Positions 1 to 64,000 of a DNA stretch of 64,000 nucleotides are shown piece by piece. Where the stretch lies: positions 1 through 64,000 of IMG/VR virus record IMGVR_UViG_3300021368_000003; one strand, 5' to 3'. The stretch comes from a virus. Each line of letters opens with the position of its first letter. Positions within the stretch are counted from its first letter, which is position 1. A program made the position numbers and the translations under genes. The notes below the pieces were generated by a model. That model did not search any database. It had not been told where the DNA came from and was given only the letters and a program-made list of their open reading frames with translations.

Positions 1-1
1 T

Positions 2-313
2 GTGACTACCTTTGGTGGTCTGACTGCTCCTGCATCAGCAACTGCTGCTGCAACTCAGATCCAAGGGTCGTATGACGTTACTACTAACGCTACGAGTTTC
101 TCGTTTAGTGAATCCTTTAACCAAGGAGACGCACACGCTAGTGCTCCTACCGTAGGTGCTGTCAGCAACTTCGGTATCCAGACCAGTACAGCGGCGGGAG
201 CAGCAGGTGATCTTGCTGGAACCATCAATACTGGTGGTGCTGTCGAGTTGACTGCTGGTGGAGCTGGTACTACGGCGACAGGTCAATTCGTGACCGAGAT
301 TACCGTACGGTAA
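2..313 (+). CDS. Conserved phage protein, C-terminal part
   Basis: The reading frame is open from the left edge and stops at 311-313, so the true start probably lies outside the window. The visible 103 residues are rich in Ala, Gly, Thr and Ser, with almost no Lys or Cys, as in a beta-rich structural or secreted protein. The next plus-strand frames follow at once. I do not recognise a family. The GTG at position 2 is only the first in-frame start visible. Confidence 0.55.
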   Translation: MTTFGGLTAPASATAAATQIQGSYDVTTNATSFSFSESFNQGDAHASAPTVGAVSNFGIQTSTAAGAAGDLAGTINTGGAVELTAGGAGTTATGQFVTEITVR

Positions 314-520
314 TTGCCTAGAAAACGATTCAAGGTAAATCTAGATGACTGGTGTACTTGGGAGTATACAGGACAGGACCCACCACCGTGGGACTGGCAA
401 ATATGTGATACCTGTGGCGGTACTAAGCGTACTGACGGGTATCCTGTCTACGTACTCCCCTGCGAATGCAGTGCCAGTGGTCCCGAACTTCACTCAGGGC
501 TCGATGACGAGCCACACTGA
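314..520 (+). CDS. Possible small Cys-rich protein (uncertain)
   Basis: This 68-codon frame opens with TTG directly after the preceding stop. It is Trp-rich and carries a CDTCGG element followed by a CEC element, which could bind zinc. The first 50 or so residues look like a real protein. The second half overlaps the next gene (345-836) in another frame and looks less natural. The TTG start and the 176-base overlap keep confidence low. It could be a chance frame upstream of the secreted protein. Confidence 0.33.
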   Translation: MPRKRFKVNLDDWCTWEYTGQDPPPWDWQICDTCGGTKRTDGYPVYVLPCECSASGPELHSGLDDEPH

Positions 521-836
521 GACTACAAGTAAGATCACTGAGACAATCAACTCGATGGACTATAACACAGGATATCAATACTCGGCGACGGGTACTGGTG
601 TTACTGCAAATGGGAACCTGTCCCCAGGTACAGGAACAAACAATGTAACTATTGATGGCGTGACTTCAACATGGACAGGCATAACAAGCAAACCACAGTT
701 CACACAGACAACCCCAGGAGGGGCGTTTCAGTTCACAGAAACGTATCAGGGACCTGGTTTAAGCAACCACACAATTATAAACAGAACCACCGAGGTGACA
801 AGCGTCACCGACACTACAAGTATCTTCCAACAATAG
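345..836 (+). CDS. Putative secreted protein with signal peptide
   Basis: The protein has 163 residues. A hydrophobic stretch at about residues 20-36 is followed by an Ala-X-Ala-like site (PANA), which fits a Sec signal peptide. The mature part is Thr/Ser/Gly-rich and beta-prone. The ATG at 345 has an AAGG about 9 bases upstream. The first 18 residues overlap a Cys-rich frame and look unusual, so a GTG at 405 is an alternative start. The 3' end overlaps the next secreted-protein frame. The function is unknown; an envelope or virion-associated role is only inferred from the signal. Confidence 0.55.
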   Translation: MTGVLGSIQDRTHHRGTGKYVIPVAVLSVLTGILSTYSPANAVPVVPNFTQGSMTSHTETTSKITETINSMDYNTGYQYSATGTGVTANGNLSPGTGTNNVTIDGVTSTWTGITSKPQFTQTTPGGAFQFTETYQGPGLSNHTIINRTTEVTSVTDTTSIFQQ

Positions 837-1675
837 CATGTCTTTTATTTGGCATGACCCCAGTACCTGTGAGAGCAGAAACTGTGGGTGGTGTCTCTGC
901 AACAGCAGCGCCCGTGGCGAACAGTTCGGGCTCAGTGACCAACCAAGCCATTCAGGTTTTGCAAGGTCCTTATATAACAAACACTTATGGGAATGGGATC
1001 CAGTGTCAAGGTCCTACGATGAACATAACCCCATACATAACTGGTGCAGCGAGTGCTCAGAAACCATACGAGGATTGGTATGACACACCTGTATATGATA
1101 TGCGTGACCTAGATGAAGATGGTGCGCCAGACAATCCTGGTGCCATATTATTCATGCAACCGACACGTACAGGACAGAAAGATAACTACAACTTGTCTAT
1201 TGGTGTCAGTGCAACATGGTCTAGACCATTAGATAAGAAGTTGCAAGACCAATGTAAGCAGGCAGCAGCAGCAAACATCGAAATGATGCAGCAACTAACT
1301 GCCAATAAGAGGCTCGACTTTGAGATCGCGAGATTAAAAAATTGCGGACAGTTAATGAAGGAGGGAATTCGCTTCGTTCCAGGTACAGAATATGCAAAGA
1401 TCTGTGCTGATGTGCAAGTAACAAACGTGACTGCATTAAAGCAACACGCTCATACTATTTCCGTCCCATCATCTTCCGAAAAGTCCTCAGGGCATGACTC
1501 CTCTGACGCTGCTCATCTCGGCGGTCCCTTACATTCAGGCGAGGGGGTTCCTTCCCAAGAATCTTCTTCTTCGCAGCAGCAATCCCCTTCTTCACAGCAG
1601 GTTTCACAATTTTCAGAAGAAGATCGGCAAGCGGTTTTGCGAGCAGTGCGGAAGTCGTTGCAACAGCAGCAATAG
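671..1675 (+). CDS. Putative secreted protein, overlapping upstream gene
   Basis: The frame has 334 codons. A hydrophobic segment at about residues 53-69, ending in VRA before ETVGG, looks like a signal peptide, but it lies unusually far from the only in-frame ATG (671). The first 50 residues share DNA with the preceding gene and are very basic. The middle part (residues 70-255) looks like a real protein, with DEDGAPDNPG and a helical KLQDQCKQAAAANIEMMQQL region. The last 75 residues are Ser/Gln-rich and lie antisense to the next gene. The start is doubtful, and translation might depend on coupling or an unusual start codon. Confidence 0.5.
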   Translation: MDRHNKQTTVHTDNPRRGVSVHRNVSGTWFKQPHNYKQNHRGDKRHRHYKYLPTIACLLFGMTPVPVRAETVGGVSATAAPVANSSGSVTNQAIQVLQGPYITNTYGNGIQCQGPTMNITPYITGAASAQKPYEDWYDTPVYDMRDLDEDGAPDNPGAILFMQPTRTGQKDNYNLSIGVSATWSRPLDKKLQDQCKQAAAANIEMMQQLTANKRLDFEIARLKNCGQLMKEGIRFVPGTEYAKICADVQVTNVTALKQHAHTISVPSSSEKSSGHDSSDAAHLGGPLHSGEGVPSQESSSSQQQSPSSQQVSQFSEEDRQAVLRAVRKSLQQQQ

Positions 1676-2246
1676 CAGCGGTAGTAGCGACCACCTGAGG
1701 TGCTGGAAGGTACTGAGAAGTTAGTGGTATATCCTCATACAAGGTCACACAGACCTGTTCATTGTTAATAATACGGGTCTCATAACCAGAGACCCTTTCT
1801 TTTTGGTTTTGTGCTACATCACCTATCCTTGGTGCATTAGGACCAGGACATTCATACTTGTCCTTAGGAACAGTATTCTTAGGAACCTCAGGTGTCTCTA
1901 CATCAGGTGTTTCTGGTGGTCTAACCTTAGGAATAGGTGCTTCGTATTCAAACTTTAACTTATCTTTGTTGTAATCAATAGGGTTAAATGCGGGTATACC
2001 TGCATCACAGTAGGTAACCACACCCTTAGGATCGTCATCTGATAGCACACCACTCTTCTCCTTAGAGGAGTTCTGTTCGTGTGCCTCTACGCATCCAGGA
2101 ATGTTAATAATAGGAACACCCACCGTCGATGTGACAGGTGGGTACACAGGTATTGCAGTGGGAACCTGAGGTAACTGCTGCATTACATCGGGGATTTTAA
2201 TCTCACTGATCTGAGTCCCTGTAATTTTAATCTCAGGGATCGGCAT
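1455..2246 (-). CDS. Proline-rich protein with C-terminal hydrophobic segment
   Basis: The protein has 263 residues. The N-terminal half is rich in Pro, Ile and Val (repeats such as EIKITG and EIKIPD). A middle section has spaced Pro-Glu-Val-Pro units and several Cys. An Ala-rich hydrophobic segment near residues 185-210 precedes a very basic tail. It is the last gene of the minus-strand block and ends inside the oppositely directed gene. Two small membrane proteins lie just upstream, 3 bases apart or less. The composition suggests a membrane- or envelope-associated phage protein. No catalytic motif is visible. Confidence 0.7.
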   Translation of the reverse strand: MPIPEIKITGTQISEIKIPDVMQQLPQVPTAIPVYPPVTSTVGVPIINIPGCVEAHEQNSSKEKSGVLSDDDPKGVVTYCDAGIPAFNPIDYNKDKLKFEYEAPIPKVRPPETPDVETPEVPKNTVPKDKYECPGPNAPRIGDVAQNQKERVSGYETRIINNEQVCVTLYEDIPLTSQYLPAPQVVATTAAIAAVATTSALLAKPLADLLLKIVKPAVKKGIAAAKKKILGKEPPRLNVRDRRDEQRQRSHALRTFRKMMGRK

Positions 2247-2249
2247 GAT

Positions 2250-2489
2250 TTAGAACGGCACAACAGGAAGAGGAACTGCTCCACCAGTCGCTTCTGGGAT
2301 CTCTGGGATGCCACCATCAAGCGCAAGAGGAAGTGCTTCCATCACGGCAGTAGTCACAAGACCTGCTGCTTTCTCTTTCAGACCTTCAACAATGCTATCT
2401 CTCTGTAAATAGAGCACAGTACCAGCACCAATGATGCTAGTAGTACCTACGAAAGAAATAACTGCGAGTGCGTTAATTACTTTTTGCAT
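2250..2489 (-). CDS. Small membrane protein
   Basis: This 79-residue protein has one N-terminal hydrophobic helix (about residues 5-27, ALAVISFVGTTSIIGAG) with no clear cleavage site. A short charged region and a Pro/Val-rich C-terminus follow. It lies 3 bases after the preceding gene and 3 bases before the next, so it is part of a tight operon. It resembles small conserved cyanophage membrane proteins of unknown function. Confidence 0.7.
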   Translation of the reverse strand: MQKVINALAVISFVGTTSIIGAGTVLYLQRDSIVEGLKEKAAGLVTTAVMEALPLALDGGIPEIPEATGGAVPLPVVPF

Positions 2490-2491
2490 GA

Positions 2492-2776
2492 TTACTTAGG
2501 AGGTTCGTCTTTTTTGCTGTTACCGTTATTAGATTTTGCCGTAGCAACCCCGAACGTAGCTAACGTCCCAGTAAAAACGCTGGCTATAAAAGTGGGATCG
2601 ATATTAGTCTTAGCGAGTCCAGGGACTTGCAAGTAATTGATCGTAAGAATTGCGGCAGACCACCCGAGGATAATCAAACGTACGAGAGTTGCTACTCCCT
2701 CATCATGCCATTCATACTGTTCTTTCTTTTTCACTTTTACGGGTTTGGTCTCCTCATTGTGAGGAGTCTCAGACAT
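2492..2776 (-). CDS. Two-helix membrane protein, possible holin
   Basis: The protein has 94 residues with a charged N-terminus, then two hydrophobic segments (about residues 28-47 and 60-79) and a charged Lys/Asn/Asp tail. Two helices with hydrophilic ends and a size below 100 residues fit the general design of phage holins. No lysin is adjacent, so the holin role is a guess from shape only. A late-promoter-like octamer lies 22 bases upstream, so it is probably expressed late with the next two genes. Confidence 0.7.
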   Translation of the reverse strand: MSETPHNEETKPVKVKKKEQYEWHDEGVATLVRLIILGWSAAILTINYLQVPGLAKTNIDPTFIASVFTGTLATFGVATAKSNNGNSKKDEPPK

Positions 2777-2797
2777 ATTTCTATTGGTTAGGCAACT

Positions 2798-4249
2798 CTA
2801 TTTAGACAAATGATCGTTTCCAATAAACAGATCATTGATACCCTTCTTAGAGAACAATTCCTTTGCTTCCCATTTCTTAGAAGCAATAGGTTTGCCACCC
2901 AAATTCAGTGATGTATTGAGCAAAACACTGTCACCTGTCAGTTCTTTATACCTCTGCATCAAACGTGCAAAGCAATCATCACCCTCTACTGTCTGAATGC
3001 GACAGGATCCATCTACATGGGTGACAGATGTGAGTTCTGTGTCCTTAACATCAACAGAGATGTTCATGTAAGGTGCATCACCATCAAAGTCAAAGAACTT
3101 GTTGCAATCTTCTTTGAGCACAGCAGCACCAAATGGTCTGAAATGCTCACGATGTTTGACTCTATTGTTGATATAGTCCTTTGCCCTACTGTTACGGGCA
3201 TTCATGAGGATAGAACGGTGTCCAAGGGCACGAGGACCAACCTCACCGCGTCCCTGATACCATGCAACGATGTGACCATCTGCTAGTGCTATCGCTGCCT
3301 GGTCAATAGTATGGTCATCAGGTTCTTCTACGCTCTCATCGTCCTGCCAGAAGGGGAATCCTTTTTTACTGAACGCCTCTTCATGGAAGTGTTGACGCAA
3401 GAACTCAACAGCACCCAGTGAAAGACCACAATCATTGGCATGAGGGGGTATCATGACCTTCTGACCAGTCCTATGGATCTTCCCATTGAACACACAGTTC
3501 TGTGCTACACCACCAGAGTAACCAACAGGTTCATCGCATGGGTATTCACTGCCAATATACTCGGCAAGTTTGTCACCAGTGACCTCATGTACTGTTCTCA
3601 ACCAGTTGATGTCAAAATCATTGTCCCATTTCCTATGCCATGAGTCATAGTTCCAGATCCCACGGATCTGACTGAGGGGATACATGTCAATTTTCTCATA
3701 ATAGGACTCGTCTAGCATCCCATAGGACTGTAATCCCATGACTTTACCTGCTAGATCGAGTCCCCAATCATCACCAGTCAAACCAAGTTTGCGACCCACT
3801 GCTGCCATGCAGACACCAATAGATCCAGACTTGTTTACATCGTGTGTATACTGCAATTTACCACCCACATAGAGAGAATGTGCGCGGTCGTTGTTACCAA
3901 ACCCATCGAAGACGAAGTTAGTGAATGGAATGTCACCAAGTGGCCAAAGACTCAGAACATGTGCCCAGTGATGATCAACAGCAAAGGTTCTACAAGGAAA
4001 ACCCATGTCCAATTCCCGATAGTTTTCGCCCTCAGCAAACTCTATCTGGTCAGTGATCATAGCAATGGCGTCGAGGTCATCGACTTTGACACCCCAACCA
4101 TTCAGGATGTCTTCCCATTGCCATGCGTTGTCAAATCCATGATGTTTAATACCGTACTTACGTTCGGTGGCACAATATCGTACTGTTTTTCCATTAGTGT
4201 AAGTGATATTGGAATCATGGTCGTCAAGACGTAATCCCAAGAATTTCAT
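2798..4249 (-). CDS. NodU/CmcH-family carbamoyltransferase
   Basis: Members of this family transfer a carbamoyl group from carbamoyl phosphate to a hydroxyl or amine, through a carbamoyl-adenylate. The 483-residue protein shows both expected parts. The N-terminal domain has the metal-binding DHHWAH element near residue 92. The C-terminal domain has GEVGPRALGHRS, the HFRPFGA element and LNTSLNLGGKPI, which are signatures of the NodU family. It is somewhat shorter than nodulation enzymes (about 560 residues). The substrate cannot be read from sequence; phage surface, host metabolite or modified nucleotide are all possible. The gene abuts the 66-residue gene upstream (shared base at 4249). Confidence 0.93.
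   Translation of the reverse strand: MKFLGLRLDDHDSNITYTNGKTVRYCATERKYGIKHHGFDNAWQWEDILNGWGVKVDDLDAIAMITDQIEFAEGENYRELDMGFPCRTFAVDHHWAHVLSLWPLGDIPFTNFVFDGFGNNDRAHSLYVGGKLQYTHDVNKSGSIGVCMAAVGRKLGLTGDDWGLDLAGKVMGLQSYGMLDESYYEKIDMYPLSQIRGIWNYDSWHRKWDNDFDINWLRTVHEVTGDKLAEYIGSEYPCDEPVGYSGGVAQNCVFNGKIHRTGQKVMIPPHANDCGLSLGAVEFLRQHFHEEAFSKKGFPFWQDDESVEEPDDHTIDQAAIALADGHIVAWYQGRGEVGPRALGHRSILMNARNSRAKDYINNRVKHREHFRPFGAAVLKEDCNKFFDFDGDAPYMNISVDVKDTELTSVTHVDGSCRIQTVEGDDCFARLMQRYKELTGDSVLLNTSLNLGGKPIASKKWEAKELFSKKGINDLFIGNDHLSK
2799..2806 (-). promoter_or_regulatory. Late-promoter-like octamer TCTAAATA
   Basis: Read on the minus strand, this is TCTAAATA, close to the T4 late promoter TATAAATA recognised by gp55. 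It lies 22 bases upstream of the ATG at 2776 and overlaps the end of the carbamoyltransferase gene. The same octamer occurs before several virion genes here. Confidence 0.55.
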
Positions 4250-4449
4250 TAACAGTCCTCACATTTGTCTTTGTTCTGTTTTTTGTTCCATTTCTTACGA
4301 ACTTTCTTCAATTCGTTCAGTTCGTACTTGATGTTTGAATAGGCGGTCTCTGCATCAAGTTTCTGTGCCATTTCCATAGCACAAATCATGCCAACTCTTG
4401 TTCCAAAGAGTTGGATCGCCTTATCATAACAATCCATTTGGTCATACAT
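4249..4449 (-). CDS. Small helical protein of unknown function
   Basis: I take the ATG at 4449, one base after the regA stop, giving 66 residues. The longer frame to 4500 needs a TTG start inside regA and its first 17 residues look like overlap noise. The protein has a Cys/Met-containing helix followed by a Lys-rich tail ending in KCEDC. Its position next to regA suggests expression with the replication genes. No family is recognised. Confidence 0.7.
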   Translation of the reverse strand: MYDQMDCYDKAIQLFGTRVGMICAMEMAQKLDAETAYSNIKYELNELKKVRKKWNKKQNKDKCEDC

Positions 4450-4450
4450 A

Positions 4451-4870
4451 TCAGGTTTCGGAAGTAACTTTCTTCTTCCCGATGTTGTACTTAGATTCAA
4501 GTGTCCACTCTGACTTATCTTTGTAAGACAGAACTTTAATTTGATTCAGCGGTGCAACATCAACGAGATCTTCTGCATGGAAGTCTACTAGACCCCAATC
4601 AAACAGAAGTTTTGCGATGCGATTACGACGTTCAACATCGTTCTTTGTAATGTTAGCAGGTTTGCCATCAAGGGCAAACAATTCTTTGAAGTGTACAATA
4701 TAATACTTGCCTTTTTTATGAAGAATATGGCAAGACTGGTACAGTTTACGATCCTTTCTAGAAGCAACACCAATTCGGGTTAGGGTCTCACGCACTTTCA
4801 GGAAGTCATCAGGTTCCTTCAATGCAACTTCTAACATCATATCCTGAGACCACGAGATCTCTTCACTCAT
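4451..4870 (-). CDS. regA: RegA translational repressor
   Basis: RegA of T4 binds ribosome-binding regions of early mRNAs, including its own, and blocks their translation. This 139-residue protein has the family signature: DDFLKVRETLTRIG, then KLYQSCHILHKKGKYYIVHF, close to the T4 sequence. T4 RegA has 122 residues; the extra length is mainly at the C-terminus. I chose the ATG at 4870 because a GGAGG lies 5 bases upstream; the longer frame would begin at a TTG inside that site. It overlaps the end of gene 62, as in T4, where regA follows 62. Confidence 0.97.
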   Translation of the reverse strand: MSEEISWSQDMMLEVALKEPDDFLKVRETLTRIGVASRKDRKLYQSCHILHKKGKYYIVHFKELFALDGKPANITKNDVERRNRIAKLLFDWGLVDFHAEDLVDVAPLNQIKVLSYKDKSEWTLESKYNIGKKKVTSET

Positions 4871-5261
4871 TTTTTCCTCCAACTTTTAGTTTAGATTTGA
4901 TGACTTCAAGTTGACCCTTGTTTAGCAGTTTCAATGCATCTCGTGCTTTGTCAGTGCTATATCCGTAGAACTGTTTAACACGTTCTAGATCATTATCAGT
5001 CTGTTGTTTATCCCAAGGAGCAAATCTCTTGGATTTCCTGATACTATGTATATAGAATTGATATTGAAGGTCATTGTCAAGAGTGAAGAAGCGATTCATC
5101 TCATTGGCATACAACACAGTGTCAACGTGATGTGACATACACTTGTTAATGACGTATGCAGGATACTTCTTCATGGCATCAGCATCATCAGTGAAGTTAC
5201 CTGCCTTCAAATTGATATCGTTGAGGTAGTCTTTCAGTTGATAATCAAACTTTTTGTCCAT
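4863..5261 (-). CDS. 62: Clamp loader small subunit gp62
   Basis: T4 gp62 pairs with gp44 to load the gp45 sliding clamp onto primer-template DNA. The product has 132 residues, shorter than T4 gp62 (187) but similar to what I recall for cyanophages. It has the family's N-terminal region (LKDYLNDINLKAGNF) and the PAYVINKCMSHHVD segment. It overlaps dam upstream by 17 bases and regA downstream by 8 bases. The order 44, (two inserted genes), 62, regA otherwise follows T4. Confidence 0.92.
   Translation of the reverse strand: MDKKFDYQLKDYLNDINLKAGNFTDDADAMKKYPAYVINKCMSHHVDTVLYANEMNRFFTLDNDLQYQFYIHSIRKSKRFAPWDKQQTDNDLERVKQFYGYSTDKARDALKLLNKGQLEVIKSKLKVGGKNE
4876..4880 (-). promoter_or_regulatory. 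Ribosome binding site of regA (GGAGG)
   Basis: A full GGAGG followed by an A-run lies 5 bases before the regA ATG. It is the strongest Shine-Dalgarno in the replication operon, and it fixes the regA start. By analogy with T4, this region is where RegA would repress its own translation. Confidence 0.7.
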
Positions 5262-6093
5262 AGAGTGCTGATTCCAGGGTAGAAGGTGGGTTTACGTCGT
5301 AGTTGCTGATCAGAAGTTCTGACTTCTTGTTGTTCTCACGGTGCTGCATACCATATGTGATGGAGAAATAGCGTTGGTGATAGTCACCGAACATCTTTTC
5401 GATCTCTTCATCTACATTATAGGTCACCATCCAGTCATTTGGACACTTCTTGCACACTTCTGCGAAGCGATTGTGGTCAAAATCCTTGTGCATCTCAGCA
5501 TTAGTGCCATAGAGATAACTACCAATCTTGTATGGAGGATCAAGGAAGCAAAAAGTATTATCGTTATCAGGTTGCATGACCTCTTCGTAGTCCAGATTAG
5601 TGATTTCCCAGTGAGAAATAAGATCTTTGTAGTGCTTCAACTTAGAAGCACCACGAAGGGTAAAGTTCTGCTGTGATGCTGACTGAGAGAACGCAGAGTT
5701 CTCAGTCAACCCGCTGTAAGAACACTTATTAAGAACCCAAAATAGAACAGCTTGGCGAAAAGGATCGGCGGAGGAAATCTCTTCCTTACTCCTAATGAAT
5801 AACTCCTTAGCGGAGTCAGGAGTTGGGTGCTCTTGCTTAGTTGCATAACATACATCAGACAAATCATCCCCATGTTCTTGGAGTGTTACCCAAAAATTAT
5901 AGAGATAGTAATACTTATCATTTACCCAGACAGGAACGTCAGGGTGTTTTTGTGTGAAGAGGAGTGCCATAGAGGCACCACCTAGGAATGGTTCACGAAA
6001 CTCTTCGATACCAGCAGGGAACCAGTCATACAGCATCTTTGCTGCTCGTGACTTACCACCTGGGTATCGTAGTGGGGTCTTCAATAACTTCAT
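5245..6093 (-). CDS. dam: DNA adenine N6-methyltransferase (Dam, D12 class)
   Basis: Dam-type enzymes transfer a methyl group from S-adenosylmethionine to adenine N6. The 282-residue protein has the SAM-binding motif LRYPGGKSR at residues 8-16 and FREPFLGGAS near residue 33. The catalytic DPPY is near residue 186 in CFLDPPYKIGSYLYG. This order is typical of class alpha D12 enzymes; full length matches the family (260-290). The target sequence cannot be read from the protein; GATC is likely by family. It sits between 44 and 62, where T4 has no gene, beside an oxygenase gene with which it overlaps by 4 bases. Confidence 0.96.
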   Translation of the reverse strand: MKLLKTPLRYPGGKSRAAKMLYDWFPAGIEEFREPFLGGASMALLFTQKHPDVPVWVNDKYYYLYNFWVTLQEHGDDLSDVCYATKQEHPTPDSAKELFIRSKEEISSADPFRQAVLFWVLNKCSYSGLTENSAFSQSASQQNFTLRGASKLKHYKDLISHWEITNLDYEEVMQPDNDNTFCFLDPPYKIGSYLYGTNAEMHKDFDHNRFAEVCKKCPNDWMVTYNVDEEIEKMFGDYHQRYFSITYGMQHRENNKKSELLISNYDVNPPSTLESALYGQKV

Positions 6094-6713
6094 AATACAT
6101 TGATTCTTGCCATAGGTACACCTTGTGGTCCAGCATTGACTGCACCATGTGGTAGTGCGTTGAAAGACATCGTAAATCGATCATCTTCTCTCGCCTGAGG
6201 TTCACTGAAATGTCTCAACCATCCAGGGAAGATAAGAAGTTTACCAGGTTCTGCCTCAAACTTTTCATAGGGTCCGTCGAAGTGATCCCTAATGATCTCC
6301 AAGGTATCAAGATTACGGATATCAACAGGGTCTTGAAAGACAGTCCTACTTCCTTCGGTGAAGTAGTATACACCAGAGAGATAAGAATAAGGATGACGAT
6401 GAAGAGGATGACCAGCGCCTGACTTACCAGGTGCCCAGTTCGCCCAAGAAAGAGAGATTTTAAGTTCTTCAACTTGCAATGCAAGATCACAACGCATGTA
6501 TTCCAGACAGTCATGGAAGAATCCAATCAGCGGGAGCATCGGTTCCTCTTTATGTATGTCTCCACGACTGGTTCTAACACCAGCAGGGTAGTTGTACATA
6601 GACATCTCCAAGGTCTTGATGAAATCAAGTGCTTGATCTGACATCCACATGTCTTCTTCGTCGAGATTAAACTCGTATATATCAGTCGGGAATAACCCGT
6701 GCTTCTTCATCAT
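6090..6713 (-). CDS. 2-oxoglutarate/Fe(II)-dependent oxygenase (2OG-FeII_Oxy_5 type)
   Basis: The 207-residue protein matches the family in which SWANWAPG and a His-x-His motif (PLHRHPYSYLSGVYYF, His105 and His107) are followed by a distal His168 (FPGWLRHFSEP) and Arg179 (DRFTMSFN). These bind Fe(II) and 2-oxoglutarate. The substrate is unknown. Many T4-like cyanophages carry such enzymes. Here it is placed directly between gp44 and Dam with 4-base overlaps, so it is made together with replication proteins. A role in nucleotide or DNA modification is possible but not shown. Confidence 0.87.
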   Translation of the reverse strand: MMKKHGLFPTDIYEFNLDEEDMWMSDQALDFIKTLEMSMYNYPAGVRTSRGDIHKEEPMLPLIGFFHDCLEYMRCDLALQVEELKISLSWANWAPGKSGAGHPLHRHPYSYLSGVYYFTEGSRTVFQDPVDIRNLDTLEIIRDHFDGPYEKFEAEPGKLLIFPGWLRHFSEPQAREDDRFTMSFNALPHGAVNAGPQGVPMARINVL

Positions 6714-7651
6714 TGGAATTCACATCGAATCATCATTTCGGTCAGGAATGCAAGAAGATTGATCTCTTGATCCATGACAAAGTTAGACTTGTACTGATAC
6801 TCTGCAATGATCAAGACTGCCTCAGGGATAGTCTTAGGTGTCAGGTGTGTATACAGCGAGTCGTAGATCTTTCTCATGATCAGTTGTGGTTCGTTGTCTA
6901 GATTAGCAACGACCCACTTCTTCACTTGCGTGAATTCCCTCCCTTTGAGGTATTTAACCAAGTCATCAATAGCAACGTCGCCAGTATTACCGAGAATCCC
7001 AACATCGATCTTCCCCTTAGAAGCATACTTCTGTAATTCATTTAGGGTGCGACGGAAGTCAGGGAAATGTTTCTGTACAACTTCTGCAACAACTTTCATT
7101 TCAAAGTCGATGCCTTCGGTTGCAAGAATCTTGTGTACTCGCTTGAAGAATGTTGTTGCTAGTTGCTGCTTTTCTCTGCCTTTGACGTGAAAATCTACAA
7201 CAGAACAGCGAGAGTGGATAGGTTCAATGATCCTGTTCTTGTAGTTACAGGTGAAGATAAACCTACAAACATTTTGAAACTCCTCAATGTTCGCTCGGAG
7301 GAGCATCTGAACATCAGGAGTAGTGTTATCTGCCTCATCGATGATAATTACCTTGTGCTTCGCCGTAGAGGCAAGAGACACAGTGCTAGCAAAAGACTTT
7401 GCCTGGTTCCTCACGGTGTCCAGGAAACGTCCTTCATCAGAACCGTTGATGACATAGTAGTCAGCATCAAGTTCTTTGCACAATGCTTTGGCAATAGTGG
7501 TCTTACCGATACCAGCAGGTCCTGCAAGGAGAAGATTAGGGATCTCACCCTGTTCTAGGAACCCCTTGAACATTTCCTTGGTGTTATCAGGAAGAATACA
7601 CTCATCAACAGTCTCGGGGCGATACTTTTCTACCCAAAGAAACTCATTCAT
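6710..7651 (-). CDS. 44: Clamp loader large subunit gp44
   Basis: gp44 is the AAA+ ATPase of the clamp loader. The 313-residue product has the Walker A motif AGPAGIGKTT near residue 44, Walker B IIIDEADN near residue 103, and the sensor and arginine-finger region with HSRC near residue 150. T4 gp44 has 319 residues. I start at ATG 7651 (MNEFLWVEKYRP); the two extra codons upstream would use a TTG that overlaps the stop of the small gene before it. It overlaps the oxygenase gene downstream by 4 bases. Confidence 0.97.
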   Translation of the reverse strand: MNEFLWVEKYRPETVDECILPDNTKEMFKGFLEQGEIPNLLLAGPAGIGKTTIAKALCKELDADYYVINGSDEGRFLDTVRNQAKSFASTVSLASTAKHKVIIIDEADNTTPDVQMLLRANIEEFQNVCRFIFTCNYKNRIIEPIHSRCSVVDFHVKGREKQQLATTFFKRVHKILATEGIDFEMKVVAEVVQKHFPDFRRTLNELQKYASKGKIDVGILGNTGDVAIDDLVKYLKGREFTQVKKWVVANLDNEPQLIMRKIYDSLYTHLTPKTIPEAVLIIAEYQYKSNFVMDQEINLLAFLTEMMIRCEFQ

Positions 7652-7653
7652 AA

Positions 7654-7818
7654 TCAATTAAAGTTGTGCAAATTGTGCCACACGGCACCGATATTCATGT
7701 GACCGTGGAAGTACCCTGCCACTATAACACAAAGTGTGCTGATAATGCAGAGACTGAACGGTATTAGACCCAATGCGGTCTTCGATCTGGGATTCTCAGG
7801 TAGTTGTCTCTCACCCAT
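7654..7818 (-). CDS. Short single-pass membrane protein (54 residues)
   Basis: This gene is short and partly nested in the end of the preceding gene (overlap 7764-7818). It starts at ATG 7818 and stops at 7654, 2 bases before the gp44 start. The product begins MGERQLPENPRSK, has a hydrophobic helix (LGLIPFSLCIISTLCVIVAG), and ends with a His/Asn-rich tail. The part beyond the overlap fills what would otherwise be a 106-base hole in a tightly packed operon. The function is unknown. It could tether or signal at a membrane. Confidence 0.72.
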   Translation of the reverse strand: MGERQLPENPRSKTALGLIPFSLCIISTLCVIVAGYFHGHMNIGAVWHNLHNFN

Positions 7819-8291
7819 GGTTTGCTAGCGATGTAGATCTTGTACGCATCAAAGGTAGAGATGCGTGTATCGTGCTTGTAGATGTCTGGCATAGCACGTA
7901 CAAAGGGTGTAGGACCCTTACCAGAGCGTCCTGTGGGGTCTGCGTTAGGAAGGATCTCCTTTGCACCTAGAAGGGTCTTGTGGCAGGTGTGGACCTTGCC
8001 GTAGCGTAGAGAATACTCCTCACATAGAGCAAAACCATGAGCAAGTAACCACTGCCAGTTGTTGACAAAAGAGTTTGCCCACACAGTGCAGGGGTGGTTG
8101 CGAAAGGCACCCTTCTCTGTGCTGTAAGGTTTACCATCAGCACGCAAAATGTCACCGAACCCATGACCCCACTTCTCGGATGCAACAATGGAAAGCATTT
8201 GACATGTCTCCAAGGGCATCTTTACGATGTGTTTGTCGGGGAGCACACGAGCGCACTCCCAAGGATCAGGACTGGTGACAAAGATGTTCAT
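7764..8291 (-). CDS. Conserved marine phage protein of unknown function
   Basis: The 175-residue protein begins MNIFVTSPDPWECARVLPDK and has the motif DKHIVKMPLETCQMLS, followed by conserved His, Trp and Asn positions (FRNHPCTVWANSFVNN). Proteins with an N-terminal DKH(I/V)VKM motif are common in marine phages and remain of unknown function to my knowledge. A distant likeness to pyrimidine-dimer excision proteins is possible; I cannot test it. It lies between the sliding clamp and clamp loader genes and shares one base with gp45. Confidence 0.78.
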   Translation of the reverse strand: MNIFVTSPDPWECARVLPDKHIVKMPLETCQMLSIVASEKWGHGFGDILRADGKPYSTEKGAFRNHPCTVWANSFVNNWQWLLAHGFALCEEYSLRYGKVHTCHKTLLGAKEILPNADPTGRSGKGPTPFVRAMPDIYKHDTRISTFDAYKIYIASKPWVRDNYLRIPDRRPHWV

Positions 8292-9028
8292 TAGTATTCA
8301 GAATCAGGTTCCAAGGCAACAAACAAGTCAAGTGAACGAACGTCATCTTCTGCACCTTTCTTGATGTTTGCTGTCAGTTTAGCAACCTTCTGAGAATAAA
8401 GCGACACATCGTATGATGCTACAACATTCGACACACGACCACTGCTGTTCACGATGCGAAGATTCTCAGTCTTGACACAGAAGCAGAACTCTTTCTCAGA
8501 TTCACCAAGGTCAACAGTGAAGACATTGCTAGCAGAGTTGCGTTTGTCAGTCACGATGGCATTCAGTTTACCTTCATGTGCAGTGAAGCAGATGTCAGGC
8601 AGACTATACGTCTGAGCAGCAGCAAACATCTTGGTGAAGTCAGCATAGTCAATGGTCACACGCTGAATAGGTTCGCCCAGGTTGGCGATGTTGTCAGGTG
8701 GAGCAGTGATCATGCTCTCGTTGGCATAGTAATACTTCATCTTACTACGTCCAGACCTGATGTTAACCAGGTTCTCTTGGAAATCAATGTCAGTACGATC
8801 AGGTTCACCGCCAGACACGATAGACATTGTGTTCAAGAACACATACAGGTCATAGATAGGTGCCTTGACAGGCATATCCAACTTACCAAATTCAACAACA
8901 CCCATGATGTTCTTGTTATTGGAGATAGTAGACACCCGTTTGCCTGGTTTGAACAGGATACTAGGGTTAATGTTCTTGAAAATGTTCAGAACTTCGTTCT
9001 CATTTTCAGTGATTTTCATACAAGTCAT
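8291..9028 (-). CDS. 45: Sliding clamp gp45
   Basis: gp45 forms the trimeric ring that holds the polymerase on DNA; with gp55 and gp33 it also activates late promoters. The 245-residue frame is close to T4 gp45 (228). It shows the N-terminal MKITENENEVLNIFKNINP segment and the domain pattern of the family. The first ATG (9028) overlaps the preceding stop as ATGA. The ATG at 9019 (MKITENE) is equally likely. It lies upstream of 44 and 62, as in T4. Confidence 0.93.
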   Translation of the reverse strand: MTCMKITENENEVLNIFKNINPSILFKPGKRVSTISNNKNIMGVVEFGKLDMPVKAPIYDLYVFLNTMSIVSGGEPDRTDIDFQENLVNIRSGRSKMKYYYANESMITAPPDNIANLGEPIQRVTIDYADFTKMFAAAQTYSLPDICFTAHEGKLNAIVTDKRNSASNVFTVDLGESEKEFCFCVKTENLRIVNSSGRVSNVVASYDVSLYSQKVAKLTANIKKGAEDDVRSLDLFVALEPDSEY

Positions 9029-9312
9029 CGATTAGGGTATTCTTCAATAGTATTGGATTTGTTGTTGAAGTGCATCAACAACACGGCATAGTGTAGCACC
9101 TTCATGATATCACGACGTGCAGTTCCTTTCCGATCGTAGCGAGATGCATACTTCAAGATGTTGCTACGACAGAACGCTTCACCATCACCACATGCATCAA
9201 TCAGATCAAGAGTCTGAATGCTGTCTGGACCAGCAGAATAGTGCTGGTTGTATGTGGAGATAATATATTCTCGGAGTTCCGAAATGGTCTCCTCTTCATT
9301 GTATTTGTTCAT
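9025..9312 (-). CDS. DUF3310 (SaV-like) protein
   Basis: The 95-residue protein carries the DUF3310 pattern: NQHYSAGPDSIQTLDLIDAC, then a Cys/Asn segment with NILKYASRYDRKG, then a helix ending in HYAVLLMHF. Members are common in phages, usually near nucleotide or replication genes, and have no proven function. I start at ATG 9312 (MNKYNEEET); the earlier TTG at 9318 lies inside the previous stop. It sits directly upstream of gp45. Confidence 0.83.
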   Translation of the reverse strand: MNKYNEEETISELREYIISTYNQHYSAGPDSIQTLDLIDACGDGEAFCRSNILKYASRYDRKGTARRDIMKVLHYAVLLMHFNNKSNTIEEYPNR

Positions 9313-9314
9313 AA

Positions 9315-9902
9315 TCAACAGAACCGTTCTAGTTGCGACGTATAGAGATCAGTGTTAGTTCCACCCGACAGATTGATGATTGAATCACGGACGAATGGGT
9401 TCTGAACATTGGACTGATCCCACCAGTGGATCACCTTACGGATGCCAGAGCGTACAGGTTTGACTCTGTGAATGACACCCGTGGGATACATGCAGGCATA
9501 ACCCGCTGGCAACTTAATACTAATACAAAAGTCGCCAAAACGCAAGTCTAGTTCGCCACCCTCATATTCATCTGGTTCAGACAAGAATAGAGTAGTAGAT
9601 ACATCCAATCGTAGACCGTCACTGCTTGTAACCTCATCAGAATGCCAATCATAACTATCAAGTTTAGAGTATTCTTTATATGTAAACCCTGTTCTAGCAT
9701 TGGAAAGGGTAATTGCTTCATGGTCAGACTTGTCAATCTCTTGGTCTAACCACTCAGCATAGAATGCACCGTAGTCCATTCCCCACCCTTTAATCTCAGA
9801 GCATTGTTTGTTCCAGGTCTCTACTTTATTTTGACCAGGACGACCATAAGAGAGGGCATGTTGAATGCCCTCCCCATCAAGGATCTTTGTGCGATACAGC
9901 AT
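9315..9902 (-). CDS. 2OG/Fe(II) oxygenase, prolyl-4-hydroxylase-like (PKHD type)
   Basis: The 195-residue protein has the facial triad of the superfamily: His87-x-Asp89 (DWHSDE), distal His145 (TGVIHRVKPV) and the 2-oxoglutarate-binding Arg155 (SGIRKVIHWW). It has the double-stranded beta-helix spacing expected (EGGELDLRFGD between them). The likely reaction is hydroxylation of a protein or small molecule. It is a second oxygenase, distinct from the one at 6090. It joins the CobS-like ATPase gene upstream with one shared base. Confidence 0.87.
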   Translation of the reverse strand: MLYRTKILDGEGIQHALSYGRPGQNKVETWNKQCSEIKGWGMDYGAFYAEWLDQEIDKSDHEAITLSNARTGFTYKEYSKLDSYDWHSDEVTSSDGLRLDVSTTLFLSEPDEYEGGELDLRFGDFCISIKLPAGYACMYPTGVIHRVKPVRSGIRKVIHWWDQSNVQNPFVRDSIINLSGGTNTDLYTSQLERFC

Positions 9903-10984
9903 CAGTCTTTCAGCAATTCGGACTCATCAAGTTCAATCTTAGCATCAATCTTGCTGTACAGTTCAAGGAAAGACTCCTTGGTTTCATCATCGAAACGGTT
10001 GAGGCAGAGTTTGATTGCCTTCACACGGTCGTTGAAGATAGCGAACGCACGAATGATGTGGACAAGACGACGAGTAGAGATCACTTCGTCAACACCACCA
10101 TCCTTGAAAGTCTTACGGATGATCTCTGCCCAGGTGCAGAGGTTCTGGATGTACTCCTCATCACAGCAGTTGAGTTCAGAGCAGTAGTTGTTGAGCATCT
10201 TCGCCTCAGTGGCAAGAGAAGGATAGTCCTGCTCGAAGGTGAGAGGGAAACGCTCCAAGAATGCTTCGTTGAGAACGTTGGTGCCGACGAAACGACCGTC
10301 CTCAGAACCCTTACCCTTGGTGTTTGCAGTAGCAATCACAGTGAAACCAGGTGCAGGGTTGACCTGCTGACCAGTCTTCTTCAAGAACACACCGTTGCCT
10401 TCAAGAATGGATTGGAGGCAGAGGATTTTGTTAGAAGCAAGGTCAATTTCGTCGAGTAGCAGGACTGCTCCCCTCTGGATCGCTTCAAGGACAGGTCCGT
10501 TATGCCAAACAGTGTTCCCATCCACAAGGCGAAACCCACCAATAAGATCGTCTTCATCAGTTTCAACAGTAATGTTTACACGAATAAGTTCACGGTTCAG
10601 TTGAGCACATGCTTGCTCGACTCCGAACGTTTTGCCGTTTCCAGAAAGTCCAGTAATAAAGATAGGGTAGAAGAGTTTGGACTTAACAATCCTCTTAACA
10701 TCTGCAAAGTTGCCAAAGGGTACATACTTGGAGTCCTTAGAAGGTACAAGGTTCTTGACAGCAGTCATGGTCTGGAAAGTCTGTTCGAGTTTTTCAGCAA
10801 CAGTCAGGTTCCACTTGCCAATACCTGCTTTGTAATCTTTCAGACGCTTCTTCACAGTCGCCATGCTGCAACCGAAGTGATCAGCGGCGGTGAGAAGTTG
10901 AGCGTTACCGACCTGTTCTCCATGAGCGCCAGAGAGAAATTCAACGATTTGTTCAGTGGTGACAGGATGAGGAGCGAAGGTCAT
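9902..10984 (-). CDS. cobS: CobS-like/MoxR-type AAA+ ATPase
   Basis: The 360-residue protein has a small N-terminal helical domain (DHFGCSMATVKKRLKDY, possibly a helix-turn-helix), then an AAA+ core. Walker A is GLSGNGKTFG near residues 112-120, and Walker B is VLLLDEIDLASN near residues 174-185. A sensor-like TANTKGKG and arginine region follow. Cyanophage homologues are commonly named cobS, after the cobaltochelatase subunit. The next gene upstream encodes a VWA-domain protein, and this pairing is that of MoxR-VWA chaperone pairs as well as of CobS-CobT. No CobN-like subunit is seen here. I am sure of the ATPase class, less of a role in cobalamin synthesis. Confidence 0.88.
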   Translation of the reverse strand: MTFAPHPVTTEQIVEFLSGAHGEQVGNAQLLTAADHFGCSMATVKKRLKDYKAGIGKWNLTVAEKLEQTFQTMTAVKNLVPSKDSKYVPFGNFADVKRIVKSKLFYPIFITGLSGNGKTFGVEQACAQLNRELIRVNITVETDEDDLIGGFRLVDGNTVWHNGPVLEAIQRGAVLLLDEIDLASNKILCLQSILEGNGVFLKKTGQQVNPAPGFTVIATANTKGKGSEDGRFVGTNVLNEAFLERFPLTFEQDYPSLATEAKMLNNYCSELNCCDEEYIQNLCTWAEIIRKTFKDGGVDEVISTRRLVHIIRAFAIFNDRVKAIKLCLNRFDDETKESFLELYSKIDAKIELDESELLKD

Positions 10985-11003
10985 GTTTGTTTGTTTGTTT
11001 GTT
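10985..11003 (-). repeat. Tetranucleotide repeat leader (AAAC units) before the CobS-like gene
   Basis: On the minus strand four AAAC units and a partial one end directly at the ATG of the CobS-like gene. There is no Shine-Dalgarno in this leader. It is a short tandem repeat in an otherwise non-repetitive intergenic region and could change length by slippage. Confidence 0.7.
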
Positions 11004-11022
11004 ATGTAATAATGATACCAAG

Positions 11023-11044
11023 AAAAAAACCCCCTGTAAGGGGG
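11023..11044 (-). terminator. Intrinsic terminator after the VWA gene
   Basis: On the minus strand a CCCCC/GGGGG stem with a five-base loop is followed by seven T. It lies 10 bases after the VWA gene stop and before the CobS-like gene, so part of the transcripts end here. Confidence 0.85.
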
Positions 11045-11053
11045 TAGTGGACA

Positions 11054-13228
11054 CTATGCGATCTGTCCCACAAAGGATGAAAGCATGATCCTGTTGATGC
11101 CCTTGGACTTCAAGGACTTAACGAATGCAGACTTGATCTGAGACTTGGTTGCGTTCTCCACAACAGTCATCTCTGTGTCCTCAGAAGCACCACCAGCGAT
11201 CACATAGAGTTCACTGTAAGAAGTACCCTTGATCACAGCAGACTTTCTCTTCCTGAACTGCTTAGTAACCTTCTCACGATCTTCGTACCTAACGCCGAGG
11301 TGATACCTCATGTACTGCTCCAAGGCACGACCCTTACAGATTCTGAATCCAAGGATGTTGCTCTCAGGGTATACCTCCCTGAGGTTCTTGATGAGTTGGT
11401 TAGTTGCCTCAGACTGACTATCTGTGATAGCAGGGAAGTAACGACCCTGACGACGGATGACAACGTTAGGACTGTGGTAAGAAGGATAGACTCTGGCGTC
11501 ATCTTCGTACCTAGAAGTACGACCAGTTGCCATGGACTGTGACTCACCATCAGTCAAGATAAGTAGGTGACACTTCTCAACATTGTTCTGTGACTTCCAC
11601 TTACCAAGGAATGACTCCATGACAATCAGTGCATCATTCAGAGGAGTACCACCAAGACCCATGAACCTAGGAGGACGAGGTGTGAAGCAGAAAGACCTGC
11701 GATTACCGTAGTAGTAAGCAACACGGTAGAGATACTTGCAGTGCTGATTGAATACCTTCTGGTTCACAGTGCTGGTAAGAAGGTTGACAAGTTTGAAACG
11801 ATTGTCAATCCAGAGTTCACCTTCCTTGTTGCTAGACACAGGAGTGATCTCACCTGGTTGATCACCATTCAAGAGAGACATACCAGGATCACAGACGAAT
11901 GAATACACATCGAAAGGAATACCAACCTTCTTGCAGAACTGAGCGAGGTTGATGACCTGCTTCACAGTGTCAAACAATTCGTCACACATAGAACCAGACC
12001 AGTCAAGAAGGAATACAAGACCGTGATTCTTGCCGTCAGGAGTACGAGTAACCTTCTTGAAAAGATCTTCGTTGTACTTGTAGGTGTGCAACTTGGACAT
12101 ATCAAGAACACCAGTACGAGATGTAGTGGCACGAGCATGTGCAGTTGCAGACTTACGGCACTCAAACTCCTTGACAAGGTAGTTTACATCCTTAGAAGAC
12201 TTGGTGCAGAACTCAACGAAGTCAGAATCAACCTGAGTGAACGGATCAGTAGGATGATCCTCTGCTGGATACTGGTTTGCCCAGTCAGATACAGCGTCTT
12301 CCCATACAAGGTGAGCAGGAACTACGACTTTCTTATGGTTGATCTTCGGATAGGAAGCGTAAGTGATCTCGCCAGCATAAGTTGAAGACAGATCTTCTGC
12401 CTTTGAATCAAAAGAAGACTGAGTGCGAACCTCATCGATGGACGGGTCACCGTACATATCGTTCTTCTGGGTGCCGAAACCCTCTTCGTCTTCTTCGTCT
12501 TGATCTTCGTCTTGGTCTTTCTCATAGGATGGTGTTTCTAGGTCAGCGTCGTCTGACTTCTTAGCAGGACGATCCATAGGATCATCATCAGTAAACCAAG
12601 GACGTTCCTCGGACTGTTGCTCAGACTCATCTCCACCACCAGTAGCATTAGGTTTAACAGGAGCAGAGATCTTAGTTTCCTGCTTCTCTTGCTCTTCCTT
12701 CATGTACTCGTAAATAGCAACCGCAGCAGCAACTGCTTCCTCAAATGTTTCAGCAGCGCCCACAGCGTCTCTGAGAGGGGTCTCAGAGGATGCAAATGGC
12801 ATCATAGAATATGCGCCAATCTTGAAGTGGAGGTTGATACGATCGACCAGAGGGAGTAGTTCGAGATCTTCATCCTTGATAGAAAAGAAGTCATCCTGAT
12901 CAAGTTCTTCGTAACCCCTGAAAAAGTCTTTGGAAAGACCAGGGTACTTACGTTTCATAAGTTTCTCGATACGAGCATCCTCAGTCACATTGATGTATGA
13001 CTTAGGGCATCCACAATCTGAAAGATCGGTGTTCGGTGTGTAGAGGGCGTGTCCGACCTCATGACCGACGAGCAGGTTGTATACAGTATTACTTGCCTTA
13101 GACCACATAGGGAGTGTGAGCACACGCTTCTCCACGTTGAAGGAGGCAGTCTGAACTTGCTTGTGCTCAACCAAGAGGTTCTCTGTCGCGAGGAGGCGGG
13201 CAAGAGATCCTTTGATTTCAATGTTCAT
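11054..13228 (-). CDS. HExxH metallopeptidase-like and VWA domain protein (CobT-like partner)
   Basis: The 724-residue protein has three parts. The N-terminus has HEVGH at residues 56-60 followed by VTEDARIEKL near residue 81, the layout of a zinc peptidase with a distal Glu ligand. The middle (residues 190-280) is acidic and low-complexity. The C-terminus is a von Willebrand A domain with a MIDAS motif DWSGS at residues 409-413 and LILTDGES near residue 565. VWA proteins of this form work with MoxR/CobS-type ATPases, and such an ATPase is the next gene. The peptidase may be active or a structural relic. The substrate is unknown. It has terminators on both sides, so it is a transcription unit of its own. 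Confidence 0.87.
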   Translation of the reverse strand: MNIEIKGSLARLLATENLLVEHKQVQTASFNVEKRVLTLPMWSKASNTVYNLLVGHEVGHALYTPNTDLSDCGCPKSYINVTEDARIEKLMKRKYPGLSKDFFRGYEELDQDDFFSIKDEDLELLPLVDRINLHFKIGAYSMMPFASSETPLRDAVGAAETFEEAVAAAVAIYEYMKEEQEKQETKISAPVKPNATGGGDESEQQSEERPWFTDDDPMDRPAKKSDDADLETPSYEKDQDEDQDEEDEEGFGTQKNDMYGDPSIDEVRTQSSFDSKAEDLSSTYAGEITYASYPKINHKKVVVPAHLVWEDAVSDWANQYPAEDHPTDPFTQVDSDFVEFCTKSSKDVNYLVKEFECRKSATAHARATTSRTGVLDMSKLHTYKYNEDLFKKVTRTPDGKNHGLVFLLDWSGSMCDELFDTVKQVINLAQFCKKVGIPFDVYSFVCDPGMSLLNGDQPGEITPVSSNKEGELWIDNRFKLVNLLTSTVNQKVFNQHCKYLYRVAYYYGNRRSFCFTPRPPRFMGLGGTPLNDALIVMESFLGKWKSQNNVEKCHLLILTDGESQSMATGRTSRYEDDARVYPSYHSPNVVIRRQGRYFPAITDSQSEATNQLIKNLREVYPESNILGFRICKGRALEQYMRYHLGVRYEDREKVTKQFRKRKSAVIKGTSYSELYVIAGGASEDTEMTVVENATKSQIKSAFVKSLKSKGINRIMLSSFVGQIA

Positions 13229-13257
13229 GTTCAGTTCGTTTGGTATGTACTTAGTAT

Positions 13258-13285
13258 AAAACCCTCTGGACCAAAATCCAGAGGG
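13258..13285 (-). terminator. Intrinsic terminator after speD
   Basis: On the minus strand a perfect 9-bp stem (CCCTCTGGA with TCCAGAGGG) with a six-base loop is followed by TTTT. It lies 16 bases after the speD stop and closes the 46/47/speD unit. Confidence 0.88.
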
Positions 13286-13300
13286 AGTGTACCAGTTATT

Positions 13301-13675
13301 TTATTGTCCCTCCTGATATGAGTGAGGGTCCTCGTCCAGTGGTCTGATGAAATCAGCACGGACAATCTCTTGGCAGTTCATTGCTTCCATCATATAGTTC
13401 ACCGCTGCATCAGGAATTGCTTTGGTGCCACAAGTGAAAACATCACATACTGCCATGAGTTTCTCTGGCCAAGTATGAATACTGATATGACTTTCAGCAA
13501 GGAGAGCAACAGCAGTAACACCGAAGGGTGAGAACTTGTGTGATGTGATGTCCAGCAGTTCAGCATTTGCCATGACTGTGGCATTAGCAAGCATCGTTCT
13601 CACATGCGCTTCATCATCCAAGAGGTGATAGGCGCACCCCTTCATAGTGAAGAGGATATGTTTCATTGTGCTCAT
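13301..13675 (-). CDS. speD: S-adenosylmethionine decarboxylase proenzyme
   Basis: SpeD makes decarboxylated S-adenosylmethionine, the aminopropyl donor for spermidine synthesis. The 124-residue protein is the short bacterial class 1B form. The self-cleavage site is at Glu-Ser in AESHISIHTWPE near residues 61-71; the Ser becomes the pyruvoyl group. The later Cys-containing CDVFTCG is also conserved. The start overlaps the end of gene 46 as ATGA. The phage enzyme may raise polyamines, which neutralise packaged DNA, or recycle the methyl donor. The gene is common in T4-like cyanophages. Confidence 0.95.
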   Translation of the reverse strand: MSTMKHILFTMKGCAYHLLDDEAHVRTMLANATVMANAELLDITSHKFSPFGVTAVALLAESHISIHTWPEKLMAVCDVFTCGTKAIPDAAVNYMMEAMNCQEIVRADFIRPLDEDPHSYQEGQ

Positions 13676-15390
13676 TCATCTGCTCCAACTTTCATTGTTG
13701 AGAAATCTCCGTTCTTTTCAAACTCAATCACTCTTTCAAATTTGTCGAGAAGAACCTCACCTTTGTGTGAAATGACAAACATGTTAGTTCTATCAGACAT
13801 ACTACGCAAGATCTTCATGAGTTCATCCGTTGCGGATTGATCAAGGGATGAATCGAAGACCTCATCCAGTAGGAGCAGGTTGGTTGACACACTGTTTTTC
13901 AGTTTGGCAACCTCTCTCCATGTAAACAATAGTGCTAGATCAATCTTCTGTTTCTCACCCTCGGAGAAGGATGAGTATGAAAAGTCATCACGGAATCGTG
14001 AGAGGATCTTTTCGTTAAAGTTATCATCCAGCGTGAAGTTCACATAGAAGTCCATGCTGTGCAGGTATTTATTTATTCGTTGGTTGATAAGAGGGATGAA
14101 CTTACTGATGATTTTGGTTTTGATACCGCCATCTTTCAGGAGTTCCCCAACAGTTTTTAAGTGATCCGCCTGCTTGTTTATATTAGAGCATCCTTCTTGT
14201 TTTTTGTCAAGATCACCCTTCATTCTCAACAAATCTTGACGTTCACCTTCAAGGTTAGTTGAATCACTACCAACCTCAGTGAGGATAGAAGTGTTTTCTT
14301 TCAACAACCTAGTGCTCTCTTTGGTGAGATTAGCAATCTCATAGCGATAACCATTGATCTGCTCTGCTTTGTCTCGGAGATCTTTTACTGTCTTCTCGAA
14401 CTTCTGGATCTCCATTGTAATTTGGGAGTGTCCGTCTGTAAGAGTGATACACTTCTGGTTAAGTTCCGCTTGCTTGTCAATACGAAACGTTTGATCGATC
14501 TCCTGAGTGCATGTCGGGCACGTATGATTGTTGAGAAAAAAATCGTACTGCTTACGGGTATCATTGAACTTACTTTTAAGTTTAGTACGCATCTCTTTGA
14601 ACTTTTCATGCTTCTCAACAGCACGATCGAGTTCAGCGATTTGCGGGGTAAGTTTATCACACTCTTTATCTAAACGTTTGATTTCATCTTTGATCGCAAA
14701 CATACGAGATTCATTCTCGTCAAACTTTTGTTGCTTCTTACTGGTGTTATTAGCATCAACCTTCTCCAAGTTCGAGATATTACGAACCTGCATGTCAACT
14801 TTCTGTTGTGCAACGTCTAGTTCATATTCACACTGACGTTGTTCTTCTTTAATAGTCTTGACTCTCTCTTTCAGGAGAGTATTCATCTGAGAAAAGATCT
14901 GGATGTCTAGAATATCTTCGATAACTTCTCTTCGATTAGGAGCATTAAGCTGCATAAAAGGAACAAAAGTGCTACTGCCGAGAATAACAACCTGAGTGAA
15001 AGATTTGTAGTTAAGTTTAAGTACACTCTGTTCCAGGTATTTCTGATAGTCTTTTGCTGCTGCGTCTTGATCGACAAGTTTTCCGTTTCGGTAGATTTCA
15101 AAGACCGAGGGTTTCATACCACGGACTATCTTATAAGAGATGCTGCCAATTTGTAGCTCAACTTCAACTACAAGTTCGCGTTCGTTGACAGAGTTGATCA
15201 GTTGACTCTTACTAATCTTCCTGAATGGTTTGTTAAACAACCCAAAACAAAGAGCGTCAAGAATTGTACTCTTGCCCGCTCCGTTGTTACCAATGATTAG
15301 GGATGATGTAGTACCGTTTAGATCTACCTCAGTGAACTGCTGTCCAGTAGACAGGAGGTTCTTCCAACGGATTTTCTCAAAAACAATCAT
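13672..15390 (-). CDS. 46: Recombination nuclease ATPase subunit gp46 (SbcC/Rad50-like)
   Basis: gp46 and gp47 form the exonuclease that resects DNA ends for recombination-dependent replication. The 572-residue protein has an N-terminal Walker A (IGNNGAGKSTILD, residues 33-45), two long coiled-coil arms around a zinc hook CPTC near residue 290, and a C-terminal signature (FSEGEKQKIDLALLF) with Walker B (LLLLDEVFDSSLD). T4 gp46 has 560 residues. It is followed directly by speD and preceded by a small DUF3110-like gene. Confidence 0.97.
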   Translation of the reverse strand: MIVFEKIRWKNLLSTGQQFTEVDLNGTTSSLIIGNNGAGKSTILDALCFGLFNKPFRKISKSQLINSVNERELVVEVELQIGSISYKIVRGMKPSVFEIYRNGKLVDQDAAAKDYQKYLEQSVLKLNYKSFTQVVILGSSTFVPFMQLNAPNRREVIEDILDIQIFSQMNTLLKERVKTIKEEQRQCEYELDVAQQKVDMQVRNISNLEKVDANNTSKKQQKFDENESRMFAIKDEIKRLDKECDKLTPQIAELDRAVEKHEKFKEMRTKLKSKFNDTRKQYDFFLNNHTCPTCTQEIDQTFRIDKQAELNQKCITLTDGHSQITMEIQKFEKTVKDLRDKAEQINGYRYEIANLTKESTRLLKENTSILTEVGSDSTNLEGERQDLLRMKGDLDKKQEGCSNINKQADHLKTVGELLKDGGIKTKIISKFIPLINQRINKYLHSMDFYVNFTLDDNFNEKILSRFRDDFSYSSFSEGEKQKIDLALLFTWREVAKLKNSVSTNLLLLDEVFDSSLDQSATDELMKILRSMSDRTNMFVISHKGEVLLDKFERVIEFEKNGDFSTMKVGADE

Positions 15391-15650
15391 GTATCGTTAG
15401 GTGGGAAAACAATCTGGTCAGGTTGAATAATAGTATATTGATATCCATAGGAGGTACAGTTCTCTTTGACTATCTCCTCTTCTACTTCCATAATTTCAAG
15501 TTGACGTGAGTAATCATTGGCAATCAAATACCCATGATAACGTTCGGCGTCATCCTCTTCAAGAAACAACTGGACAACGCGCTCGCCGTCTTGGTTGTCA
15601 TCCCGAACAGCATACACACCCCCACTGCTTTTGTCAACTAAAACGTACAT
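15387..15650 (-). CDS. DUF3110-like small protein
   Basis: The 87-residue protein resembles the cyanobacterial DUF3110 family. It has a short beta strand start (MYVLVDKSSGGVYAVRDD), VVQLFLEEDDAERYHGYL, then LEIMEVEEEIVKENCTSYGY and a final VFPPND. In host proteins the same order appears (feature-DDA-RY/RF, EV/EI, CxxxGY, PP). It lies between 46 and 47, where T4 has other small genes, with 4-base and 1-base overlaps. The function is unknown. The family likeness is from memory and needs a profile search. Confidence 0.7.
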   Translation of the reverse strand: MYVLVDKSSGGVYAVRDDNQDGERVVQLFLEEDDAERYHGYLIANDYSRQLEIMEVEEEIVKENCTSYGYQYTIIQPDQIVFPPNDT

Positions 15651-16678
15651 CAGACTCTTTGCGCTTCTACATATAGTGATTTAAGTATACCGAAAACTTC
15701 ATCCTTGTTGTCGATTTCGCTTACACACTTATGTAGAATACTCAGAGTATCCTCTGTCTCGATAGACTCGTCCACTTCATCCAGGACAATGAAGTTATCC
15801 TCTATAACTTTGAGATCAACAGGATCAGCATCGACAATCTTTTTGAATGTCTTGTCGAACAGAACTTGATCTTCTTTCTTCTCTACAATAAGTTTGACGT
15901 AAGATCCTTTCAAAGATTTGTAATTGATCTTTGCGGTCTCATCATCCCTATACCAGATCTTATTGAACATGGTATTAGGGTTCTTAACGAAGGTAAGTTT
16001 TTTGGTATCTGTATTTAGTACATGGAACCCTCTGTCACAACCGTAATCATTCCAGTACAGTTGGTACGGATTACCGAGGTATGTGATGTTACCTTTGGTA
16101 GAACGGTGGTGATAATGACCACTACACACTAGATCAAATTTGGAGAACATGTTCGGGTCATCCCCATGTTCCATGGTGTATCCAGGAATAGGATCAAAAT
16201 TATTAAGTTCAAGATGCCCCAGACAGACAGTTGCAGAAGAATCTGCCACCGCTCGCTCGGACTGATCTCTATTTGTAGGACAAATCCAAGGCAGAAGAAG
16301 TACAGAAAGATCAGAATACCGTAGTTCAGTAGGATCAGAGATGACAGTGATGTTGTCGTAGTCTTGCAGGAGTAACTCTGGACTATTAACTCTGAGAGTA
16401 TTCTTGTAGTAAATATCATGATTACCTACAAGCATGTCCATGTGTACTCCTCGTTCTGCCAGAGGAGTGAACCACATCCGCTTAGCAGCATCAAGAGAAA
16501 CGTAGTTGATAGACTTACGTTTATCGAAAGTATCTCCCAAGCAAATGACATTGGTAATCTTGTGCTTATCAATGTAGGGAAGTACCGTACCCTCATAGAA
16601 GGCACGGTACTTGTCAAGATATGCTGGACTGTCATTACGAACACCGAAGTGTTGGTCAGTGATTAACAGTATTTTCAT
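15650..16678 (-). CDS. 47: Recombination nuclease subunit gp47 (SbcD/Mre11-like)
   Basis: gp47 is the metallophosphoesterase that cleaves DNA within the gp46/47 complex. The 342-residue protein has the metal-binding series: ITDQHFG at residues 6-12, GDTFD near residue 48, GNHDIYY near residue 86 and GHYHHRS near residue 190. T4 gp47 has 339 residues. I start at ATG 16678, which has a GGGG seven bases upstream. A GTG at 16690 would add four residues. The start overlaps the end of the small upstream gene by 23 bases. Confidence 0.96.
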   Translation of the reverse strand: MKILLITDQHFGVRNDSPAYLDKYRAFYEGTVLPYIDKHKITNVICLGDTFDKRKSINYVSLDAAKRMWFTPLAERGVHMDMLVGNHDIYYKNTLRVNSPELLLQDYDNITVISDPTELRYSDLSVLLLPWICPTNRDQSERAVADSSATVCLGHLELNNFDPIPGYTMEHGDDPNMFSKFDLVCSGHYHHRSTKGNITYLGNPYQLYWNDYGCDRGFHVLNTDTKKLTFVKNPNTMFNKIWYRDDETAKINYKSLKGSYVKLIVEKKEDQVLFDKTFKKIVDADPVDLKVIEDNFIVLDEVDESIETEDTLSILHKCVSEIDNKDEVFGILKSLYVEAQRV

Positions 16679-16865
16679 CGGTGACCCCACGCGCTACATC
16701 ATATTCTACCACAAGTTGCACCGTATCTTTACCGTATGAAGAAACCGTACGTTTAGAGTACGATTTACCGCCTGTGAGATCTGAAAGTTCTGCGAGAAGT
16801 TCAGCGATACGGTCTTTCTGAATACCTCTACCACGCCAGTAGTCTGACATATAAGACTTATGCAT
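16656..16865 (-). CDS. Small conserved phage protein
   Basis: The 69-residue protein has a charged N-terminal helix (MSDYWRGRGIQKDRIAELLAELSDL) and a beta-prone half (RTVSSYGKDTVQLVVEYDV). It starts at ATG 16865 in a TAATG overlap with gene 55 and ends inside the start of 47. The function is unknown. Its place between gp55 and gp47 suggests co-expression with recombination and late-transcription factors. Confidence 0.72.
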   Translation of the reverse strand: MHKSYMSDYWRGRGIQKDRIAELLAELSDLTGGKSYSKRTVSSYGKDTVQLVVEYDVARGVTDENTVNH

Positions 16866-17356
16866 TAGGAGTACCTGGTGTTAGTTTCCACTCTGGACTT
16901 AATGTAGTTCATATCACTCATGTTGTCAAGGTCGTCTGTGTGGAAGACCTCTTCAAATCCTTTTCGTTCCAGAATCTTTTCTCGGATTGCTTGTTGCCGC
17001 TTCTCCTTAGCAATCCTTCTGAGATATGCATAGTACACAATCTGTGTGAAGTATGCAAACGGGTTGGACGATTTATCGGGATCGAAGTTATGAATATACT
17101 GAATACAATTCTCAATACCATCACCAATCATGTCCTCTCGGTACATGTAGTTGATGAAGTTTGGACGATACGATAGGTGTGTTGCGATCTTCAAGAAGCA
17201 ATCACCAATATAATTAGACACACGAGGTTTAGGTTGACCTGCCTCTGCTGCCTGAGCGCACTTGTTACGATAGATAATCAGTTCATGAAGGAACTGTTTG
17301 TTATCTACATAGTGTTCTTTCTTTTTGGTGGACTTCCGTGGCATTAGTACCGACAT
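16865..17356 (-). CDS. 55: Late sigma factor gp55
   Basis: gp55 replaces the host sigma factor at late promoters and reads a TATAAATA-like -10 element. The 163-residue protein has the family's conserved core: YREDMIGDGIENCIQYIHNF, FDPDKSSNPFAYFTQIVYYA and the YLRRIAKEKRQQ helix, which resemble sigma region 2. T4 gp55 has 185 residues. The start is either 17356 or 17344; neither has a clear Shine-Dalgarno. Octamers matching its expected site are found before many virion genes in this window. Confidence 0.96.
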   Translation of the reverse strand: MSVLMPRKSTKKKEHYVDNKQFLHELIIYRNKCAQAAEAGQPKPRVSNYIGDCFLKIATHLSYRPNFINYMYREDMIGDGIENCIQYIHNFDPDKSSNPFAYFTQIVYYAYLRRIAKEKRQQAIREKILERKGFEEVFHTDDLDNMSDMNYIKSRVETNTRYS

Positions 17357-17413
17357 AAAGGTTGTTCACGGTTGACATAATGTTAACACTTTCACACCCC
17401 AATCGTCAAGAGC

Positions 17414-17442
17414 TTGACAAGATGATCAATAATAATTATACT
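17414..17442 (+). promoter_or_regulatory. Consensus-like sigma70 promoter, plus strand
   Basis: TTGACA (17414-17419) and TATACT (17437-17442) are separated by exactly 17 bases. It points rightward, against the flanking minus-strand genes, so an antisense transcript across 17479-19387 would result if active. It might be chance, but the match is very good. Confidence 0.45.
17435..17440 (-). promoter_or_regulatory. Possible -10 element (TATAAT) for gene 55 unit
   Basis: On the minus strand TATAAT lies about 80 bases before gene 55, in the only sizeable gap of this block. The -35 region is poor. It would serve 55, 47, 46 and speD, and overlaps the plus-strand promoter-like site. Confidence 0.35.
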
Positions 17443-17478
17443 CAACACTGTAAGGGTTCAGAGACACAGTATAGCTAG

Positions 17479-17928
17479 TTACTTAAAGAAACTAGGTGAG
17501 TCATAGATCCTCTTCAAGAGTTTTCTGGCATCAGAAACTGATCCGATCAGTCCCATGCTTTCATTCATGGGTACTTCTGGGTTCCTTTCTGGTTCCTTAT
17601 GAATCTCTTTACGGACCCAACGCTTGTACATCATCACCGCTTCTGGTGACATAGGTGCAATCGTCAAGACTTGGTTCTCTGGTACAACGTAGAAATCTTC
17701 CTCTGAGAAGTTCATCCAACGGATGAATCCCATAGCAACTTTTTGGGACTTGGCGTCCTTATCTGGATCAAGTTCTACAACCTTAGTCCTAGCAGGATTT
17801 TGAATAAAGATTAAATCTGTCTTCGTCTCAGGATCTTCTGTCACAAGAATCTCACCCAGGATCTCTTCACCTGTTGTGAGTTTCATAGTTCCATAGAACT
17901 GATCGTCGTGCCGTATGTAACTAATCAT
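17479..17928 (-). CDS. Conserved cyanophage protein, possible Sm-like fold
   Basis: The 149-residue protein has an N-terminal beta-rich part with MKLTTGEEILGEILVTED and FIQNPARTKVVEL, a pattern seen in Sm-like small barrels. A middle region reads FSEEDFYVVPENQVLTIAPMSPE, and a helical C-terminus follows. It lies between UvsW and gp55 and overlaps uvsW by 8 bases. The Sm-like idea rests on motif shape only. RNA or nucleic acid binding would fit but is not shown. Confidence 0.75.
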   Translation of the reverse strand: MISYIRHDDQFYGTMKLTTGEEILGEILVTEDPETKTDLIFIQNPARTKVVELDPDKDAKSQKVAMGFIRWMNFSEEDFYVVPENQVLTIAPMSPEAVMMYKRWVRKEIHKEPERNPEVPMNESMGLIGSVSDARKLLKRIYDSPSFFK

Positions 17929-19387
17929 GTTTTAGTTTGATCTCCTTGATTTCGTAATTGAACGATTCTTCTTGGTAAATTTTTAATCTTTCACCAAGAT
18001 GGCGAAGGGTATAATTACTTCTGGATCCTCGGGCGCAGTTATCAGCGATGTCATACAACACTGCCTGTGCCTTGTTTTCACCTTTCCTAAGGACACGACC
18101 AATAGATTGGAGGTTCCTTACTCTGGACTTAGATGGACTTGCGAATATAACATTGTGTAGGTTTTTGATGTTGATCCCTGTTGAGAACGTACCGTATGAA
18201 GCGAGAATGATTGCATCTTTCTCTTGTTCACATACTGCTCGTGCCTCTTCACGGTCGTAAGCATCAATACCGCCATGAATGAAGAACAACTTACGATTGC
18301 CCTTCACTTTATTATTTAGCATCTCCCACAAAGGGTCCCCGTGCTTCTCTACGTAGTTGAATAGGATGAGTGTATTGCCTTTCAGATCTGCTGCCAGATT
18401 CACAATCAAATTATTTCTTTTAGGATGACTGACGATGTAGTCCATCTCTTGTTGATAGTCATCAAAGGGCACGTATCCGTGTTTCAATACCAGACACTTC
18501 ACTTGTAGAGGTGTGAGATGTCCTTTCTTCATCAGGTCTACTGTCTTAGTAACCTGTTCACATCTACCAAACAATCCTTCTAGCACCAACTGGTGCGTGT
18601 GCATACCATCGAGAGTACCTGTCAGTCCTATACGATACTTGCAGTCATGCATTTTAGTAAGAATACCTGACAAACTCTTCGCCTTATAGAGGTGTGCCTC
18701 GTCACCGATGACCACATCAAACCTATTAAAGAACTTCTTCGGTTCCTTATAGATAGATTGCCAAGTAGATATAACCACATCAGCGTCGGTATACTTCTCG
18801 GTGCCACCCATGATCTTGTGGCAGTATGCATCTGCCTTCCACCCATATTGCTGGAAGTCTTTGTATAATTGTTCAACAAGTGAAACGGTGGGGACGATGA
18901 TCAGGCACTGTCTATCCATCCCTAGGTGCCATCTGACTAGGGCATAGATGATTAAGGACTTGCCTGATCCTGTGGGGGATAGTAGAAGTCTGCGATTCTT
19001 TTTAAGTGCTTGGTAAATTGCTCGTAACTGGTAGTCTCGTGCCTTAAAAGGTAGTCCCAGAGATCTAACGTACCCCGCAACTGCCTCAGGAGATATGAGA
19101 GGTTCAGTATCTGTTGGTGATCCATAATGTTCAGACTCTTCTACTTCCCAGGGGTAATCCCTCTGGTCCAGGAATTCAGTTAGATAATCAAAAAGACCCG
19201 CATATATCTCCCCTGTTGCTGGGGAGTATAAACGGATCTTGCCATCCCACTTGTACTTTTGGTACTGGGGCATATACTTTGCTTGGGGTACATCAAAGCA
19301 GAAATGATCTGCTAGTTCCTGATGTACATGTGGATCTGTATTAACTTTGATGTAGACTTCGTTCTTCTTCGTAATCCTAGTAATCAC
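17921..19387 (-). CDS. uvsW: DNA/RNA helicase UvsW
   Basis: UvsW unwinds R-loops and recombination intermediates and shifts T4 from origin to recombination-dependent replication. The 488-residue protein (T4: 503) has the N-terminal UvsW domain (ADHFCFDVPQAKYMPQY), motif I LLSPTGSGKSL near residue 135, motif II GDEAHLYKAKS near residue 229, GLTGTLDG near residue 255 and motif VI SIGRVLRKG near residue 427. It overlaps UvsY upstream by 11 bases. Confidence 0.97.
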   Translation of the reverse strand: MITRITKKNEVYIKVNTDPHVHQELADHFCFDVPQAKYMPQYQKYKWDGKIRLYSPATGEIYAGLFDYLTEFLDQRDYPWEVEESEHYGSPTDTEPLISPEAVAGYVRSLGLPFKARDYQLRAIYQALKKNRRLLLSPTGSGKSLIIYALVRWHLGMDRQCLIIVPTVSLVEQLYKDFQQYGWKADAYCHKIMGGTEKYTDADVVISTWQSIYKEPKKFFNRFDVVIGDEAHLYKAKSLSGILTKMHDCKYRIGLTGTLDGMHTHQLVLEGLFGRCEQVTKTVDLMKKGHLTPLQVKCLVLKHGYVPFDDYQQEMDYIVSHPKRNNLIVNLAADLKGNTLILFNYVEKHGDPLWEMLNNKVKGNRKLFFIHGGIDAYDREEARAVCEQEKDAIILASYGTFSTGINIKNLHNVIFASPSKSRVRNLQSIGRVLRKGENKAQAVLYDIADNCARGSRSNYTLRHLGERLKIYQEESFNYEIKEIKLKHD

Positions 19388-19799
19388 CTGTTTTCCTCAG
19401 ATCAATAAAATTCTTAATCTGAAATCCTCGTGAGGATAACTGTTTAAGAATCATCTCTAAGTAATTTATACAAGTTTGAAGGTAGTCTACTTTCTGGGAG
19501 TTTCGCAACCATTCCTCGTCTGCCCAGATGTATGTGTTGAGGTCTCCTTTGAGAACCTTATGATTAAATGGTTTGTCAGCGTATACCTTTGCTGGTGCTT
19601 TGCCTGAATAGTATTCAAACTTTGCTTTGTAAAGCATCTTGCTCTTGGTCTCAGCGTCTGATAGCATCAGTTTGAATTGAGACCAGATGTTCAGATACTT
19701 TTCATGGATAACGGTACACTTAAAGTTTTCAGTGTCGAGATCGTTCTGGTCAACAACACAGTCCTCTCTCCACATCTCACGAATTTCATCAAGTGTCAT
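19377..19799 (-). CDS. uvsY: Recombination mediator UvsY
   Basis: UvsY helps load UvsX recombinase on single-stranded DNA coated with gp32. The 140-residue protein matches T4 UvsY in length (137). It has MTLDEIREMW, EKYLNIWSQFKLMLSDAE, a Lys-rich stretch with YYSGKAPAKVYADKPF, and a C-terminal YLETILKQL-like helix. It directly precedes UvsW, the usual cyanophage order, and shares 4 bases with the tail protein gene upstream. Confidence 0.94.
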   Translation of the reverse strand: MTLDEIREMWREDCVVDQNDLDTENFKCTVIHEKYLNIWSQFKLMLSDAETKSKMLYKAKFEYYSGKAPAKVYADKPFNHKVLKGDLNTYIWADEEWLRNSQKVDYLQTCINYLEMILKQLSSRGFQIKNFIDLRKTGDY

Positions 19800-20350
19800 T
19801 CAAGTACAGTCCTCCTCTTTCCATCGATGTCTTGGATTTCATAGGAGATATACCTGAACTCAGCAGTTGCTGTGGCATACTCCGTACCATCTATTGTAGC
19901 ATTAAATTCTAACGCATTCAAACTAACAGGGATGAGATCCTTAAAGGTCACAAAGAAGTTAGTCTGCATATTAGAATTCAAGACGGCAAGAGACCCATCA
20001 CACCTGATGGGATAATCTGCTTCTTCCATTGACACTCTTTCTCTAAGAGACTCACCACCGCCAGCGATACCACGCATCCAGTTATGTAGGATAAGATAAT
20101 TTTCGAGATCTTCATCAACTAAGAAAGTTATATTAAATGGTTCGTAATTCAGACCATGCGCTTCCCATGGGATAGTACGTCCCATTATGGTAGGTTGCTC
20201 AACAGTATTCATCGACAGACCAGGAATTGATGCAGACTGTGAGAAGTAAGTTACCTTAGGGTATCCTTCCAGTTGCATCTTAAATCCGATCGGTGACAGA
20301 AAGTTTCTGTTCTCGACCTGTTTGTTCCAAGCACCGTAATCAGCAGGCAT
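19796..20350 (-). CDS. Tail-tube-like protein (gp3 or gp19-like)
   Basis: The 184-residue protein has the pattern of T4 gp19-type tail tube folds: GFKMQLEGYPKVTYFSQSAS, SIPGLSMNTVEQP, then YEPFNITFLVDEDLENYLIL, NWMRGI and a final NATIDGTEYATATAEFRY. In related cyanophages a tail completion gene (gp3) is, as I recall, found near uvsY. I cannot decide between gp3 and a second tube-like protein. The true gp19 is at 26536. A late-promoter-like octamer is 14 bases upstream. Confidence 0.8.
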   Translation of the reverse strand: MPADYGAWNKQVENRNFLSPIGFKMQLEGYPKVTYFSQSASIPGLSMNTVEQPTIMGRTIPWEAHGLNYEPFNITFLVDEDLENYLILHNWMRGIAGGGESLRERVSMEEADYPIRCDGSLAVLNSNMQTNFFVTFKDLIPVSLNALEFNATIDGTEYATATAEFRYISYEIQDIDGKRRTVLE

Positions 20351-20363
20351 GATCTTTTTTTAG

Positions 20364-20543
20364 TTATTTATCCTTAAAGAGTTCCTCTACCTGCCTGCGT
20401 GCAGAGTTCATTTTGTGCTGTTCTCTTTCTGAATGTCTGTATTGATGTTTGCCATGCACGATAAAATATCCCTGAACTATCAATGACAGTCCAAGGATAC
20501 CTATAATTACTGTACCAATCAGTTCAATGTTATGTTCAACCAT
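20364..20543 (-). CDS. Small membrane protein (59 residues)
   Basis: The frame starts at ATG 20543, inside the end of the preceding gene, and stops at 20364. The product has one hydrophobic helix (IELIGTVIIGILGLSLIVQG) and a basic helical tail (HSEREQHKMNSARRQVEE). The 25-base overlap and the clear membrane-then-charged design support it. The function is unknown. Confidence 0.75.
   Translation of the reverse strand: MVEHNIELIGTVIIGILGLSLIVQGYFIVHGKHQYRHSEREQHKMNSARRQVEELFKDK
20365..20372 (-). promoter_or_regulatory. Late-promoter-like octamer GATAAATA
   Basis: It lies 14 bases before the tail-tube-like gene (ATG 20350) and overlaps the stop of the small gene before it. The spacing is short for a leader, so confidence is moderate. 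Confidence 0.4.
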
Positions 20544-20713
20544 GGTAGGATTGGTGGAATTACTCCAATAAGTCGAAGCAAACCCTCAGCAAAAAGTGCA
20601 AGAACAACCCAGCCAACACACATTGAAATAATTGAAGCATTGCGATTGTGTCTGCGTATTGCATCGGCAATCATTACCTCCACTTCTTCTTTACTAATAG
20701 GGGTGTTAGTCAT
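20519..20713 (-). CDS. Small membrane protein (64 residues)
   Basis: The protein has a charged N-terminal helix (ISKEEVEVMIADAIRRHNR) and two hydrophobic stretches (IISMCVGWVVLALFAEGLL and IGVIPPILPWL). It starts at ATG 20713, overlapping the gene before it by 8 bases. It forms, with the 59- and 55-residue proteins, a run of very short overlapping genes. The function is unknown. Confidence 0.75.
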   Translation of the reverse strand: MTNTPISKEEVEVMIADAIRRHNRNASIISMCVGWVVLALFAEGLLRLIGVIPPILPWLNITLN

Positions 20714-20873
20714 TTTCGTCGTAGTCGTATGTTAAACGGCAGTCCCAGTAATGATCTTCTTCCCACTCTGGTTCATACAAAGGACAAGGTTCCTCAAAGA
20801 GGTGCTGCATCCTTAGTTGTTTAATCCGTTCACGTAACTGTTTATAAAACTCTCTCTTCTGATCCGAATTCAT
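20706..20873 (-). CDS. Small acidic protein (55 residues)
   Basis: The frame starts at ATG 20873 (ATGA overlap with the preceding stop) and ends at 20706. The product has a basic helix (MNSDQKREFYKQLRERIKQL) followed by an acidic Trp/Tyr-rich end (EPEWEEDHYWDCR). It fills a gap between two small genes. The function is unknown. Confidence 0.72.
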   Translation of the reverse strand: MNSDQKREFYKQLRERIKQLRMQHLFEEPCPLYEPEWEEDHYWDCRLTYDYDEND

Positions 20874-21064
20874 TGGGAGTATTCGTTGAGCATGTCCAGC
20901 ATTTCATTAAGAGCGGAGTGCCTTCCATCGTGCCAGTCTCCATTCTTATGACTGAACTTACCGTCGAATAACTCAGTTTTAAGTTTGTATACTCGGGCAA
21001 GCATATCTGTCTTGCTGATACGTCCACGTCCCATGGTATCCCACATAAAGAGTTCTACGTACAT
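20870..21064 (-). CDS. Small soluble protein (64 residues)
   Basis: The 64-residue product begins MYVELFMWDTMGRGRISKTD and contains a His/Asp-containing loop (KNGDWHDGRHSALNEML). It is the first of four tightly linked small genes. A terminator hairpin lies just upstream, so it may have its own promoter; TTAAATA is found 10 bases before the ATG but is too close to be convincing. The function is unknown. Confidence 0.72.
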   Translation of the reverse strand: MYVELFMWDTMGRGRISKTDMLARVYKLKTELFDGKFSHKNGDWHDGRHSALNEMLDMLNEYSQ

Positions 21065-21081
21065 TATACCAACTATTTAAC

Positions 21082-21104
21082 AAAAAAGGTGCCTTGACGG
21101 CACC
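21082..21104 (-). terminator. Intrinsic terminator after the 56-residue gene
   Basis: On the minus strand a GGTGCC/GGCACC stem with a five-base loop is followed by six T. It lies 27 bases after the stop of the gene at 21131. Confidence 0.85.
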
Positions 21105-21130
21105 ATTTTGGATAGTATGTTGGGTTTTCA

Positions 21131-21301
21131 TTACATAAGCATCTCCTTGCATATCCGTTTACACACCGATTGGGTGTCTTGGCAATCAATCAGACACTCA
21201 TAGTATTCGTTCACGTCGTCCATTTCTGATTCTAGTTCGTCAATAGTCTGAGCGAAGTGTCTCCACTCATCTAATTGATTGTGTGATACGATGTTCTTCA
21301 T
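21131..21301 (-). CDS. Small acidic helical protein (56 residues)
   Basis: I take the ATG at 21301 because GGTGA lies just upstream and because the 19 residues encoded before it look like leader sequence. The product is helical and acidic (DEWRHFAQTIDELESEMDDV) with three Cys in the second half (ECLIDCQDTQSVCKRICKE). It stands between two terminators, so it is a single-gene transcript. The 140 bases upstream (21302-21443) hold no other gene that I can see. The function is unknown. Confidence 0.68.
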   Translation of the reverse strand: MKNIVSHNQLDEWRHFAQTIDELESEMDDVNEYYECLIDCQDTQSVCKRICKEMLM

Positions 21302-21443
21302 GATGATCACCATAAGATGTACTGCATAACAAATAGAAGTTTGAGTGCATGACATCACCTCGCTGGTTTCTATTACTACTTATGATAGTTATTGTATTGT
21401 AATATACATTTGTTGCTTTTTTACAAACCCGTTACATAGGTAC

Positions 21444-21468
21444 AAAAAAAGAGACCCTTTCGGGTCTC
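21444..21468 (-). terminator. Intrinsic terminator after the major capsid gene
   Basis: On the minus strand GAGACCC, a GAAA loop and GGGTCTC are followed by seven T. It lies 24 bases after the gp23 stop. This is one of the strongest hairpins in the window, as expected after a highly expressed capsid gene. Confidence 0.92.
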
Positions 21469-21491
21469 TCGGATAAAGTTTTGTGAATGGA

Positions 21492-22838
21492 TCACATGAG
21501 GTTGTCAACCAGGACTCTACGGTAGTAGCGGTTGGCGTTAGCGGTAAGAGCACCGCTGCCTTGGGAAGTACCTTCGGCGAAGGGGTTCGCGACCATGCCG
21601 TAGCGAGTCTTGAATCCGATCTTGGGCTGGAAGGTGTCCTGACCAACGGCACGCACCATTTGGAGCGGCACATAGGGGCAGTAGAACAGACCAGCGTCAT
21701 AGGCAGAAGAACCCTTGTAACCAGCAACGTAGAAGTGACGGTCACTTACGTTAGCAGAGTAAGGATCAACATAAACCTTGATTCTACCGTTCAGAGTACC
21801 AGCAAGAGTGCTGCTGTTGTCATCAGGGAGAAGGTTGCTGTTGCCAGACAGTGCAGGGGTGTAGTCAAGAACACCAGCCATGGACAGAGCAGATGCCACA
21901 TCAGCAGAGCAGATGAGGATGTTGCCCTTCCCGCGACGAGTTTCATGACCGATTGCGTTCATGTCTCTTTCGATTTGGAAGAGGAGACCCTTGAACTTCT
22001 CAACCGACCAACGACCGTTGGAGTCAACGTCGAGGTCAAACACACCAGCAGTAGCAGTGTTGTTCTGAGCGCCAGGACGAGCGATCTTGTAGACAGTTCT
22101 AACAACTTCTCTGTTGATCTCAGCGAGAACCTCAGTAGAGAGGATGTTAGCGAGTTCGCTCTCAGCGTCCAGACCGTGGACTGCTTTCAAGTCCTGAGCA
22201 AGTTCAAGACTGTACTCAGCTTTCAGTGCTCTGGACTTAGCAGTCACAGTGACCTTCTCGATCGAGAAGTTCATTTCTGCGAACTGGTTGCCAGAAGCGT
22301 CGCCCAGTGCCTCAGACTCGGCAGTGGTCATACCACCAGAGGTGTTATAAGTGCCACTGTCGTTGAGCAGACCAGGGTTGCTACCTGCCTGAGCAGTTCT
22401 ACCCAGGTCAGATGCTGCGTTCTCAGCGGAGAACTCAGTGTCAGCCTCGTTGAAGAATGCTTCGGTGCCAGCAGTTCTGTTGGTGCCATAGCGTGAGCGC
22501 ATTGCGAAGATCAGTCCAGTAGGACCAGTCATCGGTTGCACACCAGCGATGTCATATGCAATCAGTTTCGGCATGGAGCGTCTGATCAAGGAGATCAGAA
22601 CAGGGTCGAAACCAGCAACAGGACCAGTAGCGGTGCTGCTACCACTGAAACCAGCGGTGCCAGCGGACATGGTAGGGGCTGCCTCGTTGAGGATGCCTGC
22701 TTCCTCTTTCAGGAAGGTTTCTTGGTTTTCGAGCAGGATGGAGGTAACAGCCTTTCTATACTTGTCCGAAATGTTATCGAGTTCGGAGTGTTCCAGAATG
22801 GGTGCCCACTTTTCCTGCAAAGATTCGGAATTGAACAT
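21492..22838 (-). CDS. 23: Major capsid protein gp23
   Basis: gp23 forms the hexamers of the head. The 448-residue protein has the cyanophage gp23 landmarks: EKWAPILEH near the N-terminus, NQETFLKEEA, FDPVLISLIRRSMPKLIAYD, VQPMTGPTGLIFAMRSRY and the C-terminal GMVANPFAEGTSQG. T4 gp23 is longer (521) because it has an extra inserted domain. The first 50-60 residues are probably removed by the gp21 protease. The ATG has an AAAGG about 10 bases upstream. Confidence 0.98.
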   Translation of the reverse strand: MFNSESLQEKWAPILEHSELDNISDKYRKAVTSILLENQETFLKEEAGILNEAAPTMSAGTAGFSGSSTATGPVAGFDPVLISLIRRSMPKLIAYDIAGVQPMTGPTGLIFAMRSRYGTNRTAGTEAFFNEADTEFSAENAASDLGRTAQAGSNPGLLNDSGTYNTSGGMTTAESEALGDASGNQFAEMNFSIEKVTVTAKSRALKAEYSLELAQDLKAVHGLDAESELANILSTEVLAEINREVVRTVYKIARPGAQNNTATAGVFDLDVDSNGRWSVEKFKGLLFQIERDMNAIGHETRRGKGNILICSADVASALSMAGVLDYTPALSGNSNLLPDDNSSTLAGTLNGRIKVYVDPYSANVSDRHFYVAGYKGSSAYDAGLFYCPYVPLQMVRAVGQDTFQPKIGFKTRYGMVANPFAEGTSQGSGALTANANRYYRRVLVDNLM

Positions 22839-22884
22839 TTGCTTTTTTACCTTTTAATTTCTAGGTGGAATAGGGGTTTAGTTA

Positions 22885-23922
22885 TCACTTAGCCCAGCGG
22901 GAAAGTGCTTGCACATAGGCGTCCATAGTGCCGCCGATCTGTGCGTTCTCTACCTCAACATCCTCAGTAACAGTAGTCACTTCGGGTTTGGTGGAGAAAT
23001 ACGACTCTCTAAGAGTCGCCACCTTCTCGCGGAAGGTCTCTTCATTTTCAAACTCAACTGCTTCTGCAAGGGAGGCAAGTTTCTCGCGTTGTGCAAGAGA
23101 CAGTCCTTCGCTCAGCTCGCTCACGATCCCATTCTTGATATAACCGCCGACCTCTTTGGTGAGACCAACGTTCTCTTCGATTTGTTCGTTGAGTTTCTTT
23201 TCCATAGTATCGAGTTGCTCGGTCATTTCGTCAACCAAGTCAACTTTCTCGTCGGGAACTTCGATGAAGTTCTCAGCGAAAACTTGTTTGAGTCCAGCAA
23301 GGACGCTTTCTGCCATCTCGGTCTTAATGCCGTGCTCAATGGCAAGAGCGTTATCCTTTGCCCACTTCTGAACAGCAAACGACAGATACTCGTCTACTTG
23401 CTCAGCAAGAGTGGTTTTTACGGTCTCAATTTCTTCTTCGAGGACCTTGGCATAATCACCATGGATTCTGTCAAGTTCTTCGTTAAGGCGAGAAACAACT
23501 GCTGCCTCAAAGATCGTAGCAGCTTTCTCTTTGAACTCCTCAGACAGGTCTTCACCCTCAGTCAGAGCAGCAACGTCAGCAGAAAGATCGATCTGAATGG
23601 TTTCAGTCTCTTCTTCCTCAGCAATCACTTCTTCACCTTCGTGCTCAGCGTGGTCGAAGGTAGGAGACTTCTTGATGCTGTCCTGCTTATTGCCAGAAGC
23701 ATCGGAAGGTTTCGTTGTGGGTGCTTGTGCATTGCCACCCGTGACGACCTTAAACTTGTTAGACTCGTCGTCGGGTTTAGAGTTTTGGGGGGTAGGACCA
23801 CCGAGGTCAGCGATACCACTAAGTCCACTGCCTTCATCAGACAGTTTACCTTGGGGATCGGCAGGCTTAGCGCCAGCAGTTACGCTCGATTCGTCCAGAG
23901 TAGTTTCAATTTTGTCAGACAT
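22885..23922 (-). CDS. 22: Prohead core scaffold protein gp22
   Basis: gp22 is the main scaffolding protein inside the prohead and is degraded during maturation. The 345-residue protein is very acidic, Glu/Ala-rich and almost wholly helical, with long heptad-like stretches. It ends with MDAYVQALSRWAK, a tail common in cyanophage gp22. The N-terminus is low-complexity. Its place between gp21 and gp23 is the T4 order. A late-promoter-like octamer is 40 bases upstream. Confidence 0.95.
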   Translation of the reverse strand: MSDKIETTLDESSVTAGAKPADPQGKLSDEGSGLSGIADLGGPTPQNSKPDDESNKFKVVTGGNAQAPTTKPSDASGNKQDSIKKSPTFDHAEHEGEEVIAEEEETETIQIDLSADVAALTEGEDLSEEFKEKAATIFEAAVVSRLNEELDRIHGDYAKVLEEEIETVKTTLAEQVDEYLSFAVQKWAKDNALAIEHGIKTEMAESVLAGLKQVFAENFIEVPDEKVDLVDEMTEQLDTMEKKLNEQIEENVGLTKEVGGYIKNGIVSELSEGLSLAQREKLASLAEAVEFENEETFREKVATLRESYFSTKPEVTTVTEDVEVENAQIGGTMDAYVQALSRWAK

Positions 23923-23961
23923 TGTGTCTCCTCGTGGTTACGTTGCTGTGATTGCTCTAAT

Positions 23962-23969
23962 TATTTATG
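23962..23969 (-). promoter_or_regulatory. Late-promoter-like octamer CATAAATA
   Basis: It lies 39 bases before the gp22 ATG, at the end of the gp21 gene. Confidence 0.55.
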
Positions 23970-23970
23970 A

Positions 23971-24618
23971 TTACAGATTTTTCAAGAACTCAGAAAACGC
24001 GGAAATCTTCCTTTCTTCTAATTGCGCTGCCGCAGCATTGTCAATTCTTTTCTTGATTTGCTCAATTTGCTGCTCGTGGATTGCGCCACCAGCAAGCACC
24101 CATTCCTTCCCTTCCATGATTCCATTGACAAATGCATCAGGAGCAGAAGGATCTGCTACGATGTCAGCAGCAGTAGCGAGCATAAAGTCTTCGCCTACTA
24201 CCTTGACACCATTTTCTTCCTTGATAGAACCCAGTCCGCGTGAAGAAACTCCCAGTTTGACACCTTCGTCAAGCAGTTGCTTGGCGATTTTACCCATAGG
24301 TGTTTCAAGAAGTCTTGCTTTACCAACAAAGTTATTACCTTCCTGTCTCAGGGAAGTGATGAGGTGAGAAGCACGGTCAAGGTTGATGGTAGGACCATCG
24401 GGGTGACCCAGTTCTCCCAGAGCACGACCAGTCTTAACGAAGTTCTCGTTATACTTACCTACTTCTCTTGCGAGAGTAGAGATAGGATAACGTCTTCCGT
24501 TACGGTTAGTGAGTTCGCCTTGCAGAAATACACCCTCAATGAAGGTGTTTCTCTTACCGTTCTTACCTTCGGTAATTACGATCTTGGCGTCATCAATTTG
24601 TTCCGTTATCAGTTTCAT
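23971..24618 (-). CDS. 21: Prohead core protease gp21
   Basis: gp21 is the maturation protease that cleaves gp23, gp22 and internal proteins. The 215-residue protein has the expected catalytic elements: ALGELGHPDGP with the His near residue 72, and LGVSSRGLGS with the Ser near residue 133. T4 gp21 has 212 residues. It overlaps the small core protein gene upstream by 26 bases. Confidence 0.96.
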   Translation of the reverse strand: MKLITEQIDDAKIVITEGKNGKRNTFIEGVFLQGELTNRNGRRYPISTLAREVGKYNENFVKTGRALGELGHPDGPTINLDRASHLITSLRQEGNNFVGKARLLETPMGKIAKQLLDEGVKLGVSSRGLGSIKEENGVKVVGEDFMLATAADIVADPSAPDAFVNGIMEGKEWVLAGGAIHEQQIEQIKKRIDNAAAAQLEERKISAFSEFLKNL

Positions 24619-24856
24619 CGGTAGGTTCCTCAGTTGATGCTTCGGGGGTTTCGGGGGTTTCAGGTTCTGTCTCGGCAGATGCTTCTACCTCTGGTTCGTC
24701 AGGGGTAGGTGCAAACATCTTCGCGCCGACTTCCTTCTTCATGTCACCGATGGTGTCCATGGCGAGGGACTTCATCTGTGTATCAACATAGTCCGACAGG
24801 TCCTTTTGACCAGCGAACAACGAATTTACAATGTCAAGGGCAGATTGGGAGGGCAT
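24593..24856 (-). CDS. Small prohead core-like protein (position of gp67/gp68)
   Basis: The 87-residue protein has a helical first half (SALDIVNSLFAGQKDLSDYV) and a second half rich in Glu, Pro and Thr. It lies between gp20 and gp21, where T4 has the core genes 67 and 68. Position, size and acidity suggest a core protein. I cannot align it to either one. A late-promoter-like octamer lies 22 bases upstream. Confidence 0.8.
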   Translation of the reverse strand: MPSQSALDIVNSLFAGQKDLSDYVDTQMKSLAMDTIGDMKKEVGAKMFAPTPDEPEVEASAETEPETPETPEASTEEPTDETDNGTN

Positions 24857-24878
24857 GATAATTACAGATTATATGTAC

Positions 24879-24886
24879 TATTTAGA
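24879..24886 (-). promoter_or_regulatory. Late-promoter-like octamer TCTAAATA
   Basis: It lies 22 bases before ATG 24856 and overlaps the end of gene 20. Same sequence and spacing as the copy before the gene at 2776. Confidence 0.58.
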
Positions 24887-26486
24887 TATTTCCTTTTTCG
24901 TAATCTTTGGGATCTAATCCCTCTTCCTCTTGTTCGGGTTCAGGAGGCATCAATGACATCTCCATTTGCGCCTTCTCCATCTGTTGCATCTCTGCGGGAG
25001 AGACAACCAAACCAGCATCCATTTCTGCCTGCATCTGCTCGTTGATCTCATCGATCTCGTTATCAGTTTGACGCAGAATGTTGCGGCGGAGGTATTCAAG
25101 AGAGAAGTATTTACCAGCGTAAGGATCCATCTGAGCGAGAAGAGCGAGTCTCTCATTCATAACTTCCTTCTCTTTCATTTCAGAGAAGTAGTTATCAGCA
25201 ATGAAGTTATACTGGATTTGCTCCTTCATCTCATCCCATTCTTCCAGCGTGCAAACGCCTTTCAGAACCAGTTGAGTTTTAAGGAGATCATTAAACAGAT
25301 CACTAAACTTCTTACGGAGTCTTGTGACAAACTTTTGGAACTTCACTTCATCACGGGTGATCTCAGCAGATCTACCAATGTTGAAAGAAGATTCAGATTC
25401 CAATCTAGACTCTGGGACATTCAGAGATCTATACAGTTTCTTCTGGAAATACTTAACGTCTTCCAGTTCACCGAGGTTTTGCCCGCCAGGGAGAGTAGAA
25501 ATTTCAGTGCCGCGCCCACCCTCGCGTCTTGGAAGCCAGAAGTCCTCCAACATAGACATGAATTTCTTATCGTCTCTGATCTCACCAGTGTCAGCGTTAT
25601 AGACCAACTTGTTTCTATAACGAGACATCACTTCACGCAAGTATTGTTCTGCCTTTTGCTTGGGCAGGTTACCCACATCAATGTAAAAGATGCGGCGTTC
25701 GGGTGCTCTGGACAGACGATAAATGACCAGAGAGTCCTCAATCATACGGAGTTGATTGAGTGCTTTGATTGCTTTGTGAAGGTGTGACAGCACATAGTTG
25801 CGCTGCATATCCAACTGACCAGAGTGGATATAGGAGATAGCATCAGGAGCAATCTTGATACCATTATTCTCATATCCTTTCAGACCTTTTGGTGAGTAAA
25901 TGTAATACTCAACAGACTTCGGTACGATCGAAGCAGTCTGGGGATCGATTGGTTGGAGGCGATCTTTGGGTTTGTCAAACTCGACAACCTTCTTGATCTT
26001 ACGAGGATCGATATACCGCAACTCACTAATGCCAGCACTAGGGTTCTTGGTATCGATCATCTTATGATAGAAAAGTCTGCCGTCGATATACCATCTACGG
26101 AAGATGTCGTATGCTTTTCTATCAAAATCTAGGAGAACAAGGACGTTTTCAAACTCTTCCTTGATTCTATTTCTGAGTGTCTGCGATGCTTTGAGGTTTT
26201 GGAGATCAATATCTACGGGATGATCGTTTAGATCCCCAGCAATCGCTTCGTTAACAACATCATTGATTGCTGCATCACATTCAGGATGCAGTGACATTTC
26301 ACGGTAACGACCAATAAGGTCTGCTTCGCTTGCCTTGTTGGCAGCGTCGCCCATCTCGACATATTGTCCAAAATAACCACCAGCAACAATAGGTTGCGCT
26401 GCATCGTCTGACTCTTTACGCACAAAAGAAGGAGCCGATTTCGACCCCTTCTTTCTATCAAGCGAATAACCAAATAATTGGGACAT
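24882..26486 (-). CDS. 20: Portal vertex protein gp20
   Basis: gp20 forms the dodecameric portal through which DNA is packaged. The 534-residue protein (T4: 524) shows conserved portal segments: YREMSLHPECDAAINDVVNE near residue 46, RRWYIDGRLFYHKMID, RRIFYIDVGNLPKQKAEQYL, WLPRREGGRGTEISTLPGGQ near residue 315 and LNVPESRLE. The C-terminus is helical and acidic. A late-promoter-like octamer lies 27 bases upstream. Confidence 0.98.
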   Translation of the reverse strand: MSQLFGYSLDRKKGSKSAPSFVRKESDDAAQPIVAGGYFGQYVEMGDAANKASEADLIGRYREMSLHPECDAAINDVVNEAIAGDLNDHPVDIDLQNLKASQTLRNRIKEEFENVLVLLDFDRKAYDIFRRWYIDGRLFYHKMIDTKNPSAGISELRYIDPRKIKKVVEFDKPKDRLQPIDPQTASIVPKSVEYYIYSPKGLKGYENNGIKIAPDAISYIHSGQLDMQRNYVLSHLHKAIKALNQLRMIEDSLVIYRLSRAPERRIFYIDVGNLPKQKAEQYLREVMSRYRNKLVYNADTGEIRDDKKFMSMLEDFWLPRREGGRGTEISTLPGGQNLGELEDVKYFQKKLYRSLNVPESRLESESSFNIGRSAEITRDEVKFQKFVTRLRKKFSDLFNDLLKTQLVLKGVCTLEEWDEMKEQIQYNFIADNYFSEMKEKEVMNERLALLAQMDPYAGKYFSLEYLRRNILRQTDNEIDEINEQMQAEMDAGLVVSPAEMQQMEKAQMEMSLMPPEPEQEEEGLDPKDYEKGNI

Positions 26487-26513
26487 CAGACGTATTGTAA
26501 TTACTTGTCCTAC

Positions 26514-26521
26514 TATTTAGT
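26514..26521 (-). promoter_or_regulatory. Late-promoter-like octamer ACTAAATA
   Basis: It lies 27 bases before the portal ATG, in the short gap between genes 19 and 20. Confidence 0.55.
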
Positions 26522-26535
26522 AGGTTTGTAATTCA

Positions 26536-27228
26536 TCAGTCTGTGCTTTCTGCGTTACCAGTGTTAGTATCGGTTGCGTAAGTCCAGTATTGAACTTGGA
26601 ACTCAACGGTGTACTCCTCAGGAGTATCGTTGCTATCCCATGCAAGATCGATTGCGCTGATGTTAGATGGCCAGATGCCAACGAACTCATATGCAGCAGA
26701 GTGTGCGCCCTGTCTGTCGAACTGACGGACCAATGCACTAGACTGATACTCAGCAATGCTGGTAGCAGTTTGATAGTTCATCGGCATGGACTGAATGATG
26801 CGGGACCACTCTTCCAGTTTACGTCTGAGGAGGAAGTTCTCGTCGTTCATGACGGTAACAGTCCAAGGTTCAAACGTTCTGTCGCCAGCGATTTTCAGAG
26901 TACGACCTCTGAAAGGAACCTCAACCACACCCACAGTAGAAGCGGGAAGGTTTGCTGCCTTCACGAGGAAGGTAGAGAGGCGAACGCCTTCGGCGCTACT
27001 GGTGCTGTTGTTCTGAGATTCAGGAACGTCAGCAGCGTTAACTTGGAAGATCTCTTCAACCTTAGCGGGGAAGTTGATCTCAACTTGGAACAGATTAGGG
27101 CGAGCGAGTTCGCGAATCTGCTGTCTAAACCCAATAATGTCCTGTACGACATTAAGTCTTTCGACTTGTCCAGGTCTTTGACGCTTATTTTCGCGAGGCG
27201 TTCTCCCTGTTTTTCTAGGTGATGCCAT
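26536..27228 (-). CDS. 19: Tail tube protein gp19
   Basis: gp19 polymerises into the inner tail tube. The 230-residue protein carries the family pattern: NLFQVEINFP, FLVKAANLPASTVGVVEVPF, GRTLKIAGDRTFEPWTVTVMNDE and the final PEEYTVEFQVQYWTY. T4 gp19 has 163 residues. The extra length is a basic N-terminal stretch (residues 1-45, RKTGRTPRENKRQRPG) and a middle insertion. The position between sheath and portal follows T4. Confidence 0.95.
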   Translation of the reverse strand: MASPRKTGRTPRENKRQRPGQVERLNVVQDIIGFRQQIRELARPNLFQVEINFPAKVEEIFQVNAADVPESQNNSTSSAEGVRLSTFLVKAANLPASTVGVVEVPFRGRTLKIAGDRTFEPWTVTVMNDENFLLRRKLEEWSRIIQSMPMNYQTATSIAEYQSSALVRQFDRQGAHSAAYEFVGIWPSNISAIDLAWDSNDTPEEYTVEFQVQYWTYATDTNTGNAESTD

Positions 27229-27260
27229 TTGTAGACTCCGTTATGTTTATTGATAAAAGG

Positions 27261-27281
27261 AAAAAAGGGGAGATCGCCCTT
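27261..27281 (-). terminator. Weak hairpin with T-run after the sheath gene
   Basis: On the minus strand AAGGG and CCCTT can pair around a seven-base loop before six T. It overlaps the stop codon of gene 18. The five-base stem is weak, so it may act only in part. Confidence 0.4.
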
Positions 27282-30087
27282 AGTTGACGATCTCAGAGAA
27301 CGATGCACCAGTTCTGGTGGCAGTGAATTGCAGCGTGATGAAGTTGATAGAGCGGGTGGGCTTCACGAAGATTTCCGCGAAGAACTCGCCACGATCAATG
27401 GCGTCATCAGGGTTGTTGCTACGGTCGCAAACTACGAGGTAGTCAACAACGCCTCTGCGTGATTGTACACCTCTAAGATAAGGATCGACGACGTTCTTGA
27501 ATCCCTGACGGGTGAACTCATCGTTCAGTTCAAAGAGTTGTGACTTAGCAGCAGTTGCGATTGCTTTCTCGATCACGAGGAACAGTCTACGAACGTTGAT
27601 TCTGTCGAAGGCAGAAGAGGTTGCGAGAGCAGTCTTGTCTCCGAAGAGCACGATGCCTTGTCCAGGGAATGCAACGATCGGGTTGACTCGTGAGGCATAC
27701 AGTCTGTCTCTCTGATCTTTCAGAGGAGAGTATGCAAGCTTCACAGCGTTACGGAGTTGACCTCTGGTGAAACCAGCAGGAGAGAACCAAGGTTCCTGAT
27801 TCAGAGCAGTGCTCAGAGTCAGACCAGCAACGTCAGCGTTACATGGGAGGTAACGGTACTTATCGTTGTACTTGTCGTAGATGTACTTGTAGTTGTTATC
27901 AAATACAGCGTACGAAGAGGAGGAAAGTCCATCGAAGAATTCGATAGTCTTCTCTACGATATCGTTGTTGTTAGAAACACCGATGACAGATGCTCTCGGG
28001 GGAGAGATGAATGCCATGGCATCCTTTCTAGTAGCAGCGATGTCGATGCACTTTTGTGCTTTTGCAGTAGAGTCAATGTCGTTGGACATTGCGGGACCCA
28101 TGAGAATGTAATCCACCTCCTCGGTCTCAGGGTCGCTAAACAGGTCGTAGGAATCGAACAGTTTGTCGCGTTGAGCGGTATAACCGTCAACACCACCTCT
28201 CAGAGAATACTTCACAGTAGAAGAATTCTTAGTAGAGAGGACTGCTGCACCTGCGCCGTCTTTGGCGAGAATTGCAGTCGAGGACTTGAATGGGTCGAAG
28301 TGGCGGTTGGTAGCGGCAAGACCAACAGAGTCAACTGTGGTGCTGCTAAGGTCCATGGCAAGACCAGTCTCGTGTGAACCCCAGAAGAGGTACTTAGACT
28401 GTGCCTTGATTACATCCTTGTAGTAGATGTTTGCACCCTGAGGAGACTTAGCATCAGATGCCTTAGATACGTCAAGGAACTTTTCAAGAACCGAACCAGG
28501 TACGCCAGTGATGCCGCCGTCGCCATCAATGACGAGGATGTGCATCAGGTCATGGTGACCACCGCGATCAGCAGCATACTGGGAAGTGCCAGGTCTGCGA
28601 GCAATGGAAGACCACTTTTGGTTGTAGTCATATTCTCTGGACTCATACTCACCAGAGAGAGCGTCGATGTTCAGTGCGGGAACACCAGCATTCTCGTCAC
28701 CACTGAGAGTATCAGAGGAGAGAAGATCTTGGTTCACCAGGAACGGAGAAGCATCGTCGTCGATCACGACCATCAGTTTGCGCTTAACGCCAGTGATGAT
28801 TGCTTCATCGCCAGTAACGGAACCAGGGGAACCAGCGTTGTTTGCTTTCTCTTGGATCTTGTCAGCGACTTTCAGGAAGTCAGTGGTGTTATCGTGGTCG
28901 ATGCTGACTTGCAGTGTACGCATCTTAGCGTCATAAGCAAGGATCTCACCAGCGATATCAGTGGTGTAGGAGTTACCAGCACCAGAACCAGCAACGAAGA
29001 AGTTACCAGCCTCGAAACCACCTTTCAGACTATCACCTGCTTCAAGAGTCAGTTCGATGATGTAGTTATAGATCGTAGCGCGGGAGTTGGTTGAAGAAAC
29101 AACAACTCTCTTGCCAGGAAGGAACTTACGCTCAGCGCCACTTGGGGGTGCGCCCATCATCAGAACTTGGTCAGGACCAGCGTCGGTCATTACCACGCGG
29201 ATGCTGTTACCGTAAGAACCAGGAGAACGAGCAGCCCACTTCCAGTTGTTAGCGGCAGACTCAGTTACTGCTTCATACTCATCAAGGTTCTTGATGATAG
29301 GAGCGGCAACACCAGTAACGGTAGTCTCGTTAACAGTGGTCTTGTTGGTAGTAACAGTCAACTTGGTGACATCTACGCCGTCAGTGTGAGCGGCAGCAGC
29401 AGTACCCAGAGCAGCACGAGTAACAGTCAAGTCGTTAGTGCTAATAGCAGTAACTTGAAGGATCTCGTCGTCGATTCTGATGTAACCGTTTACAGTGGCA
29501 CCCAGGGTTGCCTGAGAGGTCACTGGAATAGTGGTTGCACTAGCACTGATAGTAGAACCACTGTTGTTAATCGGAGATGAAGTGCCAGGTTCGATCAACG
29601 TGATCTGAGAACTAGCGGGGTGCAACACAGCAGTGGTTGCAAGTTGTGCGCGATCAACAGTCAGGTCAGTACCACTTACAGCGGTGACCTTGATGATTTC
29701 ATCGTTGATCTTCAACAGATCGTTAACGTCGATATCTGTTGCGTCAGTGACAGTCAGAGTCGTATCAGTCGCAGCAAAAGTTGCGAGAGTGATCTGAGCG
29801 GTGTCAATAGCGTTTTTAAGAGTGTCGTTGGCAGCACGTACCACTTTGACAGATCCACCATAAAGGAGGAACTGAGCGGCAGAGAACCAATACTCGTAGT
29901 TATAGTCGTTCGGCTTTCCGAACTCTTCGATGAGTTGTCTCTCGTTCGAGATTACTCTTACTTCTTCGACGGGACCCTTCTCAAAGGTTCCCACGACTGC
30001 CGCTACATTATCGACGGTAGCGTTTACGGAATTGGTAAGATCTCTTTCAAGGACGACAACACCTGGGGAAATTTGTGTGGATGCCAT
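27280..30087 (-). CDS. 18: Tail sheath protein gp18
   Basis: gp18 forms the contractile sheath. The 935-residue protein is much longer than T4 gp18 (659). The N-terminus (ISPGVVVLERDLTN, then TFEKGPVEEV) and C-terminus (FDRINVRRLFLVIEKAIATA, SNNPDDAIDRGEFFAEIFVKPTRSINFI) are standard. The extra length includes two related modules at about residues 98-165 and 179-244 that read like surface-exposed additions. Related modules occur in two other virion proteins of this window. The promoter-like octamer is 40 bases upstream. Confidence 0.97.
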   Translation of the reverse strand: MASTQISPGVVVLERDLTNSVNATVDNVAAVVGTFEKGPVEEVRVISNERQLIEEFGKPNDYNYEYWFSAAQFLLYGGSVKVVRAANDTLKNAIDTAQITLATFAATDTTLTVTDATDIDVNDLLKINDEIIKVTAVSGTDLTVDRAQLATTAVLHPASSQITLIEPGTSSPINNSGSTISASATTIPVTSQATLGATVNGYIRIDDEILQVTAISTNDLTVTRAALGTAAAAHTDGVDVTKLTVTTNKTTVNETTVTGVAAPIIKNLDEYEAVTESAANNWKWAARSPGSYGNSIRVVMTDAGPDQVLMMGAPPSGAERKFLPGKRVVVSSTNSRATIYNYIIELTLEAGDSLKGGFEAGNFFVAGSGAGNSYTTDIAGEILAYDAKMRTLQVSIDHDNTTDFLKVADKIQEKANNAGSPGSVTGDEAIITGVKRKLMVVIDDDASPFLVNQDLLSSDTLSGDENAGVPALNIDALSGEYESREYDYNQKWSSIARRPGTSQYAADRGGHHDLMHILVIDGDGGITGVPGSVLEKFLDVSKASDAKSPQGANIYYKDVIKAQSKYLFWGSHETGLAMDLSSTTVDSVGLAATNRHFDPFKSSTAILAKDGAGAAVLSTKNSSTVKYSLRGGVDGYTAQRDKLFDSYDLFSDPETEEVDYILMGPAMSNDIDSTAKAQKCIDIAATRKDAMAFISPPRASVIGVSNNNDIVEKTIEFFDGLSSSSYAVFDNNYKYIYDKYNDKYRYLPCNADVAGLTLSTALNQEPWFSPAGFTRGQLRNAVKLAYSPLKDQRDRLYASRVNPIVAFPGQGIVLFGDKTALATSSAFDRINVRRLFLVIEKAIATAAKSQLFELNDEFTRQGFKNVVDPYLRGVQSRRGVVDYLVVCDRSNNPDDAIDRGEFFAEIFVKPTRSINFITLQFTATRTGASFSEIVN
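29356..29796 (-). repeat. Tandem duplicated module within tail sheath
   Basis: Two protein-level repeats (DNA 29593-29796 and 29356-29553) share the pattern: short beta strand, then I-x-DE-I-(I/L)-(K/Q)-V-T-A, then DLTV-x-RA, then (G)TA--H. The copies are similar but clearly diverged. Confidence 0.78.
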
Positions 30088-30127
30088 CTGGTATACTCCT
30101 GATAGTAAATCAATCGGATGCTACTAT

Positions 30128-30135
30128 TATTTAGA
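30128..30135 (-). promoter_or_regulatory. Late-promoter-like octamer TCTAAATA
   Basis: It lies 40 bases before the sheath ATG in an 86-base gap without genes (30088-30173). Confidence 0.57.
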
Positions 30136-30173
30136 AATACCACTATTTTCACTGGGGAAACTAGCCGTGAGCA

Positions 30174-30401
30174 TTACCAGTCAGGATAGTCTGTTATCCA
30201 TTTCCTCGGTTGTCGTCTACGTTTTGCAATTCTTTTGATCGTACACTGCTTACATTCGTAAGAATACGCTGATGGCAATGCTCCCCGATCTTTTCTAGTC
30301 CTATAAAATCCATCTAGTAGGTCCTTTGTCTTACCACATGTCTTACAGGTACGTTCCTTTAATAAGAGATGTTCTAATTCAAATTCCCCTTCTAGATCCA
30401 T
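30174..30401 (-). CDS. Small zinc-finger-like protein
   Basis: The 75-residue protein has two Cys pairs (CKTCGK and CKQC, 26 residues apart) around FYRTRKDRGA and a Lys/Arg-rich tail (IAKRRRQPRKW). This is a zinc-ribbon pattern often seen in phage nuclease-like or DNA-binding proteins. I start at ATG 30401, in a TAATG overlap with the terminase stop, and not at the ATG 15 bases earlier. It may act with the terminase or sheath genes, but no function is proven. Confidence 0.72.
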   Translation of the reverse strand: MDLEGEFELEHLLLKERTCKTCGKTKDLLDGFYRTRKDRGALPSAYSYECKQCTIKRIAKRRRQPRKWITDYPDW

Positions 30402-32050
30402 TACCGATAATCCCACATGTAAGACATGTCTCCATATTCATCTGTGTGCCATACCTGTCCATCGGGATCCACAAATGATGTCTCATCTATACCATTATCT
30501 ATAAAACCAAAGGGTGCCATGTCTGCTTCAATCTGTTCTTTCTGTTCCAGATACATGCGAGCACGAACATCCTGATCATGTAGTTCTCTGAAATAATCTG
30601 AGGTTGCTAACCAGGAGAACATAACCAAGCACATAGCAAGGTCATCGTTACATCCTTCTTCTGCTTCCCATGCCTGACCCTTCTGAATAAAGGTAGTCAA
30701 CTCAGCAATGACATCATAGTCATTGAGTAATAGTTTATCGTCTTCAATCAATGCTTTAAGGTTAGAGCATCCAGTCTTCTTGACTGTGGTAGACATCTTC
30801 ACACCTAACTGTGTCTTGGTGCCAGAGAATCCTTGACCCACAACTTGTCCTGCACGCCCTCTCATAGCACACATAAGGAGGTTGTCATACTCCAAGTCAA
30901 ACTGCATGATATCTGCAACCTGACCACCGATATCATTTACTTCAATAAGTACATATGCGTGGTTGTAAGCAGTAGCAACTTGGTGTATAATATTCGGGAA
31001 CAACAAAGGTTTGATAACGTTGTTCCTATACTTTGCAACCATACGGTAAGGTATAGTCGTGGTGTCGATAACTGTGAAAGCGGAGTAGTCCTTGGTAACC
31101 CCTCGGGCTACGTCCACTGAAATTACATACTGATGATCTTCGATAGGTTCTTCAAAAATATCAAGACCTTTATTGCGGTTAATCGGTTCTTCATATACCA
31201 TCGTACGCAACTTTGAGGCAGAGATGAGGGTATCAACTGATCCCAAGAACTCGCATTCAAACTCAACCCTGAACTGCTCCTCAGAGGTGTTCGCGATGGT
31301 TTGTTCTTTCCATACTGCATCTCTTCCTGGCACTTCTGACCAGTGAACCTCAGTGGTTACATATTCGTTCTTATTTCTCTCGGCGTCATGCCAGAGTTTA
31401 TAGAACATGTTCATCCCGTGTGGGGTAGAAATGATAATAACTTTGGTTGATTTACCAGAAGAGATAGTAGGATAAACAGAACTGAAAAACTGGTCAGCAA
31501 TATGATTCGGAATGAACGCGAATTCGTCCAGAAAGATGACGTTAAAAGACATACCCCGTACAGCAGATGCCGAAGTAGAAGCAGCCATGATTTTGCTTCC
31601 GTTCTCCAATTCCAGAGATCCTCGGTTCCACTGACTGATTCCTTGTTGCAACCACTTGGGGAGGTTTTCATAACTAAGTTGTAGACGTTGTAGCATTTCA
31701 CGCGCAGTCGCTGCTTTGTTAGCAAGGATTGCTACGTTGACATTATCATTGAACAGTACATACCACAACAGATAGGAAGTCACAATGGTGGACTTACCCG
31801 ACTGTCGTGGTAGTTTGGCGATATTAAATCTATTGTCATGAAACTTCCTAGTCATATCAACTTGGAAGTCATACATCTCAAATGGGATCAGACCTTTATC
31901 CAGAGACACAATCTTGATGTATTTCTGAATAAAGTAAACTGGATCCTTAGAGCATTTAATAAATTCCTCAATCTGATCAGGCGTAAACGATTGTGCAACG
32001 TTTGCCTTTTTAAGATTAGGATTGCCTAGGTACTGCTGATCTGCACTCAT
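30401..32050 (-). CDS. 17: Large terminase subunit gp17
   Basis: gp17 is the DNA packaging motor and nuclease. The 549-residue protein (T4: 610) has Walker A LPRQSGKSTIV near residue 80, Walker B VIFLDEFAFIP near residue 172, the coupling motif IISTPHG, and the RNase-H-like nuclease core starting YVISVDVARGVTKDYSAF near residue 310. The final third is also conserved (AWEAEEGCNDDLAMCLVMFSW). It follows the SNase-like gene with a 4-base overlap. Confidence 0.98.
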   Translation of the reverse strand: MSADQQYLGNPNLKKANVAQSFTPDQIEEFIKCSKDPVYFIQKYIKIVSLDKGLIPFEMYDFQVDMTRKFHDNRFNIAKLPRQSGKSTIVTSYLLWYVLFNDNVNVAILANKAATAREMLQRLQLSYENLPKWLQQGISQWNRGSLELENGSKIMAASTSASAVRGMSFNVIFLDEFAFIPNHIADQFFSSVYPTISSGKSTKVIIISTPHGMNMFYKLWHDAERNKNEYVTTEVHWSEVPGRDAVWKEQTIANTSEEQFRVEFECEFLGSVDTLISASKLRTMVYEEPINRNKGLDIFEEPIEDHQYVISVDVARGVTKDYSAFTVIDTTTIPYRMVAKYRNNVIKPLLFPNIIHQVATAYNHAYVLIEVNDIGGQVADIMQFDLEYDNLLMCAMRGRAGQVVGQGFSGTKTQLGVKMSTTVKKTGCSNLKALIEDDKLLLNDYDVIAELTTFIQKGQAWEAEEGCNDDLAMCLVMFSWLATSDYFRELHDQDVRARMYLEQKEQIEADMAPFGFIDNGIDETSFVDPDGQVWHTDEYGDMSYMWDYR

Positions 32051-32505
32051 ACCAATGTTCCGTGTTCTCTACGAATCTCTTTCAGTTCTTCAAAGTCTTT
32101 TTGTTTCGTACCACCATCATATGCCCATGCATATCCTTCGGTGATCATCATTTCGTTGAGCGATAGTTCGCTGTCCCCCACATAGAGCCACCCAAGTAGG
32201 CGACCATACTTACCAACACCGCCAACGAGTTCAGTACGAATAGTAAGTTGATCTTCTCCCGCAAGGGCACCTTCGAGTTTTTCTTTGAGCCAGTTTGTTG
32301 CATCGATTCCTAACTCCTTTTCTTTGAGGTCTCTCGTTCTCTTCTCTGGCGTATCAACTCCTGCAACTCTAACTCTTTCTTTCTTGTATAGATCAAACCC
32401 GAGATCAATAGTAACGTCAATAGTATCGCCATCAAGAACTCTGTTGATCTCGATCACTCGAAAGTTGTAGCAACTCTTCCTGCTTGGCGGGGTCATCGCT
32501 CCCAT
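32047..32505 (-). CDS. Thermonuclease-like (staphylococcal nuclease fold) protein
   Basis: SNase-type enzymes cleave DNA and RNA with Ca2+. The 152-residue protein has the family's key residues: VLDGDTIDVTIDLG (Asp near residue 25), ERVRVAGVDTPEK (Arg and Glu near residues 43-52) and KYGRLLGWLYV (Arg near residue 101). A GGAG lies 7 bases before the ATG at 32505, supporting this start even though the preceding gene overlaps it by 74 bases. No signal peptide is seen, so it acts inside the cell, perhaps on host DNA or in DNA processing beside the terminase. Confidence 0.9.
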   Translation of the reverse strand: MGAMTPPSRKSCYNFRVIEINRVLDGDTIDVTIDLGFDLYKKERVRVAGVDTPEKRTRDLKEKELGIDATNWLKEKLEGALAGEDQLTIRTELVGGVGKYGRLLGWLYVGDSELSLNEMMITEGYAWAYDGGTKQKDFEELKEIRREHGTLV

Positions 32506-32641
32506 CTTCTAACTCCTTGAATGCTAGTGTCATTATTGTATATATGTAATAACCTACTCCCATCAATAGGAGAATAAGACACCAGATGATACTCCAAGTA
32601 ACATCATTGACATCATTCAGTGGTCTCAGTATCAGGTTCAT
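32432..32641 (-). CDS. Small single-helix membrane protein
   Basis: The 69-residue protein has one strong helix (TWSIIWCLILLLMGVGYYIY, residues 15-34) and an acidic, Gln-rich tail. It overlaps the nuclease gene downstream by 74 bases and the gene upstream by 29. The function is unknown. It could link processing proteins to the membrane, but nothing in the sequence shows this. Confidence 0.68.
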   Translation of the reverse strand: MNLILRPLNDVNDVTWSIIWCLILLLMGVGYYIYTIMTLAFKELEDGSDDPAKQEELLQLSSDRDQQSS

Positions 32642-32942
32642 AGGGTTTGAATGATATGCTTATATTATCTAGTCCTTCTACTTCGCTAGGGGTGGATGTA
32701 GTAACCCATGGATCAGGGATCTCTTCATCCCATTGTTTATGGATCTCACGTACCTGGTTATCAACGCTATCCATCTCCTGTTCGACCTTAGCATCGACCC
32801 AGACTTTCCACAACCATTCAATAATTGCTTTGTATATTTGATTCCAAGGGTACTTCTGATTCCTTGCCCATAGTTTGGACTTGGTATACCAGGTTTCTTT
32901 CCCTCCCCAAGTTTTTTCAAATTTGAATAAGTTAAATTTCAT
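32613..32942 (-). CDS. Trp-rich conserved phage protein
   Basis: The 109-residue protein is rich in Trp and Lys in the first half (TWGGKETWYTKSKLWARNQ, then IIEWLWKVWVDAKV) and acidic in the second. No family is recognised. It overlaps its neighbours by a few bases in a packed run of small genes between the terminase and the metabolic cluster. Confidence 0.72.
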   Translation of the reverse strand: MKFNLFKFEKTWGGKETWYTKSKLWARNQKYPWNQIYKAIIEWLWKVWVDAKVEQEMDSVDNQVREIHKQWDEEIPDPWVTTSTPSEVEGLDNISISFKPYEPDTETTE

Positions 32943-33151
32943 TGTTCTAGACTATCTAAGTAGTCTATCCACCATTGTGGATCTTTATGGACTTTCCAGT
33001 TCGGAACAGGTTTACCCTGCTCCGAATAATGGTCGTACAATACCTTATCGATAGTCTGTGCGATCTCCAAATTCCTCTTCTTCTTCATCAACATCTGCAT
33101 ACGGGTTCTCCAAATAGGGTCCTCGTTTTCGTAGAGGTTCTTTTCTGACAT
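32939..33151 (-). CDS. Small conserved phage protein
   Basis: I start at ATG 33151, which gives 70 residues beginning MSEKNLYENEDPIWRTRM; the 13 residues before it in the longer frame look like overlap. The protein is basic and helical, with a Trp-rich end (HKDPQWWIDYLDSLEQ). It overlaps the gene upstream by 107 bases in another frame. The function is unknown. Confidence 0.7.
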   Translation of the reverse strand: MSEKNLYENEDPIWRTRMQMLMKKKRNLEIAQTIDKVLYDHYSEQGKPVPNWKVHKDPQWWIDYLDSLEQ

Positions 33152-33257
33152 AATCCGACTCAGCATTGACAGCAGACATCCAGACCGCAACCTTCATTAC
33201 TATATAGATGACTGCGAGGGGTAAAAAGCACAGGATCAATGTGTATTGTGATTTCAT
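33045..33257 (-). CDS. Small membrane protein, overlapping gene
   Basis: The 70-residue protein has an N-terminal hydrophobic segment (LILCFLPLAVIYIVMKVAVW), then charged residues and an acidic run (DVDEEEEEFGD). It starts in an ATGA overlap with gnd, which supports translation. Its last 35 residues share DNA with the next gene in a different frame. The function is unknown. Confidence 0.66.
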   Translation of the reverse strand: MKSQYTLILCFLPLAVIYIVMKVAVWMSAVNAESDYVRKEPLRKRGPYLENPYADVDEEEEEFGDRTDYR

Positions 33258-34267
33258 CTAACGTTGTGTCCTCCAAACATGTATCTCATACCGTTCAGAA
33301 TCTTGGATCCGAAAGCCGACAGACCGCGACTACTAAATCTTTGATAAAGAGCAGTGGATAGAACAGGAGCGGGTACACCCAGATCCACAGCGGTATGAAC
33401 AGTCCAACGACCCTCACCGCTATCGGATACTCCGCCAACGAACTTATTAAGCTCTGGATCGCTGCGAAGTACATCAGCAGTAAGATCGAGTAACCAAGAC
33501 CCAACCACACTACCGCGACGCCAACACTCAGCGACCTCAGCAACGTTAATGTCGTAGCAGTAATCTTCTGGACATTCCATGGGGGCAACCTCTGCGTCTC
33601 CCTCCTTGACATATTTAGATCCTGCATTGGCATTTTTTAGTATATTGAAACCTTCGGCATATGCCTGCATCATTCCATACTCAACACCATTATGGACCAT
33701 CTTCACAAAGTGACCCGCTCCTGGTGCTCCGCAATGCAACCAACCTGATTCAGCAGGTGAGACCCAGCTGTTGTCGTGGGTTCTGGGGGCAGCACCAATG
33801 CCTGGTGCGAGGGAGTCAAAGATAGGACGGCAAGCAGCGACTGCTTGATCTCCGCCACCAACCATAAGACAGTATCCACGCTCCAAACCATAAACACCCC
33901 CGCTAGTACCACAGTCAATATACTGGATACCCAGTTTTGAAAGGTACGATGCCCTTTTCCTACTGTCCTTAAAATTGCTATTGCCATGATCAATAACAAT
34001 AGCTCCTTCACTACAAAATTGTAGTAACTCATCGAGTGTCTCCTGTACAAGTTCTGCTGGGATTACCATTTGGTAAACACCAGAAGGTCCAACTTGTTGA
34101 ACCAATTCTTCAAGAGAAGGTGCTACCTCAGTAACATATCCTTTCTCTTTTGCTTCCTCTGCCTTAGCAAAGTTCCGTCTGTATCCATGGACTTCAATAC
34201 CAGCGGACATCATCCGACGAGACATACCCTCGCCCATCCGCCCAAGTCCGATCAATCCTACTTTCAT
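33254..34267 (-). CDS. gnd: 6-phosphogluconate dehydrogenase (decarboxylating), short form
   Basis: Gnd oxidises 6-phosphogluconate to ribulose-5-phosphate, CO2 and NADPH. The 337-residue protein begins with a Rossmann fold (MKVGLIGLGRMGEGMSRRM) and has the catalytic region GAPGAGHFVKMVHNGVEYGMM and DCGTSGGVYGLERGYCLM. The length fits the short class (about 300 residues), not the 470-residue class. With zwf three genes upstream it gives both dehydrogenases of the oxidative pentose phosphate pathway, to supply NADPH and pentose for phage nucleotides. Confidence 0.96.
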   Translation of the reverse strand: MKVGLIGLGRMGEGMSRRMMSAGIEVHGYRRNFAKAEEAKEKGYVTEVAPSLEELVQQVGPSGVYQMVIPAELVQETLDELLQFCSEGAIVIDHGNSNFKDSRKRASYLSKLGIQYIDCGTSGGVYGLERGYCLMVGGGDQAVAACRPIFDSLAPGIGAAPRTHDNSWVSPAESGWLHCGAPGAGHFVKMVHNGVEYGMMQAYAEGFNILKNANAGSKYVKEGDAEVAPMECPEDYCYDINVAEVAECWRRGSVVGSWLLDLTADVLRSDPELNKFVGGVSDSGEGRWTVHTAVDLGVPAPVLSTALYQRFSSRGLSAFGSKILNGMRYMFGGHNVR

Positions 34268-34422
34268 TTGTGTTTCTTAGTAAACGGTTCCCAGTGTTCC
34301 CATCCATATTTGTGGACCAGGTGCATTCCTATGATGGGTACAAAAACTAAAAAGAATCCCATGATACCTAGGCACCAGGGAGTCTGCATTACCTGTCTAA
34401 CCAGGAGCTGAACGTGATTCAT
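34264..34422 (-). CDS. Small membrane protein (52 residues)
   Basis: The frame runs from ATG 34422 to a TGA that overlaps the gnd start (ATGA). The product is MNHVQLLVRQ..., with a hydrophobic helix (WCLGIMGFFLVFVPIIGMHL) and a Trp/His/Lys-rich tail. Without it there would be a 129-base hole in a fully packed operon. The function is unknown. Confidence 0.76.
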   Translation of the reverse strand: MNHVQLLVRQVMQTPWCLGIMGFFLVFVPIIGMHLVHKYGWEHWEPFTKKHK

Positions 34423-34639
34423 TTTGGAAATACTCTGGTAAAGGACATCCTTTGAATTCGTTTATCTCATTAACAGATAGAACAAACATGGTTACAAATC
34501 CTAGACAGAACGCAAAGAGCATTTGTGGGAAGTTATAGTTCCCCATATATGCAGTAGGATCTGGTTCATCATCATGAGGATGAAGATGTTTAGAGATCTG
34601 TTCTACTCTTTTCTTACGTTCTTCGTCAGATTTTTTCAT
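34397..34639 (-). CDS. Small membrane protein (80 residues)
   Basis: I start at ATG 34639 (MKKSDEERKKRV), in an ATGA overlap with zwf. The N-terminus is very charged with a His-rich part (KHLHPHDDEPD), followed by one helix (FPQMLFAFCLGFVTMFVLSV) and a short tail. It overlaps the 52-residue gene by 26 bases. The function is unknown. Confidence 0.74.
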   Translation of the reverse strand: MKKSDEERKKRVEQISKHLHPHDDEPDPTAYMGNYNFPQMLFAFCLGFVTMFVLSVNEINEFKGCPLPEYFQNESRSAPG

Positions 34640-35961
34640 GCTGGATAGTCCCAATCTGTGATAAACTCTGTCTTATGCAAGGGACCCCACAGACCTTCAT
34701 GATAAAGGAATGGTGTGGTTCGCACCTTACAAGTCTGTCCAGTACAAAGCAGATCGTCAACAATACGCCAGGATTCCAACACCTCTTCCGCGTGGACGAA
34801 GTGAGACTGGTCTCCATGGATAGCATCATAAAGTAACTTCTCATACCCATCGATAGCATTATCAGGGTAGTTATGAGTTAGTGTCGCTGCTTCGACCTCA
34901 TCCTTAAACCCAGGGGTCTTCATCTCGATACGAATATCTAGATGTGGATTAGGTTGCAATCGCATAACAATGCGATCATTAGTTGCGTGGTTAGAAAATA
35001 GTTGTCTAACGGGTGCTTTTAGTTTAACAACAACTTCAACACAACCGTGAGGCATCTTCTTTCCTGTTAGGAAATAGAAAGGAACTTGATCCCAACGCCA
35101 GTTATCAATGTAGATATCACCAGCAGCAAAGGTAGGTGTCTCTGTATTATCTTCAACACCTTCCTCTTCTCTATACCCAACGTATTGACCTGCAACATAC
35201 TTAGTGCCAAGTCTTGTAGCAGCGAGAACTTTAACTTTCTCTCTGCGTATCTCCTTAGCGGTATACTTTGCAGGAGGTTCCATAGCAATCAAAGCAAGGA
35301 CTTGCAGGATATGATTCTGCAACATGTCTCTGACTGCACCAGCACCTTCATAGTATTGTGCTCTACCTTCACATCCAATAGTTTCGGATGCAAAGATCTG
35401 AACCTCTTCTATGTAATCCCTGTTCCAAAGTGGTTCAAGTAATACATTACTAAACCGAGTGGCAAGGATATTATTAACAGTATCTTTGCCGAGATAATGA
35501 TCAATGCGATAGACTTGCTTCTCGCGTAAACATCTCCCAACCACAGACTGTAAATGATCAGCAGATTTAAGATCGTACCCAAAGGGTTTCTCAATAACAA
35601 CACGGGATGTTTCTGAGTCTTCGACGAGTCCTGCTTCTTTGAGATTTGTGATGGCATCAGCGTACCTCTCTGGCGGAACTGAAAGAAAATATGTTATACT
35701 TCCTTCTGTTGGAAGCGCAGCAAGACTATCCTTATCACTCAAATTACATGGAACATAATCCAAGTGCATCTTGAAGTCATCTGGATAGTCTTCCAGGTGC
35801 TCACACCAACTCTCCTTTGTATGTTTTGTTCTGGATGCTCCTATAATCTTAAAAGATTGAGGGAGCATCCCTTTCAAAAACAGTTGATACAAAGCAGGGA
35901 CCAATTTGCGTTTGCAAAGGTCCCCAGTAGCACCGAAGATAATTATTGTTTTAGTGAGCAC
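34636..35961 (-). CDS. zwf: Glucose-6-phosphate dehydrogenase
   Basis: Zwf oxidises glucose-6-phosphate to 6-phosphogluconolactone with NADP+. The protein has the NADP-binding IIFGATGDLCKRKLVPALY at the N-terminus and the substrate site RIDHYLGKDTVNN. It ends with EVLESWRIVDDLL. I start at GTG 35961 (VLTKTIII), which gives 441 residues. The longer frame to 36069 adds 36 residues that are the out-of-frame reading of the 43-residue gene at 35951. An AAGG lies about 8 bases before the GTG. The host enzyme has about 500 residues. Confidence 0.95.
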   Translation of the reverse strand: MLTKTIIIFGATGDLCKRKLVPALYQLFLKGMLPQSFKIIGASRTKHTKESWCEHLEDYPDDFKMHLDYVPCNLSDKDSLAALPTEGSITYFLSVPPERYADAITNLKEAGLVEDSETSRVVIEKPFGYDLKSADHLQSVVGRCLREKQVYRIDHYLGKDTVNNILATRFSNVLLEPLWNRDYIEEVQIFASETIGCEGRAQYYEGAGAVRDMLQNHILQVLALIAMEPPAKYTAKEIRREKVKVLAATRLGTKYVAGQYVGYREEEGVEDNTETPTFAAGDIYIDNWRWDQVPFYFLTGKKMPHGCVEVVVKLKAPVRQLFSNHATNDRIVMRLQPNPHLDIRIEMKTPGFKDEVEAATLTHNYPDNAIDGYEKLLYDAIHGDQSHFVHAEEVLESWRIVDDLLCTGQTCKVRTTPFLYHEGLWGPLHKTEFITDWDYPA

Positions 35962-36082
35962 ATCCGTTACCTTTATAGTCTTCTGATTCGTAGTAGTTAT
36001 TCTCACCCTTTCGTATCCCGAAATAGATCGTGGATAGTACAAAGGGTATTGCTGCCCAAAGTAAGACATTACCGAACGTCAT
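35951..36082 (-). CDS. Very small membrane protein (43 residues)
   Basis: The frame starts at ATG 36082, in an ATGA overlap with the end of the PTOX gene, and stops at 35951, 8 bases after the zwf GTG start. The product has a hydrophobic helix (NVLLWAAIPFVLSTIYFGI) and a charged tail. Its place between a plastoquinol oxidase and zwf suggests a thylakoid membrane peptide, but it matches no photosystem or cytochrome b6f small subunit that I know. Confidence 0.7.
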   Translation of the reverse strand: MTFGNVLLWAAIPFVLSTIYFGIRKGENNYYESEDYKGNGCAH

Positions 36083-36582
36083 AATAGTTCCATCGCAGAT
36101 CTAAGTTCCTCAACGTGATGAATTTCATCTTCCATAATTTCATAGATCCTTTTGTCAGATCTATCAATGTACATTAAATAATCGCTGTACGTTTGTGCAG
36201 CGTGTTCTTCTACTTCCAGACTTAGATGGTAAGCAGACATAGGAAATAACCAGTAATAAACCACGTTAATCCAATAGTAGATAAGTACGAGGTGTCTGGC
36301 GAAAGCGCGATCAATCCAATAAGCATTACCGCCCCTGCTCTCCATATATTCAAGATGTTCTGTTTCATTTACAGACTGCTCGAAGTGTTGACGCATTAAA
36401 AAATGATGCTCAGGTCCACGTAAACCCATAGATTCACGTAGATGTAACACACTTAAAAAAGCAAAATAGGGTGCCCGAGCAATCTCTTCAAGCACCCAGA
36501 AACGTTGATAGTGACGACCTCTATAAAGAAAGTCAATGATTGCTACTGTGATATCTAACGTTATCGTATTTAATTTTTTCAT
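36079..36582 (-). CDS. ptox: Plastoquinol terminal oxidase (PTOX)
   Basis: PTOX passes electrons from plastoquinol to oxygen and relieves photosynthetic over-reduction. The 167-residue protein has the di-iron ligands of the alternative oxidase family: WVLEEIARAPYFAFLS, SVNETEHLEYM, EVEEHAAQTYSDYL and MEDEIHHVEEL. I start at ATG 36582 (MKKLNTITLD), in an ATGA overlap with petE. The longer frame would add 17 residues that overlap petE. Shorter than plant PTOX, it is similar in size to what I recall for other cyanophages. Confidence 0.95.
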   Translation of the reverse strand: MKKLNTITLDITVAIIDFLYRGRHYQRFWVLEEIARAPYFAFLSVLHLRESMGLRGPEHHFLMRQHFEQSVNETEHLEYMESRGGNAYWIDRAFARHLVLIYYWINVVYYWLFPMSAYHLSLEVEEHAAQTYSDYLMYIDRSDKRIYEIMEDEIHHVEELRSAMELL

Positions 36583-36902
36583 TCTACATGTACTGTACCG
36601 ATCATGCCTGCTCCTTTGTGAGGACCACACCAATAAGTATAGTCGCCTGCCTCAGGGAATGCAACGTCGAACTCTTCACCAGGCATCATAGCGAGTGCCT
36701 CGTGACTTAGTTCTGGATGATCTTCCACAACAACGTTGTGGGGTGGTAGCATGTTGTTGATGAAGTGAACTGATTCTCCTGCGCTGATTGTAACTTCTGC
36801 TGGTTCAAATACTAGATTACCGCCTGAACCCATCTGGACATCTACTGCCCATGCTGGCATAGCAAAAAATAGTGCAGCAAATAAGGAAAGAATAAACTTC
36901 AT
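36579..36902 (-). CDS. petE: Plastocyanin precursor
   Basis: Plastocyanin carries electrons from cytochrome b6f to photosystem I in the thylakoid lumen. The 107-residue precursor has a signal peptide (LSLFAALFFAMPAWA, cleavage likely after residue 19) and the copper ligands: His in LPPHNVVV, then Cys, His and Met in YWCGPHKGAGM. This is the full type 1 set. It is the first gene of the petE-PTOX-zwf-gnd run and has a late-promoter-like octamer 21 bases upstream. Confidence 0.97.
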   Translation of the reverse strand: MKFILSLFAALFFAMPAWAVDVQMGSGGNLVFEPAEVTISAGESVHFINNMLPPHNVVVEDHPELSHEALAMMPGEEFDVAFPEAGDYTYWCGPHKGAGMIGTVHVE

Positions 36903-36923
36903 AAAACCTTACTGTAACTGCAC

Positions 36924-36931
36924 TATTTAGA
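36924..36931 (-). promoter_or_regulatory. Late-promoter-like octamer TCTAAATA before petE
   Basis: It lies 21 bases before the petE ATG. Sequence and spacing match the copies before virion genes. Confidence 0.55.
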
Positions 36932-36948
36932 TGTATATGATCGGTATA

Positions 36949-37242
36949 TTAACCTAATCGGTCCTGAATCTCTGACATTGCATCCTTCTTTCCTTTGATC
37001 ATTCCATCGATATAACCACTTCTATATTCCCATGTTTGACCACCAACCTGACCCTTCTTTGGGTTGATACATTGATCATTTCCTAGGTTGTTGCAAACCA
37101 AACCTGCAAGGTCTAGTTCTGAATCTTTGTTAGTGTTGCCTGTACCTCGCCAGACATGTTGTCCATTGATCCACGTTGCTCCACACTTCTCACACTCTAC
37201 GCGAGAGAGTGACAGATCAGACGCTTCTTTTTCGTTACTCAT
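36949..37242 (-). CDS. Small Cys-containing conserved protein
   Basis: The 97-residue protein has CEKCGATW and later VCNN and QCINPKKGQVGG, which could make a zinc site. A Gly-rich and helical end (YIDGMIKGKKDAMSEIQ) follows. No enzyme motif is seen. It lies upstream of petE and overlaps the next gene by 8 bases. The function is unknown. Confidence 0.74.
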   Translation of the reverse strand: MSNEKEASDLSLSRVECEKCGATWINGQHVWRGTGNTNKDSELDLAGLVCNNLGNDQCINPKKGQVGGQTWEYRSGYIDGMIKGKKDAMSEIQDRLG

Positions 37243-37459
37243 TGTTTCTAAATCCCCAGTGATGTTTCCATGGTGGTGTGAGTGGGAGACCCAGTTCCTT
37301 TTCCATTCTGAGTCTCATAGGATAGACCCTAGCACAAATGATGAAGTGTCGCAACTTTAAGTCCAGAAAATAAAACAGTCGCATTGTGGATTCTATACCA
37401 GCATATGCGACCATTAAACAGACTATTGCAACGACAAAATAAAAACCTAGCAGTTCCAT
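37235..37459 (-). CDS. Small membrane protein (74 residues)
   Basis: The protein has an N-terminal helix (LLGFYFVVAIVCLMVAYAGI) and a basic, Arg/Lys-rich soluble part with RVYPMRLRMEKELG and PPWKHHWG. It overlaps the gene upstream by 13 bases. The function is unknown. Confidence 0.73.
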   Translation of the reverse strand: MELLGFYFVVAIVCLMVAYAGIESTMRLFYFLDLKLRHFIICARVYPMRLRMEKELGLPLTPPWKHHWGFRNNE

Positions 37460-37851
37460 GCGCGTAAAGATTTCGAGAGACGATCATCCCCAGTATTGTT
37501 GGATGGTTTCTGTCTCTTCCTCATACCTTTCATACGAGCACAGAAAGAACGACGACGAGGATTACCAACCTTTTTACTAGGTGCTTTCAGATCAGACCCT
37601 GGGTTCTCTTTTTCGTAGGACTTACGTCCTTTCTCATTGAGACCACCCTCTTTGTTCTGACCTTCTTTCTTAGTCCAAGCAGCACCTTCCGTACGCATTG
37701 TCATATCAGTAGGCTTCTTCTTCGATACTGCTTTCATTTGCAGTTGAAGTTTCTGCCTATTGATCATCAGTTGCTTACGCTGAATCTGTTGTTGGCGATT
37801 CTCCATAGATTTATCGCCTGCTTCGGAAATGTACTCCTTGAAAGTAATCAT
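37447..37851 (-). CDS. DUF6321-like basic protein
   Basis: The 134-residue protein has a Gln/Lys-rich N-terminal helix and the conserved block AAWTKKEGQNKEGGLNEKG, SYEKENPGSDLKAPSKKVGN and SFCARMKGMRKR. This block is common in phages and in metagenomic sequences from aquatic samples. No activity is known to me. The high charge suggests nucleic acid binding. It starts in an ATGA overlap with the small zinc-finger-like gene. Confidence 0.83.
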   Translation of the reverse strand: MITFKEYISEAGDKSMENRQQQIQRKQLMINRQKLQLQMKAVSKKKPTDMTMRTEGAAWTKKEGQNKEGGLNEKGRKSYEKENPGSDLKAPSKKVGNPRRRSFCARMKGMRKRQKPSNNTGDDRLSKSLRAWNC

Positions 37852-37976
37852 CTTGGTTTCTTAGGACAGTTTTCTTCGTGCTTTTCGATCCATGTCTTTG
37901 GACGCCAGTGACCCTGAGGTGAAGTCACCCCACAGTATTGGCACTTCCAAATGTTGTTAGCTTGTTTTTCAGCCAT
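37848..37976 (-). CDS. Very small zinc-finger-like protein (42 residues)
   Basis: The frame starts at ATG 37976, inside the end of the preceding gene, and stops at 37848 in an ATGA overlap with the next one. The product has CQYCG, then His, and HEENCPKKPR: a C2-H-C-type pattern. It would otherwise leave a 117-base gap. The function is unknown. Confidence 0.72.
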   Translation of the reverse strand: MAEKQANNIWKCQYCGVTSPQGHWRPKTWIEKHEENCPKKPR

Positions 37977-39312
37977 AATGGTAAGATCCTTTATTAGTTT
38001 TCTTCGGTAGTTTACCACCTCTTACCTTGGTTCCAGATGTTTCACCGTAACCTGCTGGGTGCTTCCCTGCCTTAGTTTTACCGATGGAGTCAGACTTTGC
38101 CTTACTACCCTTTTCAGTATAGTGCAGTTTGGCGGATTTGTCTTTGTCCTTGGTAATCACAGACTCTTGTCCATGCTTGCGACCCAGACGACGCATCACT
38201 TTGCCGAAACGGCGCTTAGACATCTTATCAGGTTTTGAGGTCTGATAGGAAACTTCACGTCCAGTTTCACCACTGTCATACTTGTACTCGCCCACACCTT
38301 TCTTGTGACCGATACCGTGCTTCTTCAAATCTTTTTCAAGACCCTTACGACCTTCACGATTTTTCTTCTCGTCAGATCCACGGTCAGCACTGATGTGTCC
38401 AGTAACCTGAGTCTTAGACTTCTGCATCATGCGACCAGTACGGTTGCCTTCGTCGAGGAACTGCTTGAAGGACTTACCCTCAACTTCCTCTTTCTTCAAA
38501 CCAACCTTACGCATCACCTTACCAACGATGCCTTCTTTCTTCTTCGCCTTAGCAGCATCGATACGCTTCTGCAAATCAGGAGAATACTTGACAGAAGACT
38601 TCTTCTGACGCTTGGAGTAATCCATATAGGATTCACCCTTACGCAGTTTCTTAGGATCTTCCTTCTTAGGGGTTGAAGATGAGGATCCACGATCTTCACG
38701 AGCACGTTGGTTAGCACCAGGACCACCGAGTTTCTTATCCTTATCGGGATCGGGATGCCAAAAGTCTCCACGTTCCAGTATAACAGACTCTTGCTTCAAC
38801 CGTGCTGCACGCTTTGCCTTTGCCTTAGCAAGGATTCTTTCGCGTGCTGCTTTACGCTCATCGGCGGGGATGGCAGTAACTGCACCAAGTTTTTGATCAA
38901 CATCACCAGGGGCATAACCTTCTTTCTTGGTATCGATGATGGCACCTTTACCATGCTTCTTGCGGATCTCTGCCTTGACATGATCAAGTGCGCCCATACC
39001 GTCATACTTTTTCTTCTGGGGCATAGGTTTGGGTTGTGAACCACCAGATCTAGCAACGGACTTACTACGAGGACGCCAAGTGCCACGTTCCAACTGACGA
39101 TCCTTCATGCGATCGTAGTCTTCCTCCTTGATGAACTCTTCTTTTTTCATTGGTAACCCCTTATGTTTTGTTGATGCGAATTTCTTCACGTCGGAACGCT
39201 TGGCGGAGGCAGCAACTTTGGCAACCTCAGGCGAGGGATTCTCCATCTCTCCCTTCTGAGCCGCTCTAACCATCCCGAAGAATCTTTGTTGTTTTTTGGA
39301 GACGGCGGGCAT
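37969..39312 (-). CDS. Very basic protein with DUF3008-like N-terminus
   Basis: The 447-residue protein begins MPAVSKKQQRFFGMVRAAQKG, the mark of DUF3008-type short basic proteins. The rest is extremely Lys/Arg-rich with few hydrophobic residues. It has scattered short conserved blocks (RKKHGKGAIIDTKKEGYAPG, FKQFLDEGNRTGRMMQKSKT, RRFGKVMRRLGRKHGQES). It looks like several disordered basic segments joined together. A role in DNA condensation or as an injected internal head protein would fit the charge, but this is inference. Confidence 0.8.
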   Translation of the reverse strand: MPAVSKKQQRFFGMVRAAQKGEMENPSPEVAKVAASAKRSDVKKFASTKHKGLPMKKEEFIKEEDYDRMKDRQLERGTWRPRSKSVARSGGSQPKPMPQKKKYDGMGALDHVKAEIRKKHGKGAIIDTKKEGYAPGDVDQKLGAVTAIPADERKAARERILAKAKAKRAARLKQESVILERGDFWHPDPDKDKKLGGPGANQRAREDRGSSSSTPKKEDPKKLRKGESYMDYSKRQKKSSVKYSPDLQKRIDAAKAKKKEGIVGKVMRKVGLKKEEVEGKSFKQFLDEGNRTGRMMQKSKTQVTGHISADRGSDEKKNREGRKGLEKDLKKHGIGHKKGVGEYKYDSGETGREVSYQTSKPDKMSKRRFGKVMRRLGRKHGQESVITKDKDKSAKLHYTEKGSKAKSDSIGKTKAGKHPAGYGETSGTKVRGGKLPKKTNKGSYHYG

Positions 39313-39576
39313 TTACTGTCTCGCGACTTTTGTGCATTTAAGACCTGTTCCATCGATAGTCTCCAAAGGATCCTTTTCTATGTATACAGTTTCACCAGAT
39401 CTGATCGATGCATTTCTGGCACCAAGTGCTACGTATTTGTCAGATCCACCACGCTCAGTAACCACAGGTGCATCATCAAGAACGAGCACGATGGTGGCAT
39501 TGGTATCGTTGACAACACGTACAGCAGTTGCCTTACTCAGATTGGTTGCGGCACTAAGGGTAACCTCAGTTGCCAT
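39313..39576 (-). CDS. Small beta-rich structural-type protein
   Basis: The product is MATEVTLSAATNLSKATAVR..., 87 residues, beta-rich, with an RSGETVYIEKDP turn and a C-terminal CTKVARQ. Similar short proteins lie near gp16 and gp15 in other T4-like cyanophages as I recall them. An ATG at 39594 would add six residues. A late-promoter-like octamer is 27-45 bases upstream. A virion role is likely but unproven. Confidence 0.76.
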   Translation of the reverse strand: MATEVTLSAATNLSKATAVRVVNDTNATIVLVLDDAPVVTERGGSDKYVALGARNASIRSGETVYIEKDPLETIDGTGLKCTKVARQ

Positions 39577-39620
39577 TACTCGTACTCTATCCATTGTAAT
39601 TAGTTACAGTAGTGCTTTTA

Positions 39621-40076
39621 CTATTTATCTTGTTGTTGTTTTAGGAACTTAGCAAGATCTGCTGTACTCCCAACAAACATTGTATTGTTAGTTGTATTAA
39701 CTTCCTTTCCTTTCTTAGGTGCTTCAATATCAGCAACCTTCTTTTGAAGATCAACTAATTTGTCAGCAACATCTCCCACATGCTTGATCAACTGACCAGC
39801 AACCTCAAAGGCACGAGGTTGATCAGACTCCTGTGCAAGTTCCAGGATTCCATCAACTGCTTCTTGTCCTTTCTCAATCAATGAATACAAATTCCCACGA
39901 GTATATTCATAATCCTTCTTCAACTGTTCTTTGGTTGATGTGGATATTTCTTCGATTTTCTTTTCAGGTGGGAGTGGTTTGCTAGCAGGAGCAATCGATG
40001 TTTCTATATCAAGTGCATCCTCTATGCCATCAAACTTACTCGTCTTGTCCTGTTGTGGGGTTCCGTGAGAGTCCAT
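39621..40076 (-). CDS. 16: Small terminase subunit gp16
   Basis: gp16 stimulates the gp17 packaging ATPase and recognises DNA for packaging. I start at ATG 40076 (MDSHGTPQQDKTS), giving 151 residues; T4 gp16 has 164. It has the helical core DYEYTRGNLYSLIEKGQEAV and AFEVAGQLIKHVGDVADKLV, and the C-terminal FVGSTADLAKFLK found in cyanophage gp16. The longer frame to 40124 would overlap gp15 by 89 bases. Here gp16 lies 7.6 kb from gp17. Confidence 0.92.
   Translation of the reverse strand: MDSHGTPQQDKTSKFDGIEDALDIETSIAPASKPLPPEKKIEEISTSTKEQLKKDYEYTRGNLYSLIEKGQEAVDGILELAQESDQPRAFEVAGQLIKHVGDVADKLVDLQKKVADIEAPKKGKEVNTTNNTMFVGSTADLAKFLKQQQDK
39622..39629 (-). promoter_or_regulatory. Late-promoter-like octamer GATAAATA
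   Basis: It lies 27 bases before ATG 39594 (45 before 39576) and overlaps the end of gene 16. Confidence 0.5.
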
Positions 40077-41076
40077 CTGTCCATTCCGATTTAATTTCAT
40101 TGAATCCAAAGTCATCATCAGCATCTACCAGAGCATGGTCAACTTGATCAATCTTAAAGATGTTTGATCCGTTAACGTGTGCTGCTTCGGTAGTAGCGTT
40201 CCAAGCACGAGTGACATAAAGTTTAGTACCACTCTTCTTGGTAATACGCATAACCTCATTGTCGATTTGGATGTTAGTCTTAGCAGTAAAGCCAGACGCA
40301 TCTGCTACGTGAATGATGCCATCATTATCATCACATGCTTGTGACAGTTGTGATGTTGCTGCACCATCTCTTTGAATGAGAGATGCTGGTGTAGCCTGAT
40401 AACGTACTTCTCTCGGTGCAGTGGGTACTGCATCGGTAGCATAATCGACGATTGCTTTTGTGATGAGTTCTCCACTCTTGTCTTCCAGAGGACCGTAGAT
40501 GTAGGTCTTCGCAACAAATTGCAGAGTGTAGATCAAAGTACGACGTGTGTCGTAGTCACCTTCATATTGATCATCGTAATCAATACTTTGAAGAGTGACA
40601 GGATAGTCTCTTTTCTCACCCAGTTCAGGGACCAAGTTCATGGTCATGTTGAAACTAGGTTGGAAGAAAGGTAGAATCTGTTCCAGGATTTGTAGAGAAT
40701 CATCCTGATTCTTAGCAAGAATTGCTAGTTCAAAATTGATGTTATATGGAACAGGCATGAATGCCTTGTTCTCTTTTGTACCAGACGTATGTCTGATATA
40801 CTGTGTGGGAGATACTTTCCTACTAGGATCGTAACTGATACCTTGAATCTCAAATGCAATTCTAGGTAGAGTAATCTGTACTTGATCTCTCGTGGAGAGG
40901 TCTCCTACTTGACGCAAACGTGCTAAGAACTTTGCCTTAGGACCATAAGCAAGAGGTACTTTCATGACCTCTGTCTTAGAACCAGAGGTTCTGCGAATCT
41001 CAATGTTATTGAAGAGTGTGCCGAAACCGACAACCGTCTTCTTGATGATTGAGTTATAGTTGTATGTACCTAACAT
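40036..41076 (-). CDS. 15: Tail completion protein gp15
   Basis: gp15 caps the tail and sheath and joins the tail to the head. The 346-residue protein (T4: 272) has the family start MLGTYNYNSIIKKTV and FGTLFNNIEIRR, the QILEQILPFFQPSFNMTMNL segment and RRTLIYTLQFVAKTYIYGP. The extra C-terminal part (residues 248-310) is a module also seen in the sheath protein. It shares one base with gene 14. Confidence 0.95.
   Translation of the reverse strand: MLGTYNYNSIIKKTVVGFGTLFNNIEIRRTSGSKTEVMKVPLAYGPKAKFLARLRQVGDLSTRDQVQITLPRIAFEIQGISYDPSRKVSPTQYIRHTSGTKENKAFMPVPYNINFELAILAKNQDDSLQILEQILPFFQPSFNMTMNLVPELGEKRDYPVTLQSIDYDDQYEGDYDTRRTLIYTLQFVAKTYIYGPLEDKSGELITKAIVDYATDAVPTAPREVRYQATPASLIQRDGAATSQLSQACDDNDGIIHVADASGFTAKTNIQIDNEVMRITKKSGTKLYVTRAWNATTEAAHVNGSNIFKIDQVDHALVDADDDFGFNEIKSEWTDGLSRNPTTGQDE
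40147..40335 (-). repeat. Sheath-type module in gp15
   Basis: The encoded stretch reads IDNEVMRITKKSGTKLYVTRA, then AAHVNGSNIF. It follows the same pattern as the two modules in the sheath protein and lies beyond the part conserved in T4 gp15. Confidence 0.7.
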
Positions 41077-41951
41077 TAGAGCGTTCCTCCACTGTTGCCA
41101 TATTCACCGAACGGATTGATTTCAGTAAAGTCAATGATATCGTCCGCCTGGGTCTCAATGGTCCAGTTATTATCAAATTCGTCGTTCACATTATTTAGGG
41201 TGTTGTAATTATATGTAGTCCACACAGCAGTGCTATCGTCTCCTGTGATGGTTTCGCCAACTCTGAATCCACCAGAACGGTTGATAACTTGCAGAGTTCT
41301 AGTAGCAGCATCCCAAGCCTTGACCTCAGCAGTAGTAGCAGATGTGCCACCAGTGACAGTCTCACCAGCAGTAAAGATACCACTACCACCTTCTGCCATA
41401 ACAATAGAGATTGCACTAGCAAAGTTAGTCTGGATAGCATCCACGGCAGCCACACCAGTGTCGATGTCCTCGTCGCTGTACTCGAACAGTTCACAACGTA
41501 GACCCCAGACATACTGGTGACCCAACTGATAGAAGGGTTGTTCGTGCTCTACATATTGAATCTCAAAGGTCTTGTTGACCATAGTGAAATGAATCAGATC
41601 TCCTTCATTAGGACGACCTTCTACAATCAGAGTAGCATTGTCATCTACTGCTGCTGTAAAGCGTCTCCTTGAAATGATGAAGGTGACTTGATCTTGAATT
41701 CTGACACCAAACTTTGAGAAAATATCACCGTCGCCCCTAAAACCACCAGCATCTTCAAGATAGACTTCCACTTCAAAGGCTCCCTCAAACTTTGAGAGGG
41801 TGTCTTCTCCGAACACAGAGTCTTCTTTGACGAGCGTTCTTGGGATGTAATAGACGTTCTTGCCGAACATCTTAATTTGCTCATCGACGAGATCTTGTAC
41901 GAGACCTTGCTCTCCCGTTGTACCTTGGGTGAAGAAACTGTTAAGTGCCAT
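41076..41951 (-). CDS. 14: Neck protein gp14
   Basis: gp14 forms the neck ring with gp13. The 291-residue protein (T4: 256) begins NSFFTQGTTGEQGLVQDLVD and has NVYYIPRTLVKEDSVFGE, a segment typical of the family, and YQLGHQYVWGLRCELFEYSD. Between residues 190 and 250 are two GET-(V/I)-TG repeats that T4 lacks. The C-terminus (FTEINPFGEYGNSG) is conserved in cyanophages. Confidence 0.95.
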   Translation of the reverse strand: MALNSFFTQGTTGEQGLVQDLVDEQIKMFGKNVYYIPRTLVKEDSVFGEDTLSKFEGAFEVEVYLEDAGGFRGDGDIFSKFGVRIQDQVTFIISRRRFTAAVDDNATLIVEGRPNEGDLIHFTMVNKTFEIQYVEHEQPFYQLGHQYVWGLRCELFEYSDEDIDTGVAAVDAIQTNFASAISIVMAEGGSGIFTAGETVTGGTSATTAEVKAWDAATRTLQVINRSGGFRVGETITGDDSTAVWTTYNYNTLNNVNDEFDNNWTIETQADDIIDFTEINPFGEYGNSGGTL

Positions 41952-41952
41952 A

Positions 41953-42753
41953 TCATCCGATCATGTCTAGGGGTGGAGTTTCCCAAGTGGTACGCAGTTG
42001 CTCATCGAGAATCTTCAACTCTTCGACAGCATCGTTATAGATCATCTCTCCGTTGAGAGTGACACCACCTGGCATTTGGACATTCTGGAATTTGGTTAGG
42101 TTCTGTCCCCACTGCTTCTTAATCTTTGCAGTAGCATAATCCTTCAACCACATCTGATTATAGATCTCAGTCCAGGTTGTGGGATCAAGAGCACGCCAAC
42201 ACTTGATAACAACAAACTGATCTTCCAGGGCATCCTGTGACCAGTCAAAGTCCAGATAAATCTTATCTTGTACAGCATTGTATCTAATTGGTTTCATACC
42301 TTCCAGGATGAAATCAATAGTTTCTAGATGCTGTTGGATCATATAGTAATGATAGAACTGTGTAGACGTAAAGTCATACAGATCATTCAATCTCATCTGA
42401 TAACGAATGTCGAACATATTACGAGTGCCTTTATCAGTGAAGGAGAAGATACCTTCAATGGCAGTAATGTGTTCTGGCACTTGGAGGAAAGCATTACCCT
42501 CTTTCCAAGTAGTAGTCCCATCAGCAGACATAACAGTAGAATCTGATTTACCAGCATCAATCTCTGCTTGGGTAAATTGGTGTTTCAGATAAACACGTTC
42601 AGCACCTTCATAGTGAAACTGCTGGAACTTTTGGATAGAGTAATCGATGGCATCATCACATTGATCATCGGATACGTTTACCTCCAAGACTGGTTTACCC
42701 AGTCTACGGAGGCAGTATTCTTTTAGTTCTGCCTTAGAAGTTGGAATTGCCAT
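41953..42753 (-). CDS. 13: Neck protein gp13
   Basis: gp13 builds the neck with gp14 and is needed to join head and tail. The 266-residue protein (T4: 309) has KEYCLRRLGKPVLEVNVSD, YSIQKFQQFHYEGAE and KPIRYNAVQDKIYLDFDW. It lies one base from gene 14 and is the last conserved neck gene before the fibre gene. Confidence 0.95.
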   Translation of the reverse strand: MAIPTSKAELKEYCLRRLGKPVLEVNVSDDQCDDAIDYSIQKFQQFHYEGAERVYLKHQFTQAEIDAGKSDSTVMSADGTTTWKEGNAFLQVPEHITAIEGIFSFTDKGTRNMFDIRYQMRLNDLYDFTSTQFYHYYMIQQHLETIDFILEGMKPIRYNAVQDKIYLDFDWSQDALEDQFVVIKCWRALDPTTWTEIYNQMWLKDYATAKIKKQWGQNLTKFQNVQMPGGVTLNGEMIYNDAVEELKILDEQLRTTWETPPLDMIG

Positions 42754-42759
42754 TGGTTA

Positions 42760-45700
42760 TCAGAGAGCGGCGACGCGGGTCTGGAAGTCGGAGAAGGAAG
42801 AAGAAGCAGCAACAACTGCTTTGAGATCTGCCAAAGACAGAGTTTCAGCTTGCAGAGCGGAGTCTGCTGTTGCACCCTGTGCAGCAGTTGCATAATCAGT
42901 AGATGCAGTTGCAGCAGCAGTACCCAGAGTAGGTTTGCCAGTCAGATCTGCATATGCACCAGAGAACAAGGTGGGCTTACCAGTCAAGTCTGCATAGGCA
43001 CCAGAGAAGAGCGTAGGCAGATTGGTAAGATCATCGTAATCATTGCTGGTAGCAACAGCACCCAGATCTCCTGGTTGAGTTGCACTATCAGCAAGAGCAC
43101 CCTGTGCAGCAGTTGCATAGTCAGCAGCAGCGGTAGTAGCAGCAGTACCCAAACCAAGAGTGGTACGAGCAGCAGCAGCGTCTGCATCATCAATCAGGGT
43201 TCCACCGAAGGTGCTGACAGCAGATGCGTCAAGTTTTCCAGTGATACCAGCGACAACACGAGCATCAGCGCGTGCGTCTGTGTAGTAAAGGTTGCTACCT
43301 TCTGCCAGGTCACCAGTGTCCTGATTAGTCAGATCAAGGTTTGCACCAGTTGCAGCAGCAACTCTTGCATCAGCACGAGTGTCGGTGTAATAGAGGTTAG
43401 TAGAACCTTCTGTCAGAGCATCAGTATCCTTGCTGCTGAGGTCAAGATTTGCACCAACTTGGAGTGCAATGCGAGCATCGGCACGAGCGTTGGTGTAGTA
43501 GAGGTTACTACCCTCAGTGATGTTGCTAGTATCAAACTCACCAAAGTCAGCTGACAGGGTAAGCAGGTTACCTGCATCGTTGTAAGTAGCAGAGATACCA
43601 GTACCACCAGAGATCAGAGCAGCAACGCGATCGTCAACTCTTTCATTGGTGTAGTAAAGGTTAGTGCCCTCAGAAAGGTCACCAGTGTCCTTCTGGGAGA
43701 GATCAAGGTTTGCACCAGTCTGCAAGTTGACACGAGCGTCAGCGCGAGTATTGGTGTAGTAAACATTGGTCGAACCTTCACTGAGATCATCAGTAGTAGC
43801 AGCGGCAATACGTGCATCGGCAAGTGTATTTACCTCAGCATCAGTGCGCTCCGTAAAGGAGAAGACACCAGTAGAAGCATTGTAACCGAGGTCGCCAGTA
43901 ACACTGAATGCACCGCGAGCGCGGGCGTCAGTAAAGAAGATATTGGTTGATCCTTCTGTGATGTTATCAGTATCGATATCGCTCTGAGTGACAGAAAGAG
44001 TGCCACTGCCATCATGCTGGATACCAGTTCCATAAGTAAAAGCATTTCTCGTCCTCGCCTGAGTAAAGAATCTATTGCTGGAACCCTCAGTCAGATCGTC
44101 AGTGTTGATCTCACCAAAGTCAACAGCAAGAGACAGCAGGTTATTGGCATCATCATACGTTGCCGAAATACCTGTGCCGCCATCAACCAGTGCAGCAACA
44201 CGATCATCAACTCTTTCGTTAGTGAAGTAGAGGTTGGTAGTTCCTTCTGCCAGAGCATCAGTATCGTGGTTCGCAATAGAACCCACCTGTGCCACGAAGT
44301 AAGTCAAGGCACCAGTAACAGTCAAGTTACCTTGGACTTCAAAGTCAGTGGTAGAACGGAAGTTAGCAACAGTCAGTCTGTTCTCGTAAGGATTGTAAGT
44401 GAGGTTGGTAGAGTCAACTCTCATCTCACTGTATCCAGTAACAGCAGAGACGAATGTAGGATAGAAGGTAGCGTCGGTAGTTGTGGTATCAGTGATGTCT
44501 GCAAGATCAGACTTATCAGCAGTACCAGTCAGGTCACCAGTAATGTTACCAGTGATTTGTCCTGTAACACCCAGTGTGCCACCGATAGTTGTGTTAGAGG
44601 TTACATCCAGAGTATTGGTAGTCGTCAGACCAGCAGCGGTAATGTTACCAGTTGTGGACTGCATGGTGATCTTGTCAGTACCTGAACCATTTTGCAGGAT
44701 CAGAGTCTTAGAAGCACCACGGAGAACAACGTTGTCCTTGAAGAGAGACGTGCTGTTCTGAGTAATAGTATTATTAAATGTAGCAGCACCATCAACGTTC
44801 AGAGTGCTATCAAGATCAGTTGCACCAGTTACATTGAAGGTGTCATCAATTACAGTTGCACCACCAACATTCAGTGTACCTGCCATGTTGAGGTTACCAC
44901 CAGTCGGGTTGACGGTGAATACAGAAGTACCAACATTGAGAATACCACCAACAGTGATATTACCAGTGGAGGTTGCGCTGCCCAGGTCAAGAGTGGTAAG
45001 CGTTGTGTTGCCAGTGACGTTCAGAGTACCATCAGTGCTAGCGTTACCAGTTGCACCAAGAACAGTGAACTTAGTAGCGTTGTTAGGACCGATGAACAAA
45101 TCAGATCCGATGTACACATCTTCGTCAACGGTCATACCACCTGCGGTGACCATCAACGCAGCGTTGTCAGAGAGGTTAGATGGGTTTTCGTTCTTAGAGA
45201 AGTCAACACGACCACGGAATTCCTGGTTACCTTTCTGGACGACGTTACCATCTACCTCAAAGTCACCATAGACCTTAAAGTCTTCTGCAACTGCCAGGTC
45301 CTTAGCGATAGTTGCACCACCTGCAATCTGCAAAGCACCAGAGGCAGAGAAGTTATTGCCAGTAGATGCGTTAGTAGTATCAGTAAGAGTTGTAATACCA
45401 TCAATGTTGACCGTGCTATCAAAGTCAGCACCCTGTACAACGTTCAGAGTGTTGCTGAGAGTGGTAGCAGAAGTAACACCAAGGGTTCCAACAATGCTGG
45501 TGTTGCCATTATCAGTATCAACGGTGAACTTAGCAGTGCCAGTTCCATCTTGGATAGAAAGTTCTCTACCAGCAACATTGATTGTCAGACCATCAGTCAA
45601 AGTAGTCAGACCATCAACATCGAGAGTGCCATTGACAGTCAGATTGTCGTCAATGATAGTCTCAGAAGTGGCAGAATCAAGAGTAAGGTTACCAGCAACA

Positions 45701-45984
45701 GTGCTGATCTCAGAGTTACCGTCAACAGCAAGTTTCAGGTTGTTAGCAGTAATATCATCAGACGTGATTGGAGCAGTGAAGGTAGAAGTTGCTCTAACAG
45801 TCAAACTGTCAGTGGAACTGGAACCAAGAGTTGCGTTATCAGAAACAGTCAGGTCATCACTAACGCCCAGGTCACCAGTGACTTGAACATTATTGATAGA
45901 AGAATCAAGTACCAGAGATCCACCATCTGCAATAATACTTCTATTACTAATAGAGATATTATCGATAGTGGCAGTACCGTTCAT
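42760..45984 (-). CDS. Long tail fibre protein, C-terminal fragment after frameshift
   Basis: This 1074-codon frame has no Shine-Dalgarno at its first ATG (45984), and the same frame stays open upstream to about 46093. It continues the repeats of the larger frame at 46065-50696, so the two are one gene. The fragment holds beta-solenoid-like repeats (NVDGAATFN type), then five or six copies of a unit with EGS-NLYYTN-RADARV, and ends with two ADLTGKP units and a helical tail. The repeated units probably build the shaft, and the last 100 residues the tip. Host receptor binding is inferred from position and repeats. Confidence 0.82.
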   Translation of the reverse strand: MNGTATIDNISISNRSIIADGGSLVLDSSINNVQVTGDLGVSDDLTVSDNATLGSSSTDSLTVRATSTFTAPITSDDITANNLKLAVDGNSEISTVAGNLTLDSATSETIIDDNLTVNGTLDVDGLTTLTDGLTINVAGRELSIQDGTGTAKFTVDTDNGNTSIVGTLGVTSATTLSNTLNVVQGADFDSTVNIDGITTLTDTTNASTGNNFSASGALQIAGGATIAKDLAVAEDFKVYGDFEVDGNVVQKGNQEFRGRVDFSKNENPSNLSDNAALMVTAGGMTVDEDVYIGSDLFIGPNNATKFTVLGATGNASTDGTLNVTGNTTLTTLDLGSATSTGNITVGGILNVGTSVFTVNPTGGNLNMAGTLNVGGATVIDDTFNVTGATDLDSTLNVDGAATFNNTITQNSTSLFKDNVVLRGASKTLILQNGSGTDKITMQSTTGNITAAGLTTTNTLDVTSNTTIGGTLGVTGQITGNITGDLTGTADKSDLADITDTTTTDATFYPTFVSAVTGYSEMRVDSTNLTYNPYENRLTVANFRSTTDFEVQGNLTVTGALTYFVAQVGSIANHDTDALAEGTTNLYFTNERVDDRVAALVDGGTGISATYDDANNLLSLAVDFGEINTDDLTEGSSNRFFTQARTRNAFTYGTGIQHDGSGTLSVTQSDIDTDNITEGSTNIFFTDARARGAFSVTGDLGYNASTGVFSFTERTDAEVNTLADARIAAATTDDLSEGSTNVYYTNTRADARVNLQTGANLDLSQKDTGDLSEGTNLYYTNERVDDRVAALISGGTGISATYNDAGNLLTLSADFGEFDTSNITEGSNLYYTNARADARIALQVGANLDLSSKDTDALTEGSTNLYYTDTRADARVAAATGANLDLTNQDTGDLAEGSNLYYTDARADARVVAGITGKLDASAVSTFGGTLIDDADAAAARTTLGLGTAATTAAADYATAAQGALADSATQPGDLGAVATSNDYDDLTNLPTLFSGAYADLTGKPTLFSGAYADLTGKPTLGTAAATASTDYATAAQGATADSALQAETLSLADLKAVVAASSSFSDFQTRVAAL

Positions 45985-46064
45985 GTCAACGGCATTCGGG
46001 AATGTAACCGTACCGTTGATAGTATGAGCATCAGTTGAGGCATTACCAAGAGTGACATTACCGT

Positions 46065-49000
46065 CTACATCCAGAGTTCCATCAATCTGAGCATTCCATC
46101 TACATTCAGGTTGCCATCCACATCAGCATCATCAGTGATGTTAACAGTACCACCAGCAGAGTCGAGGACGAGGTTGCCAGTAGTGGTGCTGATTTCGTTA
46201 GATGCATCTACACCAATCTGAACTGCATCAGCAGTGATGTCTGTTGATGTGATTGCAGCATTGAATGTGGATGTAGCATTGACTGTCAGAGCATCAGCAG
46301 CGTTATCACCAAGAGTGGTGCTACCGTCAACTTCCAGTGCTTGCTTAATTTCAAGACTGTCATCAATAATAGTTTGACCAGTGGCGGAATCCAGAATCAG
46401 ATTACCTTGTGTGGTATCAATCTCATTAGCACCAGATACACCGATCTGAATGTTGTCAGCGGTGATATCAACCGAGGTAATCGCTGCCGTGAAAGTTGAC
46501 GTTGCGTTCACAGTTAACGTATCACTGGAAGCATCACCCAGAGTTGTGTTACCATCCACCGTGAGGTTGAGATCAATCTCAGCACTGTCTGTGATACTTA
46601 CATATCCTGCCGCAGAATCAAGGATTAGCGGTCCTTCTGTGGTTGAGATTTCCGATACACCGTCAACGCCGATCTTAATGGCGTCTGCCGTGATGTCGGT
46701 GGAAGTAATCGCTTGGTTGAATGTGACAGTACCCGTGACGCTGTGAGCATCCCCAGCAGCATTACCGATAGTCGTGTTGCCATCAACTGTGAGCGTTCCA
46801 TCAATCTGTGTATTGCCATCAACATTGAGGTTACCGTCTACGTCAGCATTATCTGTGATGTTGACAGTACCGCCTGTTGAATCCAGGATTAAGTTACCAG
46901 CAAGAGTGCCGATTTCATTTGCAGCATCAGTACCGATTTTCAGGTTACGAATGTTTGCTCTCTCGCCAACAGTCAGTGCCTGGTTGAACTGAACAGTACC
47001 AGTAACTGTGTGAGAGTCGGAAGCAGCATTACCAAGAGTGACGTTACCGTCAACTTGGAGAGTTCCTTCTGCATAGGTATTACCAGACGAAGCGGCAACA
47101 GTAAACTTACCGCTGTTGATATCAAAGTTATTGGTTACGTCGAGGGTTCCAGTAATGTCAACATTACCACCGAAGGAACCAGCATCGCCTACAACCAGGT
47201 CGTCTCCAACATAGAGATCGATACCAATACCAGCGCCACCACCAACGATCAGTGCGCCAGTGCCAGCATTAGTTGCGTTTGTGCTATCAAAGAGTTTGAT
47301 GCTACCAGCATCAATACCAGATCTCGTACCATTGAATGCCTCAGCAGAGTTGGTTGCATTGTGGAAGAAAGCATAACGAGATGCAGTAGAATCCCAACCA
47401 AAGAAACCAAGTCTTGCTTGTGAATCGTAATATCTAAACTCAACACCACGGTCCTTAGCGTCAGCACTGGAAGGGGCAGTGTCGCCACCCAGAGTAATGA
47501 CAGGATCGTCCAGCGTAGTAACAGTAGAGTTCACCGTTGACGTAGTGCCGTTGACAGTGAGGTTTCCCTCAATGATGGCATTACCGTCTACGTCAAAGTT
47601 ACCATTAACAGTAACGTTATCAGTGAATGTAGATACACTGTTAACAGTAAGAGTATCGGTGTTTGCATTACCGATAGTTACGTTGTCAGTAAAACTAGAA
47701 GGATTATTAAAGGTGCTAGCACCATGAACAGTCAAAGTACCAGTTCCCTGACCAGTTCTACCAATTACAGTATTACCGTTATCAAAGTCAACAGAGAACT
47801 GAGTTACAGAAGAACCGTTGTTGATATTAAAGACTTCATTATCGCTCTCAATAATCAGAGAGTCATAGATAGTTGTCTGACCATCGACAACCAAAGTGCT
47901 ATTGAAGTCAACAGCACCGTCAACATTAAGACTACTGTCAAAGTCAACAGACTGATTGACTGTAAGGTTATCTGTGAGAGTAGTATCAGAGTTAATAGTG
48001 AGGGTATCACTAGCAGCGTTACCCAGAGTAATGTTTCCATCGACTTGTAATGAAGATTCAAGGACGACTGCGCCGCCTACGTCAAGAGTACCACGGATGT
48101 CCGTAGAACCAGTGGTGGATTGGACAGTAAATTTATCAGCACTACCATTGGTAATCTTGAAGATCTTACCAGTGGTGTCCAGAGTAATGTCGTTATGGAA
48201 GACAGCATCGTCATCCACATCAAGGGTGCTATTAAGGGTGACAGCACCATCAACATCCAGAGTGGTGTTAAAGTCAACAGCACCGTGAACAGTCAGTGTG
48301 CCAGTTCCAGCATTGTTAAGACCAATAACAGTATTACCATTATCAGAGTCAACAGTGAATCTATTGATGCTGCTACCGTCTCTGACTCTGAATGCATGGT
48401 TAGCACCAAAGACCAGCAGGTTGCCGTCAATAGAGGTGTCGTGACCAACGTCAAGAGACCAACCAATAGTGGTAGCACCTAAGACAGAATCGACAGTGAA
48501 CTTATCCGTTCCATATTGGTTTTGGATCTTGAAGTCATATCCATTAGCACCACCAATGCTACCGTCATCTCTCAGAATGAAGTTCTTATTAACTAGAACG
48601 TCATTATTGAATGTAGTTGTACCATCAACGTTGAGGTTTTCTGAGATGCCAACACCACCAGTGACTACCAGGGTGCCAGTTGTGGAAGATGTGGATCCTG
48701 TGTTTGTTGTGAGCCTGAGGTTACCAGCAATGAGAGGAGCGTCAGTGCCAGCATAAACTTCATTCGTGTTGGTGGCATTGTAGAGGAAGCGATACCCGCC
48801 AGTGCCAGACCATATGTTGCTGTTTGCGTAATCTTCATCCCAACCAAAGAAACCAAATCTCTCTTGACTATCATAGTATCTGAACTCGATACCACGATCT
48901 TTATTGTCATCAAGTGTTAGAGTATCCTCACCTCCAAGAGTGATGATGGGATCTTGGATAGTCGTCGTGACACTGTTAACAGTAGTAGTTGTACCATCAA

Positions 49001-50696
49001 CTTGCAGGTCACCACGGATCTGTACCAGACCAGTTACGTCGTCATCATCATTAGGATCCAACACCATTGTAGCGTTGGTGGTGGACAGAACATTGTCTTG
49101 GAAGTGGTAGTCCTCCACGTTCACTCTGCTGTCTACATGAGTAGCAGAGATAGTAATATCATTTTCAGCAGTAATGTTGATGAGCGCATCACCACCGCCA
49201 GCGTTAGTGGCATTGATCAGCAGAGTGCGGTCAGCAGCATTGTTTTGAGTGTGCTGGAACGTCAGGTTGCCGTCGCCAGTCTTATCCAGTTTCTGAGTAA
49301 CTGTTCCATCAAGAGTAATATCAGGATCACTGAAATAGGAACGGACGTTGACATCAATCTCACCAGCGCCACTGTCCCCTGTATTGTTAGCGCCAAACAG
49401 AAGATTACCGCTCGTATCATTAACTTTAACGTAGTTAAGATAATTGAATCCTCGGTATCCAGTGGTTGCAGTAAGCTCTTGATCAAGTTCAAAATTCTCA
49501 ACGGTGTTACCGTCAGCGAAACCAATACGATTGTTTTGCAGTTGCAGGTTATCAACACCACGTTCTGCAATCTTTACATAACCACCTTGGATGCTGTTAG
49601 CAGAATCCCATGCCGTTACATCAAAGTCTTCTTGGGAGAAGGATGCAAGACCCTTCTGAGGAGTCAGAGCAGATCCGAGATATCTCCAAGATCCTGTATC
49701 ACTGGTGTCTGTGTGTGTCGGTTCACCGCCGCCAGCGTTAATAGGAAGGATAGCCTCATACAGGCGATCATTCGAGTTCTTGACCTTATCATATCGAACG
49801 TATGCAGTAGCATTATCATAAACAGGTGCCAGAGTACCCTCTCTTGCAGTAGAGATAGGTGCAGTCTGGGCATAGGTCAAACGACCATATCTGTCAACAG
49901 TAAACTCAGTAGTGTTGACAGTCTGGTGAATAGAACCAGATTCAGCAACAGAAGTTTCTGGTTGATCCAGAGATACAGAACCAGTCGGGTTGTAAGAACC
50001 AACCACAACAGGAGTATCAGCAAGACCGATCAGAGGGTTTGCTGCTTGTGCATTACCATTAGAGACGACCAACTGACCAGGTTGACCTGTAATGTTTCTG
50101 GTAACAAGAGTACCAGCACCACTACGTGCAATGAGACCAATAGTTGTGAGACCTGCCAGTGCTGTCAGTTCGGGGTCAACGATCTGAGCGTCAGTAATAC
50201 CATACCCTGCCAACGTAGTTGGGTTAGAACCCGTGACCACACGACCACGAGAGTCAATGGTCAACTGTGTGTAGACACCAGTAGCGGATAGGTTCTCTGA
50301 ATCATAGTGAGGCAGACCAGGTTGATAGTTCAGTTCTGCCGTGATGTTAATGTTGGCGGAACCATCAAACTGAGCAGAACCTGACATGTCACCCGTCAGG
50401 GTGAAAGATCTAGCGTTAGCAAGTCTAGTTGCCGTTGCGGCGTTACCGATAAGAGAAGCAGTAATGGCACCTGCCTCAAAGTTACCGTCAGCGTCACGCT
50501 TGACAAGAGTATCAGCAGTATTACTTTCTGTTTCTAGTGGTCGCTCATATTTCAATGAGTTCCATGGCGTCACGCCATCGCCGATTTTCAGACGCGAGGT
50601 ATCTAGTTCGATACCAAGTTCGCCTTGGGCAAGGATTGGATTGACGTTCGCCCACTGCTGTGCGCCGTCACGTCTTAGTTGGATTCTATTTGCCAT
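46065..50696 (-). CDS. Long tail fibre protein, N-terminal fragment
   Basis: The 1543-codon frame begins MANRIQLRRDGAQQWANVNP, a start common to cyanophage fibre-like proteins, with GELGIELDTSRLKIGDG. After about residue 500 it becomes repeats of the type LNVDGNTTIGNA, LTVNGTST and DSTLNVDG, predicted to form a beta-solenoid shaft. Two long related segments with KDRG(I/V)EFRYYDSQ occur about 480 residues apart. The last 15 residues are out of frame. With the frameshift repaired the protein would have about 2645 residues. A TATAAATA octamer lies 39 bases upstream. Confidence 0.87.
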   Translation of the reverse strand: MANRIQLRRDGAQQWANVNPILAQGELGIELDTSRLKIGDGVTPWNSLKYERPLETESNTADTLVKRDADGNFEAGAITASLIGNAATATRLANARSFTLTGDMSGSAQFDGSANINITAELNYQPGLPHYDSENLSATGVYTQLTIDSRGRVVTGSNPTTLAGYGITDAQIVDPELTALAGLTTIGLIARSGAGTLVTRNITGQPGQLVVSNGNAQAANPLIGLADTPVVVGSYNPTGSVSLDQPETSVAESGSIHQTVNTTEFTVDRYGRLTYAQTAPISTAREGTLAPVYDNATAYVRYDKVKNSNDRLYEAILPINAGGGEPTHTDTSDTGSWRYLGSALTPQKGLASFSQEDFDVTAWDSANSIQGGYVKIAERGVDNLQLQNNRIGFADGNTVENFELDQELTATTGYRGFNYLNYVKVNDTSGNLLFGANNTGDSGAGEIDVNVRSYFSDPDITLDGTVTQKLDKTGDGNLTFQHTQNNAADRTLLINATNAGGGDALINITAENDITISATHVDSRVNVEDYHFQDNVLSTTNATMVLDPNDDDDVTGLVQIRGDLQVDGTTTTVNSVTTTIQDPIITLGGEDTLTLDDNKDRGIEFRYYDSQERFGFFGWDEDYANSNIWSGTGGYRFLYNATNTNEVYAGTDAPLIAGNLRLTTNTGSTSSTTGTLVVTGGVGISENLNVDGTTTFNNDVLVNKNFILRDDGSIGGANGYDFKIQNQYGTDKFTVDSVLGATTIGWSLDVGHDTSIDGNLLVFGANHAFRVRDGSSINRFTVDSDNGNTVIGLNNAGTGTLTVHGAVDFNTTLDVDGAVTLNSTLDVDDDAVFHNDITLDTTGKIFKITNGSADKFTVQSTTGSTDIRGTLDVGGAVVLESSLQVDGNITLGNAASDTLTINSDTTLTDNLTVNQSVDFDSSLNVDGAVDFNSTLVVDGQTTIYDSLIIESDNEVFNINNGSSVTQFSVDFDNGNTVIGRTGQGTGTLTVHGASTFNNPSSFTDNVTIGNANTDTLTVNSVSTFTDNVTVNGNFDVDGNAIIEGNLTVNGTTSTVNSTVTTLDDPVITLGGDTAPSSADAKDRGVEFRYYDSQARLGFFGWDSTASRYAFFHNATNSAEAFNGTRSGIDAGSIKLFDSTNATNAGTGALIVGGGAGIGIDLYVGDDLVVGDAGSFGGNVDITGTLDVTNNFDINSGKFTVAASSGNTYAEGTLQVDGNVTLGNAASDSHTVTGTVQFNQALTVGERANIRNLKIGTDAANEIGTLAGNLILDSTGGTVNITDNADVDGNLNVDGNTQIDGTLTVDGNTTIGNAAGDAHSVTGTVTFNQAITSTDITADAIKIGVDGVSEISTTEGPLILDSAAGYVSITDSAEIDLNLTVDGNTTLGDASSDTLTVNATSTFTAAITSVDITADNIQIGVSGANEIDTTQGNLILDSATGQTIIDDSLEIKQALEVDGSTTLGDNAADALTVNATSTFNAAITSTDITADAVQIGVDASNEISTTTGNLVLDSAGGTVNITDDADVDGNLNVDGMLRLMELWM
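46094..46095 (-). other. Single-base frameshift in the tail fibre gene
   Basis: On the minus strand the repeat unit reads GATGGAATGCTCAG where the parallel copies and the reading frame both require GATGGAAATGCTCAG. Adding one A joins the two frames without any stop and restores NVDGNAQIDGTLDVDG. No slippery heptamer is visible. Confidence 0.85.
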
Positions 50697-50735
50697 TGCT
50701 TATTAAACGCTAGCAGGGTCAGGTGTCTCTTTGTT

Positions 50736-50743
50736 TATTTATA
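50736..50743 (-). promoter_or_regulatory. Late promoter octamer TATAAATA (exact T4 match)
   Basis: This is the only exact copy of the T4 late consensus I noted in an intergenic position here. It lies 39 bases before the fibre gene ATG and just after the terminator. Confidence 0.7.
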
Positions 50744-50744
50744 G

Positions 50745-50775
50745 CCAAAACAAAAGAGGACCCGAAGGTCCTCTT
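50745..50775 (-). terminator. Intrinsic terminator with TTCG loop
   Basis: On the minus strand a 9-bp stem AAGAGGACC/GGTCCTCTT closes on a TTCG loop and is followed by TTGTTTT. It ends the baseplate unit (50780-60224) 4 bases after the stop of the 74-residue gene. Confidence 0.92.
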
Positions 50776-50779
50776 ACGT

Positions 50780-51004
50780 TCATTCTTCGGTTGTTTCTTC
50801 TTCGGTTTCTGCTACTCCCTCTGGTGTATGGGGATAGAGATAATCGAGAGTTTCGATTGCTCCGAGAAGTTTAAGTGCGGTTGTTTCGTTTTCCTTGATC
50901 TTGTTAGCGAGTTCCTTATTCTGGTTCAGCAGATCTTGGTAACGAGTCTTAAAACCATTAAGCAGTTCCGATGGGGACTGCTGTTCAGTAACATCAGCGG
51001 TCAT
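50780..51004 (-). CDS. Small coiled-coil protein (74 residues)
   Basis: The product is helical (SELLNGFKTRYQDLLNQNKE, then LANKIKENETTALKLLGAIE) with an acidic Glu/Thr tail. It may be a chaperone or connector for the neighbouring structural proteins. The start overlaps the gene upstream by 4 bases. No family is recognised. Confidence 0.75.
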   Translation of the reverse strand: MTADVTEQQSPSELLNGFKTRYQDLLNQNKELANKIKENETTALKLLGAIETLDYLYPHTPEGVAETEEETTEE

Positions 51005-51249
51005 TTGTTCTCCTTGATAAAGTCAATCAGTAATTTTTTAATGTCTGACACATCAGATTTTAGGTCATTTACCTCATCTTGTAAAGTGGTAAACTCCTGC
51101 TTCTTACGCTGTCTTTCATTATACGACTGCATGTATTTAGCATATTCATCTTGGTCCTTATACACGATAGCATTTGATTGCATATCACGATAGAACCCTT
51201 TGTTTTCATCCCCTTCGACGGGGATGAATTTCTTACCATTAAAGGTCAT
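51001..51249 (-). CDS. Small coiled-coil protein (82 residues)
   Basis: The N-terminal part is short and beta-like (MTFNGKKFIPVEGDENKGFY), followed by a long charged helix with heptads (EFTTLQDEVNDLKSDVSDIK). It starts in an ATGA overlap with the giant structural gene and ends in one with the 74-residue gene, so all three are probably translated together. The function is unknown. Confidence 0.75.
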   Translation of the reverse strand: MTFNGKKFIPVEGDENKGFYRDMQSNAIVYKDQDEYAKYMQSYNERQRKKQEFTTLQDEVNDLKSDVSDIKKLLIDFIKENK

Positions 51250-54200
51250 GATGCGAAGGCAATAGCACGAAGGTCTTTGATCAGTGGTACTTTCGCTTGA
51301 CTCTTAGACTTCATCACAATCTTGATTTGGAATGCTTGGAATTCCTCACCTTCAACTGTGTATTCAAAGTCTTCCCACTCTTCCTCACCAACGTTAGTAG
51401 ATCCAACATCAGGCACAGGAATCTTAATGAAACCACTCTCTTGAATGGGTTTATCAGAACCTGGTTTTCTAATACGATAGTATACATCGATATTAGAATC
51501 ACCGTAACGTTGCATGGAGATCATCAAACGAATAGATCTAGAAACGTTTGCCAGTTGTGCAACCTTAGTCAGATAAACTGCATCGTTCTGATCACCCGAA
51601 TTCAACAATGACACATCGGAAGTAGTATCGATCTCAGATTGGAGACCCAATACTTGTGGTCCACCTGGCCATTCATTGATACGGTTGGAAGTTGTGATGA
51701 CAGACACACGGTCGAGGTCAATCACAGGAGAAAGGTTTTCTTTCTCAGTAGTCATGCTGATTCTAAGAGTCAGAGACTTGGAACCTTCCAGTTTGTTTGC
51801 TTCGTTGATATCAGAGGCAATAATACGAGGATTGTCGTAGTAGTTCTCTTCGTTCAACTGAATCTCATCATAGGTGCCGTTGTTTACAAACGATGCTTGG
51901 TCAACGATTTGACCACCATTACCGATGGAAGTACCAGAAGTAGTATTCAGAGTTGGCGACACATCAGTCTCTTTGAATTGCAGAATCTGGATCGTAGGAG
52001 TGATGAGTTCAAACGGAATGTTCTGCGAAGCAGAAACGTTTGGACCGCCACCTACAATACCGACACTAGCAACAGACTGTGTGGGGAGTGAATAAGTATC
52101 CAGAGTAGGATCACCAATACCAGTGTGGATCTTGTTGATCTCTGTCAGAGGAATACCATCAAGATTATAGCATTGAACTTCTGTTTCTGCATCCCAACTG
52201 AGAGCAGCACCAGTATTCATAACATCGGAAGTGATACCACGTCCAGATGGAGCAACAGTGATTTCCTTACCGTTATCAGAGATAGCAGAGTAAGCGATGA
52301 TTTCTTTACGTTGAATAACGTGTCTGATACAACGCCATGCCTCAGTAGCATCATCATCACCGCCAGGAGGAGTCGGAGGTCTGAGACCAGTTGCTCTTGA
52401 ATCTTCACCAACCAGCATCAGATATCCAGGGTTGGTGGTACTGATGGGTTTACCGTTGATAACTTTATGGAAGGATCCAGCATTAGCAACAGAAAGTGTA
52501 GTTGCAGTAGACGACAAGTTAGAAGTAAGGGTAGTTGATCCGACTTCGGATTCGACATTCGTAATCTCTACGTTGTTGGATCTGTTGTGCATACCATGAT
52601 TAGGATGCATAACAACAACTTTCTTGTCTACGGTTCTCAGTGACGGTTGGGAAACAGGATACCCAGTATACGAGTCACCACCGTACGTAGCAGAACTGAT
52701 AGTGCCAGAAACACCACCAGGCTCAGACAGAGTGTCGTTAGCGGTATCGAACTGTTTATCAACATAATTTGCAGTAATTGTAGATGTACCTGAGTTGTAG
52801 TCTGTAACAACAGCAGTTGCACCAGACGAAGAACCAGTAATTACATCACCTGCTTCAAATGTACCATTGTTCACCGTGGACATTACCAAAGTCACAGTGG
52901 ACTGAGAAGATTTCAGACCATTAGTAATTGCACCCTGGTTATCAACGATACCTTGTACAAAGGTGCCAGTGATATCGGTTACAGTTAGTTTCTGTGGGTT
53001 GGAAACGGAATCAAATTCCAGCACAGTTGCCTGAGCATTGGAGGGAGTTTGAATGATACGCGCACCAACAGTAAAGTTGTATGAGGTGCCAGTGACAAGA
53101 GTAAGTTCTTGCTTAGGTTGAATCGTACTAACTGGGTTATTGATCAGTGATGCAAGACCGTCGTTACCACGTCCAAGTTGTGCGTTGTTGAACACAGCAC
53201 TACCAGTGACAGTGGTATCAAACTTCGCTCTATACAGATTGAACTTCAAGTCTTCATACTGGTCAGCGGTCCACGTAGATGCGTTCTGTGATTTGAAGAG
53301 CACACCAGCGTAAGGCTGTTCAGAGATCGTTCTTGTACCAGTGATATCGATGTCACCCATACGTGAGATCCAGACCTTGTATTCGTTAGAGTCAGAGAAC
53401 AGCACGAAGCAATGTTCTTCGGACTCAGGAATATACACAGGTGCAGGGAACTCAAATCTTGTTGCAATCGATGCGTTCTCAGAGATTTCAACCTGAGAAG
53501 GAATCAGAGTACAGTCAGAGAAAGGAAGGATGTCCTTAGTAGGATAACCATTTTCCATCGGACGGATCTGCATCGAGATGGGGATCTTCTGGTCCTTAGT
53601 AGCGAAGAAGATATCAACGCCAGTTACAAACGAACCACCAACTGCTTCAAGCAGGAAGGACTGTGCGAGAGGGTCCCACCAACCAACCTGTCTAGTGTTA
53701 GTACGAACAGAACGAACGGTTCTTCTATCTCTAACAGTATCACGAACGATACGAGCGTTACGAACAGCGAGGATGTTTTCCTGAACAGTATTCAGAGTAC
53801 CTCTTGCGCTGTATTCTGCCTCAGCAGCAGAGTCAACTGCACCTGGCAGTCTGCTGTCAGAGTCAGAAGAAGTAAGACGCATCACGCGAGTACCAGTTGC
53901 CCAACGTGGGTTGGAGTTTCTTCTGGGGTTAGGAATGAAGAACGTACCCTTAACGATACCCAACAGGTCAGAGATCAAACGACGATCTTTAACGACTGCA
54001 CGAGCACCAGAGGTTCTACCGACCAGGACTTCACCAACTGCAACGTTGCCGTATGCAGTGCCCTGTGTTTGGGCTGCCATCTCATTGGTATCAATGTTCA
54101 GAACAGCAGTCTGCGATGCATAAGAATCGGGCAGAGTATCGTTGGTAGCGGTATATGAGTTAGTAGTCAGACCATCATTAGGTGCAACAACTTTCAGACG

Positions 54201-57200
54201 ACAACCAGAGTTCAGACCAATAACAGTTTCACCAATCACAAACGGAGTCTCATTGGTTGAAGGATCCTCAGAGGAGTTCTTAACCAGTTCGATCAACTTA
54301 GGAGTGATGTACTGCATCACATTGTCACCGTCGAAGAATGCATACATTCTGGTCTTCGGCTTGATACGTTCCACATCGAAGGCGACGTTTCTGGAACGGA
54401 TCCATGGGATAAATGTACTATCGATCACGCTATCACCCAGTGAGCGTCTATCCACTCTGGGCACAACTCTAATACGAGTACCAGATCTTACCTGACGACG
54501 TGTGGTAACAGTAGTCGTAGACGCCATAATACGTCTCGGTACACCACGACGGAAGGAGGTTTCTCTCCAAGCACGACCGTTAGTTCTTCTAGTACCAGTC
54601 CAAGCAGTTCTCCAAGCACGCCACTGAACAGGAGCAAAACCTCTGTTGTTAGTTCTAAATCTACGACGAGTTGCTTGGAAGTTACCTTCAATGCTAGTTA
54701 CACGAGCAGGAACACGACGAGTGTCAACCCAGTCATCCGATGCAGGAAGAAGGTCAATACGACCAATGAAAGTAAACACGTTGAATGGGTTCACGTTTTC
54801 CATACGAGAAGCGTATGGCTGAACGATCACTGCCTCTTCAACGAATGGCAGAGTCAAAATGTTTGAACCATTCTTACCTCTACGAAGTTGTCTACCACCA
54901 TGCCAGACGATATTAGTCGAAGCAGTTCTGTTATATCTCAGTGAGATATTCTGGGTATAGTGAGAAGGACGCAGAACACCCTCAGTGAAGTCTAGCGAAC
55001 ACTTGTAGTCATCATCATCGGTTGCTGATGTTGAGTGGTCGGTGAAGTCATCCACCATGAAACCATTCTTCAATCTGTCGAATCCATCACCATCATATGC
55101 TTTGACGTTTCTAGCATCTGCTTCCAGCAGAGACAGAGAAGTGTAGTATTCAAGAGACTGCAAGCGGCGGTCCATGTTACCGATGTCTTCCATCGTATAA
55201 CGACGCTGCTGGTGCAGTGTAATCAGAATGTCTTCTTCAACATCATACACATATGGTTCGTACTGGATCTTCGCCAGCAACATAGCGTTATCGATGTTGT
55301 CTGCTTCTGGGGGATCTTCATTAGGAACACCCATAGACAGTTTCAGATCACCATCATGCGTCATGAACAGTTTGTCCTGACGTGGCAGATAGTATTCGTA
55401 GTCTGCTCTGAATTGTTCTTCTACCTTAGGAAGGTTAAAGATGGTCGAACCACCAGCACCACCAGTGCTAGTAAAGACACGAGAATCGAAGTCAAGTGAC
55501 TTACAGTTGGTGTAATAAGGTTGCTCAACAGTACCAGAACCAGAAGCAAGTTCACCAACAGCAGGACGGAAGTCGATAGCGTCGGTCAGATCCTTACTGT
55601 TACGTTCGGTACGATACTTAGGAATCTCAGAGAAGTTGATACCAGTATAAGACTGGTTGGAGAAGTAATCACCTGATGCTTCATGAATGAAGTAGTCAAA
55701 TACAACTGCCAACTTACGCTTGGGTTCAGATGTACCTGCCTTACGGATCAGTTTAGACACACCATAGAAGAAGGGTGTGATGTTGGGTTCCAGTTCAAAG
55801 TTACCAGTGATGTCCTTAGAACCTCTCTCAACAGAACCATCACCGTCTTCAATAACAGCAACGAGTTTGTTCAGTTCGTCATCGAAACCATCAATAGTTT
55901 CACCAGTCTGGAATGTTTCAGCACTCAGGCTTACAATATAAAGTCTGTTGTTATTAGAGTTAAATGATACAACACGACCCCTGGCGTTAGAAGTTCTACC
56001 CACAACAACAGAACCGTTGTCGAAATATACGTTCTCTGTCAGCACCACATAGGGGACTTGTGCGTCTTGCTCATCAGTAGATTCGTATACAGCATGAATC
56101 TTGTATACATCATTCAGTGCAAATGAGATCTCCTCGTCTTCAATACGAGTACCATACAGGTTACCGAAAGCAAGACCATAGTTCAGAACGTCATTCTGAT
56201 TTCTGGTACGAATCACTTTCATCGTACGCATCTTCGCCGCAGTCTTAATCTTCTTAGATACCGTGTTCACAGACACAGCAGCAGTAAGAGTTACTCGGGA
56301 GATGTTAGAAGTACCACCAGAACCATTGTTGATACCAGTGATTTGAAGGGACTGTCTGTTAGCACCGAAACTTACAGAGATAGTAGGGTTCTGTTTCTCA
56401 GACTCCTCTTCGATATCAAGAACAGTACCAGGACTCCAACCATATCCTGTATGGGTGTTAGAACCAGTCTCAATAGCGAGGATATAGTTCTCACCATCAA
56501 GGGTAGTAAACTGTTCGTTCTCAGGTAGTGTGAAGGACACGTCACCAGAAGACAACTGCTTGTTAGCAAATGTTCTGATAGAGATGAACGATTCATCACT
56601 GATTGCTTTAATTGCCTTCTTAGGCATGTCAATCGCCAACTCACCATCTCTGGTGTTCTTCTGAGTGAAGACAGGACGTAGACGGGTGAACTGAGTGGCG
56701 TTGTATTCTTGGTTGGCAATGTTACCACCATTCTTAATCAACGAGTTATCCAGTTTTGCCACCTGCAAACCGAAGTCAAATACAGGGGTAGTACCAGAAG
56801 ACTTTCTATTCAGTGCAGTAAAGGCAATGTTAGTTCCATCGACTCTTCTTACACGAAGTGAAGTGGAACCTTTGTTGTCAGTGGCGACGGGTGAGATAAC
56901 ATCACCTGGGCGCAAGTCAGCGGCAAACGCAGTATCGAAACCAGTAACATCATTCGCCTTATCAACAGTAATAGTTTTACCAGTAAGAGCAATAGACTCA
57001 TTCAGTGCCAAAGAAGCAGTGAAGATGATGGTGCTACCAGTTGGAGTATCATATCCAACCATCTGACGGATATCAGACTGCTCGTAAGAGAACACAGCGG
57101 AGCAAGTATCCAGAACACGACCGTCTCTTTCGATAACCTCACCAACTTGGAACTGACCAGATACCTGGTGCAGCATTGCATAGTCGGCAGCAGCAGAGTG

Positions 57201-58685
57201 GACGTAACCTCTTGCACCAGAAGAACGACCAATCAGAACTTCACCATCAATAATGCTTTGTGAAGAAGCAAAGTTGATAGCAGTGAACATATTGATGTCG
57301 AAGAGGAAGCACTTATACTTTGATCCATCAACTTCAAGTTGCAGGACTCTTGCTTTACCAATCAGGTTACCCTGAGCAGTTTGAGAAGGACCAGAACCTG
57401 ACCAGTCATCTCTAAGGTCAACAGTCTGATAGCAATGAGTAACACCCTCACCAGATAGTCTTGGCCAACCCCAGATGTCATATACCTCTACTGCCTGTGA
57501 CAGGTCAACAGGGATGATTTGGTTTTGGCGACCAACAAAAGTACGTGGTTTAGGAGAGTCAACATAGGTAGAAGCAAGCAGTGAAGTTCTATAACCTTTC
57601 ACATATGCTTTACCAGGTCCAACTTCAATAGCAGCGAAGTTCTCGGATGCAACTTGTCCCTCAGGACTGGTTGATCCAGGAAGATATACACCGTTATTGA
57701 ACTGATCGTTCAGGTGCTCTCTTGCTCTAACATCAAAGGTATCGACAACATAGTCGCCATGTGTCTCATACGTTCTACGAGCAATCGACTTTTCGATCTC
57801 GTTATATTCCGTACGGTCAACAAAGTTCTCAACAGTCGAGTTCCTGATGCGAAGCAGTTCGATGAAGTTCTTGTCAGTATCGTCATCGATTGGCTTCTTA
57901 ACAAGTTGTGTCTTGATTCTGAATCGGTGACCACCAGGAGCAGAGTAGTTGGACGAACCAATGGCATTGTCCGTAAGTGACGGATCATCCTCAGGTGTGA
58001 TAATTGATTCGCTAACTTCAAATCCAACTCTGTAACTTGGGTTGTTGTCGTACTGTTCAAGGATAATATATGCGGACTGAATATCAACAAAGTGACCACG
58101 GATAAAGTAGACACCATCACTAATATAAGCAGTGGATCCAACTTCACTAGCATTTACAGGAAGCAGCTGAGCAAAAGGAGATCCAACTTCGATCAAACTA
58201 TTACCGAAGGTGATCTCATCTTCAACGATCAACTGTTCGTTGTTCTGGAATTTCTTAGTCGTTACATCAGAAGTAGTGTCCCCAGACTCCACATATTTGA
58301 TGTAGAACGTGATGTATCCACGAGAAGATGTAGTAGCAGGAATCGAGTAAAGGACTTTCGCTTTGATGCCCGTCGTCAGTCCTTCAATGATTTTGCCACT
58401 CAACTGTGATCTGTATGTTTCAACGTCAACCCCCAGGAATGACTGCTGAATCAGAACACAATCTACGTTCAGGTCATAACCCACCTGTCCTGGGATGACC
58501 ATAGCACCTTCCTTAAATAGGTGCTGTCCCATTGCTTCGATCTGATTTTGCAGGATCGATTGCATGGTCGTAAGTTCCCTTGCCTGAATTGGAAATCCAG
58601 GTCGGAAGAGAACTCTGTAAAAGTTTTTATCCTTATCGAAATCGTCGAAATAAGGAGCAATGTTTAGATTAGTATTCTGGGGCAT
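51246..58685 (-). CDS. Giant virion structural protein (DUF4815-type)
   Basis: The 2479-residue protein begins MPQNTNLNIAPYFDDFDKDK and has FRPGFPIQARELTTMQSILQ, the N-terminal signature of DUF4815 phage proteins, often placed near baseplate genes. It has many GE-x-(I/L)-x-G-x-SGA units, an Arg-rich part near residues 1330-1415, a beta-rich middle and a C-terminal jelly-roll-like region (FEYTVEGEEFQAFQIKIVMK). It probably sits at the baseplate or links fibres to it. It lies 3 bases after gp8, and no signal peptide is present. Confidence 0.85.
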   Translation of the reverse strand: MPQNTNLNIAPYFDDFDKDKNFYRVLFRPGFPIQARELTTMQSILQNQIEAMGQHLFKEGAMVIPGQVGYDLNVDCVLIQQSFLGVDVETYRSQLSGKIIEGLTTGIKAKVLYSIPATTSSRGYITFYIKYVESGDTTSDVTTKKFQNNEQLIVEDEITFGNSLIEVGSPFAQLLPVNASEVGSTAYISDGVYFIRGHFVDIQSAYIILEQYDNNPSYRVGFEVSESIITPEDDPSLTDNAIGSSNYSAPGGHRFRIKTQLVKKPIDDDTDKNFIELLRIRNSTVENFVDRTEYNEIEKSIARRTYETHGDYVVDTFDVRAREHLNDQFNNGVYLPGSTSPEGQVASENFAAIEVGPGKAYVKGYRTSLLASTYVDSPKPRTFVGRQNQIIPVDLSQAVEVYDIWGWPRLSGEGVTHCYQTVDLRDDWSGSGPSQTAQGNLIGKARVLQLEVDGSKYKCFLFDINMFTAINFASSQSIIDGEVLIGRSSGARGYVHSAAADYAMLHQVSGQFQVGEVIERDGRVLDTCSAVFSYEQSDIRQMVGYDTPTGSTIIFTASLALNESIALTGKTITVDKANDVTGFDTAFAADLRPGDVISPVATDNKGSTSLRVRRVDGTNIAFTALNRKSSGTTPVFDFGLQVAKLDNSLIKNGGNIANQEYNATQFTRLRPVFTQKNTRDGELAIDMPKKAIKAISDESFISIRTFANKQLSSGDVSFTLPENEQFTTLDGENYILAIETGSNTHTGYGWSPGTVLDIEEESEKQNPTISVSFGANRQSLQITGINNGSGGTSNISRVTLTAAVSVNTVSKKIKTAAKMRTMKVIRTRNQNDVLNYGLAFGNLYGTRIEDEEISFALNDVYKIHAVYESTDEQDAQVPYVVLTENVYFDNGSVVVGRTSNARGRVVSFNSNNNRLYIVSLSAETFQTGETIDGFDDELNKLVAVIEDGDGSVERGSKDITGNFELEPNITPFFYGVSKLIRKAGTSEPKRKLAVVFDYFIHEASGDYFSNQSYTGINFSEIPKYRTERNSKDLTDAIDFRPAVGELASGSGTVEQPYYTNCKSLDFDSRVFTSTGGAGGSTIFNLPKVEEQFRADYEYYLPRQDKLFMTHDGDLKLSMGVPNEDPPEADNIDNAMLLAKIQYEPYVYDVEEDILITLHQQRRYTMEDIGNMDRRLQSLEYYTSLSLLEADARNVKAYDGDGFDRLKNGFMVDDFTDHSTSATDDDDYKCSLDFTEGVLRPSHYTQNISLRYNRTASTNIVWHGGRQLRRGKNGSNILTLPFVEEAVIVQPYASRMENVNPFNVFTFIGRIDLLPASDDWVDTRRVPARVTSIEGNFQATRRRFRTNNRGFAPVQWRAWRTAWTGTRRTNGRAWRETSFRRGVPRRIMASTTTVTTRRQVRSGTRIRVVPRVDRRSLGDSVIDSTFIPWIRSRNVAFDVERIKPKTRMYAFFDGDNVMQYITPKLIELVKNSSEDPSTNETPFVIGETVIGLNSGCRLKVVAPNDGLTTNSYTATNDTLPDSYASQTAVLNIDTNEMAAQTQGTAYGNVAVGEVLVGRTSGARAVVKDRRLISDLLGIVKGTFFIPNPRRNSNPRWATGTRVMRLTSSDSDSRLPGAVDSAAEAEYSARGTLNTVQENILAVRNARIVRDTVRDRRTVRSVRTNTRQVGWWDPLAQSFLLEAVGGSFVTGVDIFFATKDQKIPISMQIRPMENGYPTKDILPFSDCTLIPSQVEISENASIATRFEFPAPVYIPESEEHCFVLFSDSNEYKVWISRMGDIDITGTRTISEQPYAGVLFKSQNASTWTADQYEDLKFNLYRAKFDTTVTGSAVFNNAQLGRGNDGLASLINNPVSTIQPKQELTLVTGTSYNFTVGARIIQTPSNAQATVLEFDSVSNPQKLTVTDITGTFVQGIVDNQGAITNGLKSSQSTVTLVMSTVNNGTFEAGDVITGSSSGATAVVTDYNSGTSTITANYVDKQFDTANDTLSEPGGVSGTISSATYGGDSYTGYPVSQPSLRTVDKKVVVMHPNHGMHNRSNNVEITNVESEVGSTTLTSNLSSTATTLSVANAGSFHKVINGKPISTTNPGYLMLVGEDSRATGLRPPTPPGGDDDATEAWRCIRHVIQRKEIIAYSAISDNGKEITVAPSGRGITSDVMNTGAALSWDAETEVQCYNLDGIPLTEINKIHTGIGDPTLDTYSLPTQSVASVGIVGGGPNVSASQNIPFELITPTIQILQFKETDVSPTLNTTSGTSIGNGGQIVDQASFVNNGTYDEIQLNEENYYDNPRIIASDINEANKLEGSKSLTLRISMTTEKENLSPVIDLDRVSVITTSNRINEWPGGPQVLGLQSEIDTTSDVSLLNSGDQNDAVYLTKVAQLANVSRSIRLMISMQRYGDSNIDVYYRIRKPGSDKPIQESGFIKIPVPDVGSTNVGEEEWEDFEYTVEGEEFQAFQIKIVMKSKSQAKVPLIKDLRAIAFAS

Positions 58686-58688
58686 CTC

Positions 58689-60224
58689 TTAGAACTCGAT
58701 TACGATTTTGATATCTTCAATTTGGTCGCCAGCACGAGAAATCGCGCCTCTGTTATCTATGTAGATGATTTCGCCAGAGTTCGGTTCGATTTCAGGTTTG
58801 GCATAACCGTTAGTGAAGGACATACCCAAGTCATACTCAGTGTTGTTAATAACACGAGTAGAGACACCAGACACAACGGGGAAGTTGATATCAGGGTCTG
58901 CTGATGTACCAGAGGTAGAACCCGTCACTGGGTTACCTCCTTCAAACTCGGTAAGGTTACCAGTAATTTCTGGGAACACACCATCAATTCTGTTCTGATA
59001 GTATTTAAGAACTTTGGTAGTGGCGTTCCAGGAAATGACACGACCACGGGCAGTTACCTGCTGACCACCAACCGTTCTAGACTGAGTAATAATCTCGTCA
59101 GTTTGGAACTGACCAGTAAAGGTTGGAGAGAAGATAACAGCACGAGTAGCAGACAACGTAATCGCAGACGTTAGTTCTGTCGTACCATACTGGTTAGGAT
59201 TGATAACGAGACCAATACGGCGATAGTCGTTATCAGTAGGGAAGTCACCCGATCCTTCATCGTAGGTGAACTTCGTGTTGATCATCACTCTGTAACCACC
59301 AAGTTCTTTGGTAGGATCAGAACCATGACCAGTGTCAGGAGGAATAATAACGTCGATAGCAGCACCCGTTCCAGTACCAGCACCAATACCGTTGATCTCA
59401 TCGATCACGATCTTACCGAAGGTGTAACCAGAACCACCAGAAGTCACAGTTGCCGAAACAACTTTACCACCATCAACCACCAGAGAAACACGACCACCAA
59501 CGCCGTCGCCCTTAATGGGAACGTTTTCGTAGGTGCCGTTGTTATATCCAGTACCAGATGCTTGAATAACCACAGTGTCGATCTCACCACCGACAGCATC
59601 ACCAGTCACAGCGATATCGCTGAGCACAGGCATGTAATCATTCGAGAAGAATTTCAGAACCTGACCAACAGGGATCGTATAAAGATACTTCCAACGGTAG
59701 CCATCAGAAGTGGTAATAATTGAAGTGGAGGTGCCAGTAGGCTCAACAGTAGAAGGTTTACCGTTAGGATCAGAAGGACTGGTGCCGTTGTAAATGCACT
59801 TGTATACTTGGTACTGCGAGTTAACAACGTAGAAATCTGCGTCGTAAAGTTTCGTAGCACCCGACGATGCCGTCTTGGTCGAGGAGTAATCATGACGATA
59901 CATATCATAAACGTAACCCAGACCACCAGTGGTTTGTTCTGGGGGTGTCCAGTCAATACGACGAACTACTTGAATCGTGTCATTTGCAAGAACACGCTTC
60001 AACGAAATCATGTCTGAAAACGTATCACTAAACTCTTGGAACGAGTCAATAGGAGTCGGCGGTGCGTTTTCGTTGTCCCATTCTTGGGGACGACCAATGA
60101 AAACGTACAGACGGTCTCTATTAGAACCCGCTACAAGGTCAGACTGCGTAGGGTCGGCACCCTCCAACGACTTAATAAATCGCTTCGCAGTAAAAATCCT
60201 AAATTGGTCGGTGAGAAGTGCCAT
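58689..60224 (-). CDS. 8: Baseplate wedge protein gp8
   Basis: gp8 is part of the baseplate wedge. The 511-residue protein (T4: 334) has the family's start MALLTDQFRIFTAKRFIKSL and conserved WDNENAPPTPIDS, MISLKRVLANDTIQVVRRID, VYDMYRHDYSS and DGYRWKYLYTIP. The second half has extra Gly-rich beta segments (IQASGTGYNNGTYENVPIKG) as in the neighbouring structural proteins. A CATAAATA octamer lies 22 bases upstream. Confidence 0.93.
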   Translation of the reverse strand: MALLTDQFRIFTAKRFIKSLEGADPTQSDLVAGSNRDRLYVFIGRPQEWDNENAPPTPIDSFQEFSDTFSDMISLKRVLANDTIQVVRRIDWTPPEQTTGGLGYVYDMYRHDYSSTKTASSGATKLYDADFYVVNSQYQVYKCIYNGTSPSDPNGKPSTVEPTGTSTSIITTSDGYRWKYLYTIPVGQVLKFFSNDYMPVLSDIAVTGDAVGGEIDTVVIQASGTGYNNGTYENVPIKGDGVGGRVSLVVDGGKVVSATVTSGGSGYTFGKIVIDEINGIGAGTGTGAAIDVIIPPDTGHGSDPTKELGGYRVMINTKFTYDEGSGDFPTDNDYRRIGLVINPNQYGTTELTSAITLSATRAVIFSPTFTGQFQTDEIITQSRTVGGQQVTARGRVISWNATTKVLKYYQNRIDGVFPEITGNLTEFEGGNPVTGSTSGTSADPDINFPVVSGVSTRVINNTEYDLGMSFTNGYAKPEIEPNSGEIIYIDNRGAISRAGDQIEDIKIVIEF

Positions 60225-60246
60225 CTTTTAGAAATTACCTTCTTTT

Positions 60247-60254
60247 TATTTATG
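60247..60254 (-). promoter_or_regulatory. Late-promoter-like octamer CATAAATA
   Basis: It lies 22 bases before the gp8 ATG in the short gap after the structural gene at 60258. Confidence 0.55.
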
Positions 60255-60257
60255 TGT

Positions 60258-62144
60258 TTACTCAGGCTCCTTTCTCACAAGGTTAGTGTATTCTTGCGAG
60301 ACAAACGTGCCGTTTGCACCACTTCCGCCACCAGTGATAGTATCGGAGGTAGTAAATTTATAGGTAGTGCCATTGTTGGTTATACCTGTAACCTTCAAAG
60401 TCTTGTAACCATATGCATCTTCTGCTGACTGAATCTCAGCAACGGTAGCAGTTACACCAGTCACAGAACCCGTGACAGTTTCTCCTACTGTATAGTTACC
60501 GCCTGCATGGTTTTTGAGTTTGAGGGTGGATGCTGAAATGTGTTCAACTCCATCATCGAGTTCGCCAGCAGTTTGCACAGAAGCAGTAAGGGGCACAAGA
60601 CTTGAATCATACAGTTCATCTCCAACTTGGAATAGAGTGGTGTTTTGTCCACCAACAGTTTCTTCAATACCGTAAAGGGTGGAAGCAATACCACCATCCA
60701 AACTGATTTCATCTTCAAAGTCTGTACCAGTATTTACCAAGTCAGGAATGCCATCACCTGCACCATCCAACTCATCATCATCTTCAAACTTAAATCCTTC
60801 TAAGACACTAATAGGATTCTCAAAGGTGACGATAGATGAATTCTCATCTTCTACCAGAGGGTGTGGTCCAACACCAGTACCAGATGATGCTGATGTACCA
60901 GCGATGAATTGAATCACCGAGGTCTTTTCATTAGATCTACCGCCATCAATAAACGCTAGTTCATCGACTTGGAAGATTAGAAATAGTTCTCTGGTTTCTG
61001 GTCGCCAGTCATAAACAATAGCGACCTTGTTAGATTTATCTTCCTGTACTCTTCTGACACGATCAGATACAGTAAAGTTGTAACCAGATCCACCACCAGG
61101 TAGATCAGCAAGACTGTCTAAGATAACACGCTGGTCATAACGGAAGTTAATACCTCTATCACATCCAGTGAAGGAGATAGGTGTCTTACCTGTATATCTA
61201 ACAATCTCTCTGCCGATCTGGAACTTACCAGAACCAGGGAATGCAGCAGTGGTCTCGATGTATATCGTAGTATCCGTTGCTGTTGCATCACGGATAAGAG
61301 CACTGATCTCATAGAAGTCAGAGACCAGAGAAGTTCTATTTCGTTGTGTACGAATCAGGTTAGTATCTCTGGTGAAGATAACCTGAGGAGGAGATGTGTA
61401 TCCACCACCAGAATTGAGTAGATCGATTGATTCAATTCTACCCAGATTGATAGTTGCTTCTGCCTGAGCACCAGATCCACCACCACCAATAATCTGAATC
61501 AGAGGAGGGGTCTCAAAGAATTCACCAGGGTTGGTAACATTGATTGCTTCGATCTTACCGAACTGATTAACCTCAGCAACACCTTCGGCGTTCTGTCCAC
61601 CACCACCAGAAATAACAATAGTAATATCTTCGGCGGTATAGTTTCTACCGTTGTTCTCAACGGCAAGACCAGTTACCTGACCAGTAGTAGGAACAAGTTC
61701 AGCACCAGATCCACCACCACCTTCAAGTCTTGCAGTAGCATCAAAATAACCATCACCAGGTCTAGTCACCTGAATGTAGTTTACAGATCCAGCAGGTGCA
61801 AGAATAGTAGATCCATCAGGACCATATTGATCCTCTTCCCAAAGCACAATGTTTGCGTCTGCTTGGGTGATACCAGTATCAGTAGAATCGATGACCAAAC
61901 GCAAGGGATTATATCCTTCACCAGGATCGATTACATCAACAGATAAGATCTCTCCGTTGTCTGCAATGTTTGCTCTTAGAACAGCGTCTCTGATCGGGGT
62001 GCCACAGTTGCCAATAGACAACTTCGGTGGATCGTTGGGATCATACCCACTTCCACCATTTGTTACAATTACGTCCTTTACACCATATACACTATTGAAT
62101 ACGGGACGAATTGCTGCACCTGATCCTGGGACTGTTCTTGGCAT
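60258..62144 (-). CDS. Virion structural protein with GGSGY repeats
   Basis: The 628-residue protein has, in its first 260 residues, units of the kind (V/I)xxGGSGYxxPP and VTRPGDGYF, each closing with a beta strand. Residues 282-342 hold a module like that in the sheath and gp15. The end has VGETVTGSVTGVTATVAEI. The repeats suggest a fibrous or baseplate-attached protein. It is flanked by gp8 and another structural protein and shares one base with the latter. Confidence 0.8.
   Translation of the reverse strand: MPRTVPGSGAAIRPVFNSVYGVKDVIVTNGGSGYDPNDPPKLSIGNCGTPIRDAVLRANIADNGEILSVDVIDPGEGYNPLRLVIDSTDTGITQADANIVLWEEDQYGPDGSTILAPAGSVNYIQVTRPGDGYFDATARLEGGGGSGAELVPTTGQVTGLAVENNGRNYTAEDITIVISGGGGQNAEGVAEVNQFGKIEAINVTNPGEFFETPPLIQIIGGGGSGAQAEATINLGRIESIDLLNSGGGYTSPPQVIFTRDTNLIRTQRNRTSLVSDFYEISALIRDATATDTTIYIETTAAFPGSGKFQIGREIVRYTGKTPISFTGCDRGINFRYDQRVILDSLADLPGGGSGYNFTVSDRVRRVQEDKSNKVAIVYDWRPETRELFLIFQVDELAFIDGGRSNEKTSVIQFIAGTSASSGTGVGPHPLVEDENSSIVTFENPISVLEGFKFEDDDELDGAGDGIPDLVNTGTDFEDEISLDGGIASTLYGIEETVGGQNTTLFQVGDELYDSSLVPLTASVQTAGELDDGVEHISASTLKLKNHAGGNYTVGETVTGSVTGVTATVAEIQSAEDAYGYKTLKVTGITNNGTTYKFTTSDTITGGGSGANGTFVSQEYTNLVRKEPE
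61119..61301 (-). repeat. Sheath-type module in the GGSGY protein
   Basis: The encoded stretch has TTIYIETTAAFPGSGKFQIG, REIVRYTGK and CDRGINF, the same order of strands as in the sheath and gp15 modules but more diverged. Confidence 0.5.
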
Positions 62145-63628
62145 TAGACTACTACGATATTACCTTGCATGTTTCCATGAATAGTACACTGATAAACATA
62201 TGTTGTACCAGCAGCAAGATTCATAGGAACTGTCCAGAATTGAACAGAACTTTGACTTCCAGTTGTACCACTAATAGCAGAACCACCAGCACTCACTCTC
62301 AGTGCGAGAGGGTGTCCAGATCCAGTAGTGTTGTCAAATCTGTAAGTAAATCCACGATACACATACAGGGTGGGGTCGTTTGCAGATACACCACCACCCG
62401 TTACAGTGTAATTGTTGGAGTCAGAAGCACTAAACTCAAAGTTGATACAAGGAGTTGCTACTGCTTCAAATGAGGATCCGTTGTGGACGAGAGTTTGTCC
62501 TTCCTGAGCACTGGGTAGTGCGACAGTGTTTGTAATAGTAAGCGTTGACCCAGACACAGCAGTAGTGATCCCAGTCCCACCAGCGATCGTGATAGTAGAA
62601 TCGGCAGCCGCAGCAGTATAGGAACCTGAGTCACCCGCAGCAGTTTGGAGTACGTTTTGTACGACGTTGGGGGAGTCATTCGTGAATGTGATAGCGCCAG
62701 CGTTTAGGTTGGTGCTAATTCCACTACCACCAGTAAAAGTAATAGTATCAGTGGTTGTAGTCGCTGTTGTTGTTCCGTTGTCAGCACCGAGAGTCGTAAA
62801 TACATTCTGATTCAGATCACCCAGTGTACCAGTCATGTCGATGGTGAGTGTATCACCAGACATTGTGGTAGAGATGTTCGTACCGCCGACAATGTTGAGA
62901 GTGTCGTTAGCAGCAGAAGCAGTTGTTGTTCCTGTGTCGCCTGTGAAGGTTTCAAAGAGGTTTTGAGTGGTTCCACCACCGCCGCCACCAGATCCTTGTA
63001 GATCGTTAGCAGGTTGCCAAGCAGAAGCAGATGCTACCCATTTCAGAACCTGACCATCAGACGGACCACCATTAACAGTGGTATCAACGTCAGACAGAAC
63101 AGTAATACTTTGGTTCTCATCTACCAGGGGGACCCAAGCGGCAGAGTGAGCAAAATATGCTTTGCCAGTGCCATGAACGTGAGCAAGCATACCGTGATGG
63201 TTAGTCGCATCAGGAAGGTCGCCCAGAGTAGCGTAAGGGGCATACCATTTGAGATATCCATCGTCACCGTCAATGTAAGTGTAAGCAGATCCAGACCCAC
63301 CTGCCCAGAGTTTGATATCCCCAGTTCCAGTTTGATAAATTACGATATTGTCAGTTCCATCAGACGTGATCTGATGACCATTAGTATCCAGGTTACCAGT
63401 CAGCGTGTCAAAGTTTCCAGCACGAAAAGCAGCACTAGGTGACGTGCCCCATTTCAGAACCTGACCCTCAGTAATACCAGCACCGATATCAAACAAGATA
63501 TCAGTTTGGTTACCTAGTTTCTCATAGAGTTCATTAAAATTGGAGTTTGCTTTGATGGCACCATCACGGAGGGTATCACCCGTTCCGTCATTCGCCGCAG
63601 AACCAATGCCAATCGTCTGTTTTGCCAT
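62144..63628 (-). CDS. Virion structural protein with C-terminal cupredoxin-like domain
   Basis: The 494-residue protein begins MAKQTIGIGSAANDGTGDTL and has an N-terminal ELYEKLGNQ helix, both common in tail fibre-like cyanophage proteins. A Gly/Thr-rich middle follows, with GGTGI(T/S)T repeats. The last 100 residues look like a cupredoxin: YRGFTYRFDN, GHPLALRV, then YVYQCTIHGNMQGNIVVV. His, Cys, His and Met are placed as in a type 1 copper site. The domain may bind copper or only use the fold. A CATAAATA octamer lies 23 bases upstream. Confidence 0.8.
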   Translation of the reverse strand: MAKQTIGIGSAANDGTGDTLRDGAIKANSNFNELYEKLGNQTDILFDIGAGITEGQVLKWGTSPSAAFRAGNFDTLTGNLDTNGHQITSDGTDNIVIYQTGTGDIKLWAGGSGSAYTYIDGDDGYLKWYAPYATLGDLPDATNHHGMLAHVHGTGKAYFAHSAAWVPLVDENQSITVLSDVDTTVNGGPSDGQVLKWVASASAWQPANDLQGSGGGGGGTTQNLFETFTGDTGTTTASAANDTLNIVGGTNISTTMSGDTLTIDMTGTLGDLNQNVFTTLGADNGTTTATTTTDTITFTGGSGISTNLNAGAITFTNDSPNVVQNVLQTAAGDSGSYTAAAADSTITIAGGTGITTAVSGSTLTITNTVALPSAQEGQTLVHNGSSFEAVATPCINFEFSASDSNNYTVTGGGVSANDPTLYVYRGFTYRFDNTTGSGHPLALRVSAGGSAISGTTGSQSSVQFWTVPMNLAAGTTYVYQCTIHGNMQGNIVVV

Positions 63629-63651
63629 CTTCTTACAGTTTGTACGTTGTT

Positions 63652-63659
63652 ATTTATGT
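63652..63659 (-). promoter_or_regulatory. Late-promoter-like octamer CATAAATA
   Basis: It lies 23 bases before the ATG at 63628. Confidence 0.52.
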
Positions 63660-64000
63660 TGCGTCAAAAGACACAGTGGTGGAGTCAAGAGTAGATTCGG
63701 TAGAATCGAACGAATCTGCGCTACCACCAGAGAATCCAGTGACAGTCAAAGTCGCAATTTCAGTTTGTAGTGGGGAGTTAGATGCGGGGGTTGCACCAAC
63801 AGGTCCACTAATTTCGCAACGGAACTTATACCCTGTCATATATGACAGAGCAGTAAAAGCATAAGAGCTGCTAGTTGCACCAGTCAGAACTGCGAAGGAG
63901 AAACCACCATCAGTGGATCTATACCATTGATATCGTTTGGGTCCATCTTCGGGACTGATTGCAGCGGTAACCGTAAAGGTAACCAACTGTCCACTTCCAA
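63654..64000 (-). CDS. Structural protein with Ig-like domain, C-terminal part
   Basis: The frame is open at the right edge and stops at 63654, so the start lies outside the window. The visible part has an Ig-like layout: YQWYRSTDGG, LTGATSSSYAFTAL, GYKFRCEISGP and a final strand ATLTVTGFSGG. Such domains decorate phage heads, tails and fibres. The frame ends with an acidic Ser/Thr tail. Which gene it belongs to cannot be told. Confidence 0.7.
   Translation of the reverse strand, partial: GSGQLVTFTVTAAISPEDGPKRYQWYRSTDGGFSFAVLTGATSSSYAFTALSYMTGYKFRCEISGPVGATPASNSPLQTEIATLTVTGFSGGSADSFDSTESTLDSTTVSFDAT

What the first reader, a model, noticed from the sequence alone, without database searches (positions are those of the whole stretch)
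9902..13228. CobS-like ATPase paired with an HExxH plus VWA protein
The large partner has both a VWA domain with a full MIDAS motif and an N-terminal HEVGH with a later conserved Glu. That differs from a simple cobaltochelatase subunit and fits a MoxR-VWA pair with an added peptidase. The common label cobS may hide a protein-remodelling or proteolysis system.
Basis: partly seen in the sequence, partly recalled or inferred. Interest (0 to 1): 0.65.

Follow-up and report, generated by a model that had tools for sequence, protein, structure and literature searches.

The report
Phage ATPase–VWA pair with zinc-peptidase domain
A two-gene machine carried by almost all T4-like ocean phages and labelled as a vitamin B12 enzyme has an intact zinc-peptidase-like site that true B12 cobalt-inserting subunits have lost, so it more likely remodels or cuts a protein during phage replication than helps make B12.

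Summary
Directly downstream, 9902-10984(-) is a MoxR-type AAA+ ATPase. Neither gene is new: they are PHROG_459 ('peptidase') and PHROG_249 ('porphyrin biosynthesis'), the cobT/cobS core pair of T4-like cyanophages. A 2021 paper calls the 'peptidase' label a mistake.

The HExxH/ED residues are invariant in 80 marine viral copies and kept in distant phages and phage-plasmids. They are absent at that site from all 51 alphaproteobacterial CobTs examined. The N-terminal domain model (pLDDT 90) has minigluzincin zinc peptidases as its best structural matches, though weak (E about 0.1). One correction: the domain is not an addition; it is homologous to CobT's own N-domain, where the motif has decayed.

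Three bacterial genomes carrying relatives have no CobN, and the genes sit between gp46/47 and gp45/44. A cobaltochelatase role is therefore unlikely in general, but cannot be excluded in cyanobacteria. Peptidase activity and the substrate are unproven. New variant of a known kind.

The parts
11054..13228 (-). HExxH + VWA protein (viral CobT-like, PHROG_459 'peptidase'), 724 aa
   Evidence: ORF; PHROG_459 E 7.9e-250 over residues 2-724
12659..13228 (-). N-terminal gluzincin-like domain, residues 1-190
   Evidence: AF2 pLDDT 90.1, pTM 0.85; best PDB matches selecase, abylysin, jannalysin, ArdC, PprI/IrrE
13049..13063 (-). HEVGH motif (residues 56-60), on predicted helix 47-63
   Evidence: 80/80 identical for H56, E57, H60; helix
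12965..12982 (-). E83-D84-A-R-I-E88, candidate third zinc ligand on predicted helix 76-94
   Evidence: E83, D84, R86, E88 80/80; E83 and D84 invariant in A6, which includes phage-plasmid types
12440..12667 (-). Acidic low-confidence linker (about residues 188-263) between N-domain and VWA part
   Evidence: pLDDT < 50 at 188-263; unconserved
11540..12025 (-). VWA core with MIDAS D409-x-S411-x-S413, T528, D560 (residues 402-563)
   Evidence: Invariant MIDAS residues; fold matches NorD VWA 9qh6/9qhd
9902..10984 (-). MoxR-type AAA+ ATPase (cobS-like, PHROG_249), 360 aa
   Evidence: AAA_5 70.6 bits; PHROG_249 E 3.5e-131; Walker A/B and two conserved arginines (R245, R305) invariant across A4
9315..9902 (-). 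2OG-Fe(II) oxygenase, overlaps the end of the ATPase gene by one base
   Evidence: Pfam 2OG-FeII_Oxy_3 E 4.4e-9; neighbour only
8291..9028 (-). gp45-like sliding clamp, conserved downstream neighbour
   Evidence: Homologue found downstream in 40 of 44 loci with room; clamp identity from annotated Pelagibacter phage Mosig
13672..15390 (-). gp46-like recombination ATPase, conserved upstream neighbour
   Evidence: Homologue found upstream in 36 of 40 loci with room; identity from T4-like gene order and sequence (own knowledge)

Best explanation
The pair is a viral MoxR/VWA machine of the CobT superfamily whose N-terminal gluzincin-type zinc site is intact. Proposed mechanism: the AAA+ protein forms a hexameric ring. 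The VWA part docks on the ring as NorD does on NorQ and grips an acidic residue of a target protein through its MIDAS metal. ATP-driven movement pulls on the flexible acidic linker and brings the target to the N-terminal HExxH domain, which cleaves or otherwise remodels it during phage DNA replication. It is not primarily a cobaltochelatase. Shown here: the two genes, conserved motifs, predicted domain fold, homology to CobT, absence of the motif in cellular CobT, conserved replication-module neighbours, and carriage of relatives by bacteria without CobN. Inferred: hexamer, docking, linker stretching (from the NorQD cryo-EM study), zinc binding, proteolysis and the target.
For: HExxH and ED residues invariant in 80 sequences, including the Glu (E57) that a purely structural metal site would not need. 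Intact in Pelagibacter, Klebsiella, E. coli and Acinetobacter phage or plasmid copies, Vibrio ICP2, Cobavirinae, Gordonia and Pseudoalteromonas relatives, and in 20 copies found in genome assemblies. N-domain model pLDDT 90; first 11 PDB fold matches are all zincin-type proteins. Cellular CobTs, 51 of 51, lack it at that position, and in the tree all 24 cellular CobTs form one group, support 100/100. Hosts of phage-type copies without CobN: Kluyvera, Buttiauxella, Oxalobacter; E. coli control also negative. Gene order gp46-CobT-CobS-gp45 conserved; dnaE, DNA polymerase or primase neighbours in unrelated phages. NorQD cryo-EM mechanism: PMC13036017.
Against: No activity, zinc content or substrate is known. 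The best-studied relatives (CobT, NorD) insert metals rather than cut proteins. Cyanobacterial hosts do have CobN/ChlH-type proteins (two in the Prochlorococcus assembly), so a chelatase role is not excluded there.
Confidence: 0.5

Rival explanations
1. Cobaltochelatase: the phage CobST pair hijacks host CobN to raise B12 and so nucleotide synthesis (proposal of Liu et al. 2021, PMC8651126).
For: Homology to CobS and, through intermediates, to CobT over its full length. Core gene pair of cyanophages whose hosts encode CobN-type proteins.
Against: The window proteins fail the curated CobS and CobT models (72 bits against 558; no CobT match). The HExxH/ED residues kept in viral proteins are gone in cellular CobT. 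Relatives occur in bacteria without CobN: Kluyvera, Buttiauxella, Oxalobacter. No CobN and no ribonucleotide reductase found in this 95-kb viral record, which may be a fragment.
Confidence: 0.18
2. Metal-insertion chaperone like NorQD: the pair inserts or swaps a metal in a phage or host metalloenzyme, with HExxH as metal holder rather than protease.
For: VWA fold matches NorD; the known MoxR/VWA pairs NorQD and CobST act in metal insertion (PMC13036017). Two 2OG-Fe(II) oxygenases lie close by, one overlapping the ATPase gene.
Against: The general-base Glu E57 is as invariant as the ligands, which metal storage alone would not require. The oxygenase next to the ATPase in the window is not conserved at that place in relatives.
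Confidence: 0.25
3. The HExxH site is a relic: it binds zinc structurally or nothing, and the pair is only a remodelling ATPase.
For: In cellular CobT and in the Caballeronia plasmid copy the domain persists without the motif, so the fold has a use apart from the motif.
Against: Relic sites drift; this one is 80/80 at 40-45% overall identity and shared by phages of many host groups.
Confidence: 0.07

Closest known systems
PHROG_459 / PHROG_249 = cobT ('peptidase') / cobS core pair of T4-like cyanophages and pelagimyophages
   Same: Same family, same gene order, full-length match; 463 phage records hold a match to the partner protein.
   Different: Nothing substantial; the window pair is an ordinary member.
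Cobaltochelatase subunits CobS/CobT (PDB 9uka and relatives)
   Same: AAA+ / VWA pair; same domain order N-domain, acidic linker, VWA; profile of viral types matches CobT over the full length (E 1.6e-56).
   Different: CobT lacks HExxH and the paired ED (H-D and E-Q type residues instead); the window protein itself matches no CobT model; cellular CobT is a separate group.
NorQ/NorD (MoxR/VWA iron-insertion pair of nitric oxide reductase)
   Same: VWA with MIDAS, AAA+ partner, N-domain and long linker; VWA fold match E 3.8e-4.
   Different: Different target; an HExxH in NorD was not tested here.
Minigluzincins (selecase, abylysin, jannalysin) and ArdC, PprI/IrrE metallopeptidase-like domains
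   Same: Best PDB fold matches of the N-terminal domain; HExxH plus a downstream Glu.
   Different: Those are not joined to a VWA domain or an AAA+ partner; similarity is weak (E about 0.1-0.7).

Membership tests
Cobaltochelatase CobT (TIGR01651, PF06213, PF11775) | Match above curated cut-off | tested here: not met
   No hit for the window protein; 5 of 10 relatives in A2 match TIGR01651 and PF06213
Cobaltochelatase CobT (TIGR01651, PF06213, PF11775) | N-domain without HExxH, as in cellular CobT | tested here: not met
   0 of 51 cellular CobTs have HExxH at the site; window has HEVGH
Cobaltochelatase CobS (TIGR01650) | Match above curated cut-off | tested here: not met
   72.2 bits against 558.55
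Cobaltochelatase complex | Works with CobN | tested here: inconclusive
   No CobN in this 95-kb record or in three bacterial genomes carrying relatives; host of this phage unknown
MoxR-type AAA+ / VWA pair | AAA+ with Walker A/B next to a VWA protein | tested here: met
   AAA_5 70.6 bits; adjacency 76/81
MoxR-type AAA+ / VWA pair | Complete MIDAS (DxSxS, T, D) | tested here: met
   D409, S411, S413, T528, D560 invariant; the Pfam VWA score alone is below cut-off (14 against 23.8)
Gluzincin / minigluzincin metallopeptidase | HExxH plus downstream Glu ligand | tested here: met
   H56 E57 H60, E83 invariant
Gluzincin / minigluzincin metallopeptidase | Gluzincin fold around the motif | tested here: inconclusive
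   First 11 PDB fold matches are zincin-type but weak, best E 0.11; ligand geometry not measured
Gluzincin / minigluzincin metallopeptidase | Zinc binding and peptide cleavage | not testable with these tools
   Needs purified protein
PHROG_459 and PHROG_249 | Full-length profile match | tested here: met
   E 7.9e-250 and 3.5e-131

The most novel reading that the evidence does not exclude
The 'cobST' pair of T4-like marine phages is an ATP-driven metalloprotease (AAA+ ring, MIDAS substrate grip, N-terminal gluzincin) acting in phage replication. The cellular cobaltochelatase subunit CobT would then be an offshoot of this peptidase family that lost its active site.
Probability: 0.3. Interest if true: 0.85.

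Novelty: new variant of a known kind. Interest (0 to 1): 0.58.

Why it matters
cobS is cited as a signature auxiliary metabolic gene of ocean cyanophages and read as B12 boosting. If the pair is instead a protein-remodelling or cutting machine, that reading of viral metagenomes is wrong, and a core but unexplained gene pair of very abundant phages becomes testable by a single point mutation (E57). It would also suggest how a metal-chelatase subunit could arise from a peptidase, and would give MoxR/VWA machines a proteolytic member.

Tried and rejected
Pfam and NCBIfam on the window protein alone gave almost nothing, so family placement came from relatives. PDB sequence search with the window protein found nothing real; the same with the N-domain profile. 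PADLOC: no defence-system match. Direct profile comparison of the T4-like clade with cellular CobT is not significant (7.9% probability); the link holds only through phage-plasmid intermediates, checked against 20 column shuffles (77 against at most 10.2). An earlier comparison shared sequences between the two alignments and was discarded as circular. Looking for HExxH in partners of cellular CbbQ/NorQ-like genes found no usable partner. Whether SAR11 lacks CobN was not tested: no named Pelagibacter genome was reachable. B12-dependent ribonucleotide reductase as motive: no RNR found in this record, but it may be a fragment. Staphylococcus and Lactobacillus phage 'cobS' hits had no ORF with HExxH or a DxSxS-type VWA motif beside them in the quick motif scan and were left aside. 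Toxin or effector role: nothing pointed to it.
Full report
1. What is there. On the minus strand, 13228→11054 encodes 724 aa and 10984→9902 encodes 360 aa. The window lies in a 95,399-base viral record of T4-like type: neighbours include gp44- and gp45-like, gp46/gp47-like, Dam, S-adenosylmethionine decarboxylase and two 2OG-Fe(II) oxygenases. The 360-aa protein is a MoxR-type AAA+ ATPase (AAA_5 70.6 bits; PDB hits Midasin, CobS, NorQ, CbbQ). The 724-aa protein is PHROG_459, named 'peptidase' (E 7.9e-250), and the ATPase is PHROG_249, 'porphyrin biosynthesis' (E 3.5e-131).

2. Is the motif more than chance? Expected HExxH count for this composition is 0.02. In 80 sequences (79 IMG/VR loci plus the window) H56, E57, H60, N80, E83, D84, R86 and E88 are identical in all, as are D409, W410, S411, G412, S413, T528 and D560 of the MIDAS, at about 40-45% overall identity. 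The ATPase gene follows on the same strand in 76 of 81 loci; in the five exceptions the contig ends within about 1.1 kb downstream of the partner gene.

3. Breadth. tblastn finds the partner in 463 phage records, mostly Synechococcus and Prochlorococcus phages, also Pelagibacter, Stenotrophomonas, Ochrobactrum and Pseudoalteromonas phages. Reading neighbours of ATPase or partner hits shows the same HExxH...ED...VWA design in Pelagibacter phage Mosig, Klebsiella phage p4727, an Acinetobacter plasmid, Vibrio phage ICP2, a Cobavirinae phage and Gordonia phage Harambe. HExxH...ED is also present in an E. coli plasmid copy that stops early and in a Pseudoalteromonas phage ORF without the VWA part. 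A Caballeronia plasmid copy has lost the motif. Twenty further copies in genome assemblies, many probably phage contigs in metagenome bins, carry it.

4. Relation to CobT. Phage-plasmid types match cellular CobT over 577 columns (E 3.3e-52) and solved CobT 9uka (E 1.6e-56 with the mixed profile). The T4-like clade matches phage-plasmid types in the VWA region (98.2%) and in the N-domain (score 77, E 3e-14, against at most 10.2 in 20 shuffles), but not CobT directly. So the window protein belongs to the CobT superfamily by intermediates, yet passes no curated CobT model. All 51 cellular CobTs from Alphaproteobacteria lack HExxH at the site; their residues read like RYHDDGLH and EQARVE. Magnetospirillum molischianum has both kinds. 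In a maximum-likelihood tree of 45 sequences the 24 cellular CobTs form one group with 100/100 support. The root is unknown and several branches are long, so direction (loss in CobT rather than gain in viruses) is inferred.

5. Fold. AlphaFold2 of the full protein gives pLDDT 73.7 with a disordered acidic linker at 188-263. Among its best PDB matches are NorD VWA domains (E 3.8e-4; rank 1 is a pilus adhesin). The N-domain alone (residues 1-190, 42 sequences) gives pLDDT 90.1 with HEVGH on helix 47-63 and E83/D84 on helix 76-94. Its first 11 PDB matches are all zincin-type proteins: M. jannaschii selecase, abylysin, jannalysin, ArdC, PprI. E-values are 0.1-0.7, so this is consistent but weak, and ligand geometry could not be measured.

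6. Context. Of loci with enough flank, gp46 lies upstream in 36 of 40 and gp45 downstream in 40 of 44. In phage-plasmids the pair sits beside dnaE, in a Cobavirinae phage beside DNA polymerase and primase/helicase, in ICP2 near DNA polymerase genes. This points to replication, by association only.

7. Cobaltochelatase test. No CobN/ChlH family (PF02514) in the 95-kb record. It is also absent from the Kluyvera, Buttiauxella and Oxalobacter genomes that carry relatives of the pair, and from the Nonlabens assembly (L096), where the copy may be a phage contig; a Prochlorococcus assembly has two. E. coli in the control set is negative. As a side result, of 115 alphaproteobacterial genomes 85 have CobT and 47 CobN/ChlH, 45 both, so 40 have CobT without CobN; assemblies are unnamed and of unstated completeness. 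No ribonucleotide reductase was found in the record, which may be incomplete.

8. Literature. cobS is a core cyanophage gene (PMC3037559, PMC2984593). Pelagimyophages carry cobS and cobT (PMC7029224). Liu et al. [quoted passage not shown] PMC11288001 calls the phage function uncertain. In the openly licensed papers I could search I found no account of the conserved HExxH/ED site; subscription papers and preprints were not searched.

9. Verdict. The pair itself is well known; the new element is evidence that its zinc-peptidase-like site is intact, strictly conserved and separates it from true CobT. Activity and target are open.

Noticed in passing
window 13262-13285 and 11029-11045, minus strand: Terminator-like hairpins with T tails isolate the VWA gene: one between the S-adenosylmethionine decarboxylase gene and it (MFE -17.7, z -4.1), a weaker one between it and the ATPase gene (z -1.4).
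   Followed up: partly
window 10823-10984, minus strand (ATPase residues 1-54): N-terminus of the ATPase looks like a helix-turn-helix (HTH_23 E 0.069; phrog_18890 E 0.016); the E. coli plasmid-type relative instead has a Cys/His zinc-finger-like N-terminus.
   Followed up: no
L129-L178 and 115 alphaproteobacterial genomes: Cellular CobT occurs without any CobN/ChlH family protein in 40 of 85 CobT-bearing genomes, and also in the control Caulobacter, so even cellular CobST may do something besides cobalt insertion.
   Followed up: partly
L085 (E. coli plasmid NZ_CP029421) 2943-4352: The VWA gene copy stops at 470 codons, before the VWA domain, while the ATPase gene is intact.
   Followed up: no
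L091 (Caballeronia plasmid pSBC1_4) 5917-7662: A mobile-element copy that has lost HExxH (HLAAGH) but keeps LEDLRVE and MIDAS; a natural case of motif decay outside cellular CobT.
   Followed up: no
L088, L094 (Staphylococcus and Lactobacillus phages): Herelleviridae carry a distant ATPase annotated 'porphyrin biosynthesis' or AAA ATPase without a recognisable HExxH/VWA partner in the flanks; the label is probably misleading there too.
   Followed up: no
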